DNA from: Sphingorhabdus lacus
Lineage (GTDB): Bacteria; Pseudomonadota; Alphaproteobacteria; Sphingomonadales; Sphingomonadaceae
NCBI RefSeq assembly: GCF_009768975.1
Contig: NZ_CP035733.1
Location: forward strand, 1,302,001 to 1,366,000
Length of the DNA stretch: 64,000 nucleotides
Reading direction: 5' to 3'
Shown here: one piece after another, positions 1 to 64,000 of the stretch
Numbering within the stretch: position 1 is the first letter of the stretch
How the letters are laid out: each line of letters starts with the position of its first letter
The notes under the pieces: model-generated
Told to the model about the DNA's origin: nothing
Seen by the model: only the letters and a program-made list of their open reading frames with translations
The model's database searches: none
Program-made: the position numbers and the translations under genes

Positions 1-1454
1 CCAGCGCAGCAGGACAGCCTTGCTACATCCCTGTCGAATGTCTGCGCCGCCAATTTCAGGCCTTCGACATTGGTGAGATATGGAAAGATTGTCGCGCCAA
101 GATCGGCTGCCGTCATTCCGCATTTGATCGCCAGAACCAACGTCTGAATAGAGTCCGCGCCTTCGGGGGCCATGATCTGGCCACCAAGCAGACGGTCGGT
201 TGCTTTATCCGCAACCAGCTTGATGAGCCCGCGCGTGTCACGCGCTGCCAATGCCCGTGGAACAGCGTCGAGCGGGAGAAGCGACACTTTGACGTCCAGT
301 CCCTTCGCTCGGGCTACCGTTTCCGTGAGGCCGACAGCTGCAACTTGCGGGTCGGTGAACACAACAGATGGCATCACACTATTATCATAGCGATGCTGGT
401 TTCCTTGAACCGCGTTGCGTGCGGCCAGCTTAGCGCCGTAGGCGGCCATGTAGACGAACTGGTCTCGGCCCGTGACATCGCCAGCAGCGTAAACGCCTGG
501 GGCGGTCGTTTCGAGATAATCATCGACGATGACACCTCCGCCTTCGACGACACCGATGCCATGCTCTACCAAGCCTAGACCATCGCTGTTCGCACGGCGT
601 CCGGTGGCGATCAGCACTTGTTGCGCCGAGATGATCTTAATCGCAGCGACAGTGTCAAAATGGTCTCCGCTGTCGCAGGATAGGGTCTCGCAAGTCAACT
701 CGATCCCTTCGCCCGCGCGGTCAATGCGCTGATAGGCGACACCGGCACACACCCGCACACCTTCGGCTTCGAGATAGGATTGCAGTGCTGCGCTCACTTC
801 GGGGTCCATTTCGGGGAGCAGGCGGCTGCGGCAACAGATGGTAACAGCTACACCAAGGCGCGCGAACATCTGCCCCAGCTCAACGCCGATGACGCCGCCA
901 CCGATCACGAGCAGCGATTTTGGAAGACGATCAAGTGCCAAAGCCGAAGTGCTGGTGAGATAGGGAATGCTGTCCAGCCCCGGTATGGGCGGCACTGCGG
1001 CGCGGGCGCCCATCGCCAGTATGACTTTGCCGACCTTTATCGGCGCGTCGCCGACCAGCAGCTCACCACCGGCAAAGCGCGCTCTGTCCTCAATGTAGCT
1101 CACGCCCTCATAGAGGGGCAGAAGGTCAATGTACTTCTTTTGGCGCAGCTCCGCGACCAGATCATCTTTTGACGCAGCGAGCTGTGTCCAGTCGCTTAGC
1201 TCGACACTTCCACCAAGACCCGGAAAGCGCGCGGCGGCGCGTCCGCCATGCACCGCTTCGGCAGCGCGGATAAGCGTTTTGGACGGAACGCAACCGACAT
1301 TGACGCACGTCCCGCCAATTGTGCCATGACCGATCAGTGCGACTTTGACCCCAAGTTCGGCGGCGGTAATCGCGGCGGAGAATCCTGCCGAGCCTGCGCC
1401 GATAACGGCCACGTCGAATTTGTCCTGCCCAGAGCGGTTGCGACAATCGTTCAT
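1..1454 (-). CDS. merA: Mercuric reductase MerA (3' end cut by the window edge)
   Basis: Cytosolic flavoprotein disulfide reductase that reduces Hg(II) to volatile Hg(0) with NADPH. Translation opens MNDCRNRSGQDKFDVAVIGA, an FAD-binding GxGxxG start, followed by the redox-active motif GTCVNVGCVPSKT. The last visible codons read ARLSCCAG, so the C-terminal vicinal cysteine pair that hands Hg(II) to the active site is present, and only the stop codon lies outside the window. At about 485 residues it lacks the N-terminal HMA (NmerA) domain of some MerA proteins. It follows merT and merP on the same strand, the usual mer order. The start at 1454 has an AGGA about 11 bases upstream. Confidence 0.95.
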   Translation of the reverse strand, partial: MNDCRNRSGQDKFDVAVIGAGSAGFSAAITAAELGVKVALIGHGTIGGTCVNVGCVPSKTLIRAAEAVHGGRAAARFPGLGGSVELSDWTQLAASKDDLVAELRQKKYIDLLPLYEGVSYIEDRARFAGGELLVGDAPIKVGKVILAMGARAAVPPIPGLDSIPYLTSTSALALDRLPKSLLVIGGGVIGVELGQMFARLGVAVTICCRSRLLPEMDPEVSAALQSYLEAEGVRVCAGVAYQRIDRAGEGIELTCETLSCDSGDHFDTVAAIKIISAQQVLIATGRRANSDGLGLVEHGIGVVEGGGVIVDDYLETTAPGVYAAGDVTGRDQFVYMAAYGAKLAARNAVQGNQHRYDNSVMPSVVFTDPQVAAVGLTETVARAKGLDVKVSLLPLDAVPRALAARDTRGLIKLVADKATDRLLGGQIMAPEGADSIQTLVLAIKCGMTAADLGATIFPYLTNVEGLKLAAQTFDRDVARLSCCA

Positions 1455-1492
1455 TGAATTTTGCTTTCCTACAGCGCGAATGCCGCCTTTAA

Positions 1493-1819
1493 TCAGTTTT
1501 GGATGGCCCGCGCCGGATAACCCGCATTGGTTGATGCAGCGGCGATCGCGGCCGCATTGGTTCGGCGCGGATCATATGTGGCACGCGCGGTTTTGGACGC
1601 GAAATCGACACTAACCGCAGTCACGCCAGTCACGCCTTCCATCGCCTTCTTGACGGTGATCGGGCAAGTGGCGCAGGTCATGTTTTCAATGGCAAAGGTG
1701 GTTTGCCGTTGCGCCGTTGCCGCAGCAGGGCGATCTTGCGCCTTACCGCCAACCGCATAGGCGACCCCGCCGCTAGCCGTTACCAGCAGGGCCAATCCGA
1801 TAAGTAGTGATTTTCTCAT
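1493..1819 (-). CDS. merP: Periplasmic mercury-binding protein MerP
   Basis: Small periplasmic Hg(II) scavenger that passes the ion to MerT. The 108-residue product has a signal peptide (MRKSLLIGLALLVTASGGVAYA) and one HMA fold carrying the ligand motif MTCATCPITVKKA, with the GVTGV and YDP elements typical of MerP. I chose ATG 1819 because it gives a clean signal peptide; the open frame continues upstream into merT. It sits 13 bases after merT and 38 before merA, so it is presumably co-transcribed with both. Confidence 0.93.
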   Translation of the reverse strand: MRKSLLIGLALLVTASGGVAYAVGGKAQDRPAAATAQRQTTFAIENMTCATCPITVKKAMEGVTGVTAVSVDFASKTARATYDPRRTNAAAIAAASTNAGYPARAIQN

Positions 1820-1832
1820 TGAAAACTTCCTT

Positions 1833-2228
1833 TCAGTAGAACCAAGGCGCCCACCAGTCGATGGTGAGCGCGGGGATGATGATGGCAAGTCCGAACCACA
1901 GCACAGTTTTCGTGGTGCGAGCGGATTGCGGACGCGCGCAGTATGGCCCGTATTCGCAAGCAGGCTTTGACTTGAGATAGACATGCCAGAAGCCATATCC
2001 GAGCAGCGCAAGCGTAACCGCCGCAACATAGGGCTTAATGGGTTCGAGCGCAGTCAGATTGGCAATCCAAGCACCTGAAATACCTAGTGTGACGAACAGC
2101 AACGGCACGACACAGCAAGCCGAGGCCAGCCCCGCGCCGATCAGAGCGCCAGTGGCAATCCAGCTCGCCGATTTGGGTTTTTGCGTTTCAAGTATGGCGG
2201 GTTGCTGCTGTTCAGGCGCTGAGGCCAC
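1833..2228 (-). CDS. merT: Mercuric transport protein MerT
   Basis: Inner-membrane Hg(II) importer of about 131 residues with three hydrophobic segments. The cysteine pair in the first segment (GLASACCVVPLLF) and a second cysteine pair in the loop (KPACEYGPYCAR) are the expected Hg relay ligands. The start is taken as GTG 2228 because an AAGGA lies 8 bases upstream and because the open frame further up runs through the mer promoter. It is the first gene of the merTPA operon, divergent from merR. Confidence 0.9.
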   Translation of the reverse strand: MASAPEQQQPAILETQKPKSASWIATGALIGAGLASACCVVPLLFVTLGISGAWIANLTALEPIKPYVAAVTLALLGYGFWHVYLKSKPACEYGPYCARPQSARTTKTVLWFGLAIIIPALTIDWWAPWFY

Positions 2229-2262
2229 GACAAAAATCCTTTCTTCCGGTTGTATGATTCTC

Positions 2263-2293
2263 ACTGTAAGCTCTGTAGCGGCTACAGACTCAA
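2263..2293 (-). promoter_or_regulatory. mer operator-promoter (PmerT)
   Basis: Reading the minus strand, a -35 TTGAGT (2288-2293) and a -10 TACAGT (2263-2268) are separated by exactly 19 bases. The spacer contains the perfect dyad CTGTAGC-C-GCTACAG (2273-2287). The overlong 19-bp spacer with a central dyad is the hallmark of promoters that MerR-family proteins activate by untwisting DNA. It lies between divergent merT and merR, so MerR probably also represses itself here. Confidence 0.9.
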
Positions 2294-2304
2294 GAGGTAT
2301 TTTA

Positions 2305-2739
2305 GTGGAAACACATGGCGGTATTTTGCGTGCCCAACTCGCCCGGAAAACCGGCTGCAATCTCGAAACCATCCGCTATTACGAGAAGGTCGGATTGCTG
2401 CCGGAGCCGCCGCGCAGTTCCAACGGTTACCGCGTGTATTCGCCCGAACTGGTGGAAAGATTACAGTTTGTATTGCGTGCGCGCGAACTTGGCTTTTTGC
2501 TCGAAGAAATCAAAGCACTGCTTGGCCTCGATGCAGTTCAACCAAATGCCTGCAACGACGCTCATGGCATTGCCAAGGCCAATCTGGCTGCGGTGCGCTC
2601 CAAGATTTCCGATTTGCAAAAAATGGAGGCGATCCTTGCGAGTGCGGTTGCCGATTGTGAGTCGCGCGATTTCGGCGGCTGCCCGATTTTGAACGCTTTG
2701 TCGGGTTCGTCGCTGAACGCGCAGAGAACTAAACAGTGA
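2305..2739 (+). CDS. merR: Mercury-responsive regulator MerR
   Basis: MerR-family activator/repressor of the mer operon. The 144-residue product has the N-terminal winged helix (TGCNLETIRYYEKVGLLPEP), the dimer helix, and three cysteines arranged as in Hg-type MerR: one in NACNDAHG and two in ADCESRDFGGCPIL. GTG 2305 is chosen as the start because AAGAGG sits about 7 bases upstream and the resulting N-terminus matches MerR length. The spacing between the last two cysteines is one residue shorter than in Tn501 MerR, but the gene context makes mercury the clear ligand. Confidence 0.9.
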   Translation: METHGGILRAQLARKTGCNLETIRYYEKVGLLPEPPRSSNGYRVYSPELVERLQFVLRARELGFLLEEIKALLGLDAVQPNACNDAHGIAKANLAAVRSKISDLQKMEAILASAVADCESRDFGGCPILNALSGSSLNAQRTKQ

Positions 2740-3128
2740 AAATCGGGGAAATGCCAAGCGCAACCGCGACCAAGGTTGAGACAGTGCGCTTTTACGAAAA
2801 ATCTGCCTACTGCACGCACCGGGCCGTAAGACTGCGAACTATTGCGATTATGAGGGTGAGCATCTCGCACGCCACTCTTGCATTAGCCGAGCACGGAGTT
2901 TGAACTTCGGTCTCGAGGCAGTTTGCGAATTGCTTCGGCTTGCAGATGATCCAGATCAGCCATGCGCGAACATACACAGTATGGCTTTCAGAAAAAACTT
3001 GCGAAATCGACGCGAAGATTGAAGATCTTATGCGGCTTCGGTCAGAGCTCTTCCAGCTGGTTTCTCCTTGCGAGACAGGAACCGTTCGCTCATGCCGCAT
3101 CGTCGAAGCGTTTGCGCCAAGGGGTTGA
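2736..3128 (+). pseudogene. Frameshifted second MerR-family regulator
   Basis: Three pieces of one MerR-type protein can be read in three frames. The first, from GTG 2736 (GTGA overlap with merR), gives KIGEMPSATATKVETVRFYE. After a frameshift the next reads YEGEHLARHS, then NFGLEAVCELLRLADDPDQP. After a second shift comes EIDAKIEDLMRLRSELFQLV ending in the metal-site-like SPCETGTVRSCRIVEAFAP. Together they cover a full MerR-family length, but no single frame does, so the gene is broken. The sequence type resembles the MerR-like regulators commonly found with heavy-metal operons rather than a copy of the intact merR beside it. Confidence 0.75.
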
Positions 3129-3137
3129 GATCGCGCG

Positions 3138-3154
3138 CCCGATTGACAATCGGG
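3138..3154 (+). terminator. Short GC hairpin after the MerR pseudogene
   Basis: CCCGATT (3138-3144) pairs perfectly with AATCGGG (3148-3154) around a 3-base loop, just after the end of the broken MerR gene. There is no following T run, so this is at best a weak terminator. Confidence 0.3.
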
Positions 3155-3177
3155 GGCGGGGCGCAGATATTTGCGGC

Positions 3178-3543
3178 ATGCGGCAGACATTTGTCAGACT
3201 ATGCATCTCAATTATAATGGTGCTTGGGTTAGGGGCAGCCAGTCTTGCGCACGCCAGTGGTCCTTGTGTGCCACAAATGCAGTTGCAAGAGCTTTCGCCG
3301 ACAGTGCTGTCTGACTGTGCTCAAGGGTTTCTTCGAACCGAGAATGGGACAATCCCTTGCGGCAAAATGCGCGCGGGCTGCTTAACGGCTGCTTCTTGCT
3401 TCTCCAATGTCGGGCTCTCTGTGCCTGATATTCTATTCCCCATATATAGTTGCTCCGATGGCAACCAAGGAACGATGCGCATCGCTTTGCTCGGAGGCAT
3501 CGCCATCGCGCCTCTGCTTCACCCGCCTACCCCCGCTTCATAA
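3178..3543 (+). CDS. Small secreted protein of unknown function
   Basis: 121 residues, starting at ATG 3178 with a signal peptide (MRQTFVRLCISIIMVLGLGA...AHA). The mature part has seven cysteines and a hydrophobic stretch near the C-terminus (RIALLGGIAIAPLLHPP). This pattern resembles the short Cys-containing periplasmic proteins that often precede metal-efflux genes in sphingomonads, but I cannot assign a family. No efflux gene follows; the next segment is gene debris, so it may be an orphan from a deleted operon. Confidence 0.55.
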   Translation: MRQTFVRLCISIIMVLGLGAASLAHASGPCVPQMQLQELSPTVLSDCAQGFLRTENGTIPCGKMRAGCLTAASCFSNVGLSVPDILFPIYSCSDGNQGTMRIALLGGIAIAPLLHPPTPAS

Positions 3544-3639
3544 CCTGAAATCATGCTCGCGTCGCGGAAACGCACGCAAATATCGGCGCAGAGGTGACCA
3601 ACCAGCTGCGCTGAAATCTCGCTTATGAGGGCTCTAAAA

Positions 3640-3846
3640 ATGAAATCTATGTTCTATTTAACCGCGCTGGTTTTGCTGGTGCCGCAGATCTGCGCAGCAC
3701 CCGCTTCGGCGCAAAAGCCGGGCTCACCGGGTTTCCGGTCGGAAACCCCCCAGCAAAAAGAAAAGCGTCTCGCTTGGCTGGAGCGCCGAGCAGAAATTCG
3801 GAAAGGCGATAGATGGCAAGTTCGCCATGCTTGGTCGTGCGGATAA
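3640..3846 (+). CDS. Short signal-peptide ORF, probably a fused or truncated remnant
   Basis: ATG 3640 gives a clear signal peptide (MKSMFYLTALVLLVPQICA) followed by a charged tail (QQKEKRLAWLERRAEIRKG) and a stop at 3844-3846. The second half of the frame overlaps out of frame with the GH130-like fragment. The C-terminal residues may therefore be accidental read-through of foreign sequence. I do not recognise a family. It may be the N-terminus of a secreted protein whose remainder was lost when the downstream fragment joined. Confidence 0.35.
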   Translation: MKSMFYLTALVLLVPQICAAPASAQKPGSPGFRSETPQQKEKRLAWLERRAEIRKGDRWQVRHAWSCG

Positions 3847-4255
3847 TGAAAATATCTGGTTCTTGACGTCCACCGACATTCACGAATGGAATGGCGGTGC
3901 CATAGCCGTTGAACCACGCTGGCCCTGGGAATTTGTGCAGATCGGCAATTGCGGATCACCGATTGAAATCGATGAAGGCTGGCTGGTTGTCACGCATGGG
4001 GTTGGGGCAGTTCGCAATTATTGCATCGGGGCTTGCCTGCTTGATCGCAAAGACCCCTCGAAACTGTTGGCGCGGACCAAGCAACCATTGTTGCGGTCCG
4101 ACATGGAAGAGCGCGAAGGCTATGTCCCCAATGTTGCCTATAGCTGTGGATCGATGTTGCATGGTCGTCAGCTCATTCTGCCCTATGCACTCGCAGATAG
4201 CTTCACGACCTTTGTCACAATCGATCTGAGCGATCTCCTTAGCGCCATGGACTGA
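3779..4255 (+). pseudogene. 5'-truncated GH130-like glycosidase/phosphorylase fragment
   Basis: The translation contains the distinctive C-terminal half of the GH130 family (beta-mannoside phosphorylases and relatives): GKFAMLGRADNENIWFLTS, DEGWLVVTHGVGAVRNYCIG and EEREGYVPNVAYSCG, ending normally at 4255. Intact members are typically several hundred residues, so the N-terminal part is missing. No start codon with a good ribosome site precedes the homology; ATG 3827 would give a 142-residue fragment. The family call is from remembered motifs. The fragment abuts an unrelated signal-peptide ORF, which marks a recombination junction. Confidence 0.6.
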
Positions 4256-4542
4256 GCTTTCCCTGCACAAGTCAGCTGATCGGCACGATTTCGGCCCAGC
4301 GTTTTTCTCCAGCACCGATTGCAAGGGGTCGACCCGCCGCGTGCGTATATAAAGTCAGACACGAGCGAAGCGGGAAGCTGCCACAAAATGACGAAGGGCG
4401 ACCAAGTCCGGACTGGAAGGGCGGCGGGCCTCAGCCGACATTGGCAAAGGCGTGCCGCGTCTGCGCGCGGGCATGGTCGCAATTCTCCTGAAGCTGGCTG
4501 TCGCAGCTCTGCCACCGATCCGTCCGGCGCTACCGAAAATCG

Positions 4543-6111
4543 ATGCCGCTCGTGGGTATTCCAAAGGCCAGTCCTGTGACTGCGTCACTTGAACCCCGCT
4601 GCACTGTCGATGGCTTCGGGCAAGATCTTACTCGATCAGCGTTGCGCGCTGTCACCGGATATGTCGTGTCCACTTTGGACCGGAACGGTGTGATCATCGA
4701 GATCAACGACGATGCGCAAGCCATTCTCAGACGGCCTTTGTCGAGCCTTTTGGGCAACCCCCATGATCTCCTCTATCCTCTCGATGAGCGGGCTGCAGGT
4801 CAACCGATCGCTGACCGTGAAATGGCATCGCGCGACGGAAAGCTGGAGCGAGATGCCTGGCGCGTGCGTGGCGACGGGACAGAATTCCTGGCCCAATTAA
4901 CCATCGACCCTCTTCTCGATGAAGATGGGAGAGTGCTTGGTTTTGGCTGCATCGAGCGCGATATCACTCACGAGGTGTCCGTTCGGACGTCATTTGAAGC
5001 GCGGGAGCAACATTTGCGGTCGATCCTTGCGACCGTCCCCGATGCCATGATTGTCATTGACGAGAAGGGACGTATCACCTCGTTCAGCGCTGCTGCAGAG
5101 CGGCTATTTGGTTTTCTCGAGCAAGAGCTGCTCGGCGCCAATATCTCTTGTCTCATGCCCGAGCCCGACCGCTCGCGGCATGACCAGTACATCGCGCACT
5201 ATCTGAGCACCGGCGAACGCCGGATCATAGGGATTGGCCGCATTGTCGTTGGCCAACGCCGCGATGGAACAACCTTTCCCATGGAACTTTCGGTTGGCGA
5301 AGCGGGCGAACAAGGAAGCCGGGTATTCACCGGCTTCATCCGCGACCTCTCGGCAAAGGAACGGGACGAATTGGAGATCAAGACGCTTCAAGCCGAGTTA
5401 GTCCATGTCTCAAGAATCAGCGCGATGGGCACGATGGCGTCAACACTGGCCCATGAACTCAATCAGCCGCTCACGGCCATTGCAAACTATCTTGAAACGG
5501 TGCGCGATGTCTTGGATGGGCAAAGCAGTCTCCCGCCGGACAAACTCCGCGATGCAGTGAGTGAAGCAGCCGAGGAAGCGCTTCGCGCAGGAAACATCGT
5601 TCGACGCCTGCGAGATTTCGTTGGCCGCGGCGAGGTAGAAAAAACTATCGAAGGCCTTCGCGAGCTAATCGAGGAGGCCGCAAAGCTCGCTCTCTTGGGT
5701 GCGCGTGAACGAGGCGTGCGGAGCTTTTTTACATTGGACCCTGCGGCCTCGCCCGTTCTGGTCGATCGCATCCAGATCCAGCAGGTCCTCGTCAATCTCA
5801 TGCGCAATGCCGTGGAGGCGATGGTCGATGTCAGTCGCCGCGAACTGCGTGTCTCGACGCGATTGACGCCTGGAGGCTTTGTCGAAGTATCCATCGCCGA
5901 TAGCGGAACGGGAATTGCGCCCGAGATCTGGCCGAGACTTTTCGATGCCTTTGTGAGCGGCAAGGCTGACGGGATGGGGCTCGGTCTCTCCATCTGTCGC
6001 ACCATTATCGAAGCTCATGGCGGTCGCATCTGGGCCGAACAACCGCCGGACGGAGGCACAATTTTCCTATTCACATTGATTCATGCCCGCACGGAAGACA
6101 CCGATGACTAA
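4543..6111 (+). CDS. fixL: FixL-type heme-PAS oxygen sensor histidine kinase
   Basis: 522-residue soluble kinase: PAS (about 35-145), a second PAS with heme-site residues (about 155-270), then HisKA and HATPase. The second PAS matches Bradyrhizobium FixL closely. H213 in SRHDQY is at the axial heme histidine position (Bj H200), and R233 in IIGIGRIV is at the O2-switch arginine position (Bj R220). The phosphorylated histidine is H304 in TLAHELNQPL; the ATP site has NLMRNAVEA, DSGTGI and GMGLGLSI. The residue equal to Bj H214 is arginine (R227). It overlaps the fixJ-like gene by 8 bases, so the two form a two-component operon. No fixK, nifA or cbb3 target is in the window. Confidence 0.85.
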   Translation: MPLVGIPKASPVTASLEPRCTVDGFGQDLTRSALRAVTGYVVSTLDRNGVIIEINDDAQAILRRPLSSLLGNPHDLLYPLDERAAGQPIADREMASRDGKLERDAWRVRGDGTEFLAQLTIDPLLDEDGRVLGFGCIERDITHEVSVRTSFEAREQHLRSILATVPDAMIVIDEKGRITSFSAAAERLFGFLEQELLGANISCLMPEPDRSRHDQYIAHYLSTGERRIIGIGRIVVGQRRDGTTFPMELSVGEAGEQGSRVFTGFIRDLSAKERDELEIKTLQAELVHVSRISAMGTMASTLAHELNQPLTAIANYLETVRDVLDGQSSLPPDKLRDAVSEAAEEALRAGNIVRRLRDFVGRGEVEKTIEGLRELIEEAAKLALLGARERGVRSFFTLDPAASPVLVDRIQIQQVLVNLMRNAVEAMVDVSRRELRVSTRLTPGGFVEVSIADSGTGIAPEIWPRLFDAFVSGKADGMGLGLSICRTIIEAHGGRIWAEQPPDGGTIFLFTLIHARTEDTDD

Positions 6112-6730
6112 GAGCAAAATCATCCATCTCGTGGACGACGAAGAAGCTATCCGGAAATCAGCGGGATTCATGCTTCGAACCTCGGGCTTCACCGTGCACA
6201 GCTACTCATCGGGCACCGAATTTCTGAAAGCAGCGCCGAATGCGAGCACCGGATGTGTTTTGCTCGACGTTCGCATGCCCGATCTGGATGGCCTGGAGGT
6301 TCAGTCCGCCATGAAAGTCAAGGGTGTGGCGATGCCCGTGGTCATTCTCACAGGACATGGCGATGTGTCCGTGGCGGTGCAGGCAATGAAGGCCGGTGCC
6401 GTCGATTTCATCGAAAAGCCTTTTGAAAAGGCTGCCCTGCTAGCTGCGATTGAGCGCGCATTTGCCCGGATTGAAGACACGGATAGCAGAGCGTTGGAAG
6501 AATCTGAAGCTCAGGTGCGATTGGCGCTTCTCACGCCGCGCGAGCACGAAGTGCTTGCGGGCCTTGTGCGCGGCCATCCCAACAAGACAATCGCCTATGA
6601 TCTCGGCATATCTTCGCGCACAGTCGAGGTTCATCGCGCAAGCCTCATGGGCAAATTGTCGGCGCACAATCTTTCCGACGTCTTGCGGATTGCCTTTGCA
6701 GCCGGCGTTGGACGTATGGGAGCTCGCTAG
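6104..6730 (+). CDS. fixJ: FixJ-type response regulator (REC-LuxR HTH)
   Basis: Transcription factor phosphorylated by the upstream FixL-like kinase. The 208-residue product has a receiver domain with the acidic pair (HLVDDEEAI), the phospho-acceptor in CVLLDVRMPDLDG, the conserved T in ILTGHGDV and K in FIEKPFE. A LuxR/FixJ helix-turn-helix follows (LTPREHEVLAGLVRG...TVEVHRASLMGKL). ATG 6104 is preferred over 6083 because it overlaps the kinase stop by 8 bases and matches FixJ length (about 205 residues). Confidence 0.85.
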   Translation: MTKSKIIHLVDDEEAIRKSAGFMLRTSGFTVHSYSSGTEFLKAAPNASTGCVLLDVRMPDLDGLEVQSAMKVKGVAMPVVILTGHGDVSVAVQAMKAGAVDFIEKPFEKAALLAAIERAFARIEDTDSRALEESEAQVRLALLTPREHEVLAGLVRGHPNKTIAYDLGISSRTVEVHRASLMGKLSAHNLSDVLRIAFAAGVGRMGAR

Positions 6731-6794
6731 GAGGTTTACGTACAGACTGAAGCGCCATTGATCGCAATGTTGGACAAGCAATACCTTCATTTGA

Positions 6795-7205
6795 TTGTCT
6801 GGAACCATGTCCGCGTCAACCGGCGTAAAGCCCCGAACAGCCTTCACAATTCTGATATCGGACGATGAAAATGCGGTGCGGCGCTCGATGCAGCTCATGC
6901 TGTGTGCATGCGGCTACGCAGTCAGAAGCTACGCCAGCGGGAATGCGCTCATCGCCGACCCGCAGGCGCTGTCCGCCGATTGCCTGGTGGTTGACTACCG
7001 AATGCCCGATGTTGACGGATTTTCGGTCCTTCAGGAATTAAGAGCGAAAGGATGGGAGGGAAAAGCTCTCATGGTGACGGCATATTGCAATCATGCTCTC
7101 GAAACGCGCGCCCTCGCTGCCGGCTTCGATGAGGTGGTAGCAAAGCCATTTGTGGCGCGCGCAATAATCGATGCGGTCGCCCGCTTCGCAAAAGGTGCGG
7201 ATTGA
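6795..7205 (+). CDS. Single-domain receiver protein
   Basis: 136 residues, all receiver domain: acidic pair in ISDDENAVRR, phospho-acceptor D in CLVVDYRMPDVDG, T in MVTAYCNHA and K in VVAKPFV. There is no output domain. Such proteins can act as phosphate sinks or connectors. Its position just after a FixLJ pair suggests it tunes that pathway, for example like the FixT or CheY-like modulators of FixL, though it resembles a plain receiver rather than FixT. An alternative start is ATG 6807. Confidence 0.75.
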   Translation: MSGTMSASTGVKPRTAFTILISDDENAVRRSMQLMLCACGYAVRSYASGNALIADPQALSADCLVVDYRMPDVDGFSVLQELRAKGWEGKALMVTAYCNHALETRALAAGFDEVVAKPFVARAIIDAVARFAKGAD

Positions 7206-7476
7206 GACCATTTTTGGCCGGGATTTCGCGTCCATCGGCTCGGCAAGGCGCTGACCTGCGTTGTCAGATTACAAGAAACGCTCATCGCCATATCATGGCG
7301 GCGTTGACTGATAATGGCAGGAGAGCTGCCTTCTCCGCTCAAGGCAAAGGCGCGGACTTGCATCATGCAGCGGTCAAGCAACGCTCGAAAACCACTCTAA
7401 AGTCTTTTTTTATCATGGTCTAGTTTCGGATCAGCCTCTTAAACCGCCCATGTCAGCCTCTTCCTAGAAATTTCAT

Positions 7477-9069
7477 TTATTTGAAGGCCTTGATCACGGC
7501 GTCAATCTTCACTTTAACTGACTTGTCATGCTGGGTGACTGGCGGAACTTTACGGTCAACCCCGAGCAGTTCATAGACACCCATCTGAGCAGCCCGCACC
7601 GAATATTCGACGGTGAAGACAACATCGTCGGCAATTTCGACAAACTGACTCACCAAGGCCAGGTTCTTGGAATTCTTAGGCACTGGCAACGGCCTGTCGC
7701 TGTGCGCGCGGGGCATGAACATGCTGGTGATATAGGGCATGCGGCAGGGGATACAGTTCGCATTTGAAAATGTTTCGTCGAAGTCAAAATTGAGATGCCC
7801 TGCAAGCTCACGCAGGATTTCCGCTCCCGAGCAGTCTGACATTGGTTTGGCGACAAAATCACCAATACGGTCAGGATGCAAAGCATAGCCCCATAGCACC
7901 TGAACATCGTCGGGCTGATCGATGAAATGCGGCTGATGGTACAGGACGACCGACATCAGCCAATTGGAATCTTTGAAGGTAACAAGGCCGCCAGTACCTG
8001 CGGTATTGCCGGACAATTTCTCCATTTGATCAAAGAAAGCCGTGTCTTTGAGCGTCACCGTAAAGGAAGCCCAGTAGGATTCGGGTATACTCGAATTGAA
8101 AACAGCCGGATTACCTAGCTCTGGGCGGCCCTCTGCCAGTTTTTCCCAAAGCGTCCAACCGCCGCTTTCCGCTTTAGTCAAATGCTCCGGAGCAGCGGTC
8201 ATGCTACCCAGGCTTGAGGCGTCGGTCATCGAACCATTTTGGAAGAAGACAATATCGTCTTTTCCCACCGTGACAGTTTTTTTGGTTCCTGATTGCTGCA
8301 TCGTAATGCCCTTCACAACGATCTCAGACCCCGCTTCGAGGTCAAAATCGGTAACAGTACAATTGTTCACGAATTGGACATCACGATCTTCAAGCCAGCG
8401 AACTAGAGGCCGAACAAGAGCATCATACTGATTATAGACCGTGCGTTTGACGCCTGCGAGAGTCTCGATCCGGGAGAATTCCTTCATAAATCTGTGCAGA
8501 TAGCGCTTGAATTCAACCGCACTGTGCCAAGCCTGAAAGGCAAAAGTCGTTTGCCACATGTACCAGAAATTATTGGTGAAAAATCCAGGGGACAGCCAGT
8601 CGGTTATGATACTGGTTCCGAGCTTTTCTTCGCTGGCTTCGCTAAGAATTAGCAATTCTGCGCGGTCCCGCATGGTAAACCCCATGGTTGAAACGTCAAC
8701 TATGGAACGATTGCGATCAATGAGCCGTGCCTGTGAATGCGCTTTTACTCTCTTGTTAAACGCAACAACTTCGTCGTAAACGGACATATCAGTATCGTTC
8801 AGCGACGGGATCGTTTTATACAGATCCCACATGCATTCATAGTTGTCGGTCGTGAGCATTCTTCCACCGCGTAGACTATATCCGCCTTCTGCGATCGGTG
8901 CCGCATCAAGACTTCCACCGAGAAGCGGCTTTGCTTCATAAATCGTTATGTTTTTGCCCTGCATGCCGGCATCGCGGATCATGAAGGCGGCAGCGGCCAA
9001 CGAGCCAATGCCGCCGCCGACGAGATAGGCTTTCCTATTTTGGTTATTCTCTAGCATGTCATCCCGCAT
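7477..9069 (-). CDS. ohyA: Oleate hydratase
   Basis: FAD-dependent fatty-acid hydratase (formerly 'myosin-cross-reactive antigen') that adds water to the cis-9 double bond of oleic acid to give 10-hydroxystearate. The 530-residue length is normal. Visible marks are the FAD motif YLVGGGIGSLAAAAF, the family strings YEAKPLLGGSLD and SLRGGRMLTTDNYECMWDL, and the C-terminal FTVEYSVRAAQMGVYELL. ATG 9069 is used; ATG 9057 (MLENNQN) is equally possible because neither has a strong ribosome site. It stands alone between regulatory genes and metal genes. The bacterial role is often detoxification of unsaturated fatty acids. Confidence 0.92.
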   Translation of the reverse strand: MRDDMLENNQNRKAYLVGGGIGSLAAAAFMIRDAGMQGKNITIYEAKPLLGGSLDAAPIAEGGYSLRGGRMLTTDNYECMWDLYKTIPSLNDTDMSVYDEVVAFNKRVKAHSQARLIDRNRSIVDVSTMGFTMRDRAELLILSEASEEKLGTSIITDWLSPGFFTNNFWYMWQTTFAFQAWHSAVEFKRYLHRFMKEFSRIETLAGVKRTVYNQYDALVRPLVRWLEDRDVQFVNNCTVTDFDLEAGSEIVVKGITMQQSGTKKTVTVGKDDIVFFQNGSMTDASSLGSMTAAPEHLTKAESGGWTLWEKLAEGRPELGNPAVFNSSIPESYWASFTVTLKDTAFFDQMEKLSGNTAGTGGLVTFKDSNWLMSVVLYHQPHFIDQPDDVQVLWGYALHPDRIGDFVAKPMSDCSGAEILRELAGHLNFDFDETFSNANCIPCRMPYITSMFMPRAHSDRPLPVPKNSKNLALVSQFVEIADDVVFTVEYSVRAAQMGVYELLGVDRKVPPVTQHDKSVKVKIDAVIKAFK

Positions 9070-9330
9070 TCATTCGAGGTCCGTCAAGGGTGCCACCCCA
9101 AAGCGAGTTGCCACAGCACACGGCAACTCATCCAAGCATCAACCGCCGCAAGCAATCGGACACCCAAATCCAACGATAAAGGCTGACCCATCCATGCTGT
9201 CTCTCTCACCAGCGCGAATTCTGAATCAGAAATCCGCCCCGTGGAAATCCCTCGCGATTCAAATGGGTCGAAAACCGCTCTAATGCCGACTTGGGGGAGC
9301 AGGCCAGACGCCGCTCCTCCCAAAAACGCT

Positions 9331-9660
9331 CTACTTGTGTTTGTGTTCTGGCATCGGCTTGTCCGATGGCTTGGCTGTCCCCATCGGTTTCATCTGGCCG
9401 TCCATACCGGCGCATCCCATTTTGCCCATGCCCCCCATTCCAGCTTTGCCCTTCTTGCCACCATGGCCTTTCATCTTTTGGTCGTGCATCGGCTTATCGC
9501 TGCCTTGCATGCAGTGACCATTGGATTGGGATGGTTCCGCCTTGCTCGCACTCGCTGCAGGCTTTTTCGGTGGCGCCTTGGGCGCTTCGTCGGCGTAAAC
9601 AGGAGCTGTTGCCAAAGCAACCAAGCTCAAAGCGGTGAACACTTTAGAAAAACTGCGCAT
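9331..9660 (-). CDS. Met/His-rich periplasmic metal-binding protein
   Basis: 109 residues with a signal peptide (MRSFSKVFTALSLVALATAP...YA). The mature region is low-complexity: Lys/Pro/Ala first, then methionine, glycine and histidine runs such as MHDQKMKGHGGKKG and GMGGMGKMGCAGMDG, ending MPEHKHK. Repeated Met and His residues in a secreted protein point to Cu(I)/Cu(II) or Ag(I) buffering, by inference only. A MerR-type dyad lies about 220 bases upstream and could serve it. Confidence 0.65.
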   Translation of the reverse strand: MRSFSKVFTALSLVALATAPVYADEAPKAPPKKPAASASKAEPSQSNGHCMQGSDKPMHDQKMKGHGGKKGKAGMGGMGKMGCAGMDGQMKPMGTAKPSDKPMPEHKHK

Positions 9661-10269
9661 TGCATTCTCCAGACTGAAATCAAAACGAGGAAATCTGCTT
9701 GGCGTTCAAAATCTGGGCCAAGCCGTGCACTGAAAATGCTACTTCCTGCATTGCGGGGCTATACGTGTAGTCCACAATTCGGGAGATTGCTTAGTCTTGG
9801 AGCCTCATGGCGCAGGCGAGCCCGTCTACCTCTGCCCTACGGCAGCAGATTTTTTCGCAACTACCGATTTACCCCTTGACCTTGGACCATGGTCAATAGG
9901 CTAACCAGTGCCCCGAGAGTCATCATCAAAGGTTATGGCTTGACGGAAGGCGAAGGATCAAGTGCTTGATGTTAGAGTAACAAATGACACATCTGCATCC
10001 GCGATTAGAGCCTAGCAGATGCTGAAAAGCGGCCGCCATCCTGTGCACAATACGTATTGAGGATGGTCCGACAATGAGCGCAAATGGCTTCGGTTGAAAC
10101 AAGCATGATCCGTCGCAGTACAATTTTGTCGGCATGGGGGCTGGCTTCGGGGGTGCCCCTTCGACCGGTGGTTCGGGTCAAAAGATATCGTTCTGGACTC
10201 GCAGGAGGAACATTCAGCCCGCTGTATGGAAAGTAGCCAACAGCCTAAATCGAAAGGATATGATTAGCC
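9661..10269. other. 609-base intergenic region with one candidate operator
   Basis: No convincing coding frame is visible in this stretch between the Met/His-rich gene (minus) and the small secreted gene at 10270 (plus). The only structure I can support is the MerR-type dyad at 9876-9907, listed separately. Confidence 0.5.
9876..9907. promoter_or_regulatory. Candidate MerR-family (copper-type) promoter dyad
   Basis: TTGACC (9876-9881) and GGTCAA (9891-9896) flank a 15-base imperfect dyad, ACCTTGGACCATGGT (9879-9893), symmetric at 12 of 15 positions. Read on the minus strand, TTGACC is followed by a 19-base spacer and TAAATC, a layout like MerR/CueR promoters, and would drive the Met/His-rich gene. 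On the plus strand the -10 would be a poorer TAACCA. Orientation is therefore inferred. Confidence 0.45.
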
Positions 10270-10623
10270 ATGAAGAAATTTTTTGCACCCGTTCTGATCG
10301 GAGCGGCGCTGTTTGCAGCAGCTCCCGCTCTCGCCCAAGGGCTCGGCCATACGTGGATCATGCGCGGCCAGGTCATCGCCGTAGAACCAACTGGACTCGT
10401 CATCTGTATTGGCAAGAGTGACGGTGCGCAGCCTGGTCAGGTTCTGGATGTCTATCGCGCGAAATATCACCCCCACGGCACCAAATCGAACTTACCCAAT
10501 TACACGCGGGTCAAGGTCGGTTCGGTCACGATCAGTGAAGTAATCGACGATCACTTTGCTCGTGCGCAGATCACTGACGGTAAGCTGGAAAAGCACGACA
10601 TCGTTGAACTCCGAAAGAATTGA
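10270..10623 (+). CDS. Secreted protein of unknown function
   Basis: 117 residues with a signal peptide (MKKFFAPVLIGAALFAAAPA-LAQ). The mature part looks like a small beta-rich domain (GQVIAVEPTGLVICIGKS, TRVKVGSVTISEVIDDHFAR, LEKHDIVELRKN). The alternation resembles flagellar-assembly-T/SH3-like small barrels seen in periplasmic proteins, but I cannot name a family. GAAAGGA lies upstream of the ATG. It precedes a MerR-family regulator and metal-binding proteins, so a metal-stress link is plausible. Confidence 0.6.
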   Translation: MKKFFAPVLIGAALFAAAPALAQGLGHTWIMRGQVIAVEPTGLVICIGKSDGAQPGQVLDVYRAKYHPHGTKSNLPNYTRVKVGSVTISEVIDDHFARAQITDGKLEKHDIVELRKN

Positions 10624-10753
10624 CCGAAGGCGGGGCAGTCCCGTCCGGGCTGCTCCTTCACCGGCTGAGACACCTCACTTACTACTTTGGGCCCGCAGGC
10701 ATGAAAATGGGCCGGCGGTAGGTGGGTTCGTCGTCGGACGAGAGGATGATAGC

Positions 10754-11212
10754 ATGCGAGGATATACCATTGGTGCCCTGGCGGCCGCCTGCTCAGTCAG
10801 GCGCGACACGATCCGCTATTATGAACGGTCGGGTCTTATGCCTCGCGCCGACCGGACGAGCAGCGGATACCGTATCTACGGCGACCGCGATGTCGAACGC
10901 GTCAATTTCATCAAGACCGCACAGACGCTGGGGTTCACGTTAAGTGAAATAGGAGTTTTACTATCGATACGCGGCCAAGCCTCGGCTTCTGCTGCCGACG
11001 TCGTAAAGCTAACAGAAGAAAAAATTCGCGACCTGTCAGCCAAACTTCGGCAGCTGCGCGGGATCAAGCATGCGCTGGAACAGCTCGTTGCGGATTGCCC
11101 GATCGATGTCCCGGTCAGCGATTGTCCGATCATCTTGTACATGTCGCATCCGACGCATCGGCACAGGCATAAGATCCAAAGTGAAACCATGCCCAAAGCC
11201 GCAGACCCCTGA
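10754..11212 (+). CDS. MerR-family metal-responsive regulator
   Basis: 152 residues: N-terminal MerR winged helix (YTIGALAAACSVRRDTIRYY...SGYRIYGDRDVERVNFI), dimerisation helix, and a C-terminal metal loop with cysteines in ADCPIDVPVSDCPIIL (eight residues between them). This places it with the copper/zinc/cadmium MerR branch; which metal cannot be read from the sequence. A His-rich tail (SHPTHRHRHKIQ) follows the loop and is unusual. The start at 10754 is preceded by AGAGGA. It probably controls the Met-rich lipoprotein and redox operon downstream, or the gene upstream. Confidence 0.8.
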   Translation: MRGYTIGALAAACSVRRDTIRYYERSGLMPRADRTSSGYRIYGDRDVERVNFIKTAQTLGFTLSEIGVLLSIRGQASASAADVVKLTEEKIRDLSAKLRQLRGIKHALEQLVADCPIDVPVSDCPIILYMSHPTHRHRHKIQSETMPKAADP

Positions 11213-11220
11213 CAGCCTTC

Positions 11221-11267
11221 GGCAGGCGGCGCACTCCCCCCTGAACTTCCCCCCGACGCCGCCTGCC
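11221..11267 (+). terminator. Long perfect inverted repeat between the regulator and the lipoprotein
   Basis: GGCAGGCGGCG (11221-11231) is matched perfectly by CGCCGCCTGCC (11257-11267), an 11-bp stem with a 25-base C-rich loop. It starts 8 bases after the regulator stop and ends 33 bases before the lipoprotein start. With no T run it may be an attenuator or rho-type pause rather than a simple terminator. Confidence 0.4.
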
Positions 11268-11300
11268 GGGGACAGTTCGCCAAAAACCAAAGGAAAGATC

Positions 11301-11699
11301 ATGATTAAGTACATTCTCAAATCGGGTTATGCCATACCCGTCATCGCCATGACGGCGGCTGCGGCGGTGCTCAGCGCCTGCAGCCCGGCCAGCAAGTCAG
11401 ACACAAACGCTTCGGACGGCAATACAACAGTCCAGGCCGTGCCTGCCAACGAGACGGACACCTCTGAGGACGCCGCAGAAGTCGCCCGCGAAATGCATAA
11501 CCGGATGAACGAAGACCAGGCCATGCATGATTCGATGAAAGGCGGGTGGATGCCTGATGATCAAATGGACAAGATGCACCAACGCGGAATGAACGATCCG
11601 GCTATGAAGGGCGGCGCAATGCAGGGCATGGGCGGCAAAGCCCCCTCAGACCCGGCACCGAAGGACAAGGCCGATCCGATGCCGATGAACGATATGTGA
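11301..11699 (+). CDS. Met-rich lipoprotein
   Basis: 132 residues. The N-terminus carries a lipoprotein signal with lipobox LSAC (cysteine at about residue 27). The mature part is acidic, then rich in Met, His and Asp (REMHNRMNEDQAMHDSMKGG, DQMDKMHQRGMNDP, GAMQGMGG), which suggests periplasmic copper or silver binding. AAAGGAAAG precedes ATG 11301. Its stop overlaps the GTG of the next gene (GTGA), so it is the first gene of the redox operon and shares its regulation. Confidence 0.7.
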   Translation: MIKYILKSGYAIPVIAMTAAAAVLSACSPASKSDTNASDGNTTVQAVPANETDTSEDAAEVAREMHNRMNEDQAMHDSMKGGWMPDDQMDKMHQRGMNDPAMKGGAMQGMGGKAPSDPAPKDKADPMPMNDM

Positions 11700-13675
11700 T
11701 CGGCCAAGCCTGGCGTCTGTTGGACATGCTAATCATTTCTATATTGCGCCGGTCAGTACCTATTTTGCTTGCTGCCGCTGCCTTACCCCCACAGGCGGCA
11801 GCGGCTCAGGCAGTTGCCGATCATGCCGCGCACCACCCCGGCAACGGCACTCCGGCTGCCACGGTGCCCCAGCCCGCAGCGCCCGCCCCGCCTTCAGCGA
11901 GTCCGTCCGCGAATACAGGCGCAGCCATGTCCAAAATGATGGACGAGATGATGGGCAGCGAGATGGAAGGCGGTAAGCAGACCGCCGCCTATTCGGCGCT
12001 GCTGACTTTACCTGAACTCGATCAACGCGCTCGGACGACCGTTGCAGCTGAGGCAGCGGCGCGTCTCCATCAGGGCGTGACCCTTGCGAGACAAGCAGGC
12101 GATGCCCATGGCCCCGGTCAGGCCGATAGCTCTGCGATAGCGAGCCAGCTGCGCGAAGCCGCAGCGCTGGTAGAGAGCGGAGCTGCGACCACGGCGGCAC
12201 TGGACGGGAGCCGACCTGGTAGCAAGATCGCCAACGACTGGTTCCGGTCCGAAATGGGGCTGGGAACACCTGAGGATCATGCCTCGATGGAGGGAAAATT
12301 ATGGGGGCTGTCCGCAGGGCATTGGCTGTTCATGGCGGTAACACTGCTTGGGCTGGCGGCGCTGCTACTCCTTCAGTTGCTGCGTCTGCGCCGCGTGCGC
12401 GCGCTCATTGCCCCGGGTCAGCTGCCGCGTCCTGTAGACTTAAAGCCTAGTGCATCATTGGATCCAAGGCGCGCCAAGACAGGCACGGCAGTCGCCCGCC
12501 AGCAACTTTCCGATACCGATCAGGTACCGGCGCGGCAGGCCGCCCCTCCGAACCGCGCGGCAGCGACCAAACTCAACCGCTGGAGCGGGGAGTTGCGGAT
12601 TGCGCAGATCTTCGACGAGACACCGACCGTCAAAAGCTTTCGGATGATCCTGCCTGGTGCGGATCGGCTTCCCTTCGACTTCATGCCCGGCCAATTCCTC
12701 CAGGTCGAGGTGCCGAAAGACGATGGCAGCAAAGCCAAGCGCTCCTATACGATTGCCTCCTCACCGACTCAGCGCGCTTATGTTGAACTTACGGTCAAAC
12801 GCGAAGCGCAGGGTGCGGTTTCGCGTTACATGCACGACGCGTTGAAGCCGGGCGATCTCCTCCATATCGCCGGTCCCTTCGGCCATTTCACTTTCACCGG
12901 CACCGATGCTGAGAGCATCGTTCTGATTGCTGGCGGCGTCGGCATTACTCCAATGATGTCGGTTCTGCGGTTCTTGACCGACACGGCATGGAGCGGGGAC
13001 ATCTTCTTCGTTTACGCTGCTCGCTCGACCGAAGAATTTGTTTTCAGGAGCGAGATCGAGCAGCTCGAACGGCGTCATTCCAATCTGCATGTCTTTGCTT
13101 CGATGCAACGTTCGCCAGGAACCGTCTGGCACGGAGCCGAAGGGCATATCACGCGTGAGTTGCTTGAAAGCGCCGTCCCCGAGATCGCCAAGCGGCGCGT
13201 CCATTTATGCGGACCACCGTCGATGATGGCCGCAATGCGCGACATACTGACACAGATCGGCGTACCCCAGGCCCAAATATACAGCGAAGCCTTCGGCCCC
13301 GCCTCATTGCCAATCGATGACCTATCCAAGGAAGATGGTGCAGAACAGCCCGAGGCGTCCTCTGCAGAGGCGGCGCCGGAGAAGACAAAAGTGGCACGTG
13401 ATGAACTGGCTGCGACAACCGTGACGTTTTCGATTGCGGGCATATCGGCTCCGCTCGATACCGACGAAACGATCCTTGAAGCCGCCGAGACGGCGGGGGT
13501 CGAAATCCCCTATTCCTGCCGGGTCGGTGAGTGCGGTGTCTGCGTCACACGACTCCTCGAAGGCGAAGTTACAATGGATGTCGAAACCGGTCTGGATGCC
13601 GCCGATAAGGCGCAAGGCTATGTGCTTGCCTGCCAGGCGCGGTGCACGCGCGGCCCGCTGGTGGTCGAAGCCTGA
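11696..13675 (+). CDS. Membrane-anchored ferredoxin-NAD(P)H reductase with C-terminal 2Fe-2S domain
   Basis: 659-residue fusion. N-terminus: signal/anchor (ISILRRSVPILLAAAALPPQ), a His/Met-bearing region (MSKMMDEMMGSEMEGG) and a transmembrane helix at about 212-232. Then an FNR-type FAD/NAD(P) reductase: the FAD motif KRSYTIASSP and NAD site IAGGVGITPMMSVL. A plant-type 2Fe-2S ferredoxin closes the protein (IPYSCRVGECGVCVTRLLEG...LACQARC, with the C-x4-C-x2-C...C pattern). It would pass electrons from NAD(P)H to the next gene's membrane cytochrome. The GTG start at 11696 overlaps the lipoprotein stop; ATG 11726 (MLIISILRRS) gives a cleaner signal and is a real alternative. Confidence 0.8.
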   Translation: MIGQAWRLLDMLIISILRRSVPILLAAAALPPQAAAAQAVADHAAHHPGNGTPAATVPQPAAPAPPSASPSANTGAAMSKMMDEMMGSEMEGGKQTAAYSALLTLPELDQRARTTVAAEAAARLHQGVTLARQAGDAHGPGQADSSAIASQLREAAALVESGAATTAALDGSRPGSKIANDWFRSEMGLGTPEDHASMEGKLWGLSAGHWLFMAVTLLGLAALLLLQLLRLRRVRALIAPGQLPRPVDLKPSASLDPRRAKTGTAVARQQLSDTDQVPARQAAPPNRAAATKLNRWSGELRIAQIFDETPTVKSFRMILPGADRLPFDFMPGQFLQVEVPKDDGSKAKRSYTIASSPTQRAYVELTVKREAQGAVSRYMHDALKPGDLLHIAGPFGHFTFTGTDAESIVLIAGGVGITPMMSVLRFLTDTAWSGDIFFVYAARSTEEFVFRSEIEQLERRHSNLHVFASMQRSPGTVWHGAEGHITRELLESAVPEIAKRRVHLCGPPSMMAAMRDILTQIGVPQAQIYSEAFGPASLPIDDLSKEDGAEQPEASSAEAAPEKTKVARDELAATTVTFSIAGISAPLDTDETILEAAETAGVEIPYSCRVGECGVCVTRLLEGEVTMDVETGLDAADKAQGYVLACQARCTRGPLVVEA

Positions 13676-14403
13676 TGCGTGAGCGCAGCGACATCTTGAT
13701 GGGGTTGCTGTTCGCCTTCCTGCTGATCTTTCTGCTCGGCTTTATTGTTCATGCCTCACCTCGGTTTCCCGGTAGCCTGTCAGGCAGCCTTCTCGGGATA
13801 GCCGCAGCCTTGCTGATGCTGGTTCCCCTCGTCCATGTCGCTGCGCGGCGCATTCCATCATTCGGGAAGTGGCTCGACCTGCGGATCAGCAAGCGGACTT
13901 TGCTGTCGATCCACATTTATGCCGGGGCATTCGGGCCAATCCTCGCGCTGATCCATGCCGCACACAAATTCGAGAGCCCGCTTGGGATCGCGCTGACGGG
14001 TACTGCGATCCTTGTCGTCTGGAGTGGTTTCGTCGGCCGCTATTTTCTGATTCAGGTATCCAAAGCCATCCGGGCGCGCGAATCCGAGTTAGCAATGCTG
14101 CGGCTGGGTCTGGATGCACAGCCGCCAAAATCTGAGCCGCCCAAGGGAGACGCAAGCAATGGCCTTAGCCGCTGGCGTTTTCTGTTTGCCCCGACTGACG
14201 ACCTCGACCCTGCGGATCTGGCCGACGCCAAACAACGCGCCGAAGCGCTGGCAGATACCGAATATGCCGTGCGCGCCGAACGGGCGGTCTCCCGGCTGTT
14301 CGGGACCTGGCGGACCATCCATATCGCCACCAGCACATTGCTCTATGCGCTGCTGTTGCTCCACATCTGGGCCGGCTACTATTTCGGGTTTCGCTGGCTA
14401 TGA
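13675..14403 (+). CDS. Ferric-reductase-like / b-type cytochrome membrane protein
   Basis: 242 residues with two helices near the N-terminus, two in the middle (SIHIYAGAFGPILALIHAAH, ALTGTAILVVWSGFVGRYFL) and one at the C-terminus (IATSTLLYALLLLHIWAGYY). Paired histidines in helices (SIHIY..LIHAAH and TIHIATS..LLHIW) fit heme b ligation across a membrane. It overlaps the reductase gene by ATGA and the multiheme cytochrome gene by ATGA. I infer that it carries electrons between the cytosolic or membrane reductase and the periplasmic heme protein. Confidence 0.65.
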   Translation: MRERSDILMGLLFAFLLIFLLGFIVHASPRFPGSLSGSLLGIAAALLMLVPLVHVAARRIPSFGKWLDLRISKRTLLSIHIYAGAFGPILALIHAAHKFESPLGIALTGTAILVVWSGFVGRYFLIQVSKAIRARESELAMLRLGLDAQPPKSEPPKGDASNGLSRWRFLFAPTDDLDPADLADAKQRAEALADTEYAVRAERAVSRLFGTWRTIHIATSTLLYALLLLHIWAGYYFGFRWL

Positions 14404-15128
14404 AGGGCATGCGGCTCCTCTACGCCGTCTATGCGCTGGCCCTGGTGTTGCTGGTCATCATTGTGCCACTCATGACCCATGGCGGCGGGAGCAGTGCTGT
14501 CAAGGGCTGGACGGCACTGGTCGATCCCGGCCCGCTGTCCGCCCAACATGCTTCTGTGAAGGCGGATTGCGAAAGCTGTCATACGCCGCACAAGGGCGTC
14601 GATCCGGTAAAATGCATTGCCTGCCATATCGGGGCGGACTTCGGCACCAAGGCATCGACGCGGTTTCACGCCAACGCCAAACAATGCACAACCTGCCATC
14701 TCGAACATGACGGCGGCGCGAGCCTCACACGCATGGATCATTTGGCGCTGCTCGACCCCAAGCTCTGGCGAGGCCCGGGCGTAACAGCAGATGCAAGTCC
14801 GATAGGCACATCATCCAAGACCAGCAATGCCCTGTCATGCGCAAGCTGTCACGCGGCACGCGATCCGCATCAGGGCCTATTCGGCAAGGACTGCAAGAGC
14901 TGTCACACACTTATAGAATGGAAAATTGCCAAATTTCGTCACCCTTCGGTCAATTCACGGCAATGCGCCGAATGTCACAAAGCACCGCCAAGTCACTTCA
15001 TGATGCACTTTAAAATGGTGTCACAACGCGTGGCCAAAGAGCACGCTCCAGTCAATCAATGCGTCGCCTGTCATACCACTGACAGCTGGAACAATATTCG
15101 CAAGGTCGGATGGTATGACCATCATTGA
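14400..15128 (+). CDS. Membrane-anchored seven-heme cytochrome c
   Basis: 242 residues with an N-terminal anchor (LLYAVYALALVLLVIIVPLM). Seven CxxCH heme-attachment motifs are visible in order: CESCH, CIACH, CTTCH, CASCH, CKSCH, CAECH, CVACH. Additional histidines (THKGVD-type spacing, RFHANAK, FRHPS) could be distal ligands, as in c3/c7-like and NapC/NrfH-type proteins. It overlaps the b-type membrane protein and the DUF1622 gene. Its likely role is periplasmic electron transfer, perhaps to metal ions or an unknown acceptor. Confidence 0.85.
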   Translation: MKGMRLLYAVYALALVLLVIIVPLMTHGGGSSAVKGWTALVDPGPLSAQHASVKADCESCHTPHKGVDPVKCIACHIGADFGTKASTRFHANAKQCTTCHLEHDGGASLTRMDHLALLDPKLWRGPGVTADASPIGTSSKTSNALSCASCHAARDPHQGLFGKDCKSCHTLIEWKIAKFRHPSVNSRQCAECHKAPPSHFMMHFKMVSQRVAKEHAPVNQCVACHTTDSWNNIRKVGWYDHH

Positions 15129-15558
15129 GCCTGCAAATGCCGCGCTCGACACGCTCGTCCGTTTCGCGGTGCTGCTGCTCGAACTCGCCGGGACGATGAC
15201 GATATTGGCAGGCGCCGTTGCCGCCATTTTCCTGTTCGTGTCGCGCGTGCGCGCGTGCGGCATTCAGGCCGCTTACCAGCCCGTCCGAGCCGTTTTGGGC
15301 CGCAGCATTCTGCTGGGCCTCGAGTTTCTGGTGGCTGGCGACATATTAAAGTCGCTCGTCATCAATCCCAGCCTTGATGACCTTCTTGTCCTTGCCGGCC
15401 TTATTCTCGTCCGTACATTTCTGAGTGTTTCGCTCGGGGTCGAGATCAACGGCCATTGGCCTTGGCAGGAAACAGCCATGGCAGGACGGACCCAACCCGT
15501 TGTGCGCCCCAACTATCGCGCGAAGAACGATCCGCCACGAGGCCAGGATGAGGGATAG
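15115..15558 (+). CDS. DUF1622 family membrane protein
   Basis: 147 residues, three hydrophobic segments (LVRFAVLLLELAGTMTILAG, GRSILLGLEFLVAGDILKSL, LLVLAGLILVRTFLSVSLGV). The GLEFLVAGDI and RTFLS..LGVEINGHWPW strings are typical of DUF1622 proteins, whose function is unknown. It overlaps the cytochrome gene by 14 bases and so is part of the same transcript. A charged cytosolic tail follows the last helix. Confidence 0.75.
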   Translation: MTIIEPANAALDTLVRFAVLLLELAGTMTILAGAVAAIFLFVSRVRACGIQAAYQPVRAVLGRSILLGLEFLVAGDILKSLVINPSLDDLLVLAGLILVRTFLSVSLGVEINGHWPWQETAMAGRTQPVVRPNYRAKNDPPRGQDEG

Positions 15559-15679
15559 CGATCACCCGGCTCCCGACGAAAACCGGCTTGTCTGCGCCGC
15601 TGGCCGCCATGTCCAAACCCTCTACGAGCAGGCCCCGCATTGCCGCACTCCCGCTCATCGCGAGGAGGGCTGCCAATGA
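15548..15679 (+). CDS. Small overlapping ORF, 43 residues
   Basis: ATG 15548 to stop 15679 gives a 43-residue peptide (MRDSDHPAPDENRLVCAAGR..., CQ at the end). It overlaps the end of the DUF1622 gene by 11 bases, and its stop overlaps the next start as ATGA, the same coupling seen throughout this operon. Those overlaps are the only support; it has no recognisable domain. It may exist mainly to couple translation. Confidence 0.35.
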   Translation: MRDSDHPAPDENRLVCAAGRHVQTLYEQAPHCRTPAHREEGCQ

Positions 15680-17226
15680 GCCGACAAGTGGAGCCCGGCC
15701 AGACCGGTGTCATTCCCTTTGGTCCAAGCGGACATGGCCTCAAAGCTCGGAAATTGGGGCTGATTGCGGGGTCGGCCGAGCCGATCGCGGTGATGCCCGA
15801 GGACTGCGCCATATGCCGGGCCGAGGGGTTGACGGCGCGCACTTCGATTCTTGTCGAAGCAGGTGATCGCCAGATTGTTGCCCGATTGATGCGATCAACA
15901 AATGATCTGGTGGCCGAAGGCGACATCGGACTTTCCGATGAAGCCTGGACCAGACTTGGTCTCAGCGGCGGTGAGCCTGTCAATGTGCGCCATCCGCAGC
16001 CGGTGCCGTCGCTCAGCGCCTTACGCAAGCGCGTCTACGGCAACAGGCTGGCCCAAGCCGACTTCGCAAACATCATGTTTGACCTTGTCGCCGGGACGTA
16101 CAGCGATGTCCATCTCGCCTCGTTCGTGACCGCCTGTTCGGCCTTTCCCCTCGACCTTGATGAAATGATCGCGCTGACGCAGGCGATGATCGGCGCGGGC
16201 AAAAGGCTAACCTGGCATCAGCCGGTTATCGTCGATAAGCACAGCGTCGGCGGACTACCGGGAAATCGGACAACACCAATCATCGTCTCTATCGTAGCCG
16301 CGCTCGGTTTGGTCATTCCGAAAACGTCCTCGCGGGCCATTACCTCGCCGGCCGGCACCGCCGACACAATGGAAACGCTTGCACCGGTCGATCTCGACAT
16401 CGAACAAATCCGCGACGTGGTTGCGCGGGAGAACGGCTGCCTGGTCTGGGGAGGAGCCGTCGACCTTAGTCCAGCCGACGATATCATCATCGGGGTCGAA
16501 CGCGTTCTTGATCTCGATTCCGCAGGCCAGTTGGTCGCATCTGTGCTGTCAAAGAAAATTGCGGCAGGTGCCACGCACCTCGTCATCGATATGCCGGTCG
16601 GCCCGACGGCAAAGGTCAGGACCCTTCAAGCCGCTGATGAATTGAGCTTTTGGCTGGAGGCGGTTGCCGCTTCGTTCGGCGTCAAGATCCGTATCCTTCA
16701 AGGCCCCGGAGTCCAGCCCATCGGTCGCGGCATCGGTCCATCGCTCGAAGCACGAGATGTGTTGGCGGTGTTGCAGCAGCGCAACCCGCCCGCTGACCTT
16801 GCCGATCGGGCATGCCACCTTGCCGGTGCGCTGCTGGAACTCGCCGAGTTCGCGCCCCTAGGTGGCGGGGCGATGCTAGCCCGAAACGCTCTCGAAAGCG
16901 GGCGAGCCTGGGACAAATTTCAGGCAATTTGCGAGGCACAGGGCGGATTGCGCGAGCCGCCGGTGTCGGCCCATAGGCAGGTTGTGCTTGCCCCGAATGC
17001 CGGAATGTTGGGTTCCATCGATAACCGGTGCCTGGCCCAGCTCGCCAAGCTCGCCGGCGCACCTGCGTCGAAGGCGGCAGGCGTTGAACTACACTGCCGG
17101 CTGGGAGACGCAGTCGAAACCGGTGCCACGCTGTGCACCGTTCACGCCGAAAGCCGCGGCGAGCTCGACTACGCAATGCAATTCTACGCCGGAGCTGGCG
17201 CAATATTCGGAATCGAAGAGCCATGA
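15676..17226 (+). CDS. AMP phosphorylase-type enzyme (thymidine phosphorylase family)
   Basis: 516 residues from ATG 15676. The family core is clear: VDKHSVGGLPGNRTTPIIVS and PKTSSRAITSPAGTADTMET, the variant diagnostic of archaeal-type AMP (NMP) phosphorylases rather than classical DeoA. AMP phosphorylase releases adenine and forms ribose-1,5-bisphosphate. The extra N-terminal domain (about 1-90) and the C-terminal barrel (GAPASKAAGVELHCRLGDAV) match that type. The next gene encodes PRPP synthetase, joined by ATGA. The pair suggests ribose-bisphosphate or PRPP turnover. Substrate preference cannot be read from the sequence. Confidence 0.82.
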   Translation: MSRQVEPGQTGVIPFGPSGHGLKARKLGLIAGSAEPIAVMPEDCAICRAEGLTARTSILVEAGDRQIVARLMRSTNDLVAEGDIGLSDEAWTRLGLSGGEPVNVRHPQPVPSLSALRKRVYGNRLAQADFANIMFDLVAGTYSDVHLASFVTACSAFPLDLDEMIALTQAMIGAGKRLTWHQPVIVDKHSVGGLPGNRTTPIIVSIVAALGLVIPKTSSRAITSPAGTADTMETLAPVDLDIEQIRDVVARENGCLVWGGAVDLSPADDIIIGVERVLDLDSAGQLVASVLSKKIAAGATHLVIDMPVGPTAKVRTLQAADELSFWLEAVAASFGVKIRILQGPGVQPIGRGIGPSLEARDVLAVLQQRNPPADLADRACHLAGALLELAEFAPLGGGAMLARNALESGRAWDKFQAICEAQGGLREPPVSAHRQVVLAPNAGMLGSIDNRCLAQLAKLAGAPASKAAGVELHCRLGDAVETGATLCTVHAESRGELDYAMQFYAGAGAIFGIEEP

Positions 17227-18140
17227 ACCCGCCCATTCTCATCCCCCTCCCGGGAAACGAACACCTCGCTGCCAGCATTGCCGGCACCATTGATGCCGAA
17301 ATTGGCGCGCTAGAAATACGCCAGTTTCCCGACGGCGAAACATATCTGCGCTTTGCCTGCGACGTCGCTGGACGCTCGGTCATCTTGCTGTGCACGCTCG
17401 CGCGGCCAAACGAGCTCGTCGTGCCGCTGCTGCTGGCCGCCGATGCGGCGCGGGATCTGGGTGCCAGCGAAGTGGCTCTGGTTGCGCCCTATCTGGCCTA
17501 TATGCGCCAGGACCGTCGTTTCAGATCAGGCGAAGCGGTCAGTTCGCGGACATTTGCGCGACTGTTGTCGAGCGCGTTCGACTGGTTCGTCACCGTCGAC
17601 CCGCACCTTCACCGCTATGCGTCGCTCGATGCGATCTATTCGATTCGCTCCATCGTCGTCCAATCCGCACCGTCGATCGCGCGCTGGATAGAGGCGAACG
17701 TCGCTTACCCCGTGATCATCGGTCCGGACCTTGAGAGCGAACAATGGGTGAGCAGTGTCGCCCGGCTAATCGGTGCCCCGCACTTCGTCTTGACCAAATC
17801 GCGTACCGGAGACCGCAGGGTCAGCGTCACCCTGCCAGACATCGAACCCTTCGCGCGCCGCCGACCCGTCATTGTCGATGATATCGGCTCGTCGGGCCAA
17901 ACGCTTGTGGAATCTGTGCGCGCACTCAACCATTCGGGCTTCGAAACCAGCTGCTGCATTGTCGTCCATGCGCTGTTTGATCGGAAGGTCGAGGATGTCT
18001 TCGATGATCGATCGGTCCAGATCGTCAGCACGGACACGGTCGCGCATGGCACCAATGCGATTGCCTTGGGCGATGTCCTCGCCAAGGCGGTCGAAGAGAT
18101 GCGCCTGGGTACCGAACCGGCGCGCAAACCAATTGAATGA
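17223..18140 (+). CDS. Ribose-phosphate pyrophosphokinase (PRPP synthetase-like)
   Basis: 305 residues from ATG 17223, which overlaps the upstream stop. PRPP synthase signatures are visible: the N-terminal IRQFPDGETYLRF, the ATP/Mg segment YLAYMRQDRRFRSGEAVSSR, the catalytic neighbourhood VDPHLHRY, and the ribose-5-phosphate loop VDDIGSSGQT. It is not necessarily the housekeeping copy: the ribose-phosphate loop departs from the common DDMIDTAGT form. With the AMP phosphorylase beside it, it may use or salvage ribose phosphates from nucleotide breakdown. Confidence 0.82.
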   Translation: MNPPILIPLPGNEHLAASIAGTIDAEIGALEIRQFPDGETYLRFACDVAGRSVILLCTLARPNELVVPLLLAADAARDLGASEVALVAPYLAYMRQDRRFRSGEAVSSRTFARLLSSAFDWFVTVDPHLHRYASLDAIYSIRSIVVQSAPSIARWIEANVAYPVIIGPDLESEQWVSSVARLIGAPHFVLTKSRTGDRRVSVTLPDIEPFARRRPVIVDDIGSSGQTLVESVRALNHSGFETSCCIVVHALFDRKVEDVFDDRSVQIVSTDTVAHGTNAIALGDVLAKAVEEMRLGTEPARKPIE

Positions 18141-18152
18141 AGGGATAGAGAG

Positions 18153-19139
18153 ATGGCGAGCTTTGGAATCTATGGATTGGGTCGGATGGGCCAGGCTATT
18201 GCGCTTCGGCTGCTCAGAAATGGTCATCGGATCCATGTTTTCAATCGAAGCCCGGAACCGATCGCCTCGCTTGTCCAAGCGGGTGCTCAAGGAGCGACTT
18301 CGCTCGCCCACCTTGTCAGCCAGTTGGAAGCGCCGCGTTGCATCTGGCTCATGCTCCCGGCTGGCGAGCCCACCGACGAGGCGCTTGTTGCCCTATCCGA
18401 GTTGCTGTCTCCAGGCGACGTGCTGATCGATGGCGGCAACTCCTACTGGAAGGACGCAGCCAGACGTGCAGCCATGCTAGAGAGGCGCGGAATCGCATTT
18501 CTTGATGTCGGAACCTCAGGCGGGGTACATGGGCTGGAGCGCGGCTTCTGCCTGATGGTGGGAGGGCCAGCTGAAGCGGCCGACTTAGTTGATCCGATTT
18601 TCGCAAGTCTGGCCCCGGCAGAGCTTGCAGCCAATGGCAAGGAACCCCATCACAGAGAACCGCATGGCAAGCGTCCGGGATTCGTCAGAACCGGTCCTTG
18701 CGGGTCGGGCCATTTCGTGAAGATGGTCCACAACGGCATTGAATATGGCATGATGCAATCGATCGCCGAAGGTTTCGAATTTCTGGCAGCGGCGGCTGCA
18801 CCGCCCAGGCTGGCGAACGAGAAATTCGAGCTGAAACTTGATGAAATTGCGGAAGCCTGGCGCCGTTCGAGCGTCATTTCCTCATGGCTGGTCGATCTTG
18901 CCGCTGAAGCTCTGCTCAATGATCCGCAGCTTTCGGCCTTTTCGGGACGGATCGACGATTCGGGTGAAGGGCGCTGGATGCTCAATGAAGCAATCGACAA
19001 TCGCATGCCGACGCCGTCTCTCGCAGCTGCACTATTTGCCCGTTTCGAATCCCGAACCGACACCAGGTTCGGCAATCAGCTGCTCTCTGCCATGCGCATG
19101 GGTTTTGGGGGGCACAAAGAGCCCCCCAGCCAAAACTGA
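18153..19139 (+). CDS. gnd: 6-phosphogluconate dehydrogenase, short decarboxylating type
   Basis: 328 residues, the length of the short YqeC/GntZ-like branch rather than the 470-residue classical enzyme. It converts 6-phosphogluconate to ribulose-5-phosphate and CO2 with reduction of NAD(P). Visible: Rossmann start GIYGLGRMGQAIALRLLRNG, DVLIDGGNSYWKD, DVGTSGGVHGLERGFCLMVG and the catalytic GSGHFVKMVHNGIEYGMMQ. It is the last gene of the operon (12 bases after PRPP synthetase), so the operon couples NAD(P)H supply and pentose phosphates with the membrane redox proteins upstream. Confidence 0.88.
   Translation: MASFGIYGLGRMGQAIALRLLRNGHRIHVFNRSPEPIASLVQAGAQGATSLAHLVSQLEAPRCIWLMLPAGEPTDEALVALSELLSPGDVLIDGGNSYWKDAARRAAMLERRGIAFLDVGTSGGVHGLERGFCLMVGGPAEAADLVDPIFASLAPAELAANGKEPHHREPHGKRPGFVRTGPCGSGHFVKMVHNGIEYGMMQSIAEGFEFLAAAAAPPRLANEKFELKLDEIAEAWRRSSVISSWLVDLAAEALLNDPQLSAFSGRIDDSGEGRWMLNEAIDNRMPTPSLAAALFARFESRTDTRFGNQLLSAMRMGFGGHKEPPSQN
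19107..19127 (+). terminator. GC hairpin overlapping the end of gnd
   Basis: GGGGGGC (19107-19113) and GCCCCCC (19121-19127) form a perfect 7-bp stem around ACAAAGA. It lies within the last codons of gnd, flanked by TTTT and AAAA, between convergent operons. The stem is bounded by GGTTTT and CAAAAC rather than a strong T run, so it may act in either direction but weakly. Confidence 0.45.
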
Positions 19140-19152
19140 GGCGCAAACCCAA

Positions 19153-19581
19153 TCAGTGTCGGGCGTAAATCTTTTGACCTGCCGATCCGAAAGAATAGAC
19201 GATATAGGCTTGTGGTTTTTGCCCAGGAACTTCCATCCCGGGCGATCCCAGCGGCATTCCGCCGACAGCGAGACCGCTCACGCCCTTGGGCTTTGCCGCT
19301 AGAACCCGCTTGATATCGGCGATCGGAACATGACCTTCAAAAGCCATCCCGTCTATGAACGCCGTGTGGCACGATTGGAGCGACGAGGTTATGCCGAGCC
19401 TTTTCTGAAGTGCAGCGCGGTTTACATTATCGACCACCTTGACCGATCGGCCAAGCGCCGCTTTGACCTGAGCTGCCCACTTCATACAGCAACCGCAGCC
19501 GGGATCGCGGTGCATAACCATTTCGGACGCGCCCAGCGCTGGCGTTGCAACAAGGGCTAAGGCCAAAAATAGCTTTCTCAT
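19153..19581 (-). CDS. DUF411 periplasmic metal-binding protein
   Basis: 142 residues from ATG 19581 (GGAG 7 bases upstream) with a signal peptide (MRKLFLALALVATPALG). The DUF411 signature is plain: MHRDPGCGCCMKWAAQVKA, then LQSCHTAFIDGMAFEGHVPI and GLAVGGMPLGSPGME. DUF411 proteins accompany copper and other metal resistance genes. This one is last in the copA operon. The CGCC cysteines and the SCHT motif are likely metal ligands. Confidence 0.85.
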   Translation of the reverse strand: MRKLFLALALVATPALGASEMVMHRDPGCGCCMKWAAQVKAALGRSVKVVDNVNRAALQKRLGITSSLQSCHTAFIDGMAFEGHVPIADIKRVLAAKPKGVSGLAVGGMPLGSPGMEVPGQKPQAYIVYSFGSAGQKIYARH

Positions 19582-19606
19582 GATAGGCTCCTTCCAATTC
19601 GGAATA

Positions 19607-19630
19607 CGGGAGGCTGTCGCCAGCCTCCCG
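19607..19630 (-). promoter_or_regulatory. Perfect intercistronic hairpin
   Basis: CGGGAGGCTG (19607-19616) pairs perfectly with CAGCCTCCCG (19621-19630) around a 4-base loop. It lies between the Cys-rich small gene and the DUF411 gene, 26 bases before the DUF411 start. No T run follows, so it is more likely an mRNA stability or partial-termination element that sets DUF411 output. Confidence 0.5.
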
Positions 19631-19640
19631 CTAAGGTTGT

Positions 19641-19844
19641 TCACTTGTGATCCATGCCACCCATGTCGTGGGCTTTGTGATCATCTTCGGCTTTTTCAGC
19701 CTTGTCCTTGCAACAGGCCATCTTGCCCTGCTCGTCCTTCTTGCAGCAACAGCACTCCTTCTTGGGCGCTGGCGCCGGTTCGGTGGCAAAGGCAGCACTG
19801 GATATGCTGAGCGCAAACGCGCCGATAAGATATTTGGTTTTCAT
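19641..19844 (-). CDS. Small Cys-rich periplasmic protein
   Basis: 67 residues: signal peptide (MKTKYLIGAFALSISSAAFA), then a proline segment and a cysteine cluster (KKECCCCKKDEQGKMACCKD), ending in His/Met/Asp (HKAHDMGGMDHK). Six cysteines in such a short mature protein suggest metal (copper) chelation. It is inside the copA operon between the 113-residue protein and DUF411. Confidence 0.7.
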   Translation of the reverse strand: MKTKYLIGAFALSISSAAFATEPAPAPKKECCCCKKDEQGKMACCKDKAEKAEDDHKAHDMGGMDHK

Positions 19845-19857
19845 GATCTCACTCCAA

Positions 19858-20199
19858 TTAAAATGTTGATTCCTGGTCTTGCACGGCGGCGCGCGGCGGC
19901 GGTACCGGCGGCTCTGGAATATGCCCCGCAGATTGCCGCGCTAAGGCTATTGTGTGCGGTAATTCGGCCCACGCTCGGAGCAGGGTCTGCGAGCTAAAGC
20001 CCGCAACCGGAAAGGTACAAGCGTGGCAGAGCCTCGCCTCGGCCGTCGATTCGCGCTCGTCTTCGGGCAACAGATTATTGGCCATATTGTCGCAGCTCAT
20101 GCTTGCAGAAATTGTCGGATTTCCTACCGTCGCGGCGCACAATGGATCGGCGCGCAGCAGGATGGCCATGGCAAGCAAGACTATGCTCAATAGCTTCAT
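19858..20199 (-). CDS. Secreted protein of unknown function in the copper operon
   Basis: 113 residues with a signal peptide (MKLLSIVLLAMAILLRADPL-CAA). The mature part has three cysteines (MSCDN, RLCHACTF) and a Pro-rich tail (EPPVPPPRA). The CHAC motif could bind metal. It overlaps the PepSY gene as ATGA (20196-20199). I do not recognise a family. Confidence 0.6.
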   Translation of the reverse strand: MKLLSIVLLAMAILLRADPLCAATVGNPTISASMSCDNMANNLLPEDERESTAEARLCHACTFPVAGFSSQTLLRAWAELPHTIALARQSAGHIPEPPVPPPRAAVQDQESTF

Positions 20200-20915
20200 G
20201 CCGTCCGTCTCTTCCGCTTAAAAGGCCAGCGGATCACAAGCAAGGCCGTGCCTGCCAATCCAAGCATCAGTCCGCCGATCGCGAAAGCGAGCAGCCACCA
20301 TGAGTTGAAGTTCTCATGATTCTTCCAGTCCATGATGTGGAGGCTCCAGAAGAAGTCATAGAGCCGCCATGTGCCGGTACGCACGGCAGTGATCCTGCCA
20401 GTGTCAGCGGCAACGAATATGCTGGTATAGTCGGGGTCGGCGAACGCGATCCGCCAAGCAGGAAGCGCAGCTCGATATTCGGGGCTTTCCTGCTTGACTA
20501 GGCTTGCCTCTACCTTGGGTTTTTTCGCGGATTTCCAGGCAGCTTCGGCAATCCGCGTTGCGAGTTTTGAATCAACTGGAGGAACGGGCCTGCCGGTCGC
20601 GGCATCAAAGAGCTTGATGCCTCGCTTGGTTGCCACCTCGGCGATGGGTCGACCATCAAGCATGCGCCAGGTCATTGCCTCGACGGGTGCACCTACTTGA
20701 ACGACGATCCGCTTCGGATCGATAAAAGCGGCGCCGTCAGGAATTGAAACGATACTCTCACGGTCAACCAGATGTTCACCGCGCACCTTGTCGATGGGCA
20801 GGAAGCTCATGATTGCGCCGCTGGCGAACCAGATCAGCAGCTGCGCGCCGATAACAAGCGCCAGCCATTTGTGGATGCGGCTTGCGATAAGATGGAAGCG
20901 CGTCCTGAATGCCAT
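20196..20915 (-). CDS. PepSY-domain membrane protein
   Basis: 239 residues with an N-terminal helix (IHKWLALVIGAQLLIWFASG) and a C-terminal helix (WWLLAFAIGGLMLGLAGTAL). The periplasmic part resembles PepSY (AWRIAFADPDYTSIFVAADTGRI split by the family's AxxG turn), and the motif LYDFFWSLHIMDW is typical of PepSY-associated TM proteins. Homologues often sit in copper or iron reductase operons. A role in membrane redox or metal handling is inferred from this neighbourhood. Confidence 0.75.
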   Translation of the reverse strand: MAFRTRFHLIASRIHKWLALVIGAQLLIWFASGAIMSFLPIDKVRGEHLVDRESIVSIPDGAAFIDPKRIVVQVGAPVEAMTWRMLDGRPIAEVATKRGIKLFDAATGRPVPPVDSKLATRIAEAAWKSAKKPKVEASLVKQESPEYRAALPAWRIAFADPDYTSIFVAADTGRITAVRTGTWRLYDFFWSLHIMDWKNHENFNSWWLLAFAIGGLMLGLAGTALLVIRWPFKRKRRTA

Positions 20916-20982
20916 CAGGTGCGGGGCGACGAAGGAAGAGGAAGATGGCTCATGGTTCGGCGGTCGTGATGGTTTGTTTCAT

Positions 20983-21348
20983 TCAACGTTGCGCGCCTTT
21001 CATGTCGTGTCCGGCATGCGGATCAGGGGGAGATTCGGCAGGCGCCGCGTTTTCGCGAGGTGCGGGAGCTTGGGGGCTGGTTTCGGTCTTAGGGACAGGT
21101 TTGGCTGGCTTTACTCTGTCTCGCACGGTCACTTTCCCAGGGTCTTGCGCTCGAACTACAGCCGGGACGCCGACGTCTCGAGTAACGGCTTTTTTGTCCG
21201 CAGCAGCGGGCTGAGGCACGGGATCGTTCGCAGGCACAGCCTCCGTACTGACCTCCGTCGCCTTTTCGTCGCGAGCCTCTTGGGTGCCGCAAGCGGCAAG
21301 CACACCGGACAATAGGGCGATCCAGAGAATCGCTGTTGGCTTTCTCAT
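20983..21348 (-). CDS. Lipoprotein of unknown function
   Basis: 121 residues from ATG 21348 (an earlier in-frame start at 21366 adds MGRNRE). Signal with lipobox VLAACG. The rest is low-complexity, Ala/Pro/Lys/Glu-rich, ending in DPHAGHDMKG, a short His/Met motif shared in flavour with the neighbouring copper proteins. It probably links metal binding to the outer membrane or periplasm. Confidence 0.55.
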   Translation of the reverse strand: MRKPTAILWIALLSGVLAACGTQEARDEKATEVSTEAVPANDPVPQPAAADKKAVTRDVGVPAVVRAQDPGKVTVRDRVKPAKPVPKTETSPQAPAPRENAAPAESPPDPHAGHDMKGAQR

Positions 21349-21438
21349 CTCCCTATTCCTACCCATATGCCGGCCTGCAATGCCCGGACAATTGGCATCC
21401 CACCCGTCTCAAGGATCGTCGTATGGTACTGGAGAACG

Positions 21439-22638
21439 TCAAAACCAGACCCGCACACCCATGACAAAATGCGGATCGGATACCTGCCCGCCACTCGCTC
21501 TGGTGAACCGCGCCGATTCGCCAAATTGGCGGATCCACTCAAAACCGATATAGGGTGCGAACTCTTTTTTGATTTCATAGCGAAGGCGCGCGCCCAATTC
21601 GAGATTGTTGAGACCGGCACCAACGCCAAGTTCGCGAATGGTTTGCGCTGACAGATTAGCTTCGAACCTCGGCTGAAATATCAGCTTCTGCGTAATGCGC
21701 TGGTCGTAATAACCCTCGATGCGGCCCCGGACTTCGCCCTTGTTCGAAACAAAGGCCGCTGCTGTGACCTCAAACCAATAGGGTGCCAGGCCTTCGACGC
21801 CAATCACGGCATAGGTCCGCGACGGATCGGGTTTGACATCGTACCGGATGCCGGCCTGCAAATTCCAATAGGGTGATATCGCACGCGAATAGAGCCCGAA
21901 AAGTTCCAGATCGTCGAGCGGACCACCAAACTCTCCTTCACCCTCATATTTGAAAACAAAACGGTTTATGTCACCACCAAACCATGCCTCGCCATCCCAG
22001 CGATAGCTGTTCTTGTTTTCGTGGACGACAAACTCGGCCAAATCGAAGGAGAGATAGCGAAAGGTCGAGCCCCCGCTTTCTTTCATCATCTCCTCGCGCG
22101 ATTTCGCCATCTCCTCTTGGGGGAAGATGCGATCAGCGTACCAGTCAGAAGGCGGTGCCGGAGCCGGTGCATCGCCGGGCTCCAGATCCGTGCCGCTCGC
22201 ATCACCCGCTGCCGAAGACAGTTTTGGCATTGATTTGGGCGTGCAATGGCCCATCTGTGCGTGTTCGGGCGGACAATCGGGATCGGCCGGAGGCTCAGCC
22301 ATGGGCGAACCTGGCATCGTCATACCAGACATGCCTTCATCAGCTGGCGTGCAATGCCCCATTTTGGCGTGCTCGAGCGGACAGTCGGATGTGGTACTTT
22401 GCTCCTCCTTTGGCGCGGCCATTTCCGGCATATTGTCATGGTCCATTTTCGGCATCGGATCGGAAGCCGGCTGTGCGGCGGGCTGTTGCGCGACGGGCCG
22501 CTTTGGCTTTGCGTCCGGCTTTTTGGGCTTGGCCACAGGCATCGACGAATGATCCATGCCTTGCATCGATTGGGCCTGCAGGGGCGTAGTGAGGGCCAAT
22601 GCCGCCGTCGCAGCCAACATGATACGGGTCAAGCTCAT
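21439..22638 (-). CDS. copB: Copper resistance outer-membrane protein CopB
   Basis: 399 residues from ATG 22638, overlapping the copA stop as ATGA. Signal peptide (SLTRIMLAATAALALTTPLQ), then a Met/His/Pro-rich N-terminal region with two copies of the motif DCPxEHAxMGHCTP, then the CopB beta-barrel (ERSK-type strings absent, but VEGLAPYWFEVTAAAFVSN, KGEVRGRIEGYYDQRITQKL, LELGARLRYEIKKEFAPYIG and the C-terminal MGVRVWF are clear). It is predicted to sequester or export copper at the outer membrane. Confidence 0.92.
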   Translation of the reverse strand: MSLTRIMLAATAALALTTPLQAQSMQGMDHSSMPVAKPKKPDAKPKRPVAQQPAAQPASDPMPKMDHDNMPEMAAPKEEQSTTSDCPLEHAKMGHCTPADEGMSGMTMPGSPMAEPPADPDCPPEHAQMGHCTPKSMPKLSSAAGDASGTDLEPGDAPAPAPPSDWYADRIFPQEEMAKSREEMMKESGGSTFRYLSFDLAEFVVHENKNSYRWDGEAWFGGDINRFVFKYEGEGEFGGPLDDLELFGLYSRAISPYWNLQAGIRYDVKPDPSRTYAVIGVEGLAPYWFEVTAAAFVSNKGEVRGRIEGYYDQRITQKLIFQPRFEANLSAQTIRELGVGAGLNNLELGARLRYEIKKEFAPYIGFEWIRQFGESARFTRASGGQVSDPHFVMGVRVWF

Positions 22639-24473
22639 GCCGCCTCTCCCCGCGGACGTACGCTGACAACGCGCATCATCCCTGCGTGCATATGGTAGAG
22701 AAGATGGCAGTGGAAGGCCCAATCGCCAAGCGCATCGGCGGTAAAATCAAAGCTTGCCTTGCCGCCAGGTTGAACGAGCACAGTATGCTTCCTCGGGGCA
22801 TGATCTCCCTTGCCTGTGACCAGTTCGAAGAAATGGCCATGCAGGTGGATGGGATGGCTCATCATAGAATCGTTGATGAGATTGATGCGAACCCGTTCAC
22901 CCTCAAGGAAGGGAATGGGTTCGTGATAGTCCGACATCTTGATGCCGTCGAACGACCACATGAAGCGCTCCATATTGCCGGTCAGGTGAATGTCGAGCGA
23001 CCGTTCGGGCGCGCGTACATCCGGGTTTTTGTCGAGGGCGACGAGGTCATGATAGGTCAGCACCTTATGACCGGCATTTTCGAGGCCTTGCCCAGGCTCG
23101 CCCATACGATCCACGGGCATAGGCGAAATCGTCTGCACGCTTGGATCGCGCTTGACCTGCGGGGCAACGCTGAAATCGCGCATGCTATGGCTCATGCCAG
23201 CGGCACCATGCCCCATCGCACTATGATCGGCCGGCGCTGCAGCCGCATCGGCAGGGGTGCAATGACCCATCTTGGCATGTTCGGGCGGGCAATCCGGCGC
23301 GGGCGCCGCGCCTGCGGACGAAGGATCCATTCCCTCCATCGCACCGCCTGCAGACATGTCCATGTCCCCCATGCCCATGTCTTTCATCGTTGCCAGCGGC
23401 CGCTCCCGCAAGGGGGGGACTTCTGCCGCCATCCCGGCACGCGGCGCGAGTGTTGCGCGGCCCAGTCCCGAACGGTCATTTGCTTCGGCCACAAGCGTAT
23501 AGGCGCGGTCGTCGGTCGGCGTGACAATGACGTCATAGGTTTCAGCAACGCCCATCTGGAACTCGTCGACCGTGACCGGACGGACGTTCAATCCGTCCGC
23601 TTGCACGATCGTCATACGCAACCCGGGGATGCGAACGTTGAAGATCGTCATCGCTGCCGCATTGATGATGCGAAGGCGCACCCGCTCGCCGGGCTCAAAA
23701 AGCGCCGTCCAATTGTCTTTGGGACCATAGCCGTTCACAAGGAAATTATAGGTCGATCCGTTGACATCGGCGACATCGGTCGGGTCCATCCGCATCGCGC
23801 CCCATTCCAGCCGATCCTTGAGCGGCTGGTCCTTGCCAGCAAGCAATCCGCCCAATGTCTGACGCTGCATGTTGAAATGGCCTGGATTGACCTTCAACTT
23901 GCGAAAGATGGCCTCCGGTGAGAGCTCGCTGTGATCGGAGAGCACAACAATGTGCTCACGGTCATAGCCGACTGGATCGGGTCCTTTTGGATCGATAACG
24001 ATGGGGCCGTAATGGCCAAGTTGCTCCTGAAGCCCTGAATGACTGTGATACCAATAGGTACCTGATTGAACCACCGGGAATTCATAAACGAAGGTCGAAC
24101 GCGGCTTGATGCCAGGAAAACTAACGCCCGGCACCCCGTCCATTTGGAAAGGCAGTATCAGACCGTGCCAGTGGATTGAAGAGTCTTCATCGAGATCGTT
24201 CGTCACCGAAAGCCGGACATTCTGCCCTTCGCGAAGCCTGATCAAAGGTGCTGGAACCGTCCCGTTAATGCCGATAGCCCGACTAACCTTGCCATCGACG
24301 CGCATTGTCTGGCGCGCAATGCGCAAGCTGATATCACTGCCCGACACGGTAGGAAGGGGGGCAACGATGCCAGAGGATACAGGTTGTGCCCAAGCGGGCA
24401 TCCAGCCAACCAGCGCCAGAGCGGCGCCGCTTCCGACCGTTCCGCTTACAAAATGTCGTCGATTAATGTGCAT
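22635..24473 (-). CDS. copA: Copper resistance multicopper oxidase CopA
   Basis: Periplasmic multicopper oxidase (about 612 residues). The N-terminus is a Tat signal (INRRHFVSGTVGSGAALAL). Cupredoxin copper ligands are visible: SSIHWHGLILPFQ, GTYWYHSHSGLQEQ, MSHPIHLHGHFFEL and the C-terminal HCHLLYHMHAGMMR. A Met/His-rich insertion (about 395-460) includes DCPPEHAKMGHCTP, also present in CopB. ATG 24473 is preferred because the twin arginines follow directly; ATG 24509 is possible. First structural gene of the operon, downstream of the ECF-sigma module. Confidence 0.93.
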   Translation of the reverse strand: MHINRRHFVSGTVGSGAALALVGWMPAWAQPVSSGIVAPLPTVSGSDISLRIARQTMRVDGKVSRAIGINGTVPAPLIRLREGQNVRLSVTNDLDEDSSIHWHGLILPFQMDGVPGVSFPGIKPRSTFVYEFPVVQSGTYWYHSHSGLQEQLGHYGPIVIDPKGPDPVGYDREHIVVLSDHSELSPEAIFRKLKVNPGHFNMQRQTLGGLLAGKDQPLKDRLEWGAMRMDPTDVADVNGSTYNFLVNGYGPKDNWTALFEPGERVRLRIINAAAMTIFNVRIPGLRMTIVQADGLNVRPVTVDEFQMGVAETYDVIVTPTDDRAYTLVAEANDRSGLGRATLAPRAGMAAEVPPLRERPLATMKDMGMGDMDMSAGGAMEGMDPSSAGAAPAPDCPPEHAKMGHCTPADAAAAPADHSAMGHGAAGMSHSMRDFSVAPQVKRDPSVQTISPMPVDRMGEPGQGLENAGHKVLTYHDLVALDKNPDVRAPERSLDIHLTGNMERFMWSFDGIKMSDYHEPIPFLEGERVRINLINDSMMSHPIHLHGHFFELVTGKGDHAPRKHTVLVQPGGKASFDFTADALGDWAFHCHLLYHMHAGMMRVVSVRPRGEAA

Positions 24474-24591
24474 AACGGATCCATGAGCAAGTGTCTTACT
24501 TAACTCCATACGCAGCCCGGCGGCACACCCCTTGCCTCAATCATTTCTTTTGGTCGTATTGAATGAGAAACCGGGGGCTGACCCAGGCGCG

Positions 24592-24768
24592 CTATGGAAG
24601 CCCTCCCATCGGCAAACGCCTATTCCGTTGCACCACTTGTGCGGACCACGGGGCAAAGCGCTCCCTTGCCTGCCTGTTTCGCGCGCGGGGCATGAAGAAC
24701 ACAACATAATCATGCACGCCCACCGAGTGCGTCGACTCCAGATCGACAACCACGAGCTGACCGTGCAT
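24592..24768 (-). CDS. Possible small protein upstream of copA
   Basis: ATG 24768 with GAGGGGAGCGGG upstream opens a 58-residue frame (MHGQLVVVDLESTHSVGVHD...) that ends at 24592. It lies in the 337-base gap between the sigma gene and copA. The good ribosome site is the main support; there is no recognisable domain. It could be a leader peptide or noise. Confidence 0.3.
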   Translation of the reverse strand: MHGQLVVVDLESTHSVGVHDYVVFFMPRARNRQARERFAPWSAQVVQRNRRLPMGGLP

Positions 24769-24810
24769 CCCGCTCCCCTCGCGGAAAAATGGCCAACCCA
24801 ACTGCGCGCG

Positions 24811-25383
24811 TTAAGCTTCAGCCTCGCCCAGCACTCCTTTTAGCCGTGCTCTAGCCCGATATAGCCTTGTTTCAACCGCCTTTTCACTGATCCCCAAAAT
24901 GGCTGCAGTTTCGGTCTGGGTGAGCTCTTCTATTGTGCGCAGAGTAAGGACTTCGCGAAGCGGTGTCGGCATATCCATCATCGCCCTTCGAACGAGCTTG
25001 AGTTCGGCTCTGCTTTCTGCTTCGCGTACAGGCCCAGGCGCATCGCTCTCTAGAATGTCATCAGCGTCGATCGGCTTGGCCAGCCAGAAAAAGGACCGCA
25101 CGGCACGCCTTCGCCCCCAGTCGCGACATTTGTTGAGAGCAATACGCGAAATCCAGACCCGGAACGGGCGAGCGGGATCATAGCGATTGATCGCCGAAAA
25201 AGCCGAAACAAAACTCTCCTGGACGAGATCGAGTGCTTCGTCAGTGTCGCCTACATTGTTCCGGATCAGGCGGAAAACGGCGCTCTTGTGACGCCCCACC
25301 AGTTCCTTGAATGCCTGTTGCTGACCCGCAACCGCCAGGCTCGCCAGTTCCCGGTCATCACATCGCGACAGGTCCAGCGTCAC
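24811..25383 (-). CDS. cnrH: ECF sigma factor, CnrH-like
   Basis: 190-residue extracytoplasmic-function sigma factor. Region 2 is visible in ELVGRHKSAVFRLIRNNVGD and EALDLVQESFVSAFSAINRY, and region 4 in LREVLTLRTIEELTQTETAA then ILGISEKAVETRLYRARARL. It overlaps the CnrX-like gene by 4 bases and follows a CnrY-like gene, the order of the Cupriavidus cnrYXH nickel/cobalt regulators. By family knowledge, it would be released from the membrane complex when metal binds the periplasmic sensor, and then transcribe the metal genes. The symbol is by analogy. Confidence 0.8.
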   Translation of the reverse strand: MTLDLSRCDDRELASLAVAGQQQAFKELVGRHKSAVFRLIRNNVGDTDEALDLVQESFVSAFSAINRYDPARPFRVWISRIALNKCRDWGRRRAVRSFFWLAKPIDADDILESDAPGPVREAESRAELKLVRRAMMDMPTPLREVLTLRTIEELTQTETAAILGISEKAVETRLYRARARLKGVLGEAEA

Positions 25384-25817
25384 CGCGCATCGGCGGTCAG
25401 GGCTTTGACCACAGTTCTGTCGAACATTTTTGCCTGCTCCGGATTAAGGATCGCACGCATGGCGAACAGATGTTCCAGCGTCTCTTTTTGAAGTTCGCCC
25501 ATCATGATGTGGCTGTTGTCGATAGCTGCCGTTACCTTCGGCCCATATCCATGTTCTTCTTCGATCGCCTCTGCGAGGCGCGCATTAGCCGCGCGCATTT
25601 CGAGTTCAAGCGCCTTGCGGCGGACTGCAAACCGCGCCTCTTCCTTATCTAATTTTTCCTGTTGTTGGCTGGTCAGCTTCAGGTCGTCGTGGAGTAAAGC
25701 ATGGAGCTCGGTTTCGCTCGCACGGGGACGATCCGCTATAGCCCGTCCGACAAAAACACCGCAGGCGGCCGAAACAAATGCCACAACCGCCAAAAGCAGT
25801 AACTGCCGCGAACGCAT
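25380..25817 (-). CDS. cnrX: CnrX-like periplasmic metal sensor
   Basis: 145 residues: an N-terminal membrane helix (LLLLAVVAFVSAACGVFVG) then an all-helical periplasmic domain. H39 and H43 (ELHALLHDDL), E60 (LDKEEARF), H116 and M120 (TLEHLFAMRAIL) fall at exactly the positions of the CnrX ligands H42, H46, E63, H119 and M123, each shifted by three. The family senses Ni(II)/Co(II) and holds the anti-sigma/sigma pair. The start at 25817 is preferred because the frame upstream runs into the next gene. Metal specificity here is unproven: the neighbours are copper genes. Confidence 0.85.
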   Translation of the reverse strand: MRSRQLLLLAVVAFVSAACGVFVGRAIADRPRASETELHALLHDDLKLTSQQQEKLDKEEARFAVRRKALELEMRAANARLAEAIEEEHGYGPKVTAAIDNSHIMMGELQKETLEHLFAMRAILNPEQAKMFDRTVVKALTADAR

Positions 25818-25818
25818 G

Positions 25819-26085
25819 TCAGCGTGCGTCCAACAGCGAAGACGGCGACAACATTGCGGTCGGAGCAAATGGCGACAGCGGCTGCGCTGCAACCGCAGGC
25901 TCGCCCATCGCGATCCCGGCAAAGGCGCCTCCGCCAAGCGAAACACACGCCGCCAAGGCCATGAACTTTCGCGATTCCCGCGCTTCACGTTGCCGTATCC
26001 CGAGCGTCATCAGCACCCGGTCGTCCAGTCCGTCAAGCAGGCCTGCCGGCGGATTACGCTTCAGCTGCATTAAAAGGTTGTCCAT
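25819..26085 (-). CDS. cnrY: CnrY-like anti-sigma membrane protein
   Basis: 88 residues from ATG 26085 (GAGGA upstream). A short cytosolic N-terminus (MDNLLMQLKRNPPAGLLDGL) is followed by one transmembrane segment (FMALAACVSLGGGAFAGIA) and a small periplasmic tail. This is the architecture of CnrY, which binds the sigma factor with its N-terminus. Sequence identity to CnrY is not something I can judge, so the call rests on order, size and topology. A TTG at 26100 could add five residues. Confidence 0.65.
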   Translation of the reverse strand: MDNLLMQLKRNPPAGLLDGLDDRVLMTLGIRQREARESRKFMALAACVSLGGGAFAGIAMGEPAVAAQPLSPFAPTAMLSPSSLLDAR

Positions 26086-26114
26086 AGCGTCCTCATCCAA
26101 TTTGCTTCCTCCAC

Positions 26115-26146
26115 ATATACGCGCTTGGCAAAGAAATCCCTCAAAA
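26115..26146 (-). promoter_or_regulatory. Candidate ECF promoter for the cnrYXH-like operon
   Basis: On the minus strand, TTTTGAGG (26139-26146) is followed by a 17-base spacer and CGTATAT (26115-26121), about 30 bases before the cnrY-like start at 26085. The same motif pair occurs on the other strand for copC. Two promoters sharing unusual -35 and -10 elements suggest a common sigma factor. Confidence 0.55.
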
Positions 26147-26151
26147 CTTCA

Positions 26152-26183
26152 TTTCGAGGGGTGAAACTCGTGAATGCGTATCT
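26152..26183 (+). promoter_or_regulatory. Candidate ECF promoter for copCD
   Basis: TTTCGAGG (26152-26159), a 17-base spacer, and CGTATCT (26177-26183) lie 32 bases before copC. It matches the divergent promoter at 26115-26146 at 7 of 8 -35 positions and 6 of 7 -10 positions with the same spacer length. Confidence 0.55.
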
Positions 26184-26214
26184 ACCATCAGACGCAATTT
26201 TTTGGAGACTGCTC

Positions 26215-26604
26215 ATGCGTAAGTTCATCGTTCCTCTTGCCCTTGCTGCCATTACCACGATCATGACGCCAAACGTGGCGTTCGCTCACGCCAAGCTGTT
26301 GTCATCAACGCCCGCGGCCAATGCTACCGTCTCAAAGGACAAGGCAAAATCCATTACTCTCGTGTTTAATGAAAAACTGATGGCATCTACAGTGAAAGCT
26401 GAGCTCGTCATGACAGCTATGCCAGGAATGAAAGATCACCCCCCGATGAAAGTCGCCTTTTCGTCGATGATGGGCAAAGACGGCAAATCGATGATGCTTA
26501 TGCCGAAAAAGGCGCTCGTGCCAGGAACCTATAAGGTTGCATGGTCAGCTGCTGGGGCAGACACGCACCGGATGGGCAGCGAATTCAGCTTCACGGTCAA
26601 ATAA
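26215..26604 (+). CDS. copC: Periplasmic copper-binding protein CopC
   Basis: 129 residues from ATG 26215 (TTGGAG upstream). Signal peptide ends at AFA, so the mature protein begins HAKLLSSTPA, with the N-terminal histidine used by CopC for Cu(II). Met-rich centre (MTAMPGMKDHPPMKVAFSSM) and C-terminal DTHRMGSEFSF complete the CopC fold. It carries copper in the periplasm and hands it to CopD. It is divergent from the cnrYXH-like genes. Confidence 0.93.
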   Translation: MRKFIVPLALAAITTIMTPNVAFAHAKLLSSTPAANATVSKDKAKSITLVFNEKLMASTVKAELVMTAMPGMKDHPPMKVAFSSMMGKDGKSMMLMPKKALVPGTYKVAWSAAGADTHRMGSEFSFTVK

Positions 26605-26607
26605 GAC

Positions 26608-27552
26608 GTGGACACCGATTGGGGGATGATCGCGATCAGGCTCGGATTATATCTGAGCCTGATGCTGCTGGTGGGGCTGGCCGCATTTCCGCTTTACGCC
26701 CTTCGCGAGGGCGAACGACGCGACGGGGTCATGTTGGCAACCAAGAAAACGCTTGTTTTCTGGTCGGGCGCGTCGATCCTGTTGTCGTTGCTTGGCTTCC
26801 TCGCGCTTGTTGCCCAGATGATGGGCAGTTCGATTGCCGACATCGATTGGCAAACAAGCCGTTCGATCATTATCGAGACGCCAATTGGTGCTGCCTGGGT
26901 CGTGCGCATGGTTGCGCTTATCGCATGTTTGCTTGCCGCGATCCTGATCAAGCGCTCCGACGAAACTCGGCTGGCCACCGTTCTTGGAACAAGTGCGGTG
27001 GCTCTTGCGACGCTGGTGTGGACCGGACATGCCGGGGCGACCGAGGGCATGGTCGGCGGTATCCACAAGGCCAGCGACATGCTGCACATGATTGCTGCCG
27101 CCATCTGGCTCGGCGGTATTGCAGCCTTTCTCGCTATGTTGCGGATTCCAGATGATGGTCTTTGGGGCGACCGCTTGACTGTTTCGCACCGGGCCCTGGA
27201 CAGTTTTGCCCGAAACGGTACGATTTGTGTGGCAGTGATTATCGTGACGGGCCTGATCAACAGCCAGATCCTGGTCGGGATCTCCAACATTACGGTCCTG
27301 GTCGATAGCCTCTATGGCTGGTTGCTGATTTTGAAGCTACTGCTAGTTGGAATGATGATGCTACTGGGCGCCCAGAACCGGTGGCGGCTGACACCCGGTC
27401 TTGGCCAGGCGCTCGCCGACGGCGATACGGCAAAGGCCGTTTCCGCGCTGCGAGCGAGTCTTTTGATCGAAGCAGCGGCGGGCGTTGTAGTTCTGAGTGC
27501 GGTCGCATGGCTTGGCACGCTCGAACCAACAGCCAGCGCTGCGATGTCGTGA
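26608..27552 (+). CDS. copD: Copper import/resistance membrane protein CopD
   Basis: 314 residues with about eight membrane helices. Family features: WTGHAGATEGMVGGIHKASD, MLHMIAAAIWLGGIAAFLA and SHRALDSFARNG. It begins with GTG 26608, three bases after copC, so the two are co-translated. It likely moves copper received from CopC across the inner membrane. The stop overlaps the start of the AraC-like pseudogene. Confidence 0.88.
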   Translation: MDTDWGMIAIRLGLYLSLMLLVGLAAFPLYALREGERRDGVMLATKKTLVFWSGASILLSLLGFLALVAQMMGSSIADIDWQTSRSIIIETPIGAAWVVRMVALIACLLAAILIKRSDETRLATVLGTSAVALATLVWTGHAGATEGMVGGIHKASDMLHMIAAAIWLGGIAAFLAMLRIPDDGLWGDRLTVSHRALDSFARNGTICVAVIIVTGLINSQILVGISNITVLVDSLYGWLLILKLLLVGMMMLLGAQNRWRLTPGLGQALADGDTAKAVSALRASLLIEAAAGVVVLSAVAWLGTLEPTASAAMS

Positions 27553-28244
27553 ACGGCAAAGGCGCATCATGGTCAGGGGCAATGACCCTTGGCATGGGCT
27601 GGGCCTGGCTCGACGCACGGATCGGCGACAATCGCGCGCACCGCCACATCGCCCACCAGATTAGCCTTGCGCTGGATGATGCGTGCGAAATCGGCGGGCC
27701 CAGTCCGCTACGTCTCGCGCGAGGCGACGCAGCGCTGATTCCGGCTGGGACACTACATTGTCTTGCACCAGTAGGTATCGCGGTCCGGACAATCTATGTG
27801 GATCCGATGTTTCGGGGAAGAAATAGTCCGGTCGCTCAGGCTGGCTGCACCCGGCTCAGTCGTGGCGATGCGTCCGCACTGCTGGCCATACAGGATGGCA
27901 AGCAAGCCCGGCAGTGGATCGCCGACTTTCTCGGATTGATTGGCTCGCGGATCATCGACAAGAGACTGCGCGCCCGTCTTGCTGAGAGCGAACCTGGAAC
28001 CAGTCCGACCGCGCTTGCTGGGATGATCGGACTATCGCCCGCACGGTTACGTGAAATTGCGGTTCGTGACTTCGGCGTGCCCCCATCAAAATTGCCTGCA
28101 ATGGCTGCAGCTGCAACGCGCCATCGAGGCGCTTCGTCAATCGCGCAATCTGGCAGACGCGGCCGCGGCCGGTGGCTTTTCCGATCAGGCATACGGTGTG
28201 CTTACTTCCCTAGCTTCAAATTCGATCCGGGTATGCCGTTTTGA
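27549..28244 (+). pseudogene. AraC-family regulator with frameshifts
   Basis: GTG 27549 overlaps copD as GTGA and gives a cupin-like N-terminal domain (GWAWLDARIGDNRAHRHIAH, ARGDAALIPAGTLHCLAPVG) and the first AraC helix-turn-helix up to VRDFGVPPSKL. The second half of the DNA-binding domain then continues only in another frame (WLQLQRAIEALRQSRNLADA, GGFSDQAY), consistent with a one-base insertion near 28098. The final helix appears broken again near 28195. The gene is therefore probably inactive as a DNA-binding protein, unless the shift is a sequencing error. Confidence 0.65.
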
Positions 28245-28360
28245 TGTGATGGTCAGCTTTGCAATTCTTACCGGCGGGACCACGTGCAATTGATGATCAT
28301 CAGCGCCAAATTGGGATGAAAAGGCCGCCTAAAAGCATTTCGAAAAGGACCATGAACAAG

Positions 28361-28391
28361 AAAAAAAGAGGAAGCCCGGGTGGACTTCCTC
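28361..28391 (-). terminator. Rho-independent terminator of the 78-residue gene
   Basis: On the minus strand GAGGAAG (complement of 28385-28391) pairs with CTTCCTC (complement of 28368-28374), followed by a seven-T run (complement of 28361-28367). It begins 16 bases after the stop of the gene at 28407-28643. Confidence 0.85.
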
Positions 28392-28406
28392 CTCGTAAAA
28401 ATAAGA

Positions 28407-28643
28407 TCAATGTTCGTCGATCATTTTGCTTGGCACAGCATCGACAACTCGGTCCATCAGATGCTGCGGCAGAGCGCCATAATCACCTTCGTCGATGACG
28501 ATATATCCACGCTCATGATCGGTTAGGATATATTGATTGAAGTAGCTGTGAAACGACCGTGCAACCGCGCAATTATGCGCTGCAATCATCGCCTGCTCGT
28601 CGGCCTTACGGTCGGTAATGGAAAGTGCTTGTGAACCGTTCAT
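28407..28643 (-). CDS. Hypothetical 78-residue protein
   Basis: Start ATG 28643 has a near-perfect GGAGGA site 5-10 bases upstream, and a clear terminator follows. The product is soluble and acidic (MNGSQALSITDRKADEQAMI, SFHSYFNQYILTDHERGYIV, IDEGDYGALPQHLMDRVVDA). I do not recognise a family. It heads the accessory part of the element and has a long GC-rich leader. Confidence 0.65.
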   Translation of the reverse strand: MNGSQALSITDRKADEQAMIAAHNCAVARSFHSYFNQYILTDHERGYIVIDEGDYGALPQHLMDRVVDAVPSKMIDEH

Positions 28644-28981
28644 AATATCCTCCTGAAGTTTGTTGTGAAACAACAGGCAAATTGCGGATGCGTGCGACGG
28701 GACGGGTCAAGGACCGCGCCCTAGCGCGGCCGCGCCAGCGGCGATGGGGGCAACGATTTTTTCGGCAGGCGGCAAAGCCGTCTGGGGGAAAAATGGTGGG
28801 GCCCCGTCGTCCTTGAGGCGGCCCCCAAGCGCGCATCACACTTATCAATCTGTGATAGAAACCTCCCTCCTCTCGGAACCAAAGCGCCCGCACAGCCCAT
28901 CGCCAGAAAACATTTTCCTACAGGCTTATCGCCTGTCACAAGACGTGCCGGAGGGGACTATGGCCAGTGAAAGGAACTTAA
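28644..28981. other. 338-base divergent intergenic region with a folded leader
   Basis: No coding frame is convincing. Nested complements could fold the leader of the minus-strand gene: GATGCG (28688-28693) with CGCATC further right, and CGACGGG (about 28697-28703) with CCCGTCG (about 28803-28809). Near the plus-strand gene a small hairpin ACAGGC-TTATC-GCCTGT (28920-28936) is visible. Function unknown. Confidence 0.4.
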
Positions 28982-29212
28982 ATGGCCCGGTCCAAACCCA
29001 ATGCGCTCGAAGCTCTAAGGAAGCTCGGTGAAGAACGCCGATTACTCGACGCTCGTGAGGTAAGCTTGCGCGAAGAAGCAGCCGCTGAACTCGGCAGATT
29101 GCTTATCAATGGCGACACTGCATCAATCGACCCTGCAAAACTCAAGCAGCTGATCCGTGCATCGATGACATTGGGAATCGATACTGCGCTCAGCAGGCTT
29201 TCTGCACCTTGA
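28982..29212 (+). CDS. DUF6437-like small protein
   Basis: 76 residues, all helical and charged (MARSKPNALEALRKLGEERR, LREEAAAELGRLLINGD, LKQLIRASMTLGIDTALSRL). It resembles the DUF6437 family of small proteins found on sphingomonad integrative elements and plasmids; function unknown. It ends 10 bases before a strong hairpin terminator. Confidence 0.7.
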   Translation: MARSKPNALEALRKLGEERRLLDAREVSLREEAAAELGRLLINGDTASIDPAKLKQLIRASMTLGIDTALSRLSAP

Positions 29213-29221
29213 AGTACAAAT

Positions 29222-29258
29222 GACGGCGGCATGGGGCTCGATGCCCTGTGCCGCCGTC
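29222..29258 (+). terminator. Terminator of the DUF6437-like gene
   Basis: GACGGCGGCA (29222-29231) and TGCCGCCGTC (29249-29258) form a perfect 10-bp stem just after the stop codon. A short TT-containing tail follows. Confidence 0.75.
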
Positions 29259-29271
29259 TTCGGTATCCGAG

Positions 29272-29309
29272 CAAAGAAAAGGCCCCGGCGGCACGTGCCA
29301 TCGGGGCCT
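29272..29309 (-). terminator. Terminator of ssb
   Basis: On the minus strand AGGCCCCG (complement of 29302-29309) pairs with CGGGGCCT (complement of 29280-29287), enclosing the self-complementary GGCACGTGCC. TTTTCTTT follows. It lies 24 bases after the ssb stop. Confidence 0.88.
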
Positions 29310-29332
29310 GATTGCAGGAAGCGATTTGCCAA

Positions 29333-29725
29333 TCAATCTTCGTCGATTGGCGGCGCACCTTCATTGTTATTTTCGCGCGATTTGGTCAGGAAGTCGACCT
29401 TGTCGGCGTAGATTTCGCAGCCGTAGCGCTTGTTGCCTTCGGCATCTTCCCACTGTGAATAATGGATCCGGCCTTCCAGCGAAACCAGCTGACCCTTGGT
29501 GCAATATTTGGCGACATTCTGGCCCAGACCATTGAAGCATGTCACCCGGTGGAACTCGCTGTCCTTCGCGGTATAGCCATTCTCGTCCTTGTATGTTTTA
29601 CCCTCTTTGTTACGCGCCGGGCGGTCGGTAACAACGCTGATCGAGGTGATGGACGAGCCGCTTTGTGTTGTGCGGGTTTCTGGATCGCGGGCGATACGGC
29701 CAACGAGGATAACAAGATTTGTCAT
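29333..29725 (-). CDS. ssb: Single-stranded DNA-binding protein
   Basis: 130 residues: OB-fold SSB (MTNLVILVGRIARDPETRTT, SEFHRVTCFNGLGQNVAKYC, KGQLVSLEGRIHYSQWEDAE) with the acidic C-terminal tail APPIDED, a variant of the DDIPF partner-binding tail. It is shorter than chromosomal SSB (about 160-180), as is common for element-borne copies. CAGGAGA precedes ATG 29725. A structured leader lies at 29789-29901, and a strong terminator follows the gene. Confidence 0.92.
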   Translation of the reverse strand: MTNLVILVGRIARDPETRTTQSGSSITSISVVTDRPARNKEGKTYKDENGYTAKDSEFHRVTCFNGLGQNVAKYCTKGQLVSLEGRIHYSQWEDAEGNKRYGCEIYADKVDFLTKSRENNNEGAPPIDED

Positions 29726-29788
29726 GGGTATTCTCCTGAATATTGCATCCGGGACCATCCCGGCTGCGAACCAGACAGGAGGAGCGGG

Positions 29789-29901
29789 CAGCAGGCACTT
29801 GCACCGCAGAGACTGCGGGGAACCCCTTAAGCGCCGGGTGGTGCGGGCAGCCCTGCCAAGGGCAACACGGCCGGTAGCGTCGGGGTTGCAAGAGACTGCT
29901 G
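29789..29901 (-). ncRNA. Candidate structured leader RNA upstream of ssb
   Basis: Nested pairing: CAGCAG (29789-29794) with CTGCTG (29896-29901); CTTGCA (29798-29803) with TGCAAG (29887-29892), separated by a symmetric 3x3 internal loop; a hairpin CCGCAG-AGA-CTGCGG (29804-29818); ACCCC (29822-29826) with GGGGT (29882-29886); and an inner hairpin GCCCT-GCCA-AGGGC. A second leader with the same architecture is at 32037-32179, and both contain CCTGCCAAGGGCAA (here 29852-29865). The transcript strand is taken as that of ssb. Confidence 0.6.
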
Positions 29902-30059
29902 GCTGATTCATCCGGAGGTTCGCGCACACAGCCGGACTGGTCCCAGTTGTGAAGTTTTAGCGAGTTCCATTCTGGACGCTGGTGTATTGCCTATTCTACC
30001 CGCCAAAGCGCGGCGAATGTTCCTTGATTTGCAATCATATCGCCCAGTACAAAGACGGA

Positions 30060-30452
30060 TTATGCTGCACGGCTGACTGGCACCGCTGGAGCGGGTTCAG
30101 GCGGTGCATCGCTCGCCGGCTGGTCCAATTGGCGCCCTTTCAGCATCCAGGTCTGCGGCTGGATAAGGCGGCCCCAATCCGCAAAGGAAGGGATGAAGCC
30201 CAAGTCCTCGATAACATGCTGCTCGCCGACGAGCCGAACCGGAACAACCTTGCCGTCCGAGTTGGTGATGGTTGCACCGAACAATGTTTCGAGCATGAAT
30301 ATGCCTTCGGCATGATGGCGTAATGCGCGGTGTCTGGGGTCTGCAAAAATGGCCTTGGATTCGTCGAACCATTGGTGGAGAGCAAGATAATCATCGCTCG
30401 TTCCGCCCCACTTGCGGACCGACGAAAGCGCGTGATAATAGCAATGTGCCAT
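30060..30452 (-). CDS. DUF6915-like protein
   Basis: 130 residues from ATG 30452 (GGAGGAGG directly upstream). The N-terminus MAHCYYHALSSVRKWGGTSD and the block HQWFDESKAIFADPRHRALR, then HHAEGIFMLETLFGATI, are what I recall of DUF6915 proteins of sphingomonad mobile elements. Function unknown; the histidine-rich core could bind a metal. It lies 11 bases after the DUF6878-like gene and forms a pair with it. Confidence 0.75.
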   Translation of the reverse strand: MAHCYYHALSSVRKWGGTSDDYLALHQWFDESKAIFADPRHRALRHHAEGIFMLETLFGATITNSDGKVVPVRLVGEQHVIEDLGFIPSFADWGRLIQPQTWMLKGRQLDQPASDAPPEPAPAVPVSRAA

Positions 30453-30463
30453 GACCTCCTCCG

Positions 30464-30898
30464 TCAAAATTCGGTTGAATGGCTGTTGTACGACGTGAAG
30501 CGAAGATTGCAGTCGAGCTGGAAATTTTCTTCGGCAACGTCGATCAGTAATTCGCCGAATCCACCATCATTGATCTCCCAGCCATCATGATGCCGCTCCA
30601 GCACTTCATAGGCGAAGTCTTCCAGCAGCGAGGCAAGTTTGGCGTCGTCCCTGCCCTCGCGCGCAACGGCGATGTCTGGGCAGTCCACCACCTTGCCGTC
30701 GGCGCCAAAGAAGGTGGTTTGTTCGATCGCGCCACTGTCGCCGTAGCCATCGAAACGGATTTCGATCGTCGCAATGCCATGCGCCTTGAAATGTAAAAGC
30801 AATAGCGACTTCATTTTGGCTATTTCGACGTCTGCGGTAGCGTCGCGTTCAGCCTGGCCTGCGAGATAATCAGCCGCAATCTGCGAGAAATCGGTCAT
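30464..30898 (-). CDS. DUF6878-like protein
   Basis: 144 residues from ATG 30898 (GGAGGA upstream). A helical N-terminus (QIAADYLAGQAERDATADVE) leads into IATIEIRFDGYGDSGAIEQT, the family mark, then an acidic region and HHDGWEINDGGFGELLIDVA. This is typical of DUF6878, which occurs beside ParB, SSB and DUF2493 genes on sphingomonad elements. No function is known. Confidence 0.75.
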   Translation of the reverse strand: MTDFSQIAADYLAGQAERDATADVEIAKMKSLLLLHFKAHGIATIEIRFDGYGDSGAIEQTTFFGADGKVVDCPDIAVAREGRDDAKLASLLEDFAYEVLERHHDGWEINDGGFGELLIDVAEENFQLDCNLRFTSYNSHSTEF

Positions 30899-31024
30899 GA
30901 TAAAGTCCTCCTTTGCATGAACCTGCTGCGGACCATCCACATCAGTTCGAACGCACAAAAGACGCCTTCGCTCTCGCCAGATACGCCAGCGCAAATATGC
31001 GCTGGCGCAATGAACTGGGTACTA

Positions 31025-31978
31025 TCAGGACGGGGTTTGATTGACCGCTTTAGGGCAAGTTCCGATAGGACCACGACGATCGACAACGGTAATGCGCCGT
31101 GCCTTTGCATCGATGACCAAGCGCTCGAGAACACCATTGCCGGGAAACGCTATAATATAGCGCGGATCAAGCGAGAGCATTTGCTCGTTACGCTTGAACC
31201 CGGCGCGTGCACCAAGCCGCATATCGAGTGCAAAAGTCAGTTGCACCACACCGCGACGTTCGGCCCAGGATGCAGCCAGGCGGTCGACGCCCTTCGTGTC
31301 GCCGCCATGGATCAAAACCATGTCAGGCACCCGGCCATAAACCTTGTCGAGAGTAGCCCACACATTGCTGGCAAAGGTCTTAGCATCCTCGTCGGTTTGA
31401 AAGCGGTTACGACCGCCGGCAAAGACAACGGGTGTACCTTCCGGCATTGCTGCCTTGCGCTTCGACGCGCTGCGCGCACGCAGAAAATCGCGACCCTGAA
31501 CAACGGCGGACGTAAGCATCGCACCGTGATTGAACCGCGAACTCGATACGGGCTTCCACGATGATCCAAACTCGTTGAGGAACAGGCCTGCTGCGACTTC
31601 GCGTATCTCTTCAAGCGCAACCATGCTAGCTTCAGCACATTGCGCGCGCTCGATCTGGGTTTCCAGATCATGGGTCAGAACTTCCGAGCCGTCATTAGTG
31701 GCAACAAGCGCGCGAACTTCGTCGGTTGCGCGGTCGACAGCCGATGATTTGCGCTGCGCGGCACGGTGAAATAGATTGACCAGCCCCCAGCCAATATCTT
31801 CCGCGTCGGCTTCAAGCGCTGTATCGACAAACATCGCAAAGAGATCGGACCACACGCCGACCAGCGTCTGCGTTATGGCATCGGTTGACGGGTAATCGGT
31901 TGAGGTAACAGGCGGCGGCCCGATGGTAAAACCGGCAAGGTCTAGGCCTGCCAGTTGGTCGGCAAAAGTGGATTGCAT
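31025..31978 (-). CDS. DUF2493 (SLOG-like) domain protein
   Basis: 317 residues from ATG 31978 (CAGGAGA upstream). A helical N-terminal half (about 1-170) precedes the DUF2493 domain: GTPVVFAGGRNRF...DEDAKTFASNVWATL, DMVLIHGGDTKGVDRLAASW, YIIAFPGNG. That Rossmann-like fold belongs to the SLOG superfamily (nucleotide-ligand or DprA-like) and may bind a nucleotide messenger or modified nucleotides. It follows a 278-base untranslated region holding a structured leader RNA. Confidence 0.8.
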   Translation of the reverse strand: MQSTFADQLAGLDLAGFTIGPPPVTSTDYPSTDAITQTLVGVWSDLFAMFVDTALEADAEDIGWGLVNLFHRAAQRKSSAVDRATDEVRALVATNDGSEVLTHDLETQIERAQCAEASMVALEEIREVAAGLFLNEFGSSWKPVSSSRFNHGAMLTSAVVQGRDFLRARSASKRKAAMPEGTPVVFAGGRNRFQTDEDAKTFASNVWATLDKVYGRVPDMVLIHGGDTKGVDRLAASWAERRGVVQLTFALDMRLGARAGFKRNEQMLSLDPRYIIAFPGNGVLERLVIDAKARRITVVDRRGPIGTCPKAVNQTPS

Positions 31979-32036
31979 GATTTTTCTCCTGAAGGTGCTC
32001 AAGCCAAGCGGGAATTCCGCCAGCGAGAGCCCGTCA

Positions 32037-32179
32037 GGGCCAGCTTTCAGGGCTGATTGCGCACCGGAGCTCTGCTTCCGGGAAACCTGCCAAGGGCAAG
32101 GCTGGCGCGGGCAGGACAGCCACCGGCTGGACAACACGGGCCTGCCCCGGGCGGGTTGCGCAATCAGAACTGCTGGCCC
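32037..32179 (-). ncRNA. Candidate structured leader RNA upstream of the DUF2493 gene
   Basis: GGGCCAGC (32037-32044) pairs with GCTGGCCC (32172-32179); CTGATTGCGCA (32053-32063) pairs perfectly with TGCGCAATCAG (32157-32167). Inside, a hairpin CCGGA...TCCGG follows (about 32064-32081), then AACC pairs with GGTT next to the outer stem, and CCTGCCAAGGGCAA (32086-32099) recurs. The order of helices equals that of the ssb leader although the stem sequences differ. Confidence 0.6.
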
Positions 32180-32256
32180 AGGGCCTCTCTCGAATGGCGG
32201 ACCCCGCACTGCAGTGCTTTCAGCCAAAAAAATCAGCGCTAACGCCCGGAAAATGG

Positions 32257-32997
32257 TCAGTCCGTAACCGTCCCAAGACCAAATAGCTCAGCCGTAAACA
32301 CCAACCGTTCGGTCGCTGGAAATGCCGCATGGGCGGTCAAGCGGCCGTCCTCGAAACGGAAATGCCAGGTACGCTGTGGCACCGGCGGCTTGGACTGAAA
32401 AGCTGTAGGGGCAAGAATGACAATGTTGCAGCCACCTGCCAGATCGCGGGCTGAGGTCGTGCGTATCAGTTCGATCTCGACCAATCGCGCCAGCGATGCA
32501 AGTTCCTGGCACGCGGTGTAATCGCTTTTGTGCGTCCAGAGCGCAGTATCGGCGACAAAAGGAGCAAGTGTGAGGTCAATCGCGTAGTCGGTGCGAACCT
32601 TGGCGGTAAAGCTCGAATGCTCGGTCGTTGTCGACGGGGGTACAAAGCCCGGCGAGCGCAGAAAGAACCGCAATCGCCAATAGGCTGTCTCGGCAATTGC
32701 AGTGCTTTCGGTTTCACTGGCATAGAAAATGCCGGGCCGTTCATCGGCCCTGCGAAACCGGCTCGCGGTACGGTGACCATAGCGAAATGGCGATGACAGA
32801 AGAAAATGAAGTCCCCGCGCCTCCTTGGGCAGGTCAGGCTTTGCAGCTTCGGCCAGTGCTTCAAGCCGAGTCTGATCTTCGAGCGACGCGGCGAGCCTGT
32901 TGGTGGAAATCCGGTGCTGCGCCTCAACGACCCGCCAGACCGTACCCTCATAGCGCCTGACTTCAGACGCGAGCGCGGTGGGCGTCAACATAGTCAC
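32257..32997 (-). CDS. RES-domain toxin
   Basis: 246 residues. The RES family (Arg-Glu-Ser) of NAD+-phosphorylase toxins is recognised by the N-terminal EGTVWRVVEAQHRISTNRL, the central RFRRADERPGIFYASETEST, AIAETAYWRLRF, and the C-terminal glycine-rich turn. Such toxins deplete NAD+ and are paired with Xre/ParS-type antitoxins, exactly as here: its start overlaps the end of the upstream antitoxin by 35 bases. ATG 32991 is an alternative start. Confidence 0.85.
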   Translation of the reverse strand: MTMLTPTALASEVRRYEGTVWRVVEAQHRISTNRLAASLEDQTRLEALAEAAKPDLPKEARGLHFLLSSPFRYGHRTASRFRRADERPGIFYASETESTAIAETAYWRLRFFLRSPGFVPPSTTTEHSSFTAKVRTDYAIDLTLAPFVADTALWTHKSDYTACQELASLARLVEIELIRTTSARDLAGGCNIVILAPTAFQSKPPVPQRTWHFRFEDGRLTAHAAFPATERLVFTAELFGLGTVTD

Positions 32998-33340
32998 AAA
33001 CTGTCAGCAGGCCTTTGAAGCTGTCGATGAGGTCTATCGGCCGTGCATCAAGATCAAGATTGGCGACATCCAACCACCGGCGCGAAGCCGCATCATCGCT
33101 TCCAAGCAGAGCATCAAGGCTGCGAAACAGACGCAGCAGGAACTGGCCGGCTTCAAAGGATTTGGATGCAGGATCGAGTGTGGTCTGACCTGATCGCAGC
33201 CGCGAGACTGTGGCCTGCGACAGACCCAGCACGATACCCAGCTTTGCGTTGCTCAACCCCCAGAATTCTGCGATCTTTGCTACCGCAGAACTGAGAATAC
33301 GCGCGTCATCGCCTTTATTGGAGGCTAATTGGGTTGCCAT
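32963..33340 (-). CDS. Xre/MbcA/ParS-type antitoxin
   Basis: 125 residues from ATG 33340. An N-terminal helix-turn-helix (AEFWGLSNAKLGIVLGLSQA, TVSRLRSGQTTLD) is followed by the toxin-binding domain (FEAGQFLLRLFRSLDALLGS, SRRWLDVANLDLDARPIDLI). This is the usual partner of RES toxins and probably represses the operon by binding upstream repeats. An earlier in-frame start at 33382 is possible but would pass through the operator-like repeat. Confidence 0.85.
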   Translation of the reverse strand: MATQLASNKGDDARILSSAVAKIAEFWGLSNAKLGIVLGLSQATVSRLRSGQTTLDPASKSFEAGQFLLRLFRSLDALLGSDDAASRRWLDVANLDLDARPIDLIDSFKGLLTVCDYVDAHRARV

Positions 33341-33350
33341 ATCATTCCTT

Positions 33351-33386
33351 TCATTTGGTGTATATATCTTAATATCATTCAAATGA
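33351..33386. promoter_or_regulatory. Inverted repeat, candidate operator of the RES/Xre operon
   Basis: TCATTTG (33351-33357) and CAAATGA (33380-33386) are perfect inverted copies, 29 bases centre to centre, in an AT-rich stretch just upstream of the antitoxin start. The spacing of about three helical turns would suit two antitoxin dimers on one DNA face. Confidence 0.5.
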
Positions 33387-33426
33387 ACAGAAAAAATATC
33401 GCGGTAGCACAGTATACCCTCGCCGA

Positions 33427-34365
33427 TTACGCAGCATCAGCCAAGTCGTAAGCGCTGTCGGCTTCTGTGACAGCGGTACGACCTCCAAGTTGCAACAACA
33501 AAGCGCTCGCTTCTTCGGCGCGCGCCGCGGCTGTAAGGATTGCGCGATCATCGCTGCGCAGCAGTTTCAACCAATGCCCGATATAGCTGGCATGGCTGTC
33601 CAAGTGGCTGACGGGAAGGCCCAACTCCGCACCAATGATTGCGCTGGAAAGTTCAGCGACCAGTTCTTCTGCGGCATAAGCCGCACTTCCAAAACGGTTC
33701 TTCAAATTGCGATCCAGTCGCGAGGCATGCCCGGTCCAATGCGATAGCTCATGCGCAAGCGTCGCATAATAATGATCGAACCCGGTAAAGAGCGATGCTG
33801 GAGGCATCGTAATCCGGTCAGCTTTGGGTTCGTAATAGGCCTGCTGTCCGTCATGACGCAAATTGGCAGGCATGGCGGCGAAGAATGCGTCGAGGCCAGC
33901 TTCCCGGCCTACCGGTTCCGCTACTTCCTGCACCGCGACAGGATGATAACGCTGGTGCAGTCCATCGATCTGGTCGGCATTGAAAACCGCATAGGCTTTG
34001 AGAACACGGCGTGTTTCTTCCTCAGCCGCGCCACCTGCAGGGGCTTCCACCTCCTTGACATAGCTTTTGTAGAATATCGCTTGGCTGGATTTGGAGCCTT
34101 TACGGACCTGACCGCCCAGTTTGACAGCTTGCGCATAGGTCATCCAATAAGGCGAGGCATAACCACAGCTTTCTGCCACCATCCAGAGCCAGAATACGTT
34201 CATGCCGCGATAAGGTGTCCCGCAGGCCCGTAATGGTCGTGAAACAGGTACGCCGCGCCATGGTTGAACCCAAGGCTTGGTGCCAGCTTCGAGGCGCTCA
34301 ATGATCTGCGCAGTTATGCGGGCGGCAGGCGATTGCTGGGTCTGCGCGTAATTTTTGCGGGTCAT
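33427..34365 (-). CDS. ArdC-like antirestriction protein with zincin domain
   Basis: 312 residues. The N-terminal ssDNA-binding ArdC domain is visible in AAQIIERLEAGTKPW-like strings (ITAQIIERLEAGTKPWVQPW) and GTPYRGMNVFWLW. The C-terminal zincin-like metallopeptidase domain has HELSHWTGH (H205, E206, H209) and later acidic residues EELVAELSSAIIG. ArdC proteins protect incoming conjugative DNA from host restriction. Its position among ssb and parB fits an element-establishment block. Confidence 0.9.
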   Translation of the reverse strand: MTRKNYAQTQQSPAARITAQIIERLEAGTKPWVQPWRGVPVSRPLRACGTPYRGMNVFWLWMVAESCGYASPYWMTYAQAVKLGGQVRKGSKSSQAIFYKSYVKEVEAPAGGAAEEETRRVLKAYAVFNADQIDGLHQRYHPVAVQEVAEPVGREAGLDAFFAAMPANLRHDGQQAYYEPKADRITMPPASLFTGFDHYYATLAHELSHWTGHASRLDRNLKNRFGSAAYAAEELVAELSSAIIGAELGLPVSHLDSHASYIGHWLKLLRSDDRAILTAAARAEEASALLLQLGGRTAVTEADSAYDLADAA

Positions 34366-34453
34366 GATAGATATCTCCTGATGTCAACCGGACCTATTCC
34401 GGTCATGACACCAGTCCCGCGCTCCCTCTTCTCTAAACAGCCGGTAGCAACGC

Positions 34454-34486
34454 AAAAACGGCCCCCTCGCTTTTGCGAGGGAGCCG
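34454..34486 (-). terminator. Rho-independent terminator of parB
   Basis: On the minus strand CGGCTCCCTCGC (complement of 34475-34486) pairs with GCGAGGGGGCCG (complement of 34459-34470), one mismatch, AAAA loop, followed by TTTTT (complement of 34454-34458). It lies about 40 bases after the parB stop. Confidence 0.88.
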
Positions 34487-34526
34487 CTCCCGCAAGTACC
34501 CTTCTGGCTTTCCTGTCAGGAGGAGA

Positions 34527-36548
34527 TCAGGCGGCCAATTCGGCACTCACGTGACTGTCATCGCCCTCTTCCAGCGAATTCATGGTAGCTTGGGTATCAG
34601 CGTCGTCTTCATCACCGCACACTGCAGATATTTCATCCGATCGTTCGGATGGCGCTACGGCAAAAGTCATGGCTGCAGGAAGCCAGCCCAGTGCCCGGTC
34701 TTTCACCTCAACTTCGGTGATGAAATTGCCCGAAAAAATGCGTTCAGCACTGGCAGCCAGGTCGCCCTTTTTCGAAGCGGTAAAGCGCGACGACAATGTT
34801 GCACCGCCAACGTCCGCAAGTGCGTCCAGTATGACCGATTTGGATACGCGGTCAAAGAAGTTGGCAGCGGACGGTCGCCACCAAGCAGCCATGTCGATGC
34901 CCATCAGGCGGCCCAAATGGTCATGGAAGATATTGCTGCGGCCACCTTGCATGTTGAGGCTAGCTTCCAGCGTCCGTCCAACAACCCAACCGAGCCATGC
35001 GGCGCGCGCTGCCTCGTCGAGACTGCGGAACAGGTCGAACCTAACCGTTACCGTATCGCCCGCACGCCAACTTTCATCGAGGCCGGAACGGAGTTCTGCA
35101 AGCGACGCGGTTGCTGCGGCATCATGGGCGACAAAGCCGTGCGCCGGACCTGATGCAGCCGCTCCGCGGATCGTTAGGCCTGGCGTTGGTCCGAAGCGCG
35201 TCGTGTCGGACTCCGCTAGCGCAAAGACAAACAGATCGAGTGCAAGACCCGGATCGCTTGCAATATGAAGAGCCAAGACGTCACGGCGCTGCATTGCCAG
35301 TTCGTCCACAAGCCGCTGCGACATTGCCGCCCGCTTGGATTTTGGGCTGCCTTCGCTTGTGACAATTGTGATCGCGCTCCCGTCGTCACCCAGAACGACA
35401 TCGGTATCGGCATAATATTGCGGCTGGAGAACAGGCGCGCCGTCACGGCCGAGCGTCAGGATCAATCCGGTATTGGCTTTGATATCAGGGTCGATGATCT
35501 GGGGTCGATTACGAATAGCCGCGGTTTCTGCATCGATCTCGCTTATTTTGGTTTCTGCGGCGCGGATCGCCTCTTCATCCGAGCCTTCATCCTCAAGGAT
35601 TTCAGCCGCGGTATCATAAGCTGTATCGAGTTCGCTCAGCCGTTCGATTTCAGCTTCGGTCATAGGCAACTCGGACGTTGGAACGCGCTGCAAGCCTTGC
35701 GTGACATCATGCGTCACATAGCTTTCCAATGTCGGCTTTACCCACGCGACGCCCGCTTCGGATGCAAGACAGGCTGCAATTTCACTCATCTTGGCGGTCG
35801 CCAGCTGTTCAAGCAGCGCAATATCGGACCAGCTCTCGCTGTCTTCGTCATCGAACAGTTCGCGGTCAATACGGCCGCCGGCAGCGAGATATGCATCTTT
35901 GCCGACCAGACGCGCCCGCGGATCGCTGCCGTGGACAGTAGAATTGAGCACCATTCGGCGAATGCTGTCAGGCGACGTAGCGTACCAAGCCTTGGACGCA
36001 TCTTCGAATACGCGTTCCTGCACAGCCTGGTCTGACGTAGCACCATATGCTTTGGCAATGTCGAGCGTGATTTCACCGGCTGCAAGCGCCTCGAAAACGA
36101 CCGGCGCCAAGGATGCGAGCCGAAGTCTGCCTTCCACAAACCGCGTCGTCTGACCAAATCGGCGCGCCACATCTTCAACACTTGCGCCAGATTCAATGAT
36201 GCTGGCGAATGCCTGGGCTTCATCAGCAGGGTTCATCGCAAGACGGTGGAAGTTTTCGGCAAGACTGACTTCGCGGATCGCTGTCTCATCGCCGCCGATA
36301 ACAAGGCACGTAATCGGAACATTGCGTGCAACCGCTTTTTCGTCCGCCAGTGCCAAAAGTGCTGTGCGGCGGCGACCACCAGCCTCGACCTCGAACATAC
36401 CCTTTTTGGCGGGCCGGACGACGAGATTTTGCAACAACCCTTGTGCTGCTATGCTGGCTTTTAGCTCGGCGTCGGCTTTCGGGTCTGTATGCTTGCGGAC
36501 ATTTCGGGGGCTTGGAACGAGCTTGTTCAATGGAATTGACTGGATCAT
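34527..36548 (-). CDS. parB: Large ParB/RepB/Spo0J-family protein
   Basis: 673 residues, about twice chromosomal ParB. The N-terminal ParB nuclease/CTPase domain is clear (IPLNKLVPSPRNVRKHTD, AAQGLLQNLVVRPAKKGMFE, VEAGGRRRTALLALA, SLAENFHRLAMNPADEAQAF), then a helix-turn-helix (ASVEDVARRFGQTTRFVEGR). The C-terminal half carries long acidic helical and Trp-rich segments typical of element ParB proteins. No parA is in the window. It may segregate the excised element or act as a regulator. Confidence 0.85.
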   Translation of the reverse strand: MIQSIPLNKLVPSPRNVRKHTDPKADAELKASIAAQGLLQNLVVRPAKKGMFEVEAGGRRRTALLALADEKAVARNVPITCLVIGGDETAIREVSLAENFHRLAMNPADEAQAFASIIESGASVEDVARRFGQTTRFVEGRLRLASLAPVVFEALAAGEITLDIAKAYGATSDQAVQERVFEDASKAWYATSPDSIRRMVLNSTVHGSDPRARLVGKDAYLAAGGRIDRELFDDEDSESWSDIALLEQLATAKMSEIAACLASEAGVAWVKPTLESYVTHDVTQGLQRVPTSELPMTEAEIERLSELDTAYDTAAEILEDEGSDEEAIRAAETKISEIDAETAAIRNRPQIIDPDIKANTGLILTLGRDGAPVLQPQYYADTDVVLGDDGSAITIVTSEGSPKSKRAAMSQRLVDELAMQRRDVLALHIASDPGLALDLFVFALAESDTTRFGPTPGLTIRGAAASGPAHGFVAHDAAATASLAELRSGLDESWRAGDTVTVRFDLFRSLDEAARAAWLGWVVGRTLEASLNMQGGRSNIFHDHLGRLMGIDMAAWWRPSAANFFDRVSKSVILDALADVGGATLSSRFTASKKGDLAASAERIFSGNFITEVEVKDRALGWLPAAMTFAVAPSERSDEISAVCGDEDDADTQATMNSLEEGDDSHVSAELAA

Positions 36549-37076
36549 GATAACACTCCTGATGCTTGAGCCGATGCTCCGCCATTCGGCACATCAAAGC
36601 TCAAAAACGCGAAGCGCCCTCTCCTCTCCCAATCAAATTGGTCACGAGCTTCGTAGTGTTAGCAAAAAATTTGATGGGAACGGATATGCCCGATTGCTGT
36701 GGTACATTCACAAAGCGACATGCTGCGGGAGAAGTCGCTGCTTCCGCTAACAAACCAGACATTCATAGGCCCGCGCTGAGGCGTCGGAACCGGTCGTTGA
36801 CTCACCATCTTCGCGGCGAGCTGTAGTTACGGAGACTGGGACGAAGCCGTCGTTTCGGTTAGGCATTTGAATGGCGGTTTTCGGCGACAGCAGACAGTCC
36901 AGCCTTGCAAAGACGCAATCGTCGATTGAACTAGGTTGGCCGTCAGCCGCCTGTCAGCTATCGAGTGAGATCTTGGAAGAGCAGACTCACCACGTTTTGG
37001 CTCCTCTCTGCGCATGATGCTGGCACGGCATTGACGCGCTAGGGGATGATCCCTTCGTGCGGCAAGGGAGAGCAAG
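36549..37076. other. 528-base divergent region between parB and gajA
   Basis: No real coding frame. A small stem TTGAGC (36566-36571) with GCTCAA (36599-36604) lies in the parB leader. The rest should hold the two divergent promoters, but no box was clear enough to name. Confidence 0.5.
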
Positions 37077-38783
37077 ATGGCACGGATTGTCTATATCGCG
37101 ATCAACAATTTTCGGTGCGTCGAAAAGCTTGACTGGGTTCCTTCGCCCGGGATCAATTGCCTGATCGGGCCAGGTGACGCCGGGAAGTCCTCAATTCTCG
37201 ACGCCATCGACTATTGCCTCGGGGCACGTCGAACCGTCCAATTCACCGACGCCGACTTTCACGGCCTCGATGTTACTACACCGATCTCAATTAGCATTAC
37301 AATTGGCGACTTGTCCGATGCACTCAAAAGCATTGATACCTACGGCGCATTCGTTCGCAGCTTTGATCCAACGACGGGATTGATCGACGATGAACCCGAA
37401 ACTGGCAAGGAGACCGTGCTCACAGTTCAACTTTCGGTGGGAAGCGACTTGGATCCCGTTTGGACGCTGGTCTCTGACCGAGCGAAGGCGCAGGGATTGT
37501 CACGCAATCTCACATGGGGCGATCGTACCCGCCTGTCTCCGACGCGAATTGGGGCGCACGCCGAACACAATTTAGCATGGCGGCGCGGCTCAGTGCTTAA
37601 CCGTCTTACCGAGGAAAAGGCGGACACTTCGGCTGCGCTCGCCAGTGCGGCGCGCGATGCCCGCAAAGCCTTTGGCGATCTTGCTGATGCGCAGTTGGGT
37701 GAAACCTTGAAGATCGTCGCCGACACCGCGCGCGAACTGGGTATTCCCGCAGGCGATAAGGTGAAAGCTATGCTCGATGCCCATTCGGTCTCATTTAGCG
37801 GCGGGACGGTGGCGTTGCATGGCGACGACGGTGTTCCTCTTAGGGCGTTGGGGGTCGGGTCGACACGCTTGCTGGTCGCCGGATTGCAGCGCAAGGCCGC
37901 CAAGGAATCAAGCGTTCTGCTCGTTGATGAACTCGAACACGGTCTCGAGCCGCATCGGATCATCCGCTTGCTTAGCTCGATCGGTGCCAAAGAAACACCG
38001 CCGCCGATTCAAGCTTTCGTGACCACGCATTCACCGGTCGCATTGCGGGAACTGCGTGGCGACCAGCTCTGGGTGGTGCGCAAGCCGCCGGGCGGTCACA
38101 AATTGGACCTCGTCGGGATCGCGGACCCCATACAAGGCACTATCCGCGCGCATCCCGAAGCCTTCCTCTCACATTCCGTGCTCGTGTGTGAGGGCGCCAG
38201 TGAAGTGGGACTTATTCGCGGTCTCGACCTGTTTTTCGCCGTGCACGGTTATGCTTCAATCAATGCACAAGGGGTCGCGTTGGTCGATGCCGGCGGCGTC
38301 AACAAGATTTACGGTCGCGCCGATGTTCTGCGTAATTTGGGCTACCGCACGGCCTCCCTTCGCGACGACGACGTGCAGCCGGATGCTGTAGAAGAGGGGC
38401 TGTTCACATTTAATGGTGGCTCCCTCTTCAAGTGGGCGGCTGGCCAGGCGCTCGAACATGCCATTTTCCTCGGCGTCAGCGACGCGGCGGTTCACCAATT
38501 GCTTGAGCGCGCCATAGATCTGCATGGCGAGGAACTCATCGGCGAGCATATTTTAGCCGCATCGCAAGGCACGGTTTCGCTGGCGCATTGTCGAGGGCCA
38601 GTTACCCCAGCAACGCGACAGACCTTGGCAATTGCTGCGAAGTGGAAGAAGAACGCCTGGTTCAAGACTGTGAGCTGGATGGAGGAAGCCGCTCGCGACA
38701 TCATTGGTCCGCATCATCAGAATGCGACCTTGGAATTCCGAACAGCGGTCAGCAACATTTTTCAGTGGGCTCACGGTGCTTGA
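37077..38783 (+). CDS. gajA: Gabija-like GajA: OLD-family ATPase-nuclease
   Basis: 568 residues, close to GajA length. The N-terminal ABC-type ATPase has Walker A GPGDAGKSS (31-39), the LGxG-type segment ALGVGSTRLLVAGLQR, and Walker B VLLVDELEHGLEPHR, then TTHSPVALRELRGDQLWVV, as in RecF/OLD proteins. The Toprim nuclease domain follows (SVLVCEGASEVGLIRGLDLF, GVALVDAGGVNKIYGRADVL). In Gabija, GajA is a sequence-specific DNA-nicking enzyme that forms a complex with GajB against phage. The next gene is a UvrD-like helicase, completing the pair. Confidence 0.85.
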   Translation: MARIVYIAINNFRCVEKLDWVPSPGINCLIGPGDAGKSSILDAIDYCLGARRTVQFTDADFHGLDVTTPISISITIGDLSDALKSIDTYGAFVRSFDPTTGLIDDEPETGKETVLTVQLSVGSDLDPVWTLVSDRAKAQGLSRNLTWGDRTRLSPTRIGAHAEHNLAWRRGSVLNRLTEEKADTSAALASAARDARKAFGDLADAQLGETLKIVADTARELGIPAGDKVKAMLDAHSVSFSGGTVALHGDDGVPLRALGVGSTRLLVAGLQRKAAKESSVLLVDELEHGLEPHRIIRLLSSIGAKETPPPIQAFVTTHSPVALRELRGDQLWVVRKPPGGHKLDLVGIADPIQGTIRAHPEAFLSHSVLVCEGASEVGLIRGLDLFFAVHGYASINAQGVALVDAGGVNKIYGRADVLRNLGYRTASLRDDDVQPDAVEEGLFTFNGGSLFKWAAGQALEHAIFLGVSDAAVHQLLERAIDLHGEELIGEHILAASQGTVSLAHCRGPVTPATRQTLAIAAKWKKNAWFKTVSWMEEAARDIIGPHHQNATLEFRTAVSNIFQWAHGA

Positions 38784-40191
38784 CGTCGATCTCCTGGCAA
38801 TCGACCGCGGTACCGTCACCGCGCCTGCCGGATGCGGCAAAACCCATCTTATTGCACAGGCGCTCACGCGGCATAGCGAAACCAAACCGGTTCTTGTTCT
38901 GACTCACACCAACGCCGGGGTGGCGGCATTGCGGGCGCGCCTCGACAAAGCTGGCGTCGCACCCGGCCGTTATCGCCTGTCGACGATCGATGGTTGGTGC
39001 ATGCGCCTGTTGACTTTGTTTCCAAAGCGCGGTGGCCACGATCCCGCCATTCTGTCGATCGGCAATCCAAAAGCTCATTATCCAGCGATACGGCAGGCGG
39101 CAGGAGTCTTGCTTCGTGACGGCCACATCAACGACGTATTGGCGGCGACCTATGATCGCCTGATCGTCGACGAATATCAGGACTGTTCACAGGTTCAGCA
39201 TGCCATCATCTACTATGCTGCGCAGAGCCTGCGAACTTGTGTCTTGGGCGATCCGATGCAGGCGATCTTCGGTTTCCAGGGCAATACTCTCGCCGACTGG
39301 GATCAGCATGTCTGCGCACATTTTCCAGTAGCTGCCGAGCTGACCAAGCCATGGCGTTGGATCAACGCCGGCGAAGAGGGCTTCGGGCGCTACCTACTCG
39401 ATGTCCGGCGTGCCCTGGTGGCAGGTCAGAGCGTTGATCTTGCCGCTGCGCCGCCAAACATCTCGTGGGTCCACCTAGATGGCACCGAAGATCATCAGCG
39501 ACGGCTGCGTGCGGGCGCGGTCGCGACCGCCGATGGCGAGAAAGTGCTAATCATCGCGGATTCAAAAAGTCCCAACGGACAAAGGCAGTTTGCCAGTCAG
39601 ATCCACGGCGCCGTCACGGTCGAGAATGTGGACATGCGGGATCTCGTCACATTCGGCGAAAATATCGATCTTTCGTCGCCCGAATTGCTCGACCATGTAG
39701 TAACCTTTGCGACCACGGTGATGACGAACACAGGCGGAGCTAACTTGCTCAACCGCGTCGCCACTTTGCGTGCCGGGCGAGAACGGAGACCGGCATCGCC
39801 CGTCGAGGCGGAGGCCATGAGGCTGGTCGAAAAACCTTCTTACGCAGCGGCAGCTGATCTTCTCGTCGAAATCGGCAAGGAGCACGGTGTCCGAACACAC
39901 AGGCCTGCTATCCTGCGCGGCGCTCTCCGATTGCTCAAAAGCTGCGGCGATGACGCCGATATGTCGCCGGCTAACGCGGCCGTTCAAGAGCGCGAGCGCT
40001 CGCGGCTCATTGGTCGACCACTTGCGAAGCGAACCGTCGGCAGCACGTTGCTTCTCAAGGGTCTGGAGGCCGACGCGGCGGTCATTCTCGACCCAAGCGA
40101 CATGGATCGACGCCATCTCTACGTGGCGATGACCCGAGGTGCCAAACGTCTGATCATTTGCTCTCGAAATGCGCGGTTGACGCCTGCATGA
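38776..40191 (+). CDS. gajB: Gabija-like GajB: UvrD/Rep-type helicase
   Basis: 471 residues from GTG 38776 (8-base overlap with gajA); ATG 38704 would give 495 residues but an 80-base overlap. Superfamily 1 motifs: TAPAGCGKTHLI (I), LTHTNAGVAALRARL (Ia), RLIVDEYQDCSQVQ (II), LGDPMQAIFGFQG (III), TVGSTLLLKGLEADAAVIL and HLYVAMTRGAKRLII (V/VI). It is short for UvrD, lacking the extra 1B/2B domains, as GajB is. By family knowledge it binds ssDNA and activates with GajA. Confidence 0.83.
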   Translation: MLDVDLLAIDRGTVTAPAGCGKTHLIAQALTRHSETKPVLVLTHTNAGVAALRARLDKAGVAPGRYRLSTIDGWCMRLLTLFPKRGGHDPAILSIGNPKAHYPAIRQAAGVLLRDGHINDVLAATYDRLIVDEYQDCSQVQHAIIYYAAQSLRTCVLGDPMQAIFGFQGNTLADWDQHVCAHFPVAAELTKPWRWINAGEEGFGRYLLDVRRALVAGQSVDLAAAPPNISWVHLDGTEDHQRRLRAGAVATADGEKVLIIADSKSPNGQRQFASQIHGAVTVENVDMRDLVTFGENIDLSSPELLDHVVTFATTVMTNTGGANLLNRVATLRAGRERRPASPVEAEAMRLVEKPSYAAAADLLVEIGKEHGVRTHRPAILRGALRLLKSCGDDADMSPANAAVQERERSRLIGRPLAKRTVGSTLLLKGLEADAAVILDPSDMDRRHLYVAMTRGAKRLIICSRNARLTPA

Positions 40192-40447
40192 AGAAATAGA
40201 CGGAAAATGTTGGAGGAACCCCGTCGTCAGCAGATCTGCCGAGATAAATGTAGTTCAACTCGAGGCCGTTCGTTTCCCGAAAGAGACATTCCGGAGCGTC
40301 CGTCGATGTTGCCTCAGAGGCACCGGATGAACGAATGTCCGCTTACTGCAATTCCGTCGTCCAGAGGTGACTTTCCGGAATGTCCAAAAAGCCGACTTTC
40401 GCTGGCCACCGCTACAATACGCAATATCGAGTTTGGGTGCGGAGGAA

Positions 40448-43400
40448 TTACAACGCGATGCATCGCAATACAGAAACGGCATCGCTTACCGGCAGAAACA
40501 GCCGTGTCTGATAGCGAATGATCTCTGTGTAGCAGCCCTGCGCTTTGTACCACTCAAGTCGTTCGATCGACCATCCGATCAACTCCAAGCGTTGCACCCC
40601 ATTGACCAACGAACGCTTCATCTGGAGTCTCTCTGGTCCGTTGATCGGAACCACTTTCCCCGATTTTAGCACTAAATCCGCAAGATCGTTGATGTCCAAA
40701 TGGACCGGCTCATTAAAGCCGAGCGCATCCATAAGTGCTGGAACATGCGAAGGCGGAACTTCACGACCAAGTATTGACGGGCCATCTTTGGCCGCAACTC
40801 GGCTCACGCGCACATGATCATCTGGCAATTTATCCCAAATTGGCAGCAACAGTCCGGTCGCAAGATACAGGCGATCATGTTTCAGTGTCGCTGCGTCACA
40901 GGCCGCTTCGGTTCGCCATGCCTGTTTAAACTTCCCCAAACCAATGGCTTTCCAATTACTTTCTTCAATTTGCTCTCTGGTCAAATATTCGCGTGTCAGA
41001 GGGCGCAACAGCTCAAAGCGTTCAACCCGCTCACCATCATCGAGCATTAGCCGTCGGGCGCGAACGAGCAACGCAACCCGCCCAGACCGTGAATTTAGCA
41101 TAGGCTTGATACGGCTTGACCGGAGGTCGTGCAGCCGATTGAGTTCTTCAAAGCATAGCGGATTGAGCTTTCTCGCAACCTCTATTTCCAAGAGATGCGT
41201 AGTTGCGCCGGATGCAGGATCAGTGCGCAATAGTTTGTCGGATTTAATTTCAAACTGCTCAACCAATATGGTCTCGACACCGAGAACGAGTGTCCCTGCC
41301 CTCCTTGCTGCATCAACGCGCGCTTCGACCAGCCCCAAATATTCATCGAAAATCATGTTCTGCAACAGGATCGGAAACGCCAATATTCGGTTGAGCCAGC
41401 GCTGGATCGTGGGTAGATCTTCAACCATGCCGCCATCTTTGGCTGAAATCGTAAGTCCGGACAGTTCTTCGAACTTTCCGAGTGAGACAGCACTCAATTT
41501 GCCTTCATACAGTAGTCCGAACCACCGGTTCAAAGCATCCTTGGCATAGATGCTTTCAAGATTGTCGGCTGGATTGAACATGTTCTGGCCGCCTGTCTGG
41601 CGCTGCCCGCGGGTCAATGCGCCAAGGCTATCGAGTCTGCGGGCGATGGTCGAAATGAACCGACGTTCGCCTTTCACGTTTGTTGTGACGGGCCGAAACA
41701 AGGGCGCAGATGCCTGATTGGTGCGATTTGTGCGCCCTAGCCCCTGAATGGCGGCATCAGCCCGCCAACCGGACTCTAAGAGAAAATGAACACGGCGCTG
41801 CTGGTTCTTGGCATCGAGGTCGGCATGATAGCTGCGACCAGTCCCTCCGGCATCGGAAAACACCAATATCCGCTTGTCGCCGTCCATAAAGGCTTGGGTT
41901 TCAAGCACATTGGCTCTGGGCGTGCGCGATTGGAGTTTTTGTCTGCCGTCAGTGCCGACAATTAAACGGCGCGTCCGGCCCGTCACCTCTGCAACCTTCT
42001 CAACGCCAAAGCGCTCGATGATGGCGTCCAGTGCAGTAGCGATGGGTGGTAAAGCGCACAACTGCTCGATCATTCGGTCCCGCGCAGCGATTGCCGCTCG
42101 GCATAGTACAGGATTGCTGTCTGCATCGAACATTGGTTCGGACCGTGCGTTGCCGTTTTCGTCGACAAATATCTGCATGAGCCGAACCGGGAAGCTGCCA
42201 CTGAGATAATCGATCACATATTCACGAGGGGATAAATCGATCTCAAGATGCTCGCGCTCGTCAGGCGTCAGGTCCGCAAGCCGCCGGTTGAGCATTGCCT
42301 CCGCAGTCGAGACAAGTTGAACCACGGCCGAATGGTCGTCGCGCAAACTTTGCTCGATTGCTGGCAAAAGACTCGGAAGCTTCATCGACAGGAGAAGTTG
42401 CGCAAAGAAGCGCTGTTTCGTACCCTCAAATATGGACATCGCAGCGGCTTTGGCGCCGCTGTTGAGCGTATCGCCGCTATCAGCATCGACGATGCGCGTC
42501 GCTTCCAAGGCCTCCCTCAGATTGCCGTGAATAATCGCCCAGGCTTCAGCATATGCGTCATAGACAGATATCTGTGCATCGGTCAGTTCATGTTCGAGAA
42601 TTTCATATTCGACACCTGCAAATGACAGAGCTCGTGATGCATAGAGCCCCAAAGACTTGAGATCGCGCGCAACAAGTTCCATCGCTGCAATGCCGCCCTC
42701 GCGAATGTCGCCGACAAACTTCTCGCGTGTCGCAAATGCAGTCTCCGATCCCCACAGACCAAGCCGTGTCGCATAAGCCAGATTGTTGACGTCGGATGCC
42801 CCGGTGGCCGACACATAAAGAACATGGGCGCGCGGGAGCATGTTCTGGAGACGTACGCCGGCAACGCCTTGTTCGGAGCCTTTGACTTTTCCTCGGCTCC
42901 CCTCGCCGCCTGCAGCATTTGCCATGGCATGCGCTTCATCGAATGCAATGACACCCTCAAAATCGAGACCCGCCCACTCGATGATTTGCTCAAGCCGGGT
43001 TGCATCGACGCGGCCGGACCTCAAAGTCGGATATGTCACGAACAATATGCCTTCGGGCATGTTGATCGCGCCGCCCAGTTTCCACTGCGACAAGGGCTGG
43101 ATGTCCAGAGGCAGTCCGCCAAGAGCTGCCCAGTCTCGGCGCGCATCCTCAAGAAGCGTCTCGTTTTTGGAAAGCCAGACATGACGGCGTTCGCCGCGAT
43201 ACCAGCGGTCCAGGATGACACTCGCCACCTGACGGCCCTTGCCAGCGCCCGTGCCATCTCCCAGAAAATATCCGCACCGGTAACGATAGCCGTCTGCGTC
43301 CGGCGTCAGCGCACAACCTCTGTCGACGGGCTGAAATGACCCCACCAAATCTCGTTCAAATGCATTGGCTGCGTAAATCAGGGTTTCAAGCTGCGCCTCA

Positions 43401-44680
43401 GATAACAGCCCGCGCTCGATATGATCTGCCGACACCATCGGTTGAACATTGGGAACGGGCGCAGCAATCGAACCCATGGCAACCGACTCTACAAGCGGTG
43501 TTGGATGCGACATTGCAGCGGGTATCGAAATTCGGCTGGGGCGATATGGCAGATAATGTCCAACTTGTTCTGCAATCGGCGCCGCTTCTTCTAGTGGCAC
43601 AAATTCTAGCAGAATGGGCTTGGCGCCGCCGCGCGATATCGGTCGAACGGGCGCCACCGGTCGGCGATGCGTTTGCGGTAGTATGCGCACGGAGGTGGTA
43701 AGTGGTCTGGGCAGAACGGGGCGGGTTATAGTACCGCTGCGGGTAGGCAATGCATCAACCAGAGAAACAAGGTCTATCACGTCGTTTACATGCGCCGTGA
43801 TAGCAGGAGCATCATCTTCCGCTTTATCGAAAACGAGGAGACGCGTTGAGATCGAGGTTCCAGAACGCGCGAATGCGCGGTCCATCAACACATTGAGCCG
43901 CACCGCGAGCGGAAAGCGACAACGGCCCAGAAAAACACTCACATCAAACCATTCAGGCATGATGGCCACCGCCCTGCCACCGAGCGAAAGCCGTGATAGC
44001 GCCGAGCGCAAATGACGCGCGCCAGTTCGGCCATCCTGACCGCGTTCCAGGCCGACCGAAAATGGCGGATTGATAAGAACCGTGTCAGGCAAAATTGAAG
44101 GATTGAGAAGCTCGTCGATCAACTCGCCGTCATGCATCGACACCGCAACATCAGGAAATAGAACGTGCAATGCATCGCGTCGCAATATGTGAATTTCATT
44201 GAGGGCAAGTTTGGACCCGTTTTGCTTGGCCCAAAAGGCAAGCATTCCGGTTCCCGCCGACGGTTCCAAGGTTAGATTGCTGCTCGAAAGTCTGGCTGCA
44301 CGCGCCGCAATCCAGGCGAGCCGCAATGGTGTCGAGAATTGCTGGAAACGGATCTGCTCTTCGGAGCGGTTATACTGGATCGGCGTCAACGCCTCCATCT
44401 GATCAAATACTTCAAAGATCACTCTATTGTCACTCGATTGACAAAGAGCTCGAGCCTCCTGCAAATAGATCAATTGCGCCAGTTCAACCGATGCATGCGT
44501 ATCGGACAGTGACCAGCGATTGTCGGCATCTGTGGCCCCGGTCAACCTGGTAAAGGTTTCTGACAGATGTTTGCGCGTGAGCGGGATATTGGCCGCAAGA
44601 TCAGCAGCTAGGTATCGCGCTGCTGCGATCGCGGGAACTTCGTTTGGTGAAAAGTCGAGATTGAACGCGGGCTGGTTCAT
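40448..44680 (-). CDS. Strawberry-notch-type helicase with N-terminal DNA methyltransferase domain
   Basis: 1410 residues. N-terminal Rossmann methyltransferase: TLEPSAGTGMLAFWAKQN (motif I, about 138-152) and VLINPPFSVG (NPPF at 204-207), as in N6-adenine methylases. Then a superfamily 2 helicase of the strawberry-notch kind: GDGTGAGKGRQ (474-484), GVIAFDEAHAM (DEAH 581-584), LYVSATGASDV and AIQGLGRTNRTNQ. Such proteins are common on sphingomonad plasmids and conjugative elements and are annotated as SNF2/strawberry notch. Function in the element (anti-restriction, replication or DNA repair) is unknown. Confidence 0.85.
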   Translation of the reverse strand: MNQPAFNLDFSPNEVPAIAAARYLAADLAANIPLTRKHLSETFTRLTGATDADNRWSLSDTHASVELAQLIYLQEARALCQSSDNRVIFEVFDQMEALTPIQYNRSEEQIRFQQFSTPLRLAWIAARAARLSSSNLTLEPSAGTGMLAFWAKQNGSKLALNEIHILRRDALHVLFPDVAVSMHDGELIDELLNPSILPDTVLINPPFSVGLERGQDGRTGARHLRSALSRLSLGGRAVAIMPEWFDVSVFLGRCRFPLAVRLNVLMDRAFARSGTSISTRLLVFDKAEDDAPAITAHVNDVIDLVSLVDALPTRSGTITRPVLPRPLTTSVRILPQTHRRPVAPVRPISRGGAKPILLEFVPLEEAAPIAEQVGHYLPYRPSRISIPAAMSHPTPLVESVAMGSIAAPVPNVQPMVSADHIERGLLSEAQLETLIYAANAFERDLVGSFQPVDRGCALTPDADGYRYRCGYFLGDGTGAGKGRQVASVILDRWYRGERRHVWLSKNETLLEDARRDWAALGGLPLDIQPLSQWKLGGAINMPEGILFVTYPTLRSGRVDATRLEQIIEWAGLDFEGVIAFDEAHAMANAAGGEGSRGKVKGSEQGVAGVRLQNMLPRAHVLYVSATGASDVNNLAYATRLGLWGSETAFATREKFVGDIREGGIAAMELVARDLKSLGLYASRALSFAGVEYEILEHELTDAQISVYDAYAEAWAIIHGNLREALEATRIVDADSGDTLNSGAKAAAMSIFEGTKQRFFAQLLLSMKLPSLLPAIEQSLRDDHSAVVQLVSTAEAMLNRRLADLTPDEREHLEIDLSPREYVIDYLSGSFPVRLMQIFVDENGNARSEPMFDADSNPVLCRAAIAARDRMIEQLCALPPIATALDAIIERFGVEKVAEVTGRTRRLIVGTDGRQKLQSRTPRANVLETQAFMDGDKRILVFSDAGGTGRSYHADLDAKNQQRRVHFLLESGWRADAAIQGLGRTNRTNQASAPLFRPVTTNVKGERRFISTIARRLDSLGALTRGQRQTGGQNMFNPADNLESIYAKDALNRWFGLLYEGKLSAVSLGKFEELSGLTISAKDGGMVEDLPTIQRWLNRILAFPILLQNMIFDEYLGLVEARVDAARRAGTLVLGVETILVEQFEIKSDKLLRTDPASGATTHLLEIEVARKLNPLCFEELNRLHDLRSSRIKPMLNSRSGRVALLVRARRLMLDDGERVERFELLRPLTREYLTREQIEESNWKAIGLGKFKQAWRTEAACDAATLKHDRLYLATGLLLPIWDKLPDDHVRVSRVAAKDGPSILGREVPPSHVPALMDALGFNEPVHLDINDLADLVLKSGKVVPINGPERLQMKRSLVNGVQRLELIGWSIERLEWYKAQGCYTEIIRYQTRLFLPVSDAVSVLRCIAL

Positions 44681-44771
44681 GGGAAAGGCCTCCTGATCAA
44701 GGCCAGCGATCTTCGCGGAAATGCCAATCGCGCCTCACATGAGCAAGCGCCTCCTCCCCTCTCGCATGTGG

Positions 44772-45680
44772 TCAGACCGAAGCCCTAATACGAAGCCGTT
44801 CCCGAAGTTCATCGTTCCAGTCATGATTTTCCCGGTCGGGCGTGCGCGGAATAATGCATCGCCCTTCCCTCGTGTAAGCGTCCAACCCGCGCTTCAAAGC
44901 GAGTTCACCGCCTTTGTCGGCATCGACAAAGAGATGGAGCTCGGTAATGCTTTCCGGAATTGCGACTATTCCGAAGCGCTCGTTTCCAAGTGTTGCCCAG
45001 CACGGAATTCCAAAAAGAGTCTGTGCTGAAAGTGCGCTTTCCGATCCTTCGGCAAGTCCGAGCCGTCCGCTCACAGGATCTGACAGCCGAACGGCACCGG
45101 TTCCCAATTGCCCAAGTGCGCGCTTAGTTTTGAAAAAATCTGCCTTGGACGCTGTGGCGCGATCAATAAATGTTCGCTGGATAGCAACAATGCCGATATC
45201 CATCCGCACAGCGGCAATGAGCGCAGGAAGGAAACGGACGTTGGGTTTGCGCCCCAAAGGCGTTCGATCCAAAAACCGCAGTTCGCAGGAACGAAGCGAT
45301 ATGGAACGCTTGGCAAGATAGTGCTCACCGAGCGTATCTGAGAGCGGAACGGCCTGCTGCCACAGTCTCAAAGCATTGGCGTCGGGTCCGAATGGCTTTT
45401 CAGCTGGCACAACCACACTGCCCCTACCGTCGAACAGGTCGCGTGGTTGGATACCATGCCGCTTAAAGCCAGCGAGCACCTCCTCGCTCGAGCATCCAGC
45501 GAAACAATGAAACAATATTGCCGATTGTGCGACGCCAACCGAGAGCGACGGTGTTCTGTCGTCATGGGCTGGACAACGGCACATGCCTGATTTGCGCGAC
45601 CAGTGCCCGCCCAAGGCTTTGACGATTTGACGGGCTCGGGTCTCAAGAGAAGATTGGAGAATGGGATGGCTGTTGGGCAT
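44772..45680 (-). CDS. Toprim-domain primase-like protein
   Basis: 302 residues. An N-terminal zinc-binding segment (MCRCPAHDDRTPSLSVG then LFHCFAGCSSEEVLAG; cysteines 34, 36, 59, 63 and H39) resembles the CHC2 finger of DnaG. A Toprim domain follows (GRLGLAEGSESALSAQTLFG, LHLFVDADKGGELALKR). The protein lacks a helicase domain, so it may be a stand-alone primase of the element. It is in the same orientation as the helicase gene, 91 bases upstream of it. Confidence 0.82.
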   Translation of the reverse strand: MPNSHPILQSSLETRARQIVKALGGHWSRKSGMCRCPAHDDRTPSLSVGVAQSAILFHCFAGCSSEEVLAGFKRHGIQPRDLFDGRGSVVVPAEKPFGPDANALRLWQQAVPLSDTLGEHYLAKRSISLRSCELRFLDRTPLGRKPNVRFLPALIAAVRMDIGIVAIQRTFIDRATASKADFFKTKRALGQLGTGAVRLSDPVSGRLGLAEGSESALSAQTLFGIPCWATLGNERFGIVAIPESITELHLFVDADKGGELALKRGLDAYTREGRCIIPRTPDRENHDWNDELRERLRIRASV

Positions 45681-45806
45681 GCTGAAGTCCTGCTGTTGCT
45701 ACCTGCAACCGAGCGCCGCCTCCGCTCTTCACATAGCCGCAGCCCTTCCGTCTCGTCAATGTTCCTTGTATGTTCTTTTTTTGTGTCTATCAAAAAGGAA
45801 TGCAAA

Positions 45807-46481
45807 ATGAAAATATTGTTAGTGGGGCTATTGGGCCCCGGTCTGATTTACACAGCATCTGCAAGGGCTGATGCGCCTTCAGCCCAAAATATCGGGACGT
45901 CAGAGCAGCTTTCATCGTCCGATGTCAGTATTGATCCGGGATATCGAATCAATGAGCGAGGCGATTTTCAGGTTGTAGAGCATGGTCACTGGTCGCCGCC
46001 CTACCGCCCAACACCAACGCAGCATTTGGCCAGCGAAGCCGTATTTTCCGTCCAGCGCTCACGCCCGAATGAGAAATCCGTGAAATTTCGATCAAACTTT
46101 CAGCGGACGAGCTTTCTGGGCGACGTTCATGCAGCTGAAGCGCGCTTTGGTATCCCTCACGGGCTGCTTGATGCATTGATCTGGACAGAATCTCGTTACA
46201 ATCCCTCTGCCGTAAGCAGTGCTGGTGCGGCTGGCCTTGGTCAACTCATGCCCGGTACTGCCCGAGACCTGGGCGTACGAAACCGTTTCGACCCAAAAGC
46301 CAACATCACTGGCGCAGCACAATATCTTCGGCAAATGCTTGACCGATTTGGCGTGGTGCATCTGGCAGTTGCAGCCTATAATGCTGGCCCTGGCGCTGTT
46401 TCGCGATTGGGACGAATTCCGCTGAATGGCGAAACTCCCGGGTATGTGCGTAACGTTCTGGATCGGTGGGCATTAAATTGA
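45807..46481 (+). CDS. Lytic transglycosylase (SLT domain)
   Basis: 224 residues from ATG 45807 (AAGGAA upstream). Signal peptide (MKILLVGLLGPGLIYTASA), a 90-residue variable linker, then the SLT domain: HGLLDALIWTESRYNPSAVS with catalytic E128, SAGAAGLGQLMPGTARDLGV, and LAVAAYNAGPGAVSRLG. It cleaves peptidoglycan with 1,6-anhydro products. On mobile elements such enzymes open the wall for conjugation machinery (VirB1-like), the likely job here. Confidence 0.9.
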   Translation: MKILLVGLLGPGLIYTASARADAPSAQNIGTSEQLSSSDVSIDPGYRINERGDFQVVEHGHWSPPYRPTPTQHLASEAVFSVQRSRPNEKSVKFRSNFQRTSFLGDVHAAEARFGIPHGLLDALIWTESRYNPSAVSSAGAAGLGQLMPGTARDLGVRNRFDPKANITGAAQYLRQMLDRFGVVHLAVAAYNAGPGAVSRLGRIPLNGETPGYVRNVLDRWALN

Positions 46482-46495
46482 TTAGGGGAAGTTCA

Positions 46496-46705
46496 GTGTC
46501 AAAGCCCGCAAGGATCAGGCTGGCCGGAAATCTGCGCAAGAGCCGTCGCGGACTTTTAATCGAAACTGCCGAAAAAAAGATCTGGGTGCTAGACTTCGGC
46601 GAAGACGTGGATGTGCCAAAAACGAAGTCAGTTATCATCGAAGGCATTCAAGCCGGCTTTGATCGAATAAGCGTCGACTGGGCAGCATCGAGCGCCGACG
46701 GCTGA
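46496..46705 (+). CDS. Small protein of unknown function
   Basis: 69 residues from GTG 46496 (AGGGGAAG upstream); a GTG at 46466 would lengthen it. Sequence SKPARIRLAGNLRKSRRGLL...IWVLDFGEDVDVPKTKSVII is beta-rich and basic at the N-terminus. The layout with a short distance to the transglycosylase (14 bases) suggests co-expression. No family recognised. Confidence 0.5.
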   Translation: MSKPARIRLAGNLRKSRRGLLIETAEKKIWVLDFGEDVDVPKTKSVIIEGIQAGFDRISVDWAASSADG

Positions 46706-46712
46706 TGCGCAT

Positions 46713-48008
46713 TTAGCCCTGCGCGATCATCCAAGAGGAACCCCGGTTTTTGACGGCGGCATGCGCATCTACAATGCGTTGAACCTCATCGCCCCACAAC
46801 CTTAGCGCCTCTTGTTTTTCGACCGTATATTTATGGCGGTGATAAACTCCAGCGACCCCGGCTTTGGCAGCTCCAGACTGATGGTTAAGCACTGCTTCGG
46901 ACACAACCAGCGGTACGCCCAAGCGTTGTAAGCCCGTCGCAGCGGTACGGCGGATGTCATGCGGCGTGAAGTGCAAGATGTTACGATCTGTTTCGCGCAG
47001 CACTGAAGCCATAATCCGTCGCCAACCTTTAGGCATGCCGCCGGTACTATGAGCTGGATTGCCAATTGCCGGAAAAACTCTGTTCCCGGACAACCCAAAC
47101 TCATTGGAGCTTGATGCAAACATATCTCGTATTTCTTCAATAATGCTCACAGATTGAGCCGATAAGGGAACGATGTTGGCGATCCCGTTTTTCGCTCGGC
47201 TGCCAGGAATGGTCCACAGATTTGCGTCAAAGTCGAATTCGTCCCATTCCGCATTGATGACTTCGCCGCGGCGCTGCGCAGTCAAAATCAGTAAACGCAC
47301 CACCGTGCCGAAAGGATACCCCTCGCCAAGTGAAGCATCCCACAACTGCCCGAGTTCATAGTCTGACAAAACACGGTCGCGCGGCTTAGATGCTTTTGGT
47401 CGCCACGCATCCCTGCAAGGATGAGCCGGTAATCGGTCCAGCTTTGGCATCGCCCATGAATAAAAACTCGATAAATGCTGATGCACTGACCGCGCCATAC
47501 GCAGCGTTTCTTTACCCCGGCAAAATGCCATCTTCTCGATGAAGCGTGTCACATCGCCGCGGGTTACCGTATCAGCTATCCGGTCGCCCATTTCCGGAAG
47601 AATATATTTGCGAAATACTCGCTCTATTTCTCGCGCAGTTCGCTTTTTCCCTATGACCTCGTTCGTCAAATATGTTTCAAACAGCTCGCCAATTGTGCCA
47701 ATTCCCTGGGCATATCCGCGATTGGGATCGGACCGCTTGGGGATGCTTTGTCCCTGCTCAATGTCGGTAAGCAAATCTCGCGCACGACGACGCGCAGCGG
47801 CAAGTCCAAAGCCCAGCGAATGCCTGCCCAATGTCACATTATGAACCTTGCTGCCGATACGCTTTCGCAAGATGTAAGTTTTAACGCCACTCGCTCCGAC
47901 CCTCAGGCGTAAACCAGCTACGATTGAGTCCGTAATTTCGATTTGTCCGATTTTCGGTGGTAATAATCCAACGATACGGGCATCTGTAAGACCGACTTTT
48001 TTTGACAC
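46713..48008 (-). CDS. int: Tyrosine integrase (P4-type)
   Basis: 431 residues: N-terminal DUF4102-like arm-binding domain (TDSIVAGLRLRVGASGVKTY), core-binding domain and catalytic domain. Active-site residues: R246 (ILTAQRRGEV), H350 and R353 (FTPHDIRRTAATGL), H376 (VLNHQSG) and Y389 (GVYHRHKY). Such integrases insert elements at tRNA 3' ends. Its start is 114 bases from the tRNA-Lys-like attachment site at 48122-48184, supporting a direct link. Transcription runs away from the site. A promoter in the TTACCTTAGGTAAC region (about 48018-48031), itself palindromic, is possible. Confidence 0.92.
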   Translation of the reverse strand: MSKKVGLTDARIVGLLPPKIGQIEITDSIVAGLRLRVGASGVKTYILRKRIGSKVHNVTLGRHSLGFGLAAARRRARDLLTDIEQGQSIPKRSDPNRGYAQGIGTIGELFETYLTNEVIGKKRTAREIERVFRKYILPEMGDRIADTVTRGDVTRFIEKMAFCRGKETLRMARSVHQHLSSFYSWAMPKLDRLPAHPCRDAWRPKASKPRDRVLSDYELGQLWDASLGEGYPFGTVVRLLILTAQRRGEVINAEWDEFDFDANLWTIPGSRAKNGIANIVPLSAQSVSIIEEIRDMFASSSNEFGLSGNRVFPAIGNPAHSTGGMPKGWRRIMASVLRETDRNILHFTPHDIRRTAATGLQRLGVPLVVSEAVLNHQSGAAKAGVAGVYHRHKYTVEKQEALRLWGDEVQRIVDAHAAVKNRGSSWMIAQG

Positions 48009-48121
48009 AAATCACCTGTTACCTTAGGTAACATTTTGTACTGGGTACTAGTGAACATATCAAGAACTATATGGATGGTGAGTCTAGGTTTTCTGCCATT
48101 TTTGGACAGTTAAGGACACTT

Positions 48122-48184
48122 AGCGACCCACTGATTATTCTTTTAATCAGTAGGTCGCTGGTTCGAACCCAGCAGGGCTCACCA
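48122..48184 (+). other. Attachment site with partial tRNA-Lys(TTT) 3' end
   Basis: Bases 48140-48184 read as tRNA positions 32-76: anticodon loop CTTTTAA (TTT, Lys), T arm GCTGG-TTCGAAC-CCAGC, acceptor AGGGCTC and ACCA. The matching 5' half (GAGCCCT...) is absent upstream, so no functional tRNA is encoded here. A 16-bp inverted repeat, AGCGACCCACTGATTA (48122-48137) and TAATCAGTAGGTCGCT (48144-48159), 15 of 16 matched, flanks TTCTTT. That is the layout of integrase core sites around a 6-base crossover. I read it as the element's end distal to the intact tRNA. Confidence 0.75.
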
Positions 48185-48236
48185 TTTTTCAATGGTATGG
48201 CAATTTGATCCGGTCATCCCGCACAGCACGGGATAT

Positions 48237-48947
48237 TCAGGGCAAGAACACGGCTATATATGCGGCAACGGCAAGGAATGTCCCTAGCGGATATTCCATC
48301 GATTCCTGCTCTTTCCGGTGCCCTGACAGCAACGCGGTGGCCAGCCCCAAAAAACTTGCGATCAGCACCGTCATCGGTAGCAATTGCCAGCCCAGCCAGA
48401 CACCCAAAACGCCGAGCAATTTTGGATCACCGGCACCCATGCCCTCTTTTCGGCGGACGAGGCGGTAGAGTTGCCGCACTATTTCCAGCGTCGCAAAGCC
48501 AGCGATGCCTCCGATAGCGCGATCGGTCCAGCTGATGCCGCTATCCCATAAGGGCGCAAAGAGTATCCCGACCACAAGCAGTAAACCCAAAAGCCTGTTC
48601 GGCAACCACAGATGCCGGAAATCAAGGATCGCCAAGGGCAGAAGGAACCAGCCAAACATGGCGACGGAAAGCGCTTGCGCCGGAGGGAAGAACAACGCAG
48701 CAGTAGCCCCGATGCACAGGCCGATCAATTCAGTCCCAACGGTAAAAGGTGATCCGCAACTGCGGCATTTTCCTTTTAATAAAAGAAAGGAAATAATGGG
48801 AATGAGGTCATAGGGCGCGATCTGCGCACCGCAGCTATCACAGTGCGATCGCCCGCGTGTGATGCTTCTGCCGTCCGGCCAACGGCTGCACAAGGCGCCT
48901 GCAAAACTGCCCCAAATTGCCCCCAATGTTGCGAGCCCCGCAGTCAC
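48237..48947 (-). CDS. gspO: Type II secretion prepilin peptidase GspO
   Basis: 236 residues. Polytopic leader peptidase/methylase that processes the pseudopilins. Features: zinc-type cysteines HCDSCGAQI and CRSCGSPF, catalytic aspartates in LDFRHLWLPN and GMGAGDPKLLG (GxGD). The start GTG 48947 is as long as the usual frame allows; an in-frame hydrophobic extension (LWLSSLPLWFV) upstream has no standard start, so the true N-terminus may lie slightly upstream. Last gene of the gsp operon. Confidence 0.88.
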   Translation of the reverse strand: MTAGLATLGAIWGSFAGALCSRWPDGRSITRGRSHCDSCGAQIAPYDLIPIISFLLLKGKCRSCGSPFTVGTELIGLCIGATAALFFPPAQALSVAMFGWFLLPLAILDFRHLWLPNRLLGLLLVVGILFAPLWDSGISWTDRAIGGIAGFATLEIVRQLYRLVRRKEGMGAGDPKLLGVLGVWLGWQLLPMTVLIASFLGLATALLSGHRKEQESMEYPLGTFLAVAAYIAVFLP

Positions 48948-49000
48948 GAACCACAGCGGTAAGCTGGAAAGCCATAGTTCGACGGTGATATAGATACTCG

Positions 49001-49699
49001 TCAGAGCCGACCTCTTTTAATCATCTGATAGCCGCGCGCGCCTTTCCGGAAACCGGTGAGCGCAAGGGCATCTGCATTTAGGCTGTTGTCGCCTTCGAGC
49101 AAGATGGTCACGCTATAGGCCCCGTCGGCGGACAGACGGATGTCGACATGTTCCGTTGCCGACTGGCTGAGCAACGGGATCAGAAGCTGTCCACGGTCGC
49201 AGCGCGGTTTGGCAAGCAAGCCGTTCGACAAATCAAGTCCGGGTATCGCTTTGGTCAAGGTCATTCGCACGGCACCGCCGGCTTCGGAGCAACGACCGCC
49301 GGTGAAGCGAGCCGAAAAGTCCTGCAATATGATATCTTCGACCGGGAGCGGATCGAACATCGCGCCAATGGCCAGTGTTGCATTGAACCTGTCGATCGAA
49401 ACGCCGCCAAAACGCTTTGTCACTGATCCGCTTATTCCCGGGGCGAAAGGTGCATCGCCCCGCGACAACGCGATTTCCGCGCGTCCCAAAAGTAGGGGCA
49501 GGAATTTAAGGCGGGCATTCACATCGCCAATCGGCACTTTGCTGAGACTCAGTTCGCGTATCGACCCGTCCCAGATAATGCCGTCCACTTTCCGCGCCGA
49601 AATCTGGTTACCGTCCACAATGGTCCGTAGCGGCATGAAAATGCTGAATGCGACAACCAGCAGCACGGCAACCGCGATGATGTAGGATCGACGCGTCAT
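49001..49699 (-). CDS. gspN: Type II secretion protein GspN
   Basis: 232 residues with one N-terminal helix (YIIAVAVLLVVAFSIFM) and a periplasmic domain (IDRFNATLAIGAMFDPLPVE, GGAVRMTLTKAIPGLDLSNG), typical of the accessory subunit GspN, present in only some systems. It starts 4 bases into the gspM stop (ATG overlap). Confidence 0.8.
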   Translation of the reverse strand: MTRRSYIIAVAVLLVVAFSIFMPLRTIVDGNQISARKVDGIIWDGSIRELSLSKVPIGDVNARLKFLPLLLGRAEIALSRGDAPFAPGISGSVTKRFGGVSIDRFNATLAIGAMFDPLPVEDIILQDFSARFTGGRCSEAGGAVRMTLTKAIPGLDLSNGLLAKPRCDRGQLLIPLLSQSATEHVDIRLSADGAYSVTILLEGDNSLNADALALTGFRKGARGYQMIKRGRL

Positions 49700-50175
49700 G
49701 GTGCCGTCTGCCGCAACTGGGCTTCGACGGTAACGCTGCCATTTGTGGCGCTTCGCATGGTAATGCTGGTTATAAAGATGCCTTGTGATTCCAGCTCGCT
49801 TAACCAGGCCAACAAGGCCGGTGCGCGGGCCTGTTCGATTCGGAAATCAACCTGACCAGGTGCGGAATTGGTCGGCTTTACAAGATCGAAGCCCTTTTCG
49901 GCGGCACCCTGTGTCACGACCAGATCGATACCTGCTGGCGCAGGCCGGGCTGCGGCCGGGGTTTGCAGCGACGCAGCCGCCACGGTGGCTTCGATCCGCC
50001 CGCGCCGCTGGACGGCTTCATCCAAACCGCTTTCAGCCTGCTCGAGTGCCGACATGGTTGGTAATAATATCCCGAAAATCAGCACGACAACAGCCGTCAG
50101 GACGCCCGCAACGGACACCAGAACACGCTCCCGATTGGACAGCGCAACATACCATGTTTTCAGATTTTCCATCAT
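49696..50175 (-). CDS. gspM: Type II secretion inner-membrane protein GspM
   Basis: 159 residues: short cytosolic N-terminus (MMENLKTWYVALSNRERVLV), one helix (AGVLTAVVVLIFGILLPTM) and a ferredoxin-like periplasmic domain ending in SITMRSATNGSVTVEAQLRQ. Partner of GspL in the assembly platform. Overlaps gspL and gspN as ATGA. Confidence 0.87.
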   Translation of the reverse strand: MMENLKTWYVALSNRERVLVSVAGVLTAVVVLIFGILLPTMSALEQAESGLDEAVQRRGRIEATVAAASLQTPAAARPAPAGIDLVVTQGAAEKGFDLVKPTNSAPGQVDFRIEQARAPALLAWLSELESQGIFITSITMRSATNGSVTVEAQLRQTAP

Positions 50176-51257
50176 GGCATACTCATGGTCAGGTCTACCA
50201 AAGTCGCGCCCGTCGTGTCCTGCCGCGATGTTGCCGTCACGCGGAAACCATCGCGTTGCACGGCGATCAGTACCTTGTTTATGCTTCCCGCATCAGGGGC
50301 GGAAAGAACGGTAGTCAAAATCCCGTCGCGCCCGATCCGAAGCTCCCGCACAGACACATTAGGAGATGCCTGAACGGCGCGCCACAAGCCTGCGGACAGC
50401 GGTGTGAACCGTCCTACCGCCAGACCTTTTTGCGGCAAGGCCGAGGCAAGCTGCGCTTCGGCTTGTGCAATATCCGCGATGGCAGGATTGATTTTCCGTG
50501 CGGCAGCCAAGGCCCGATCATTTTCGGCGGATGTCGCAAGGCTATATTTTGTTAAGGCCGCCACACCCAGCAGCAGTGTCGCCAGTATACAAAAGCCTAA
50601 CAGGCGCAAAATCCACGTGCGCTGTCCCGGGGTAGCGAGCATGCGGGGCTCGCGTTTCGCAAATGGTCCTTCGCGCAGGTTGAGCGCGGGTTGCACACTG
50701 GCATTTAGCAATGCCTGATGCAGCGCCGCTTGATCCATATCCTTAACGGCGGCGTCGCCGACCAGCATCGTCCGGAACACCTGCTCGTCGGGAACGGCAA
50801 AGCGGTCCCCGCGCAGAACGGTGCTGTTGCCAAGTTCCGCACGCACTACTAGCTGCGGATCGGACGGAACAAGCAACCCGAAGGGAATGACCACATCCGG
50901 GTTCAAGCCACGGGCCTGCAACATCGCCAAGCCTGTTTCCAATACGCCCGTGTCTATTGTCGCTGTGACCACATCACCGGCATCCAAATACCGCGCTACC
51001 GCGTGCACCGCCCCCAAGGATTGCTCAAAGGCGCGGACTTTGGCAACGCCCTCGGCCTGTCGCGGCTCCAGATCGGGCAATGAAAGCCAGATACAGCGCG
51101 ACGCCTCCGCCTGCACAATCGCGACCATGCGGTCGTCGGCAGCGTCCGGGACAAATTCGGAAAGCGGGCATGGTTCGGACCATGCCGAATCCGACAGCGT
51201 CCACACCATCGGGTTGCTGTGGTCGACGCTCGGAAGGAATGTGACGATCAGCGTCAT
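50172..51257 (-). CDS. gspL: Type II secretion inner-membrane protein GspL
   Basis: 361 residues from ATG 51257 (ATGA overlap with gspK; the longer frame begins in gspK). The cytosolic actin-like part (IWLSLPDLEPRQAEGVAKVR, LGNSTVLRGDRFAVPDEQVF) recruits GspE, followed by a helix (ILRLLGFCILATLLLGVAAL) and a periplasmic domain. It forms the platform with GspM and GspF. Confidence 0.88.
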   Translation of the reverse strand: MTLIVTFLPSVDHSNPMVWTLSDSAWSEPCPLSEFVPDAADDRMVAIVQAEASRCIWLSLPDLEPRQAEGVAKVRAFEQSLGAVHAVARYLDAGDVVTATIDTGVLETGLAMLQARGLNPDVVIPFGLLVPSDPQLVVRAELGNSTVLRGDRFAVPDEQVFRTMLVGDAAVKDMDQAALHQALLNASVQPALNLREGPFAKREPRMLATPGQRTWILRLLGFCILATLLLGVAALTKYSLATSAENDRALAAARKINPAIADIAQAEAQLASALPQKGLAVGRFTPLSAGLWRAVQASPNVSVRELRIGRDGILTTVLSAPDAGSINKVLIAVQRDGFRVTATSRQDTTGATLVDLTMSMP

Positions 51258-52240
51258 AGCTGCTCCCCCCAACTCCTCCAGATCAGGCGGACCTGACCCG
51301 ACTTGGCGGCGAGCATGGACTCCCCTTCCAGCATCAGTTCACCGACCGACACTTTTGTGCGTAACAGGAAATAGGTGCTCGTCAGTTTCACTTGCCCTTG
51401 GACCGGAGAAGACGCCTCGATAGACGCCATTTCGGGTGCCCCCCAGAATCGAATGAGGCTGCCATAACCGCTTGCGGGGCGCTTGGCGAGATAACTACGC
51501 GCGGTGATCGGACTAAACTGTCCGGGGGGAAAGAGCATGGCCAGCAAGGGCGCTTGTTCGGGCAACAGCGTGTTGACATTCAGCGGCGAAAGCTTTGCCT
51601 CAGGCAGCGCGCAAATCCAGCCCCGCAGCTTTGCATAAAGAGCGGGAGAGACGCCTTTGACCGCGCGTAACTCGGACGGATGCGCGAACAGGCGGTTTGC
51701 CGTCCGATAGGGTGTCGCAGCAGATTGATAGGCATCGTCTTCGGCGCCAGCAGGCGACGGGATGCTGTCGCTATCGGCCCAATCCGCTGCCGCCGCCGCG
51801 ACCGGTCGCGCTGCATTTTCGTTGATGCCGAGAACGACCATCAGTGAAACCATCTGCTCCTGACCGATCGAACTTTGTGTAAATCGGCCTTCTGTTTCGA
51901 TAACGAGGCTGTTGAGGTTAAAACAATTAGCACCGTCGCGCACAGTTGCAGATGCGGACCCGACGGGTATGGGAATGATCTGCTCTTTCCCCAGCCAATT
52001 TCCCTCGAGCGTGGTTTGCGCGGCATCGCGGGCAAGCAAATCTTCAAGCCGCGTACTCGCCAGATTTTCGGCGGCATAGCTGAACATCCGGGCCTGTGTG
52101 AGGCTGTTGCCATTTCCCGACAGCTTGGTCGCAATCGCAAGGCGGTCGAGCGTCGTTGCGGCGATCACCGTCAGAATGGAAACCATTAGCAGGACCGAAA
52201 GCAAGGCCGCGCCGCGTTCAGACGATTTGGGCCCGGTCAT
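51254..52240 (-). CDS. gspK: Type II secretion minor pseudopilin GspK
   Basis: 328 residues. Pre-pseudopilin start SSERGAALLSVLLMVSILTV, with cleavage after the glycine, then the large alpha domain typical of GspK (RLFAHPSELRAVKGVSPALY, LSPLNVNTLLPEQAPLLA). Caps the pseudopilus tip with GspI and GspJ. Confidence 0.9.
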   Translation of the reverse strand: MTGPKSSERGAALLSVLLMVSILTVIAATTLDRLAIATKLSGNGNSLTQARMFSYAAENLASTRLEDLLARDAAQTTLEGNWLGKEQIIPIPVGSASATVRDGANCFNLNSLVIETEGRFTQSSIGQEQMVSLMVVLGINENAARPVAAAAADWADSDSIPSPAGAEDDAYQSAATPYRTANRLFAHPSELRAVKGVSPALYAKLRGWICALPEAKLSPLNVNTLLPEQAPLLAMLFPPGQFSPITARSYLAKRPASGYGSLIRFWGAPEMASIEASSPVQGQVKLTSTYFLLRTKVSVGELMLEGESMLAAKSGQVRLIWRSWGEQL

Positions 52241-52881
52241 CCGTCCAACCCTTCATCCGTTTCGACCGGCTTGTCTCTGTTTTGCGGACCGACCAGAAAG
52301 AGCATCCGTTGCTCGGGCTTGCCTGTGACCGTGACGCGCATTTCCACAGCGCGCGGAAGTGCGTCGGCATCAACGGCGGTCCAGTCGCTCCGCCACTCGC
52401 CCCGATCGTCACGGAAACGGATTTGTGCCGATGCCACATTGTCGACAATGACCGCAGCATCCGACGGTATCGCGCCGTCCAGCATCGGCCAGCTCAGCCG
52501 TTTCAGCGCATTCTTGTCGAGGACATAGGCCACCCGTTGCAGTCCCGCGCGCGGGGCTTCGTCCAGATTTGACCATCCGGCGCGCACGAAGCCGAACAAC
52601 ATGCCGGGCACGTCGCTACTCTCTTCGACAAAGGCGGGGATAGACGCGCCTGCCGGGTCGCGGACCGAACGGGACATAGCCTGCGCCAGATCCCCCTCGA
52701 TATTGTTATACAGGCGGTTGCCGCGTGACAGCTCTTCCAAGCGGCCCTTGACGGCAAGCTGCGTATCGCTTCCCGACCGCAAAAGCATCACCCCTGCGAC
52801 CGACAAAAGCGAAAATATGGCCAAAGCCACGAGCAGTTCCACCAGCGTGAAACCGGCTTCGGATGTCTTCACCGCGTTCAT
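52237..52881 (-). CDS. gspJ: Type II secretion minor pseudopilin GspJ
   Basis: 214 residues from ATG 52881; the longer frame begins inside gspI. Prepilin site EAGFTLVELLVALAIFSLLS and the GspJ domain (YNNIEGDLAQAMSRSVRDPA, VASAQIRFRDDRGEWRSDW). Overlaps gspI and gspK as ATGA. Confidence 0.9.
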   Translation of the reverse strand: MNAVKTSEAGFTLVELLVALAIFSLLSVAGVMLLRSGSDTQLAVKGRLEELSRGNRLYNNIEGDLAQAMSRSVRDPAGASIPAFVEESSDVPGMLFGFVRAGWSNLDEAPRAGLQRVAYVLDKNALKRLSWPMLDGAIPSDAAVIVDNVASAQIRFRDDRGEWRSDWTAVDADALPRAVEMRVTVTGKPEQRMLFLVGPQNRDKPVETDEGLDG

Positions 52882-53264
52882 TGGTCGACCGGTCGCGCTA
52901 TGGTCAATTGAGCCTTGCGCGCTGACGCTATGCCCGTGCCGGCAACATTGATGTCGACGAGCACCAGCCGCGCGTCGTCGGTCTTCTTGGTCGTCGCGGT
53001 CCAACGCCAATTTTGTCCGCCGTTCACCTCTTCACCGCCCGTTTCGCCCAAGGTGGGGGGCGAAGGGTTCGACAATATTTCAACCGCGACATTGCGCGCG
53101 ACCTGCCACGCCAAACCGCTTTCGCCCAGTTGCGACGTTGACCGGACCGAATAGCCCTGCAACCGCACCATTGCCAACGCAGCCAGGCTGAAGATCGCCA
53201 GCGCGACCATGATTTCCAGTAAGGTGAACCCGTTACGTGACAAGGGTGCGTTAGCGCGCGACAC
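52878..53264 (-). CDS. gspI: Type II secretion minor pseudopilin GspI
   Basis: 128 residues with the prepilin site NGFTLLEIMVALAIFSLAAL and the GspI features WQVARNVAVEILSNP and NWRWTATTKKTDDARLVLVD. Starts within the end of gspH by 14 bases. Confidence 0.9.
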   Translation of the reverse strand: MSRANAPLSRNGFTLLEIMVALAIFSLAALAMVRLQGYSVRSTSQLGESGLAWQVARNVAVEILSNPSPPTLGETGGEEVNGGQNWRWTATTKKTDDARLVLVDINVAGTGIASARKAQLTIARPVDQ

Positions 53265-53739
53265 GAACGTCTCCTGTCGCGGAGAGATTGACCGTTACGA
53301 CCCTATCGCCGCGCTTGACCCCGATGGCGGCGCTGCTGGAGGGTAAGCCGGTGCTGTCAAACGCCACCCGCAACTGACGCGCACCGCCTATTGATGCGCT
53401 TGTTCCGCGTGTCCATTTCTGGCTGGCGAACGGCTTTTCCTGAAGCGGCCTCCACACCCCATCCCCCCGCACTTCGAACGAATAGCCCGACGGTCGGATG
53501 GCAAAGGCCATCGGCGTCGATTGCAGAATGGACTGGTCGCGCAGCGCCGCAAGGCGTGCCGCTAGTTGCTCGGCTTCATCACGCGCATCACGGTCTGTCG
53601 AACGCGCCGTCATCACCACCGCAGCACTCGCCACACCGATGATGAATAACACCACCATCAGTTCGACCAGAGTAAAGCCACGCTCGCGAAGGGCGAAGTT
53701 GGATGTGGATGTTGGCTTATTCGCCGTAAATATCCGCAT
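53251..53739 (-). CDS. gspH: Type II secretion minor pseudopilin GspH
   Basis: About 162 residues (ATG 53739; ATG 53745 and 53766 are longer options). Prepilin motif RERGFTLVELMVVLFIIGVA, then the beta domain (RLAALRDQSILQSTPMAFAI, GYSFEVRGDGVWRPLQEKPF). Start choice minimises the overlap with gspG. Confidence 0.85.
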   Translation of the reverse strand: MRIFTANKPTSTSNFALRERGFTLVELMVVLFIIGVASAAVVMTARSTDRDARDEAEQLAARLAALRDQSILQSTPMAFAIRPSGYSFEVRGDGVWRPLQEKPFASQKWTRGTSASIGGARQLRVAFDSTGLPSSSAAIGVKRGDRVVTVNLSATGDVRVAR

Positions 53740-54193
53740 TTTCATTCTCGCCGCCAGGCGCACCATCTGCGCCTAGCGAGTAAATATCGAACGCCCCGTC
53801 CCGGCCGGGAACGCTATACTGATAAGGTCGGTTCCAAGGATCGTTCGGCAATTTCTTGATATAGCCCTCGGTCCGGCCGCCTGCGACCGCGGGCGGGTTT
53901 ACAAGGGCTTGCAATCCTGCGCCGGTGTCGGGATATGTCAGATTGTCAAGACGATAGGTCTCCATCGCTTGCCCTAATACCGCGATATCGGCCTTGGCCT
54001 TTTGCACCATCGCCTTGTCCTGATTGGGCAGGACGTTGATCGCGACAATCGTCGTCAACAGAGCGAGGATGAAGAGCGTCACCATCATTTCGACAAGGGT
54101 AAAGCCATTGGCCTTGGTCTTTGCCCGCGACCGCCGGAATTCGACCGGTGCGCGCTCGAGGTCGGTGAACAGGTGAAACAAGATGCGTAGCAT
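53717..54193 (-). CDS. gspG: Type II secretion major pseudopilin GspG
   Basis: 158 residues. Prepilin site KANGFTLVEMMVTLFILALL, and the GspG landmarks VLPNQDKAMVQKAKADIAVL, YRLDNLTYPDTGAGLQALV, LPNDPWNRPYQYSVPG, GAFDIYSLGADGAPGGE with the calcium-site acidic residues. Builds the piston-like pseudopilus. Confidence 0.94.
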   Translation of the reverse strand: MLRILFHLFTDLERAPVEFRRSRAKTKANGFTLVEMMVTLFILALLTTIVAINVLPNQDKAMVQKAKADIAVLGQAMETYRLDNLTYPDTGAGLQALVNPPAVAGGRTEGYIKKLPNDPWNRPYQYSVPGRDGAFDIYSLGADGAPGGENENADIYGE

Positions 54194-54195
54194 TT

Positions 54196-55410
54196 CTATA
54201 TTCCCGTAAGATTTTGAAGTTGGAGAATGGGCAATAAGATTGCCAGGATGATGACCGCCACAACGCCGCCCATGGCGACGATGATCAGCGGTTCAAGCAA
54301 GGACAGCGCGGCGCTGGTAAAATTGTCGAACTCCCGCTCCAGATATTCCGAAGCACGTTCCAGCATCAATTCAAGTTGCCCAGCGCTTTCGCCGCTGGCG
54401 GTCAGATAGACGAGCAACGGGGGGAAGACGCCACTCGCGCGCATGGCACCCGAAAGGCTGCCTCCGCTGCGCACCGCCTCGACAATATCGTCATTGGCTT
54501 GCAGCAAGAGTTTGTTGCGGATTGTCCCGCCCGTAAGGCGCAAGCCTTCCAGTAGGGGCAATCGGCTGGCAACCATCGTCGACAAGGTCCGCGCCATCCG
54601 CGCGGCGTGAAGATTGCGGAGCAATTTGCCGATGACGGGAATTTGAAGCACTTTCCGGTCGACGTACAAGCGGAACGCGGGTTGTTGCAAAGCCCGCCAG
54701 AACAGCACCGCAAAGGCGATAATAGCAAGAAGCAACACCCACCAATAGCTCGCCAGAAATGCCGACATGCCAATGACGATGCGGGTTAAGAGGGGAAGCT
54801 GTTGATCCACATTGTCGAACTGCTCGACAACCCGGGGCACTACAGATACCATCAGCCCCATCACGACCAAAATTGCCACAAGCGAGAGCACCGCCGGATA
54901 GGCCAAGGCGCCGATAATCTTGCCACGCATCTCCGCCTGCCGTTCCAGCAAGGCGGCAAGGCGTTCGGCGATGAGGGACAGGGTACCTGCCCCCTCGCCT
55001 GCCGCAATCATCGCGCGATATAGCGCCGGAAAGCTCGATGCCTCGCGGCGCATTGCTTCGGAAAATCGCTGGCCCTCCACGACGCCTGCGTGCACATTGC
55101 CGAGAATATCGCGCACATGGGCCTGTTCGCTCTGTCGGCTGATCGTCCGGATGGCTTCCTCAAGCGGGCTCACCTGGATGAGGGACGAAAACTGGCGCGT
55201 GAACAGCGTCAGCTGCTTGGTCGACAGCCGTCTGCGGCGCCGTTGCAGATCCGACAAAACAGAACGTCGGGCCTCAGCTTCGTTCAACTTTACGACATAG
55301 AAATTCTTCTTGGCGAGCACCGCACGCGCGGCGTCGTCGTTGGCGGCATGAACCTTACCCTTTATGTCCCGACCCAGTGGGTCGATTACCTGATAGGCAA
55401 ATTCAGGCAT
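54196..55410 (-). CDS. gspF: Type II secretion inner-membrane protein GspF
   Basis: 404 residues from ATG 55410 (MPEFAYQVID; ATG 55416 adds two). Two repeated GspF domains (FTRQFSSLIQVSPLEEAIRT and MARTLSTMVASRLPLLEGLR) and three helices. Polytopic anchor for the pseudopilus. Confidence 0.93.
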   Translation of the reverse strand: MPEFAYQVIDPLGRDIKGKVHAANDDAARAVLAKKNFYVVKLNEAEARRSVLSDLQRRRRRLSTKQLTLFTRQFSSLIQVSPLEEAIRTISRQSEQAHVRDILGNVHAGVVEGQRFSEAMRREASSFPALYRAMIAAGEGAGTLSLIAERLAALLERQAEMRGKIIGALAYPAVLSLVAILVVMGLMVSVVPRVVEQFDNVDQQLPLLTRIVIGMSAFLASYWWVLLLAIIAFAVLFWRALQQPAFRLYVDRKVLQIPVIGKLLRNLHAARMARTLSTMVASRLPLLEGLRLTGGTIRNKLLLQANDDIVEAVRSGGSLSGAMRASGVFPPLLVYLTASGESAGQLELMLERASEYLEREFDNFTSAALSLLEPLIIVAMGGVVAVIILAILLPILQLQNLTGI

Positions 55411-56959
55411 CGTCAATGTCTTCTCGGCGGGAAATACGAATGGCCTCTTGGGGTGTCGTAAGGCCAGCGCGCACCAATTTGCGTGCCGCCGCGCTCAAAT
55501 TGGGCTGGTTCACAAAGGCATGCCGCGCCAAAATTGCCTCATCGCCGCCATCGTTGATCAGGCGGCGGATTGTCTCGTCCACGCGAATGGCTTCGAATAC
55601 ACCGATGCGACCCTGATATCCTGTGTTGTTGCATTCAGGACATCCCACGGCTTTGAACACTGCAGTTCCCTGATCAAAACCCAGCAACGAAGCCGCATTG
55701 CCGTCCGCTTGTACGGTCTGCCGGCACGAGGGACAAAGCCGCCGGACCAGACGCTGCGCGACGACAGCACGCAATGTCGATGCCAGCAGAAAGGGTTCGA
55801 CTTTCATATCCCGCATCCGCGTGATCGCGCCAATCGCGTCATTGGTGTGGACGGTTGTCAGAACCAGATGCCCTGTAAGCGCCGCTTGGACCGCAATATC
55901 CGCGGTTTCGCGGTCACGGATTTCACCGACCATCACGACGTCGGGATCTTGGCGCAAAATCGCACGCAATCCGGCCGCAAATGTCATGCCGACTTTTGAA
56001 TTAACCTGCGTCTGTCCGACGCCGTCAATGGCATATTCAACCGGATCTTCGACCGTCAGGATATTACGCGTGCCGTCGTTCAGGCTTTTCAGACCTGCAT
56101 AGAGCGTAGTCGTCTTCCCCGACCCTGTCGGACCCGTGACCAAAATGATGCCATTTGGTTCCGCCAAAGCTTCCTGCAATATTTTCAATGTGTCGTCGGA
56201 CATGCCCAGAACATCCAGCGAGATGCCGGTGTTTTCCTTGTCCAAAATACGCATCACGACCCGTTCGCCCACGCGGCTGGGGAGTGTGGATACACGAACG
56301 TCAATAAGCTTCCCGCCCAGTGTCAGGCCTATCCGGCCGTCCTGCGGTATCCGGCGTTCCGCGATATCCAGCCTTGCCATGACCTTGATACGGCTGACCA
56401 CTACAGGCGCGACGTTGGCGGGCAGTCGCAATCGTTCCTGCAGCACGCCATCCGCGCGCATTCGGATGACGAGGCCGGTTTCATAAGGTTCGATGTGAAT
56501 ATCCGATACGCCCTGACGGACGGCTTCGGCGATGATGCCGTTGATCAGCCGGATAACGGGTGCATCATCGGCACTGTCGAGAAGATCGTCGGCGCTTGGC
56601 AACATGTCGGACAGCAAGTCGCTGTCGCCCATGCCGATGGAACCGGCCATGGCGGCGGCGGACCCATCCATGGCATAATGGTCGGACAGATAGCGGTCGA
56701 ACGTGCTGTTGTCGGATATCTCGACGTCAAACGGCATCGACAAATAACGCCGGACTTCCAGCAGTATCAAAGGGTCCGCACCTTCCCGCATCGCGACGAC
56801 CAAACGGTCATCAACCTGATGGCGCAGCACAACGCCATGGGCTTTTGCAAAAGCATAGGGAATGTCGATCAAGGGGGCGCGTGCAACCTTCTCCACCGCC
56901 TCTTCCGATACGGTTTCTGTCATTTCTGCAGGGTCTGCATCACCACGCCGTATGATCAT
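55403..56959 (-). CDS. gspE: Type II secretion ATPase GspE
   Basis: 518 residues. Walker A VTGPTGSGKTTTLYAGL, Asp box ILTVEDPVEYAIDGVGQTQV, Walker B DPDVVMVGEIRDRETADIAV, His box LTGHLVLTTVHTNDAIGA, and the zinc tetracysteine (CPSC...CPEC). Powers pseudopilus assembly. ATG 56959 overlaps gspD by 4 bases; ATG 56923 (MTETVSEE) is a possible later start. Confidence 0.94.
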   Translation of the reverse strand: MIIRRGDADPAEMTETVSEEAVEKVARAPLIDIPYAFAKAHGVVLRHQVDDRLVVAMREGADPLILLEVRRYLSMPFDVEISDNSTFDRYLSDHYAMDGSAAAMAGSIGMGDSDLLSDMLPSADDLLDSADDAPVIRLINGIIAEAVRQGVSDIHIEPYETGLVIRMRADGVLQERLRLPANVAPVVVSRIKVMARLDIAERRIPQDGRIGLTLGGKLIDVRVSTLPSRVGERVVMRILDKENTGISLDVLGMSDDTLKILQEALAEPNGIILVTGPTGSGKTTTLYAGLKSLNDGTRNILTVEDPVEYAIDGVGQTQVNSKVGMTFAAGLRAILRQDPDVVMVGEIRDRETADIAVQAALTGHLVLTTVHTNDAIGAITRMRDMKVEPFLLASTLRAVVAQRLVRRLCPSCRQTVQADGNAASLLGFDQGTAVFKAVGCPECNNTGYQGRIGVFEAIRVDETIRRLINDGGDEAILARHAFVNQPNLSAAARKLVRAGLTTPQEAIRISRREDIDDA

Positions 56960-59145
56960 TGGCCGCCCCCGCCTGTTTGATTGATGTTGCTAGGTGGAAC
57001 GTCGGCAGGCTGAAGCGCACCGTCATTCGTTGATCGCTCCAGAGTATCTGTTGCGCCGACTACCACATCATTTGGTCCGGCAACCGGTGCGATCGGTGGC
57101 ACAGCGCCCATATAGTCCCGCAACAGTTCGTCGATGCTCGGTTCGACATCCGGATTGCGCGCCAATTGCATGCCACGGACATAGTCATAACGACGGGCCG
57201 TCAGCCGGTCGCCGTCGGCTTTGCTGCGCAATATCGTCGGGCGAATGAAAACCATGAGATTGGTTTTGCTCCGGCTGCGGCTGCGCGATTTGAACAGTTC
57301 GCCGATCAGGGGAATATCGCTCAAAAGTGGGATACGCTCGATCGTCCGGCGTTCGTCGTCATTCAGCAGTCCGCCGATTGCGAGCAACTGGCCATCGCCC
57401 ACGGTTAGCGTCGTTTCAAATTCGCGTTTGTTGAGGATAAGGTCGCTCGACCGCGAGGATACGGGCCCCGCAACACTTGACACTTCCTGTTTGAGGAACA
57501 GCTTTACATCGCCCTGGGAGTTTACTTGCGGTGTCACTTCCAATTTGATCCCGACTTCCTGCCGTTGAACGGTGCGGAAGGCGTTTTCAAAATTGGCAGA
57601 CAGCTGCTCGCCTGTGCTGACAGGCACTTCCTGACCAACCAGGAATTTCGCCTTTTGGTTGTTCAGCGTGACGATATGCGGCGTGGCCAAAAGGTTGGAT
57701 TCCGTATCCGCGGCAATCGCGTTGATGATCGTGCCGAAAATCGCATTCTTTCCGATATCCAGGGCAAAACCGCCGAACCCGCCTGTTGCGCTCAAGATCG
57801 AAGCGGCGGCGGCTTCTTGCAAACTGTCGCCGAGCGCGCTGTTTGTCGCCGTGGTCGTCGTATTGCCGTTGACCGTCGTCGTGGTCCGCGTCAGCTCCTC
57901 AGCGCCGATGGCACCGGCAATGGTCAGGATATTCGGCGTTGCATTCGAATAATTGGTGGCAGCAAAGGGCAGGTTTTCGCCGCCTACAAGAAACTGGACG
58001 CCCAGTTTCTTTGCGGCCTCATTGCCGATCTCGACCACGATGGCTTCGACCAGAACTTGTTCGGGGCGTGTGTCGAGTTGGCGGATAAGCTCACCGAGTG
58101 TCCGCTGCATTTCGGGATTAGCGGCAACGATCAGCGCGTTCGCGCCTTCATAGCGCGTAACGACGACCGGACCTCTTCCGCCGATACCGTTTGTGCCAGT
58201 ACCGGATGAAACCGTGGTGATGGGGGCTGGCGCCGAAACCGGAGTACCTGCCGCGCCAGCGGCAGCCGCAACCGGAGGAAGATCGGCACTGGAATCGGAA
58301 CCTTTCTGGCCGCCGATGAGGGATTGCACCGTTTCCAGCAATGTTTCCGCGTTTGCATGCTCCAGCCGGTAAACACGGATTTCCGCGCCGGATTGCGCGC
58401 GCGCATCCAGTTGTTTGGCCATAGCGGCGAAGCGCGCAACCGACGTCGGATCACCGCGAAGCGCGATCGCGTTGCTGCTGTCGATTGCGGCGACCGTGAC
58501 AGGCGGACGTCCACCCTCACCACCGCCCTGCCCGGCCAGACCCTGCAAGGCTGCCGCAATTTCGCGCGCGCCCGCATTGTCCAAAGTGACGATCTGCGTC
58601 GCGGCGGAGTCTCTGTCGATTTGACGGACCAACTCGCGGATGCGGCGCAAATTGTCGGCATAGTCGGCAACAACCAGGCTATTAGCATTGCGGTTGGCGG
58701 TAATGGAGCCTTCACGGCTTACCAGCGGGCGTAATGTTTCGACCGCTGTAGTGGCGTCGATCGACCGCAGGCGAAACACTTCGGTGACAAACTGGCTCGG
58801 AGCGGCCGATTTGCTGCCGACACGGCTCGGTTGTGTGGCGGCACCTTCCGACGGCTGTACGCGATAGCCACCACCCCGCATCGGAATGGCGACAAGGCCA
58901 TTGGCCCGTAACGTCGACAAGAACACTTCGAAATATTCGGAGCGCGAAAGCGGACGATCGGTCACGACCGACACTTTCCCGGTCACGCGGCCATCCACGA
59001 TGAAGGTCTGTCCGGTCACCCGTGCCGCGTCCTGAACAAAAGCGCGGATGTCGGCATCGCGCACATTCAACGTATGTTGCGCGGCGAGCGGTTCGGCAAA
59101 GATCAGGGCTGCGCACGCCAGCCAAATGGGAAGTTTAGAGTTCAC
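56956..59145 (-). CDS. gspD: Type II secretion outer-membrane secretin GspD
   Basis: 729 residues: signal peptide (LPIWLACAALIFAEPLAA), N0-N3 ring domains (NVRDADIRAFVQDAARVTGQ, VTEVFRLRSIDATTAVETLR) and the secretin core (VPVSTGEQLSANFENAFRTV, VGIKLEVTPQVNSQGDVKLF, IGGLLNDDERRTIERIPLLS, DIPLIGELFKSR). The C-terminal tail is proline-rich. No GspS pilotin gene is visible. Confidence 0.95.
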   Translation of the reverse strand: MNSKLPIWLACAALIFAEPLAAQHTLNVRDADIRAFVQDAARVTGQTFIVDGRVTGKVSVVTDRPLSRSEYFEVFLSTLRANGLVAIPMRGGGYRVQPSEGAATQPSRVGSKSAAPSQFVTEVFRLRSIDATTAVETLRPLVSREGSITANRNANSLVVADYADNLRRIRELVRQIDRDSAATQIVTLDNAGAREIAAALQGLAGQGGGEGGRPPVTVAAIDSSNAIALRGDPTSVARFAAMAKQLDARAQSGAEIRVYRLEHANAETLLETVQSLIGGQKGSDSSADLPPVAAAAGAAGTPVSAPAPITTVSSGTGTNGIGGRGPVVVTRYEGANALIVAANPEMQRTLGELIRQLDTRPEQVLVEAIVVEIGNEAAKKLGVQFLVGGENLPFAATNYSNATPNILTIAGAIGAEELTRTTTTVNGNTTTTATNSALGDSLQEAAAASILSATGGFGGFALDIGKNAIFGTIINAIAADTESNLLATPHIVTLNNQKAKFLVGQEVPVSTGEQLSANFENAFRTVQRQEVGIKLEVTPQVNSQGDVKLFLKQEVSSVAGPVSSRSSDLILNKREFETTLTVGDGQLLAIGGLLNDDERRTIERIPLLSDIPLIGELFKSRSRSRSKTNLMVFIRPTILRSKADGDRLTARRYDYVRGMQLARNPDVEPSIDELLRDYMGAVPPIAPVAGPNDVVVGATDTLERSTNDGALQPADVPPSNINQTGGGGQ

Positions 59146-59972
59146 GGTTGTTCCAGATTTATCGAGATGGGTACTTTGGCCCCGCCGCGTTCGACATCGA
59201 CACTGAGGCGGGTTCCGGGTCGGAATTGGGCGGCAACATCGGCTGCCGAAGAAACAGGCCGTCCGTTGACCGCCACGACGACATCGCCGTCCTGAAATCC
59301 GGCGAGGCGCAGCATCGTGCCGTCATCACGCGGTTGCAGGACAAGACCTGTCACGCGGCCACCTTCATTGCGTGGCGCGAAGCCGATGGATTTTTGCAGG
59401 CTCGCGGCATTCAGGGCTGCGCCGGTGGATGCAGGTGCAGACGGCATGATGGGAGCAGCAGTGGTGCCGGACGGATTCACCGTTTCGGCCGGGACCGACT
59501 GGTCAAGATACAGCGATTCCTTCACCCCGCCACGCGACAAGATGACATGGTCAAAGGCGACAGCATCAAGTGTAACCCCGGGGGCGATTTCTTCACCCAC
59601 AGCATAGCTTTGCTGGACACCATCTTCGCTAGCAATAATCGCCGATCCGCCACCCGAACTTTCATTGGCACGTATGCCGTATAAGGTCAGGTTCAGCGAC
59701 GTGATATTGTCGGCGCCTGCCGCCGGTTGATCGCTGCGAAAGAAGGGGTCAAAGCCTGCGAACAGGGCCGCACGCGCAGATTGTGGTACGATCTTAACGG
59801 CCACCGGACGCCAGTCGCCAACTGGTCCTACGGGCGTCGCGATAAACCAGACCAACCGGGCAAATTGCAGTGCAGCCAACAGCGCCAAAAGGCAGATAAT
59901 CAGCGTCGCCACCGGAACCGAAGCAATCCGGCGCGGGCGCAACTTCAGTCTATCCGCCAGCAAAAACGCCAC
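59142..59972 (-). CDS. gspC: Type II secretion protein GspC
   Basis: 276 residues: one N-terminal helix (VATLIICLLALLAALQFARL), a homology region (LTLYGIRANESSGGGSAIIA, YAVGEEIAPGVTLDAVAFDH) and a C-terminal PDZ domain (RLAGFQDGDVVVAVNGRPVS, RPGTRLSVDVERGGAKVPIS). Couples the inner platform to the secretin. First gene of the 13-gene operon. Confidence 0.92.
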   Translation of the reverse strand: MAFLLADRLKLRPRRIASVPVATLIICLLALLAALQFARLVWFIATPVGPVGDWRPVAVKIVPQSARAALFAGFDPFFRSDQPAAGADNITSLNLTLYGIRANESSGGGSAIIASEDGVQQSYAVGEEIAPGVTLDAVAFDHVILSRGGVKESLYLDQSVPAETVNPSGTTAAPIMPSAPASTGAALNAASLQKSIGFAPRNEGGRVTGLVLQPRDDGTMLRLAGFQDGDVVVAVNGRPVSSAADVAAQFRPGTRLSVDVERGGAKVPISINLEQP

Positions 59973-60065
59973 TATTTCCCCCGATGATTCTGTACTTTCA
60001 AATGCGGGCCTAAGGCGGGGCTGTGACTCGTGAATGACGCTAAAATGACAGTTTAGTGACCAGTT

Positions 60066-60092
60066 TTAAGTGAGGCGTGCCGCCGCACTTAA
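60066..60092. promoter_or_regulatory. Hairpin-forming repeat upstream of the gsp operon
   Basis: TTAAGTG-A-GGCG, TGC loop, CGCC-G-CACTTAA: an almost perfect stem of 11 pairs with one A-G mismatch, 95 bases upstream of gspC. It could be an operator or part of the TonB-receptor terminator region; no T run follows on either strand. Confidence 0.35.
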
Positions 60093-60100
60093 GGTGCCCC

Positions 60101-60138
60101 AAAAAATAACGGCAGCACATCGATATGACGTGCTGCCG
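60101..60138 (-). terminator. Rho-independent terminator of the TonB receptor gene
   Basis: On the minus strand CGGCAGCAC (complement of 60130-60138) pairs perfectly with GTGCTGCCG (complement of 60110-60118), followed by TTATTTTTT. It begins 24 bases after the receptor stop. Confidence 0.9.
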
Positions 60139-60161
60139 CGAGTCAGGGGGCTGTGTAGGGG

Positions 60162-62882
60162 TTAGAAATTGATCTCTACGCCGACCGAGGCGCTGATGCC
60201 CTGACGATAGCGGTTGTAGAAAATCTTGTTATCGCCGCTTTCCTGAAATTCCTGATATTTGGTATTGGTCAGGTTGCGCAGTTCGAACTTCAGCTCGGCT
60301 TCCTTGCCCGCAAAGGTGAAACCTTCACGCGCCACGAAATCCAGCTGGAAGCCTGGCTTTTCCTTGATATCTGGCTGTCCTGATGCGCCGCGGCTGGTGA
60401 CGCGTTCACTGGCATAGGTCAGCAGGATGGTCTGCTGCGATAAGCGTTCGGTATCTTCCAGACCGAATTGCAAGTTCACCAGATGATCGGACTGTCCGGT
60501 CAAGGGGGATCCATTGGTGAAAAAGTCCAGAGCGTTGGTTGAGGACGAGTTGAACACCGCGACGGTGTCACCCGACTTTACGCTGATCTTCGACTTGGTG
60601 TAGGTGTAGTTCGCAATCACAACGGCGCGACGCGTCGAAAAGAAACCCTTGTCTCCGATGCCCGACAGATCGAAATATTTCTGGGTCTCGATTTCCACAC
60701 CGTAAAGGTCGGCCTTCGGGGCGTTTGCGAAACTGGTGATAACCGAGTTGTCGTCAAAGCTCGAAAAAGACTCAATAGGCTTATCGATCCGTTTGAAAAA
60801 TCCGGCGACCGTCAAACGCTGGTCACGATCAAAATACCATTCGTACCGCGCTTCCGCATTGTACAACTGGCTATCGGTCAATAGCGGGTTGCCGCGGAAC
60901 AGACGGTTGGAATCGGTGTCGTAATAGTTCTGGAAAATCAGCTCACGAAACTGGGGCCGTGCAATGGTCTTGGAACCGCTGAGGCGCAATTTCATCTGAT
61001 CGGTCAGATCCCACGTCAACGTCGCAGCGGGCAGCCAGTAATTTCTGTTCAGGCTGGTCGACGCCAGCGATGCCGTCGGCGTGTTAAACACCTGAACGGG
61101 ATTAACAGTCTGCTTCGCGGTTTCGTAGCGCACACCGATATTCAGACTGATTTCCGGCGTAATAAACGCCTGAATCTGGGCGTAACCCGCATTGTTCAAC
61201 AAACGCGCATCAAACACCGGGTTAGCTTCGTTGGTATCGATCAGCGCGATGTTGTAGAAATTGATCACAGCAGGCTGCAACAGGAAGTCAGGCCGGAACA
61301 ACGCCACTGCCGTCGGGAATGTGGCCGGTGCCGTAAACTGGAAGTCACGACGTTCGGTCCGGCGGGTGGTATCCGAATAGGCATAACCCAATGTCGCCGT
61401 GATGTCCGGGGTCACCTTGACCGAAAGGTCGAGGCCACCAGCCCATAAATCTTCGTTCAGATAGGAATAGCTGACTTCCGCGCTTCCCTGCTGACCGTTG
61501 TTCAGGCGGTTGATGAACTGCTGACCGAAAGGATCGGATGCCAGGTTGCTACGAAAATATTCGAAGCTGAACTCGTCCGGTGCTTCACGCTTTGAATTGG
61601 CATAGGCGACGCGGAAGCTGAGGTTCACGTCGGGCGACAGCTTGAATTCGCCGACAAGCTGCGAGTCCACCAATTGGCGTTCGAACCAGGCGGTATCCTG
61701 CTGCATCAAGGTTGCAGTCGGCGAAGTCGTCTGGCGCGTACCGACGCCGAGGCGAGCCTGCTTCAGCGTGTCGCGAATGAACAGGTTGGTCCAGCGGATC
61801 TTTTGGTCGCCCGCTTCGATACCGAAACCGACCAGACCGTTTACGACGATACGGTTATCCGTAATCACCTTTTGGAAATCGAGTTCTTTCTGGGACAGAT
61901 CGAGGGTCGACGCGGTTTGCTGGATAGTGTCGCGGGTACGCCATTTGTTGCTGTAACCGGCATTGAAGATGATGCCCATGGTGGCATCGTCGCCAATATC
62001 AAAGTTGGTGCCGCCCGTGATAGAGGCCGAACCATTTGGTGGAAGATTGCGGTTGCGCTGGATCACGGCATTCCGGCCGGTTACCAGTTGCCCTGCGATG
62101 GCTTGCGTATTTACGTTGCCCGCACTGATCCGCTCGCCACTTGCGAAGTAGGCAGCAAGCGCCGGTTGCAAGTCGCGGTTTCCGTTGTCAAATCCGCTCC
62201 AATCCTGCGAGCTGCCATAATAGGTGTAGCCCAACTGGTTTGTGGTTTCGCCATTGATGCTCAAATCGCCACCAACGGTCAAAAAGGTTTCGCGGGGGAT
62301 GGCTTTGGTGGTCAGGTTGATAACACCGCCGCCAAATTCACCGGGAAAATTGGCCGAATAGGTTTTTTGCACCAGTGACGACGCAATAACGCTGGTCGGA
62401 AAAAGGTCGAGCGGAACAACGCGCTTCAGCGGTTCCGGGCTTGGCAGCGGCGAACCGTTGAGCAGCGCCAGAGAGTAACGATCGCCCAGACCACGCACAT
62501 ATACGAAGCCATTTCCGACAACACTGAGACCCGTAACGCGTGCAAGCGCGCCAGCGATATCGCCTTCGCCGGTACGTTCGATATCCGCGCTGGAAAGAAC
62601 CGATACAACTTGGGGGGCGTTTTTCGAAATGTTGCGGTCCAGGTAACCGCGTACAACGATTTCGTCACCACCGGGGATGGAAACATCGACCTGTTCTTCT
62701 TCCGCGGTGGCGGGGTCGGCGGCTGGATCAACAGGCGCTTGTTCGCTGCTCGCGTCTGGTTCCTGCGGTTCGGCTGCGGTCTCGGTTGGTGCTGGCTCTG
62801 CATCTTGCGCGAATGCCATCGAAGGCGAAACGAGCGCTGACGTCAAAAGCAACAGGCTGATGGCCCCCAATGGCTTCAACAT
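60162..62882 (-). CDS. TonB-dependent outer-membrane receptor
   Basis: 906 residues: signal peptide (MLKPLGAISLLLLTSALVSP), an acidic Pro/Glu-rich stretch, a plug domain (DEIVVRGYLDRNISKNAPQV, IERTGEGDIAGALARVTGLS, VYVRGLGDRYSLALLNGSPL, FPGEFGGGVINLTTKAIP) and a long barrel ending SVGVEINF, with the terminal phenylalanine. TonB energises uptake of an unknown ligand. The closely placed secreted protein at 62961 is transcribed just before it and may be a ligand-binding or processing partner. Confidence 0.9.
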   Translation of the reverse strand: MLKPLGAISLLLLTSALVSPSMAFAQDAEPAPTETAAEPQEPDASSEQAPVDPAADPATAEEEQVDVSIPGGDEIVVRGYLDRNISKNAPQVVSVLSSADIERTGEGDIAGALARVTGLSVVGNGFVYVRGLGDRYSLALLNGSPLPSPEPLKRVVPLDLFPTSVIASSLVQKTYSANFPGEFGGGVINLTTKAIPRETFLTVGGDLSINGETTNQLGYTYYGSSQDWSGFDNGNRDLQPALAAYFASGERISAGNVNTQAIAGQLVTGRNAVIQRNRNLPPNGSASITGGTNFDIGDDATMGIIFNAGYSNKWRTRDTIQQTASTLDLSQKELDFQKVITDNRIVVNGLVGFGIEAGDQKIRWTNLFIRDTLKQARLGVGTRQTTSPTATLMQQDTAWFERQLVDSQLVGEFKLSPDVNLSFRVAYANSKREAPDEFSFEYFRSNLASDPFGQQFINRLNNGQQGSAEVSYSYLNEDLWAGGLDLSVKVTPDITATLGYAYSDTTRRTERRDFQFTAPATFPTAVALFRPDFLLQPAVINFYNIALIDTNEANPVFDARLLNNAGYAQIQAFITPEISLNIGVRYETAKQTVNPVQVFNTPTASLASTSLNRNYWLPAATLTWDLTDQMKLRLSGSKTIARPQFRELIFQNYYDTDSNRLFRGNPLLTDSQLYNAEARYEWYFDRDQRLTVAGFFKRIDKPIESFSSFDDNSVITSFANAPKADLYGVEIETQKYFDLSGIGDKGFFSTRRAVVIANYTYTKSKISVKSGDTVAVFNSSSTNALDFFTNGSPLTGQSDHLVNLQFGLEDTERLSQQTILLTYASERVTSRGASGQPDIKEKPGFQLDFVAREGFTFAGKEAELKFELRNLTNTKYQEFQESGDNKIFYNRYRQGISASVGVEINF

Positions 62883-62905
62883 AAACTATCCCTTATTTTT
62901 CATTC

Positions 62906-62943
62906 AAAAAAGGTGGGGTGCGCGGTCAAGCGTGCACCCCACC
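62906..62943 (-). terminator. Terminator between the secreted protein and the TonB receptor
   Basis: On the minus strand GGTGGGGTGC (complement of 62934-62943) pairs perfectly with GCACCCCACC (complement of 62912-62921), followed by TTTTTT. Located 17 bases after the stop of the partial gene at 62961, it would separate or attenuate transcription into the receptor gene. Confidence 0.85.
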
Positions 62944-62960
62944 CTGTATCGTGCTGCCTA

Positions 62961-64000
62961 TTAGAAGGTCGGCAGGGAGGTGCAGAGACCCGACGTGCTG
63001 GTTCCGAGATTTGCCGTCGCACTGTTGCAGGTCCAACCGGCATACCAGGTGTCGTTGGCGTCGCGTACGGCACCAACATAGGTCGTGGCATCAAAGAACG
63101 CGTTCAGCGTGCTGGCGTTAAACGCCGTCACGGCAGTCTCGTTCGCACCGTTGATGAACAGCGACGTCAAGGTCGGTGTGAACGCGCTGTTATTGTTGTT
63201 GCTGCCAGATCCGAAGATCGCAGAAACCTGAGCTTCGGTTACGCCGTTCGAACCTACGAAAGCAGGGGTTCCGCATTGCGCGACAACCGAACGGATAACC
63301 GGCGCACCCGCTTCATCAATCGCCGCATCAACTGTTGCGGATATAGTCTGGGGGCGGCTGATGCGGAGGCAGGATGTGTTCGGGCTAACGATCACACCAT
63401 TTGCCAACGTATAGTCGGTACCGCCGCGAAGAAGAATTGCGGACAAGTTACCGGTATTGGCACGCTGGATGAAGGTGAAGTTTGCGACGCGCGTATTCTG
63501 GCGTGGCGTGTTCCCATCCAGAGCGTTATCGGAGTCTGCTTCAATCATCGAGTCGCCTGCACCTGAGCGCTGAACAGCGAGAACATACTGGAAGTTCGCC
63601 TTAACGCCGGTGTCGGTATCGAGATTGTCATCGTCGGCGCCGATCGACACGAAATACTTCATGTTGACGCTACCGCCGAAGAATTCTGCACCATCGTCCG
63701 AGCTGTTGAAGGTCTGGATATGGTCAAGAACCGTACCTGTCCCCGTTCCGCCTGTCGTCAACGACTGCAGTTCCGAGTTACCCGAAAGCACGAAGCCCGA
63801 ATAACGGATCTGGACAAAGCTCAAACGACCGCTGTTGTCGGCACTGTTTGCGCCGCCATAAAGTGCAGGGTCAACTGCGCCTTCGACCTGACGTTCACAC
63901 GCAACAGTACCCGGCGTAGCTGCAGGTGCAGCGCAATCGGTGATTGGTGCGCGGCCGTTCAAAACGACGCCGCCCCACTGGCCGATCGAGCTGTCGGTGT
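62961..64000 (-). CDS. Secreted beta-rich protein, 5' end beyond the window
   Basis: At least 346 residues; the frame is open to the right edge (TDSSIGQWGGVVLNGRAPIT), so the start is outside. Repeated motifs (WGGVVLNG, GRLSFVQIRYSGFVLSGNSE, LDHIQTFNSSDDGAEFFGGS, MKYFVSIGADDDNLDTDTGV) resemble a family of Asp-rich right-handed beta-helix-like secreted proteins often next to TonB receptors in sphingomonads. A disulfide is suggested by four cysteines (TSCLRIS, AQCGTP, WTCNSA, GLCTSLP). It is a possible T2SS substrate by proximity only. Confidence 0.6.
   Translation of the reverse strand, partial: TDSSIGQWGGVVLNGRAPITDCAAPAATPGTVACERQVEGAVDPALYGGANSADNSGRLSFVQIRYSGFVLSGNSELQSLTTGGTGTGTVLDHIQTFNSSDDGAEFFGGSVNMKYFVSIGADDDNLDTDTGVKANFQYVLAVQRSGAGDSMIEADSDNALDGNTPRQNTRVANFTFIQRANTGNLSAILLRGGTDYTLANGVIVSPNTSCLRISRPQTISATVDAAIDEAGAPVIRSVVAQCGTPAFVGSNGVTEAQVSAIFGSGSNNNNSAFTPTLTSLFINGANETAVTAFNASTLNAFFDATTYVGAVRDANDTWYAGWTCNSATANLGTSTSGLCTSLPTF

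Follow-up and report, generated by a model that had tools for sequence, protein, structure and literature searches.

Long hairpins upstream of ssb and DUF2493 in alphaproteobacterial plasmids and islands as candidate single-stranded DNA promoters

Two long hairpins, one upstream of ssb and the other upstream of a DUF2493 gene, in a 64,000-nucleotide stretch of Sphingorhabdus lacus DNA (the window) belong to a structured family that, with a probability of roughly 0.55, comprises single-stranded DNA (ssDNA) promoters of a conjugation leading region, acting like Frpo of plasmid F and unrelated to it in sequence. In this model the transferred strand (here +) of an incoming conjugative element would fold into a long imperfect hairpin, the stem of which would offer host RNA polymerase a promoter consisting of TTG near a three-way junction, about 16 nt, and then a conserved box. 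The polymerase would exit at the stem base and continue into ssb or DUF2493, with that strand still serving as its template. Given transcription from a folded single strand, SSB and the SLOG-domain protein would be made before the second strand exists, and the promoter would be switched off in double-stranded DNA because the boxes then point away from the genes. The data below establish the family, its covariation, its position before ssb and DUF2493, its strand bias and a conserved box at promoter-like spacing; identity of the folded with the transferred strand, its use by RNA polymerase and the early timing are inferred.

Structure of the two hairpins

The ssb gene, encoding a single-stranded DNA-binding protein, occupies 29333..29725 on the minus strand (start 29725; Pfam SSB, E 2.2e-28), and the DUF2493 (YspA/SLOG-type) gene occupies 31025..31978, also on the minus strand (start 31978; Pfam YAcAr, E 4.5e-21). 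A preliminary description of this DNA had drawn structured leader RNAs at 29789-29901 and 32037-32179, and the stems it named are present in both copies, about 60 nt upstream of the two start codons as it had said: on the ssb side an outer stem CAGCAG/CTGCTG (29789-29794/29896-29901) and a GC hairpin CCGCAG/CTGCGG (29804-29809/29813-29818), and on the DUF2493 side an outer stem GGGCCAGC/GCTGGCCC (32037-32044/32172-32179) and a hairpin CCGGAG/TTCCGG (32064-32069/32076-32081). The hairpins are longer than was drawn, however; when both strands were folded (on the ssb side with RNA and DNA parameters) they extended over 29751..29944 and 32008..32207, about 195-200 nt each, with the + strand as the folded strand and about 25 nt (ssb) or about 30 nt (DUF2493) separating the hairpin base from the start codon. 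The strand on which they had been drawn as leaders (+) is opposite to both genes, and therefore would not be an mRNA leader. The z-scores of the RNA folds were -2.29 (ssb, 29780-29910) and -6.11 (DUF2493, 32036-32180) for the + strand, and -1.22 and -4.90, respectively, for the gene strand of the same segments.

The proposed homology of the two structures is borne out, as the copies can be aligned across most of their length. A shared 14-mer, CCTGCCAAGGGCAA, which had been offered in evidence of it, has exactly two occurrences in the window and no others in the genome. One falls within the apical hairpin on the ssb side, and the other separates two conserved segments on the DUF2493 side; given these non-homologous places in the model alignment we dropped it as a homology signal and take it to be a coincidence.

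Distribution and placement of the family

A search for further homologues with model R1, built from 17 copies, scored the conserved core of the ssb-side copy (29794..29894, minus strand) at 91.1 bits and that of the DUF2493-side copy (32054..32164, minus strand) at 69.0 bits, both copies being members of the training set. The family was present in 121 of 397 same-family genomes (its own genome included), and 281 copies were gathered, holding 220 distinct core strings. The R1 census was run on 254 sources, leaving out L001, L002, L016, L018, L023-L031, L033-L040, L047 and L050, and L013 was omitted from one R1 run as a near-copy of L006. From the pattern scan, five of 120 loci, which had no R1 match, were dropped (L097, L104, L108, L119, L175); these included the named non-alphaproteobacteria. 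Among the 100 genome copies found by R1 (set A6), three have the same core as a training copy and 19 the same core as one in sets A4/A5.

Independently of R1, the ssb-side element had BLAST matches in 27 plasmid records; the DUF2493-side element had BLAST relatives in two. A second model, R2, designed for distant copies, recovered no copy that R1 had missed in 16 sources, with L341 as a new addition to the set. Rfam release 15 gave no match at the gathering score in the window or in L009, L010, L014 and L341, and none at E up to 1 within 29700-32300, in agreement with the suggestion that the family was undescribed. Its presumed restriction to sphingomonad elements is unsupported, because Rhodobacterales, Rhizobiales and other alphaproteobacteria carry the family too, on plasmids and in islands. 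Two further hairpin families, for which BLAST matched 77 and 112 plasmid records, are possible members of the same ssDNA-promoter class.

Recurrent placement upstream of element genes was also confirmed. The majority of copies (225/281) lie 47-92 nt before ssb and on its strand, and 42/281 lie 61-96 nt before DUF2493, likewise on the strand of that gene. The first 181 copies divided into 131 at ssb, 37 at DUF2493 and 13 at neither, 11 of these 13 having at most 143 nt of downstream DNA available; the 100 further copies divided into 94, five and one. Within 400 nt, none of the 281 copies had similarity to ssb or DUF2493 on its opposite strand. What recurs is a stable stem-loop directly upstream of ssb or other leading-region genes, as in elements of the Frpo/ssi type. 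This placement bears on a single-strand initiation site of the ssi/sso type, in which the folded transferred strand mainly primes the complementary strand and ssb expression is a by-product or absent. Such a site shares its strand logic with an ssDNA promoter, sso1 is known in ICEBs1 (PMC4595007), and in the part of the literature drawn on here Frpo is also credited with primer RNA synthesis (Masai and Arai 1997); but priming needs no fixed distance to a start codon, whereas the copies keep to 47-96 nt before two genes only, so that we consider this explanation distinctly unlikely.

Conserved core and covariation

Conserved strings on the gene strand are CAACCC, CCGTGTTG and CTGCCCGCNCCA. TGCCCGC is present in 274/281 copies, some of which were found by a pattern containing it, and in 100/100 of the genome copies found by R1; in these 100, CCGTGTTG is exact in 75 and CCG[TA]GT is present in all. 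Conservation across copies marks two internal-loop strings on the + strand of the ssb-side hairpin, GCGGGCAG (gene strand CTGCCCGC; 29843..29850), to which the TGCCCGC counts refer, and CAACACGG (gene strand CCGTGTTG; 29863..29870), and the model alignment places the same two in the DUF2493-side hairpin at 32107..32114 and 32132..32139 (+).

The compensatory change claimed from the two copies extends to the family, in which paired sites covary. Covariation and strongly conserved internal-loop strings, the latter found in many structured RNAs, are both to be expected of a structured gene-strand mRNA leader that controls either the translation of ssb and DUF2493 or the stability of their transcripts, for example through autogenous control by SSB, as are the position of the element on the strand of the gene and its narrow distance to the start codon.

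Strand preference

With DNA parameters the strand opposite to the gene folds better in 240/241 distinct copies, with one tie (the 241 of 281 being distinct, with flanked sequence of at least 200 nt and no N), and in 39/40 cluster representatives. The preference holds for the outer arms alone (37/40) and is still significant against dinucleotide shuffles (36/40), base composition accounting for about half of the folding asymmetry. In the RNase P control the RNA strand folds better in 30/30, and in the TPP control there is no strand difference (11:11 with RNA energies, 13:9 with DNA energies). The two Frpo regions of plasmid F have nearly equal strands (-72.4 vs -71.6 and -76.7 vs -73.4 kcal/mol), one of them with the better z on the gene strand. 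The folded strand of our family is the template strand of the genes.

Mismatches provided a second view. Among single changes at paired sites, those giving mismatches stable on the opposite strand were favoured (277 vs 182, p 1e-5); RNase P, a weak control here, gave 111 vs 78 in clusters (p 0.02) and 80 vs 73 in the whole alignment (p 0.63). The evidence on strand from wobble pairs is mixed. Gene-strand G-T vs A-C events numbered 103 vs 131 with 80% clustering (p 0.08, borderline) and 70 vs 108 with 85% clustering (p 0.005), or 107 vs 119 and 77 vs 99 when the structure was taken from the fold of the other strand. The model alignment of 82 distinct rows leans oppositely to these event counts, with 81 gene-strand G-U cells vs 29 A-C cells, 64 of the 81 being confined to two columns. 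The corresponding G-T vs A-C counts were 55 vs 47 (clusters) and 42 vs 31 (whole alignment) for RNase P, and 13 vs 9 for TPP, in which the 22 of 30 loci with CTGAGA were kept. We dropped wobble asymmetry as too weak for a clean strand test.

For an mRNA leader the covarying structure should be favoured on the mRNA strand; covariation is present and the opposite strand is favoured, although the cell counts lean the other way. The excess of G-U over A-C cells thus speaks for such a leader, but the poorer fold of the gene strand in all copies but the tie and the event-based mismatch test speak against it, and we regard it as unlikely. The family is structured and recurrent as the preliminary description proposed, but the idea that it is mainly a gene-strand RNA is unsupported, given the better fold of the opposite strand in nearly all copies.

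Two other explanations are touched by the same data. A double-stranded site in resident DNA, either a cruciform or a protein-binding inverted repeat, would accommodate the inverted-repeat structure, but offers no obvious ground for mismatches and energies to differ between the strands, making this very unlikely. An antisense or trans-acting small RNA, made from the other strand than the genes, would fit the better folding of that strand; we nevertheless give it hardly any credence, as an outer stem about 25-30 nt from the start codon leaves little promoter room and the narrow distance to the gene is left without explanation.

Promoter-like boxes and flanking DNA

The strand opposite to the genes carries a TTG, about 16 nt, and then a conserved YYAGGK box, an arrangement that would support the ssDNA-promoter reading in that the two face the gene only when the strand is folded. 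The second-box search, with L093 left out of the 40 cluster representatives, reached a log-likelihood of 70.1 with 30 restarts, while none of 60 shuffles, each given 12 restarts, exceeded 25.0, so that the pairing of TTG and box is significant, and the spacer was 15-20 nt, falling within 15-18 in 37/39. The YYAGGK box is no canonical -10 sequence, and the TTG, because it is part of the conserved core, is no independent evidence. In the ssb-side copy the putative -35-like sequence is TTGCAA (29886..29891, + folded strand; GGGTTG is conserved), which lies inside the core, and a possible second box, TTCATC (29907..29912, +), follows 15 nt later; this box is weak in the ssb-side copy, where the motif search favoured TCCGGA at 29911-29916. 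On the DUF2493 side the motif search gave a putative -35-like TTGCGC (32156..32161, + folded strand), followed after 16 nt by the conserved box CCAGGG (32178..32183, +), which may be -10-like. An A specially exposed in the second box was also considered and rejected, being unpaired in 22/37 vs 184/332 for other A of the same arm, which is no difference.

Conservation climbs at the outer arm, clearly in 4/5 clusters. No conserved promoter-like block above the hairpin was found in alignments of the clusters with 50, 15, 11 and 10 flank-bearing members, which argues against an mRNA leader and led us to reject an ordinary conserved promoter in that position for these four of the five clusters. In the largest cluster (72 members) conservation stays at 0.76-0.87 throughout the DNA above the hairpin, and this cluster therefore gives an unclean test of an upstream promoter.

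Orientation within the elements

The window genes for ArdC (33427-34365, minus strand) and ParB (34527-36548, minus strand) have the same orientation as ssb and DUF2493, and both neighbours recur on several related plasmids. In all six fetched loci containing a relaxase gene, four of them related MOBP-type plasmids, ssb and DUF2493 read toward it. Two query relaxases found none in the window and the 20 kb to its left, and no PF03432 relaxase was found in the genome; a TrwC relaxase is present in a second island of the same genome. VirB4-type genes lie at 1614659 and 2867425, distant from both pairs of copies. Upstream of mobC in four loci, on the expected strand, is CTATCCGG, a putative nic-like sequence. 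Exact scans for ATCCTG-type sequences at the mobC loci gave no match on the expected strand, and one on the other strand (L014).

Comparison with known systems

Should the ssDNA-promoter reading be correct, these hairpins would mark the first genes expressed on entry of many environmental alphaproteobacterial plasmids and islands, which a simple model could then recognize, and whether expressing genes early from incoming DNA is a general strategy would become testable in harmless soil bacteria. At a little under even odds, we further propose that they constitute a distinct, widespread class of ssDNA promoters that serve plasmids and integrative elements of alphaproteobacteria and have a conserved recognition core in place of the canonical boxes; transcription directly from incoming DNA would then have evolved or diversified well outside enterobacterial plasmids.

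Several known elements share individual features with the family. Riboswitch-like mRNA leaders have covarying structure, conserved strings and a narrow distance before the gene, but in our family it is the opposite strand that folds better. The STAXI motif (Weinberg et al. 2010), as described in the sections of PMC2864571 relied on here, is a conserved structure located close to genes that encode single-stranded DNA-binding proteins or antirestriction proteins, for which its authors discuss structured single-stranded DNA as possible and favour RNA; unlike our family it is mainly a repeated pseudoknot, and the Rfam search of the hairpin region at E up to 1 did not recover it or any other family. 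The sso1 of ICEBs1 is likewise a structured, orientation-specific single-strand element of a conjugative element, but it drives second-strand synthesis and, in the portion of PMC4595007 cited, is not described as a promoter of a downstream gene.

The closest parallels are Frpo1 and Frpo2 of plasmid F and ssi of ColIb-P9, ssDNA promoters having been shown for the former plasmid and proposed for the latter in the accounts we draw on. Like these, members of the family form long imperfect hairpins a short way upstream of an ssb in the leading region, the genes read toward the transfer region (toward traM in F), and boxes at promoter-like spacing are directed at the gene only once the strand has folded. 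The window, like F with its two Frpo regions, one of them before ssb (according to the passages of PMC9849209 used), has two copies near each other, of which one is at ssb and the other at a different gene. There is no sequence or model similarity to F, however, the best R1 score in its leading region (20 kb of F searched) being 11.8 bits (E 1.2), and BLAST with the F region before ssb (at least 5000 records) gave, among the matches listed, Escherichia, Klebsiella, Salmonella, Shigella, Citrobacter, Enterobacter and Cronobacter, one Pseudomonas and four uncultured. The large searches for ssDNA promoters, as outlined in the sources cited here, begin from F or ColIb-P9 sequences or the TTGACA/TATAAT consensus, and would therefore miss a GC-rich family with another core. 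Frpo is described with canonical boxes in the same passages of PMC9849209, whereas the second box of our family is not TATAAT-like, and it is further set apart from Frpo and ssi by its GC-richness, its strongly conserved internal-loop core and its alphaproteobacterial hosts.

Extent and distribution of the hairpin family

The elements upstream of ssb and DUF2493 had been taken in the preliminary description for two structured RNA leaders. The stems named there are present in the sequence and the hairpin fold stands, both strands folding into long hairpins, but the limits do not, the hairpins reaching further out: by folding they span 29751-29944 on the ssb side and 32008-32207 on the DUF2493 side, each ending 25-30 nt from the start codon. 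Read on the gene (minus) strand, the core runs CAACCC, a variable stem, GGCCGTGTTG, an apical hairpin, CTGCCCGCNCCACCC, GGGTTTCCC, a side hairpin and TG, with a long outer stem, variable in sequence from group to group, closing it.

In BLAST searches of 72,556 plasmid records the ssb leader matched 27 records, 19 of them typed as conjugative, and the DUF2493 leader matched two; no annotated feature lay beneath any of the 29 places listed (one record being unannotated). Two window copies and 15 plasmid copies formed a 17-copy seed alignment, in which 88.7% of cells were paired, compared with 34-47% for slid structures, and the covariation score was 0.315 as against 0.090 in shuffles. The covariance model built from this seed, R1, found copies in 121 of 397 genomes of the same family (own genome included), 4 of 385 of the same class and 6 of 299 of the same phylum, all six lying inside the class. 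It also found four copies in the window's genome (3.46 Mb, one contig), although the R1 scores of the window's own two, which are part of the training set, prove nothing alone. A pattern scan of species genomes gave at least 120 stretches, 115 with an R1 match, and among the matches listed these fell mostly in Sphingomonadales and Rhodobacterales, with some in Rhizobiales.

One hundred R1-found genome copies (82 distinct rows; three cores identical to a training copy) had 87.8% of cells paired, 16 of 27 pairs changed on both sides and a covariation score of 0.332 versus 0.113 in shuffles, counts that are biased toward structure in that the alignment was fitted to the model. These copies carried CCG[TA]GT in 100 cases, TGCCCGC in 100, CAACC in 95 and exact CCGTGTTG in 75; in all 281 copies, which take in some chosen by a pattern containing two of these strings, the figures were 281, 274, 274 and 230. 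The proposal of a structured family with maintained pairing is supported by many homologues and by covariation above shuffles, and the family is without a match in Rfam 15, while its supposed confinement to sphingomonads fell with the copies carried by Rhodobacterales and Rhizobiales.

Placement before ssb and DUF2493

Searching same-strand downstream frames, we found ssb at 47-92 nt after 131 of 181 matches and DUF2493 at 61-96 nt after 37; in the other 13 the sequence stops within 143 nt of the element (11) or the gene is absent (L005 and L093, two fetched loci). Among 100 further copies ssb followed 94, DUF2493 five and neither one. The recurrent placement before element genes that the preliminary description looked for is supported, and for none of the 281 copies did the opposite strand show similarity to ssb or DUF2493 at up to 400 nt. 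The copies are partly redundant, amounting to 220 distinct cores and 40 clusters at 80% identity. Given this placement, the element marks two genes and is no general repeat. The structured family is a genuine one, occurring widely among alphaproteobacteria and linked to two genes of conjugative elements.

In the window the two elements lie in a minus-strand island encoding a toprim protein, a strawberry-notch helicase, ParB, ArdC, an Xre/RES pair, DUF2493, DUF6878, DUF6915 and ssb. The pair, a RES-domain gene and an Xre/MbcA/ParS-type antitoxin gene (32257-33382), sits between DUF2493 and ArdC; the same island holds a tyrosine integrase (46713-48008) and, on the plus strand, the Gabija pair GajA and GajB (37077-40191; PADLOC E 4e-229 and 1e-185). 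A second island of the same genome (G000:C1:1966580-1981977, in locus L341) has its own two copies of the hairpin and the same gene order, ParB-ArdC-DUF2493-ssb, followed by a TrwB-type coupling protein and a TrwC relaxase. In genomes G390, G442, G528, G685, G718 and G776, R1 copies come in pairs that share a contig at a distance of about 22.2-22.4 kb.

On a Pseudorhizobium plasmid the copy at L005:5996-6109 is followed by an IS110 transposase gene on the opposite strand as the next annotated gene. We also observed a second long-hairpin family with a different core (GGATCGG..CCCCCAATTTT..AAAATCGG..CCCCCACCGCCCGC), at L009:22750-22955 and L009:25150-25345 on a Sphingopyxis plasmid, upstream of DUF2493 and a small ORF; by BLAST it has 105 places in 77 plasmid records. 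A third lies at L010:25270-25528, upstream of a leading-region ORF of 54 aa that had no Pfam match, and before short ORFs at L014:28478 and L015:16562; its BLAST matches, often partial, cover 112 plasmid records, Bradyrhizobium and Mesorhizobium among them.

The folding strand

With DNA energies, the strand opposite the genes folded better in 240 of 241 distinct copies and, by a median of 7.8 kcal/mol, in 39 of 40 cluster representatives, the one exception being a tie in each set; with RNA energies it did so in 237 of 241 copies. The RNA strand was favoured in 30 of 30 RNase P control loci, TPP loci split 11:11 (RNA energies) and 13:9 (DNA energies), and windows upstream of these copies, used as controls, gave 18:15 with RNA energies and 11:22, a lean to the opposite strand, with DNA energies. 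The outer arms without the conserved core favoured the opposite strand in 37 of 40. Dinucleotide shuffles retained 4.3 of the 7.8 kcal/mol, so about half of the effect is composition; the effect beyond the shuffles was still significant (36 of 40). Single changes at paired sites among closely related copies favoured those that remain stable on the opposite strand (277 versus 182, p 1e-5), and RNase P weakly showed the reverse (111 versus 78 by clusters, 80 versus 73 in the whole alignment).

An mRNA leader folding on the gene strand is the main rival. It draws on the model alignment, where gene-strand G-U cells exceed A-C cells by 81 to 29, a count against the opposite-strand reading to which two columns supply 64 of the 81; set against the poorer folding of the gene strand in nearly every distinct copy, we consider such a leader unlikely. 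Giving the energy test most weight, we conclude that the functional fold is likely on the strand opposite the genes.

Promoter-like features

That strand carries, 3' of the core, GGGTTG and then a conserved box, YYAGGK (TTAGGG, TTCAGG, CCAGGG, CCATGT and similar), which differs from a canonical -10. The spacer from TTGNNN to the box is 15-18 nt in 37 of 39 cluster representatives, and the box motif reached a log-likelihood of 70.1 compared with a mean of 15.4 and a maximum of 25.0 in 60 shuffles; its conserved A was not unusually exposed (22 of 37 versus 184 of 332). Read 5' to 3', the boxes face away from the gene in a DNA duplex and toward it in the folded strand. In four of the five clusters with flanking DNA, conservation rose from 0.58-0.77 to at least 0.80 on reaching the hairpin's outer arm and stayed mostly high into the gene, and no conserved promoter-like block was seen above the hairpin; in the largest cluster the step was small, from 0.76-0.87 to 0.95.

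The best-supported working model, to which we give a probability of roughly 0.55, is a single-stranded-DNA promoter: the folded single strand would allow ssb and DUF2493 to be expressed upon entry.

Comparison with Frpo of plasmid F

According to excerpts of PMC9849209, the single strand of Frpo folds into a stem-loop that rebuilds -10 and -35 boxes, second-strand synthesis turns it off, and plasmid F carries it twice, upstream of ssb and at a second site about 5 kb away. Set beside that account, the present boxes likewise face the gene only in the folded strand, and two copies again lie near each other, about 2.3 kb apart in the window. Orientation is also alike: ssb, parB and psiB of F read toward traM, and ssb and DUF2493 read toward the relaxase gene, on its strand, in all six fetched loci including one (L009, L010, L011, L014, L015 and L341; four are related MOBP-type plasmids).

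The F region before ssb gave a hairpin on the transferred strand spanning 276 nt, but neither of its strands folds much better than the other. The leading region of F has no R1 match, and since this comparison gave no sequence similarity and canonical boxes are lacking, the family cannot be classed as a member of Frpo, although in the working model it would act like one.

In the excerpted text of Samuel et al. 2024 (PMC11541004), the 300 most prevalent leading-region families are reported to have their anti-defence and SSB genes on the transferred strand alone, and Frpo was sought by similarity to five known sequences plus the TTGACA/TATAAT consensus; a 2026 paper, as excerpted, reused the same sequences with 13 candidates (PMC12826799). 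Literature searches on the hairpin element or on alphaproteobacterial single-stranded promoters gave, among the matches listed from open-licence PMC, no description of the element in titles and abstract beginnings. Searches by known Frpo sequences or by that consensus would probably pass over the present family.
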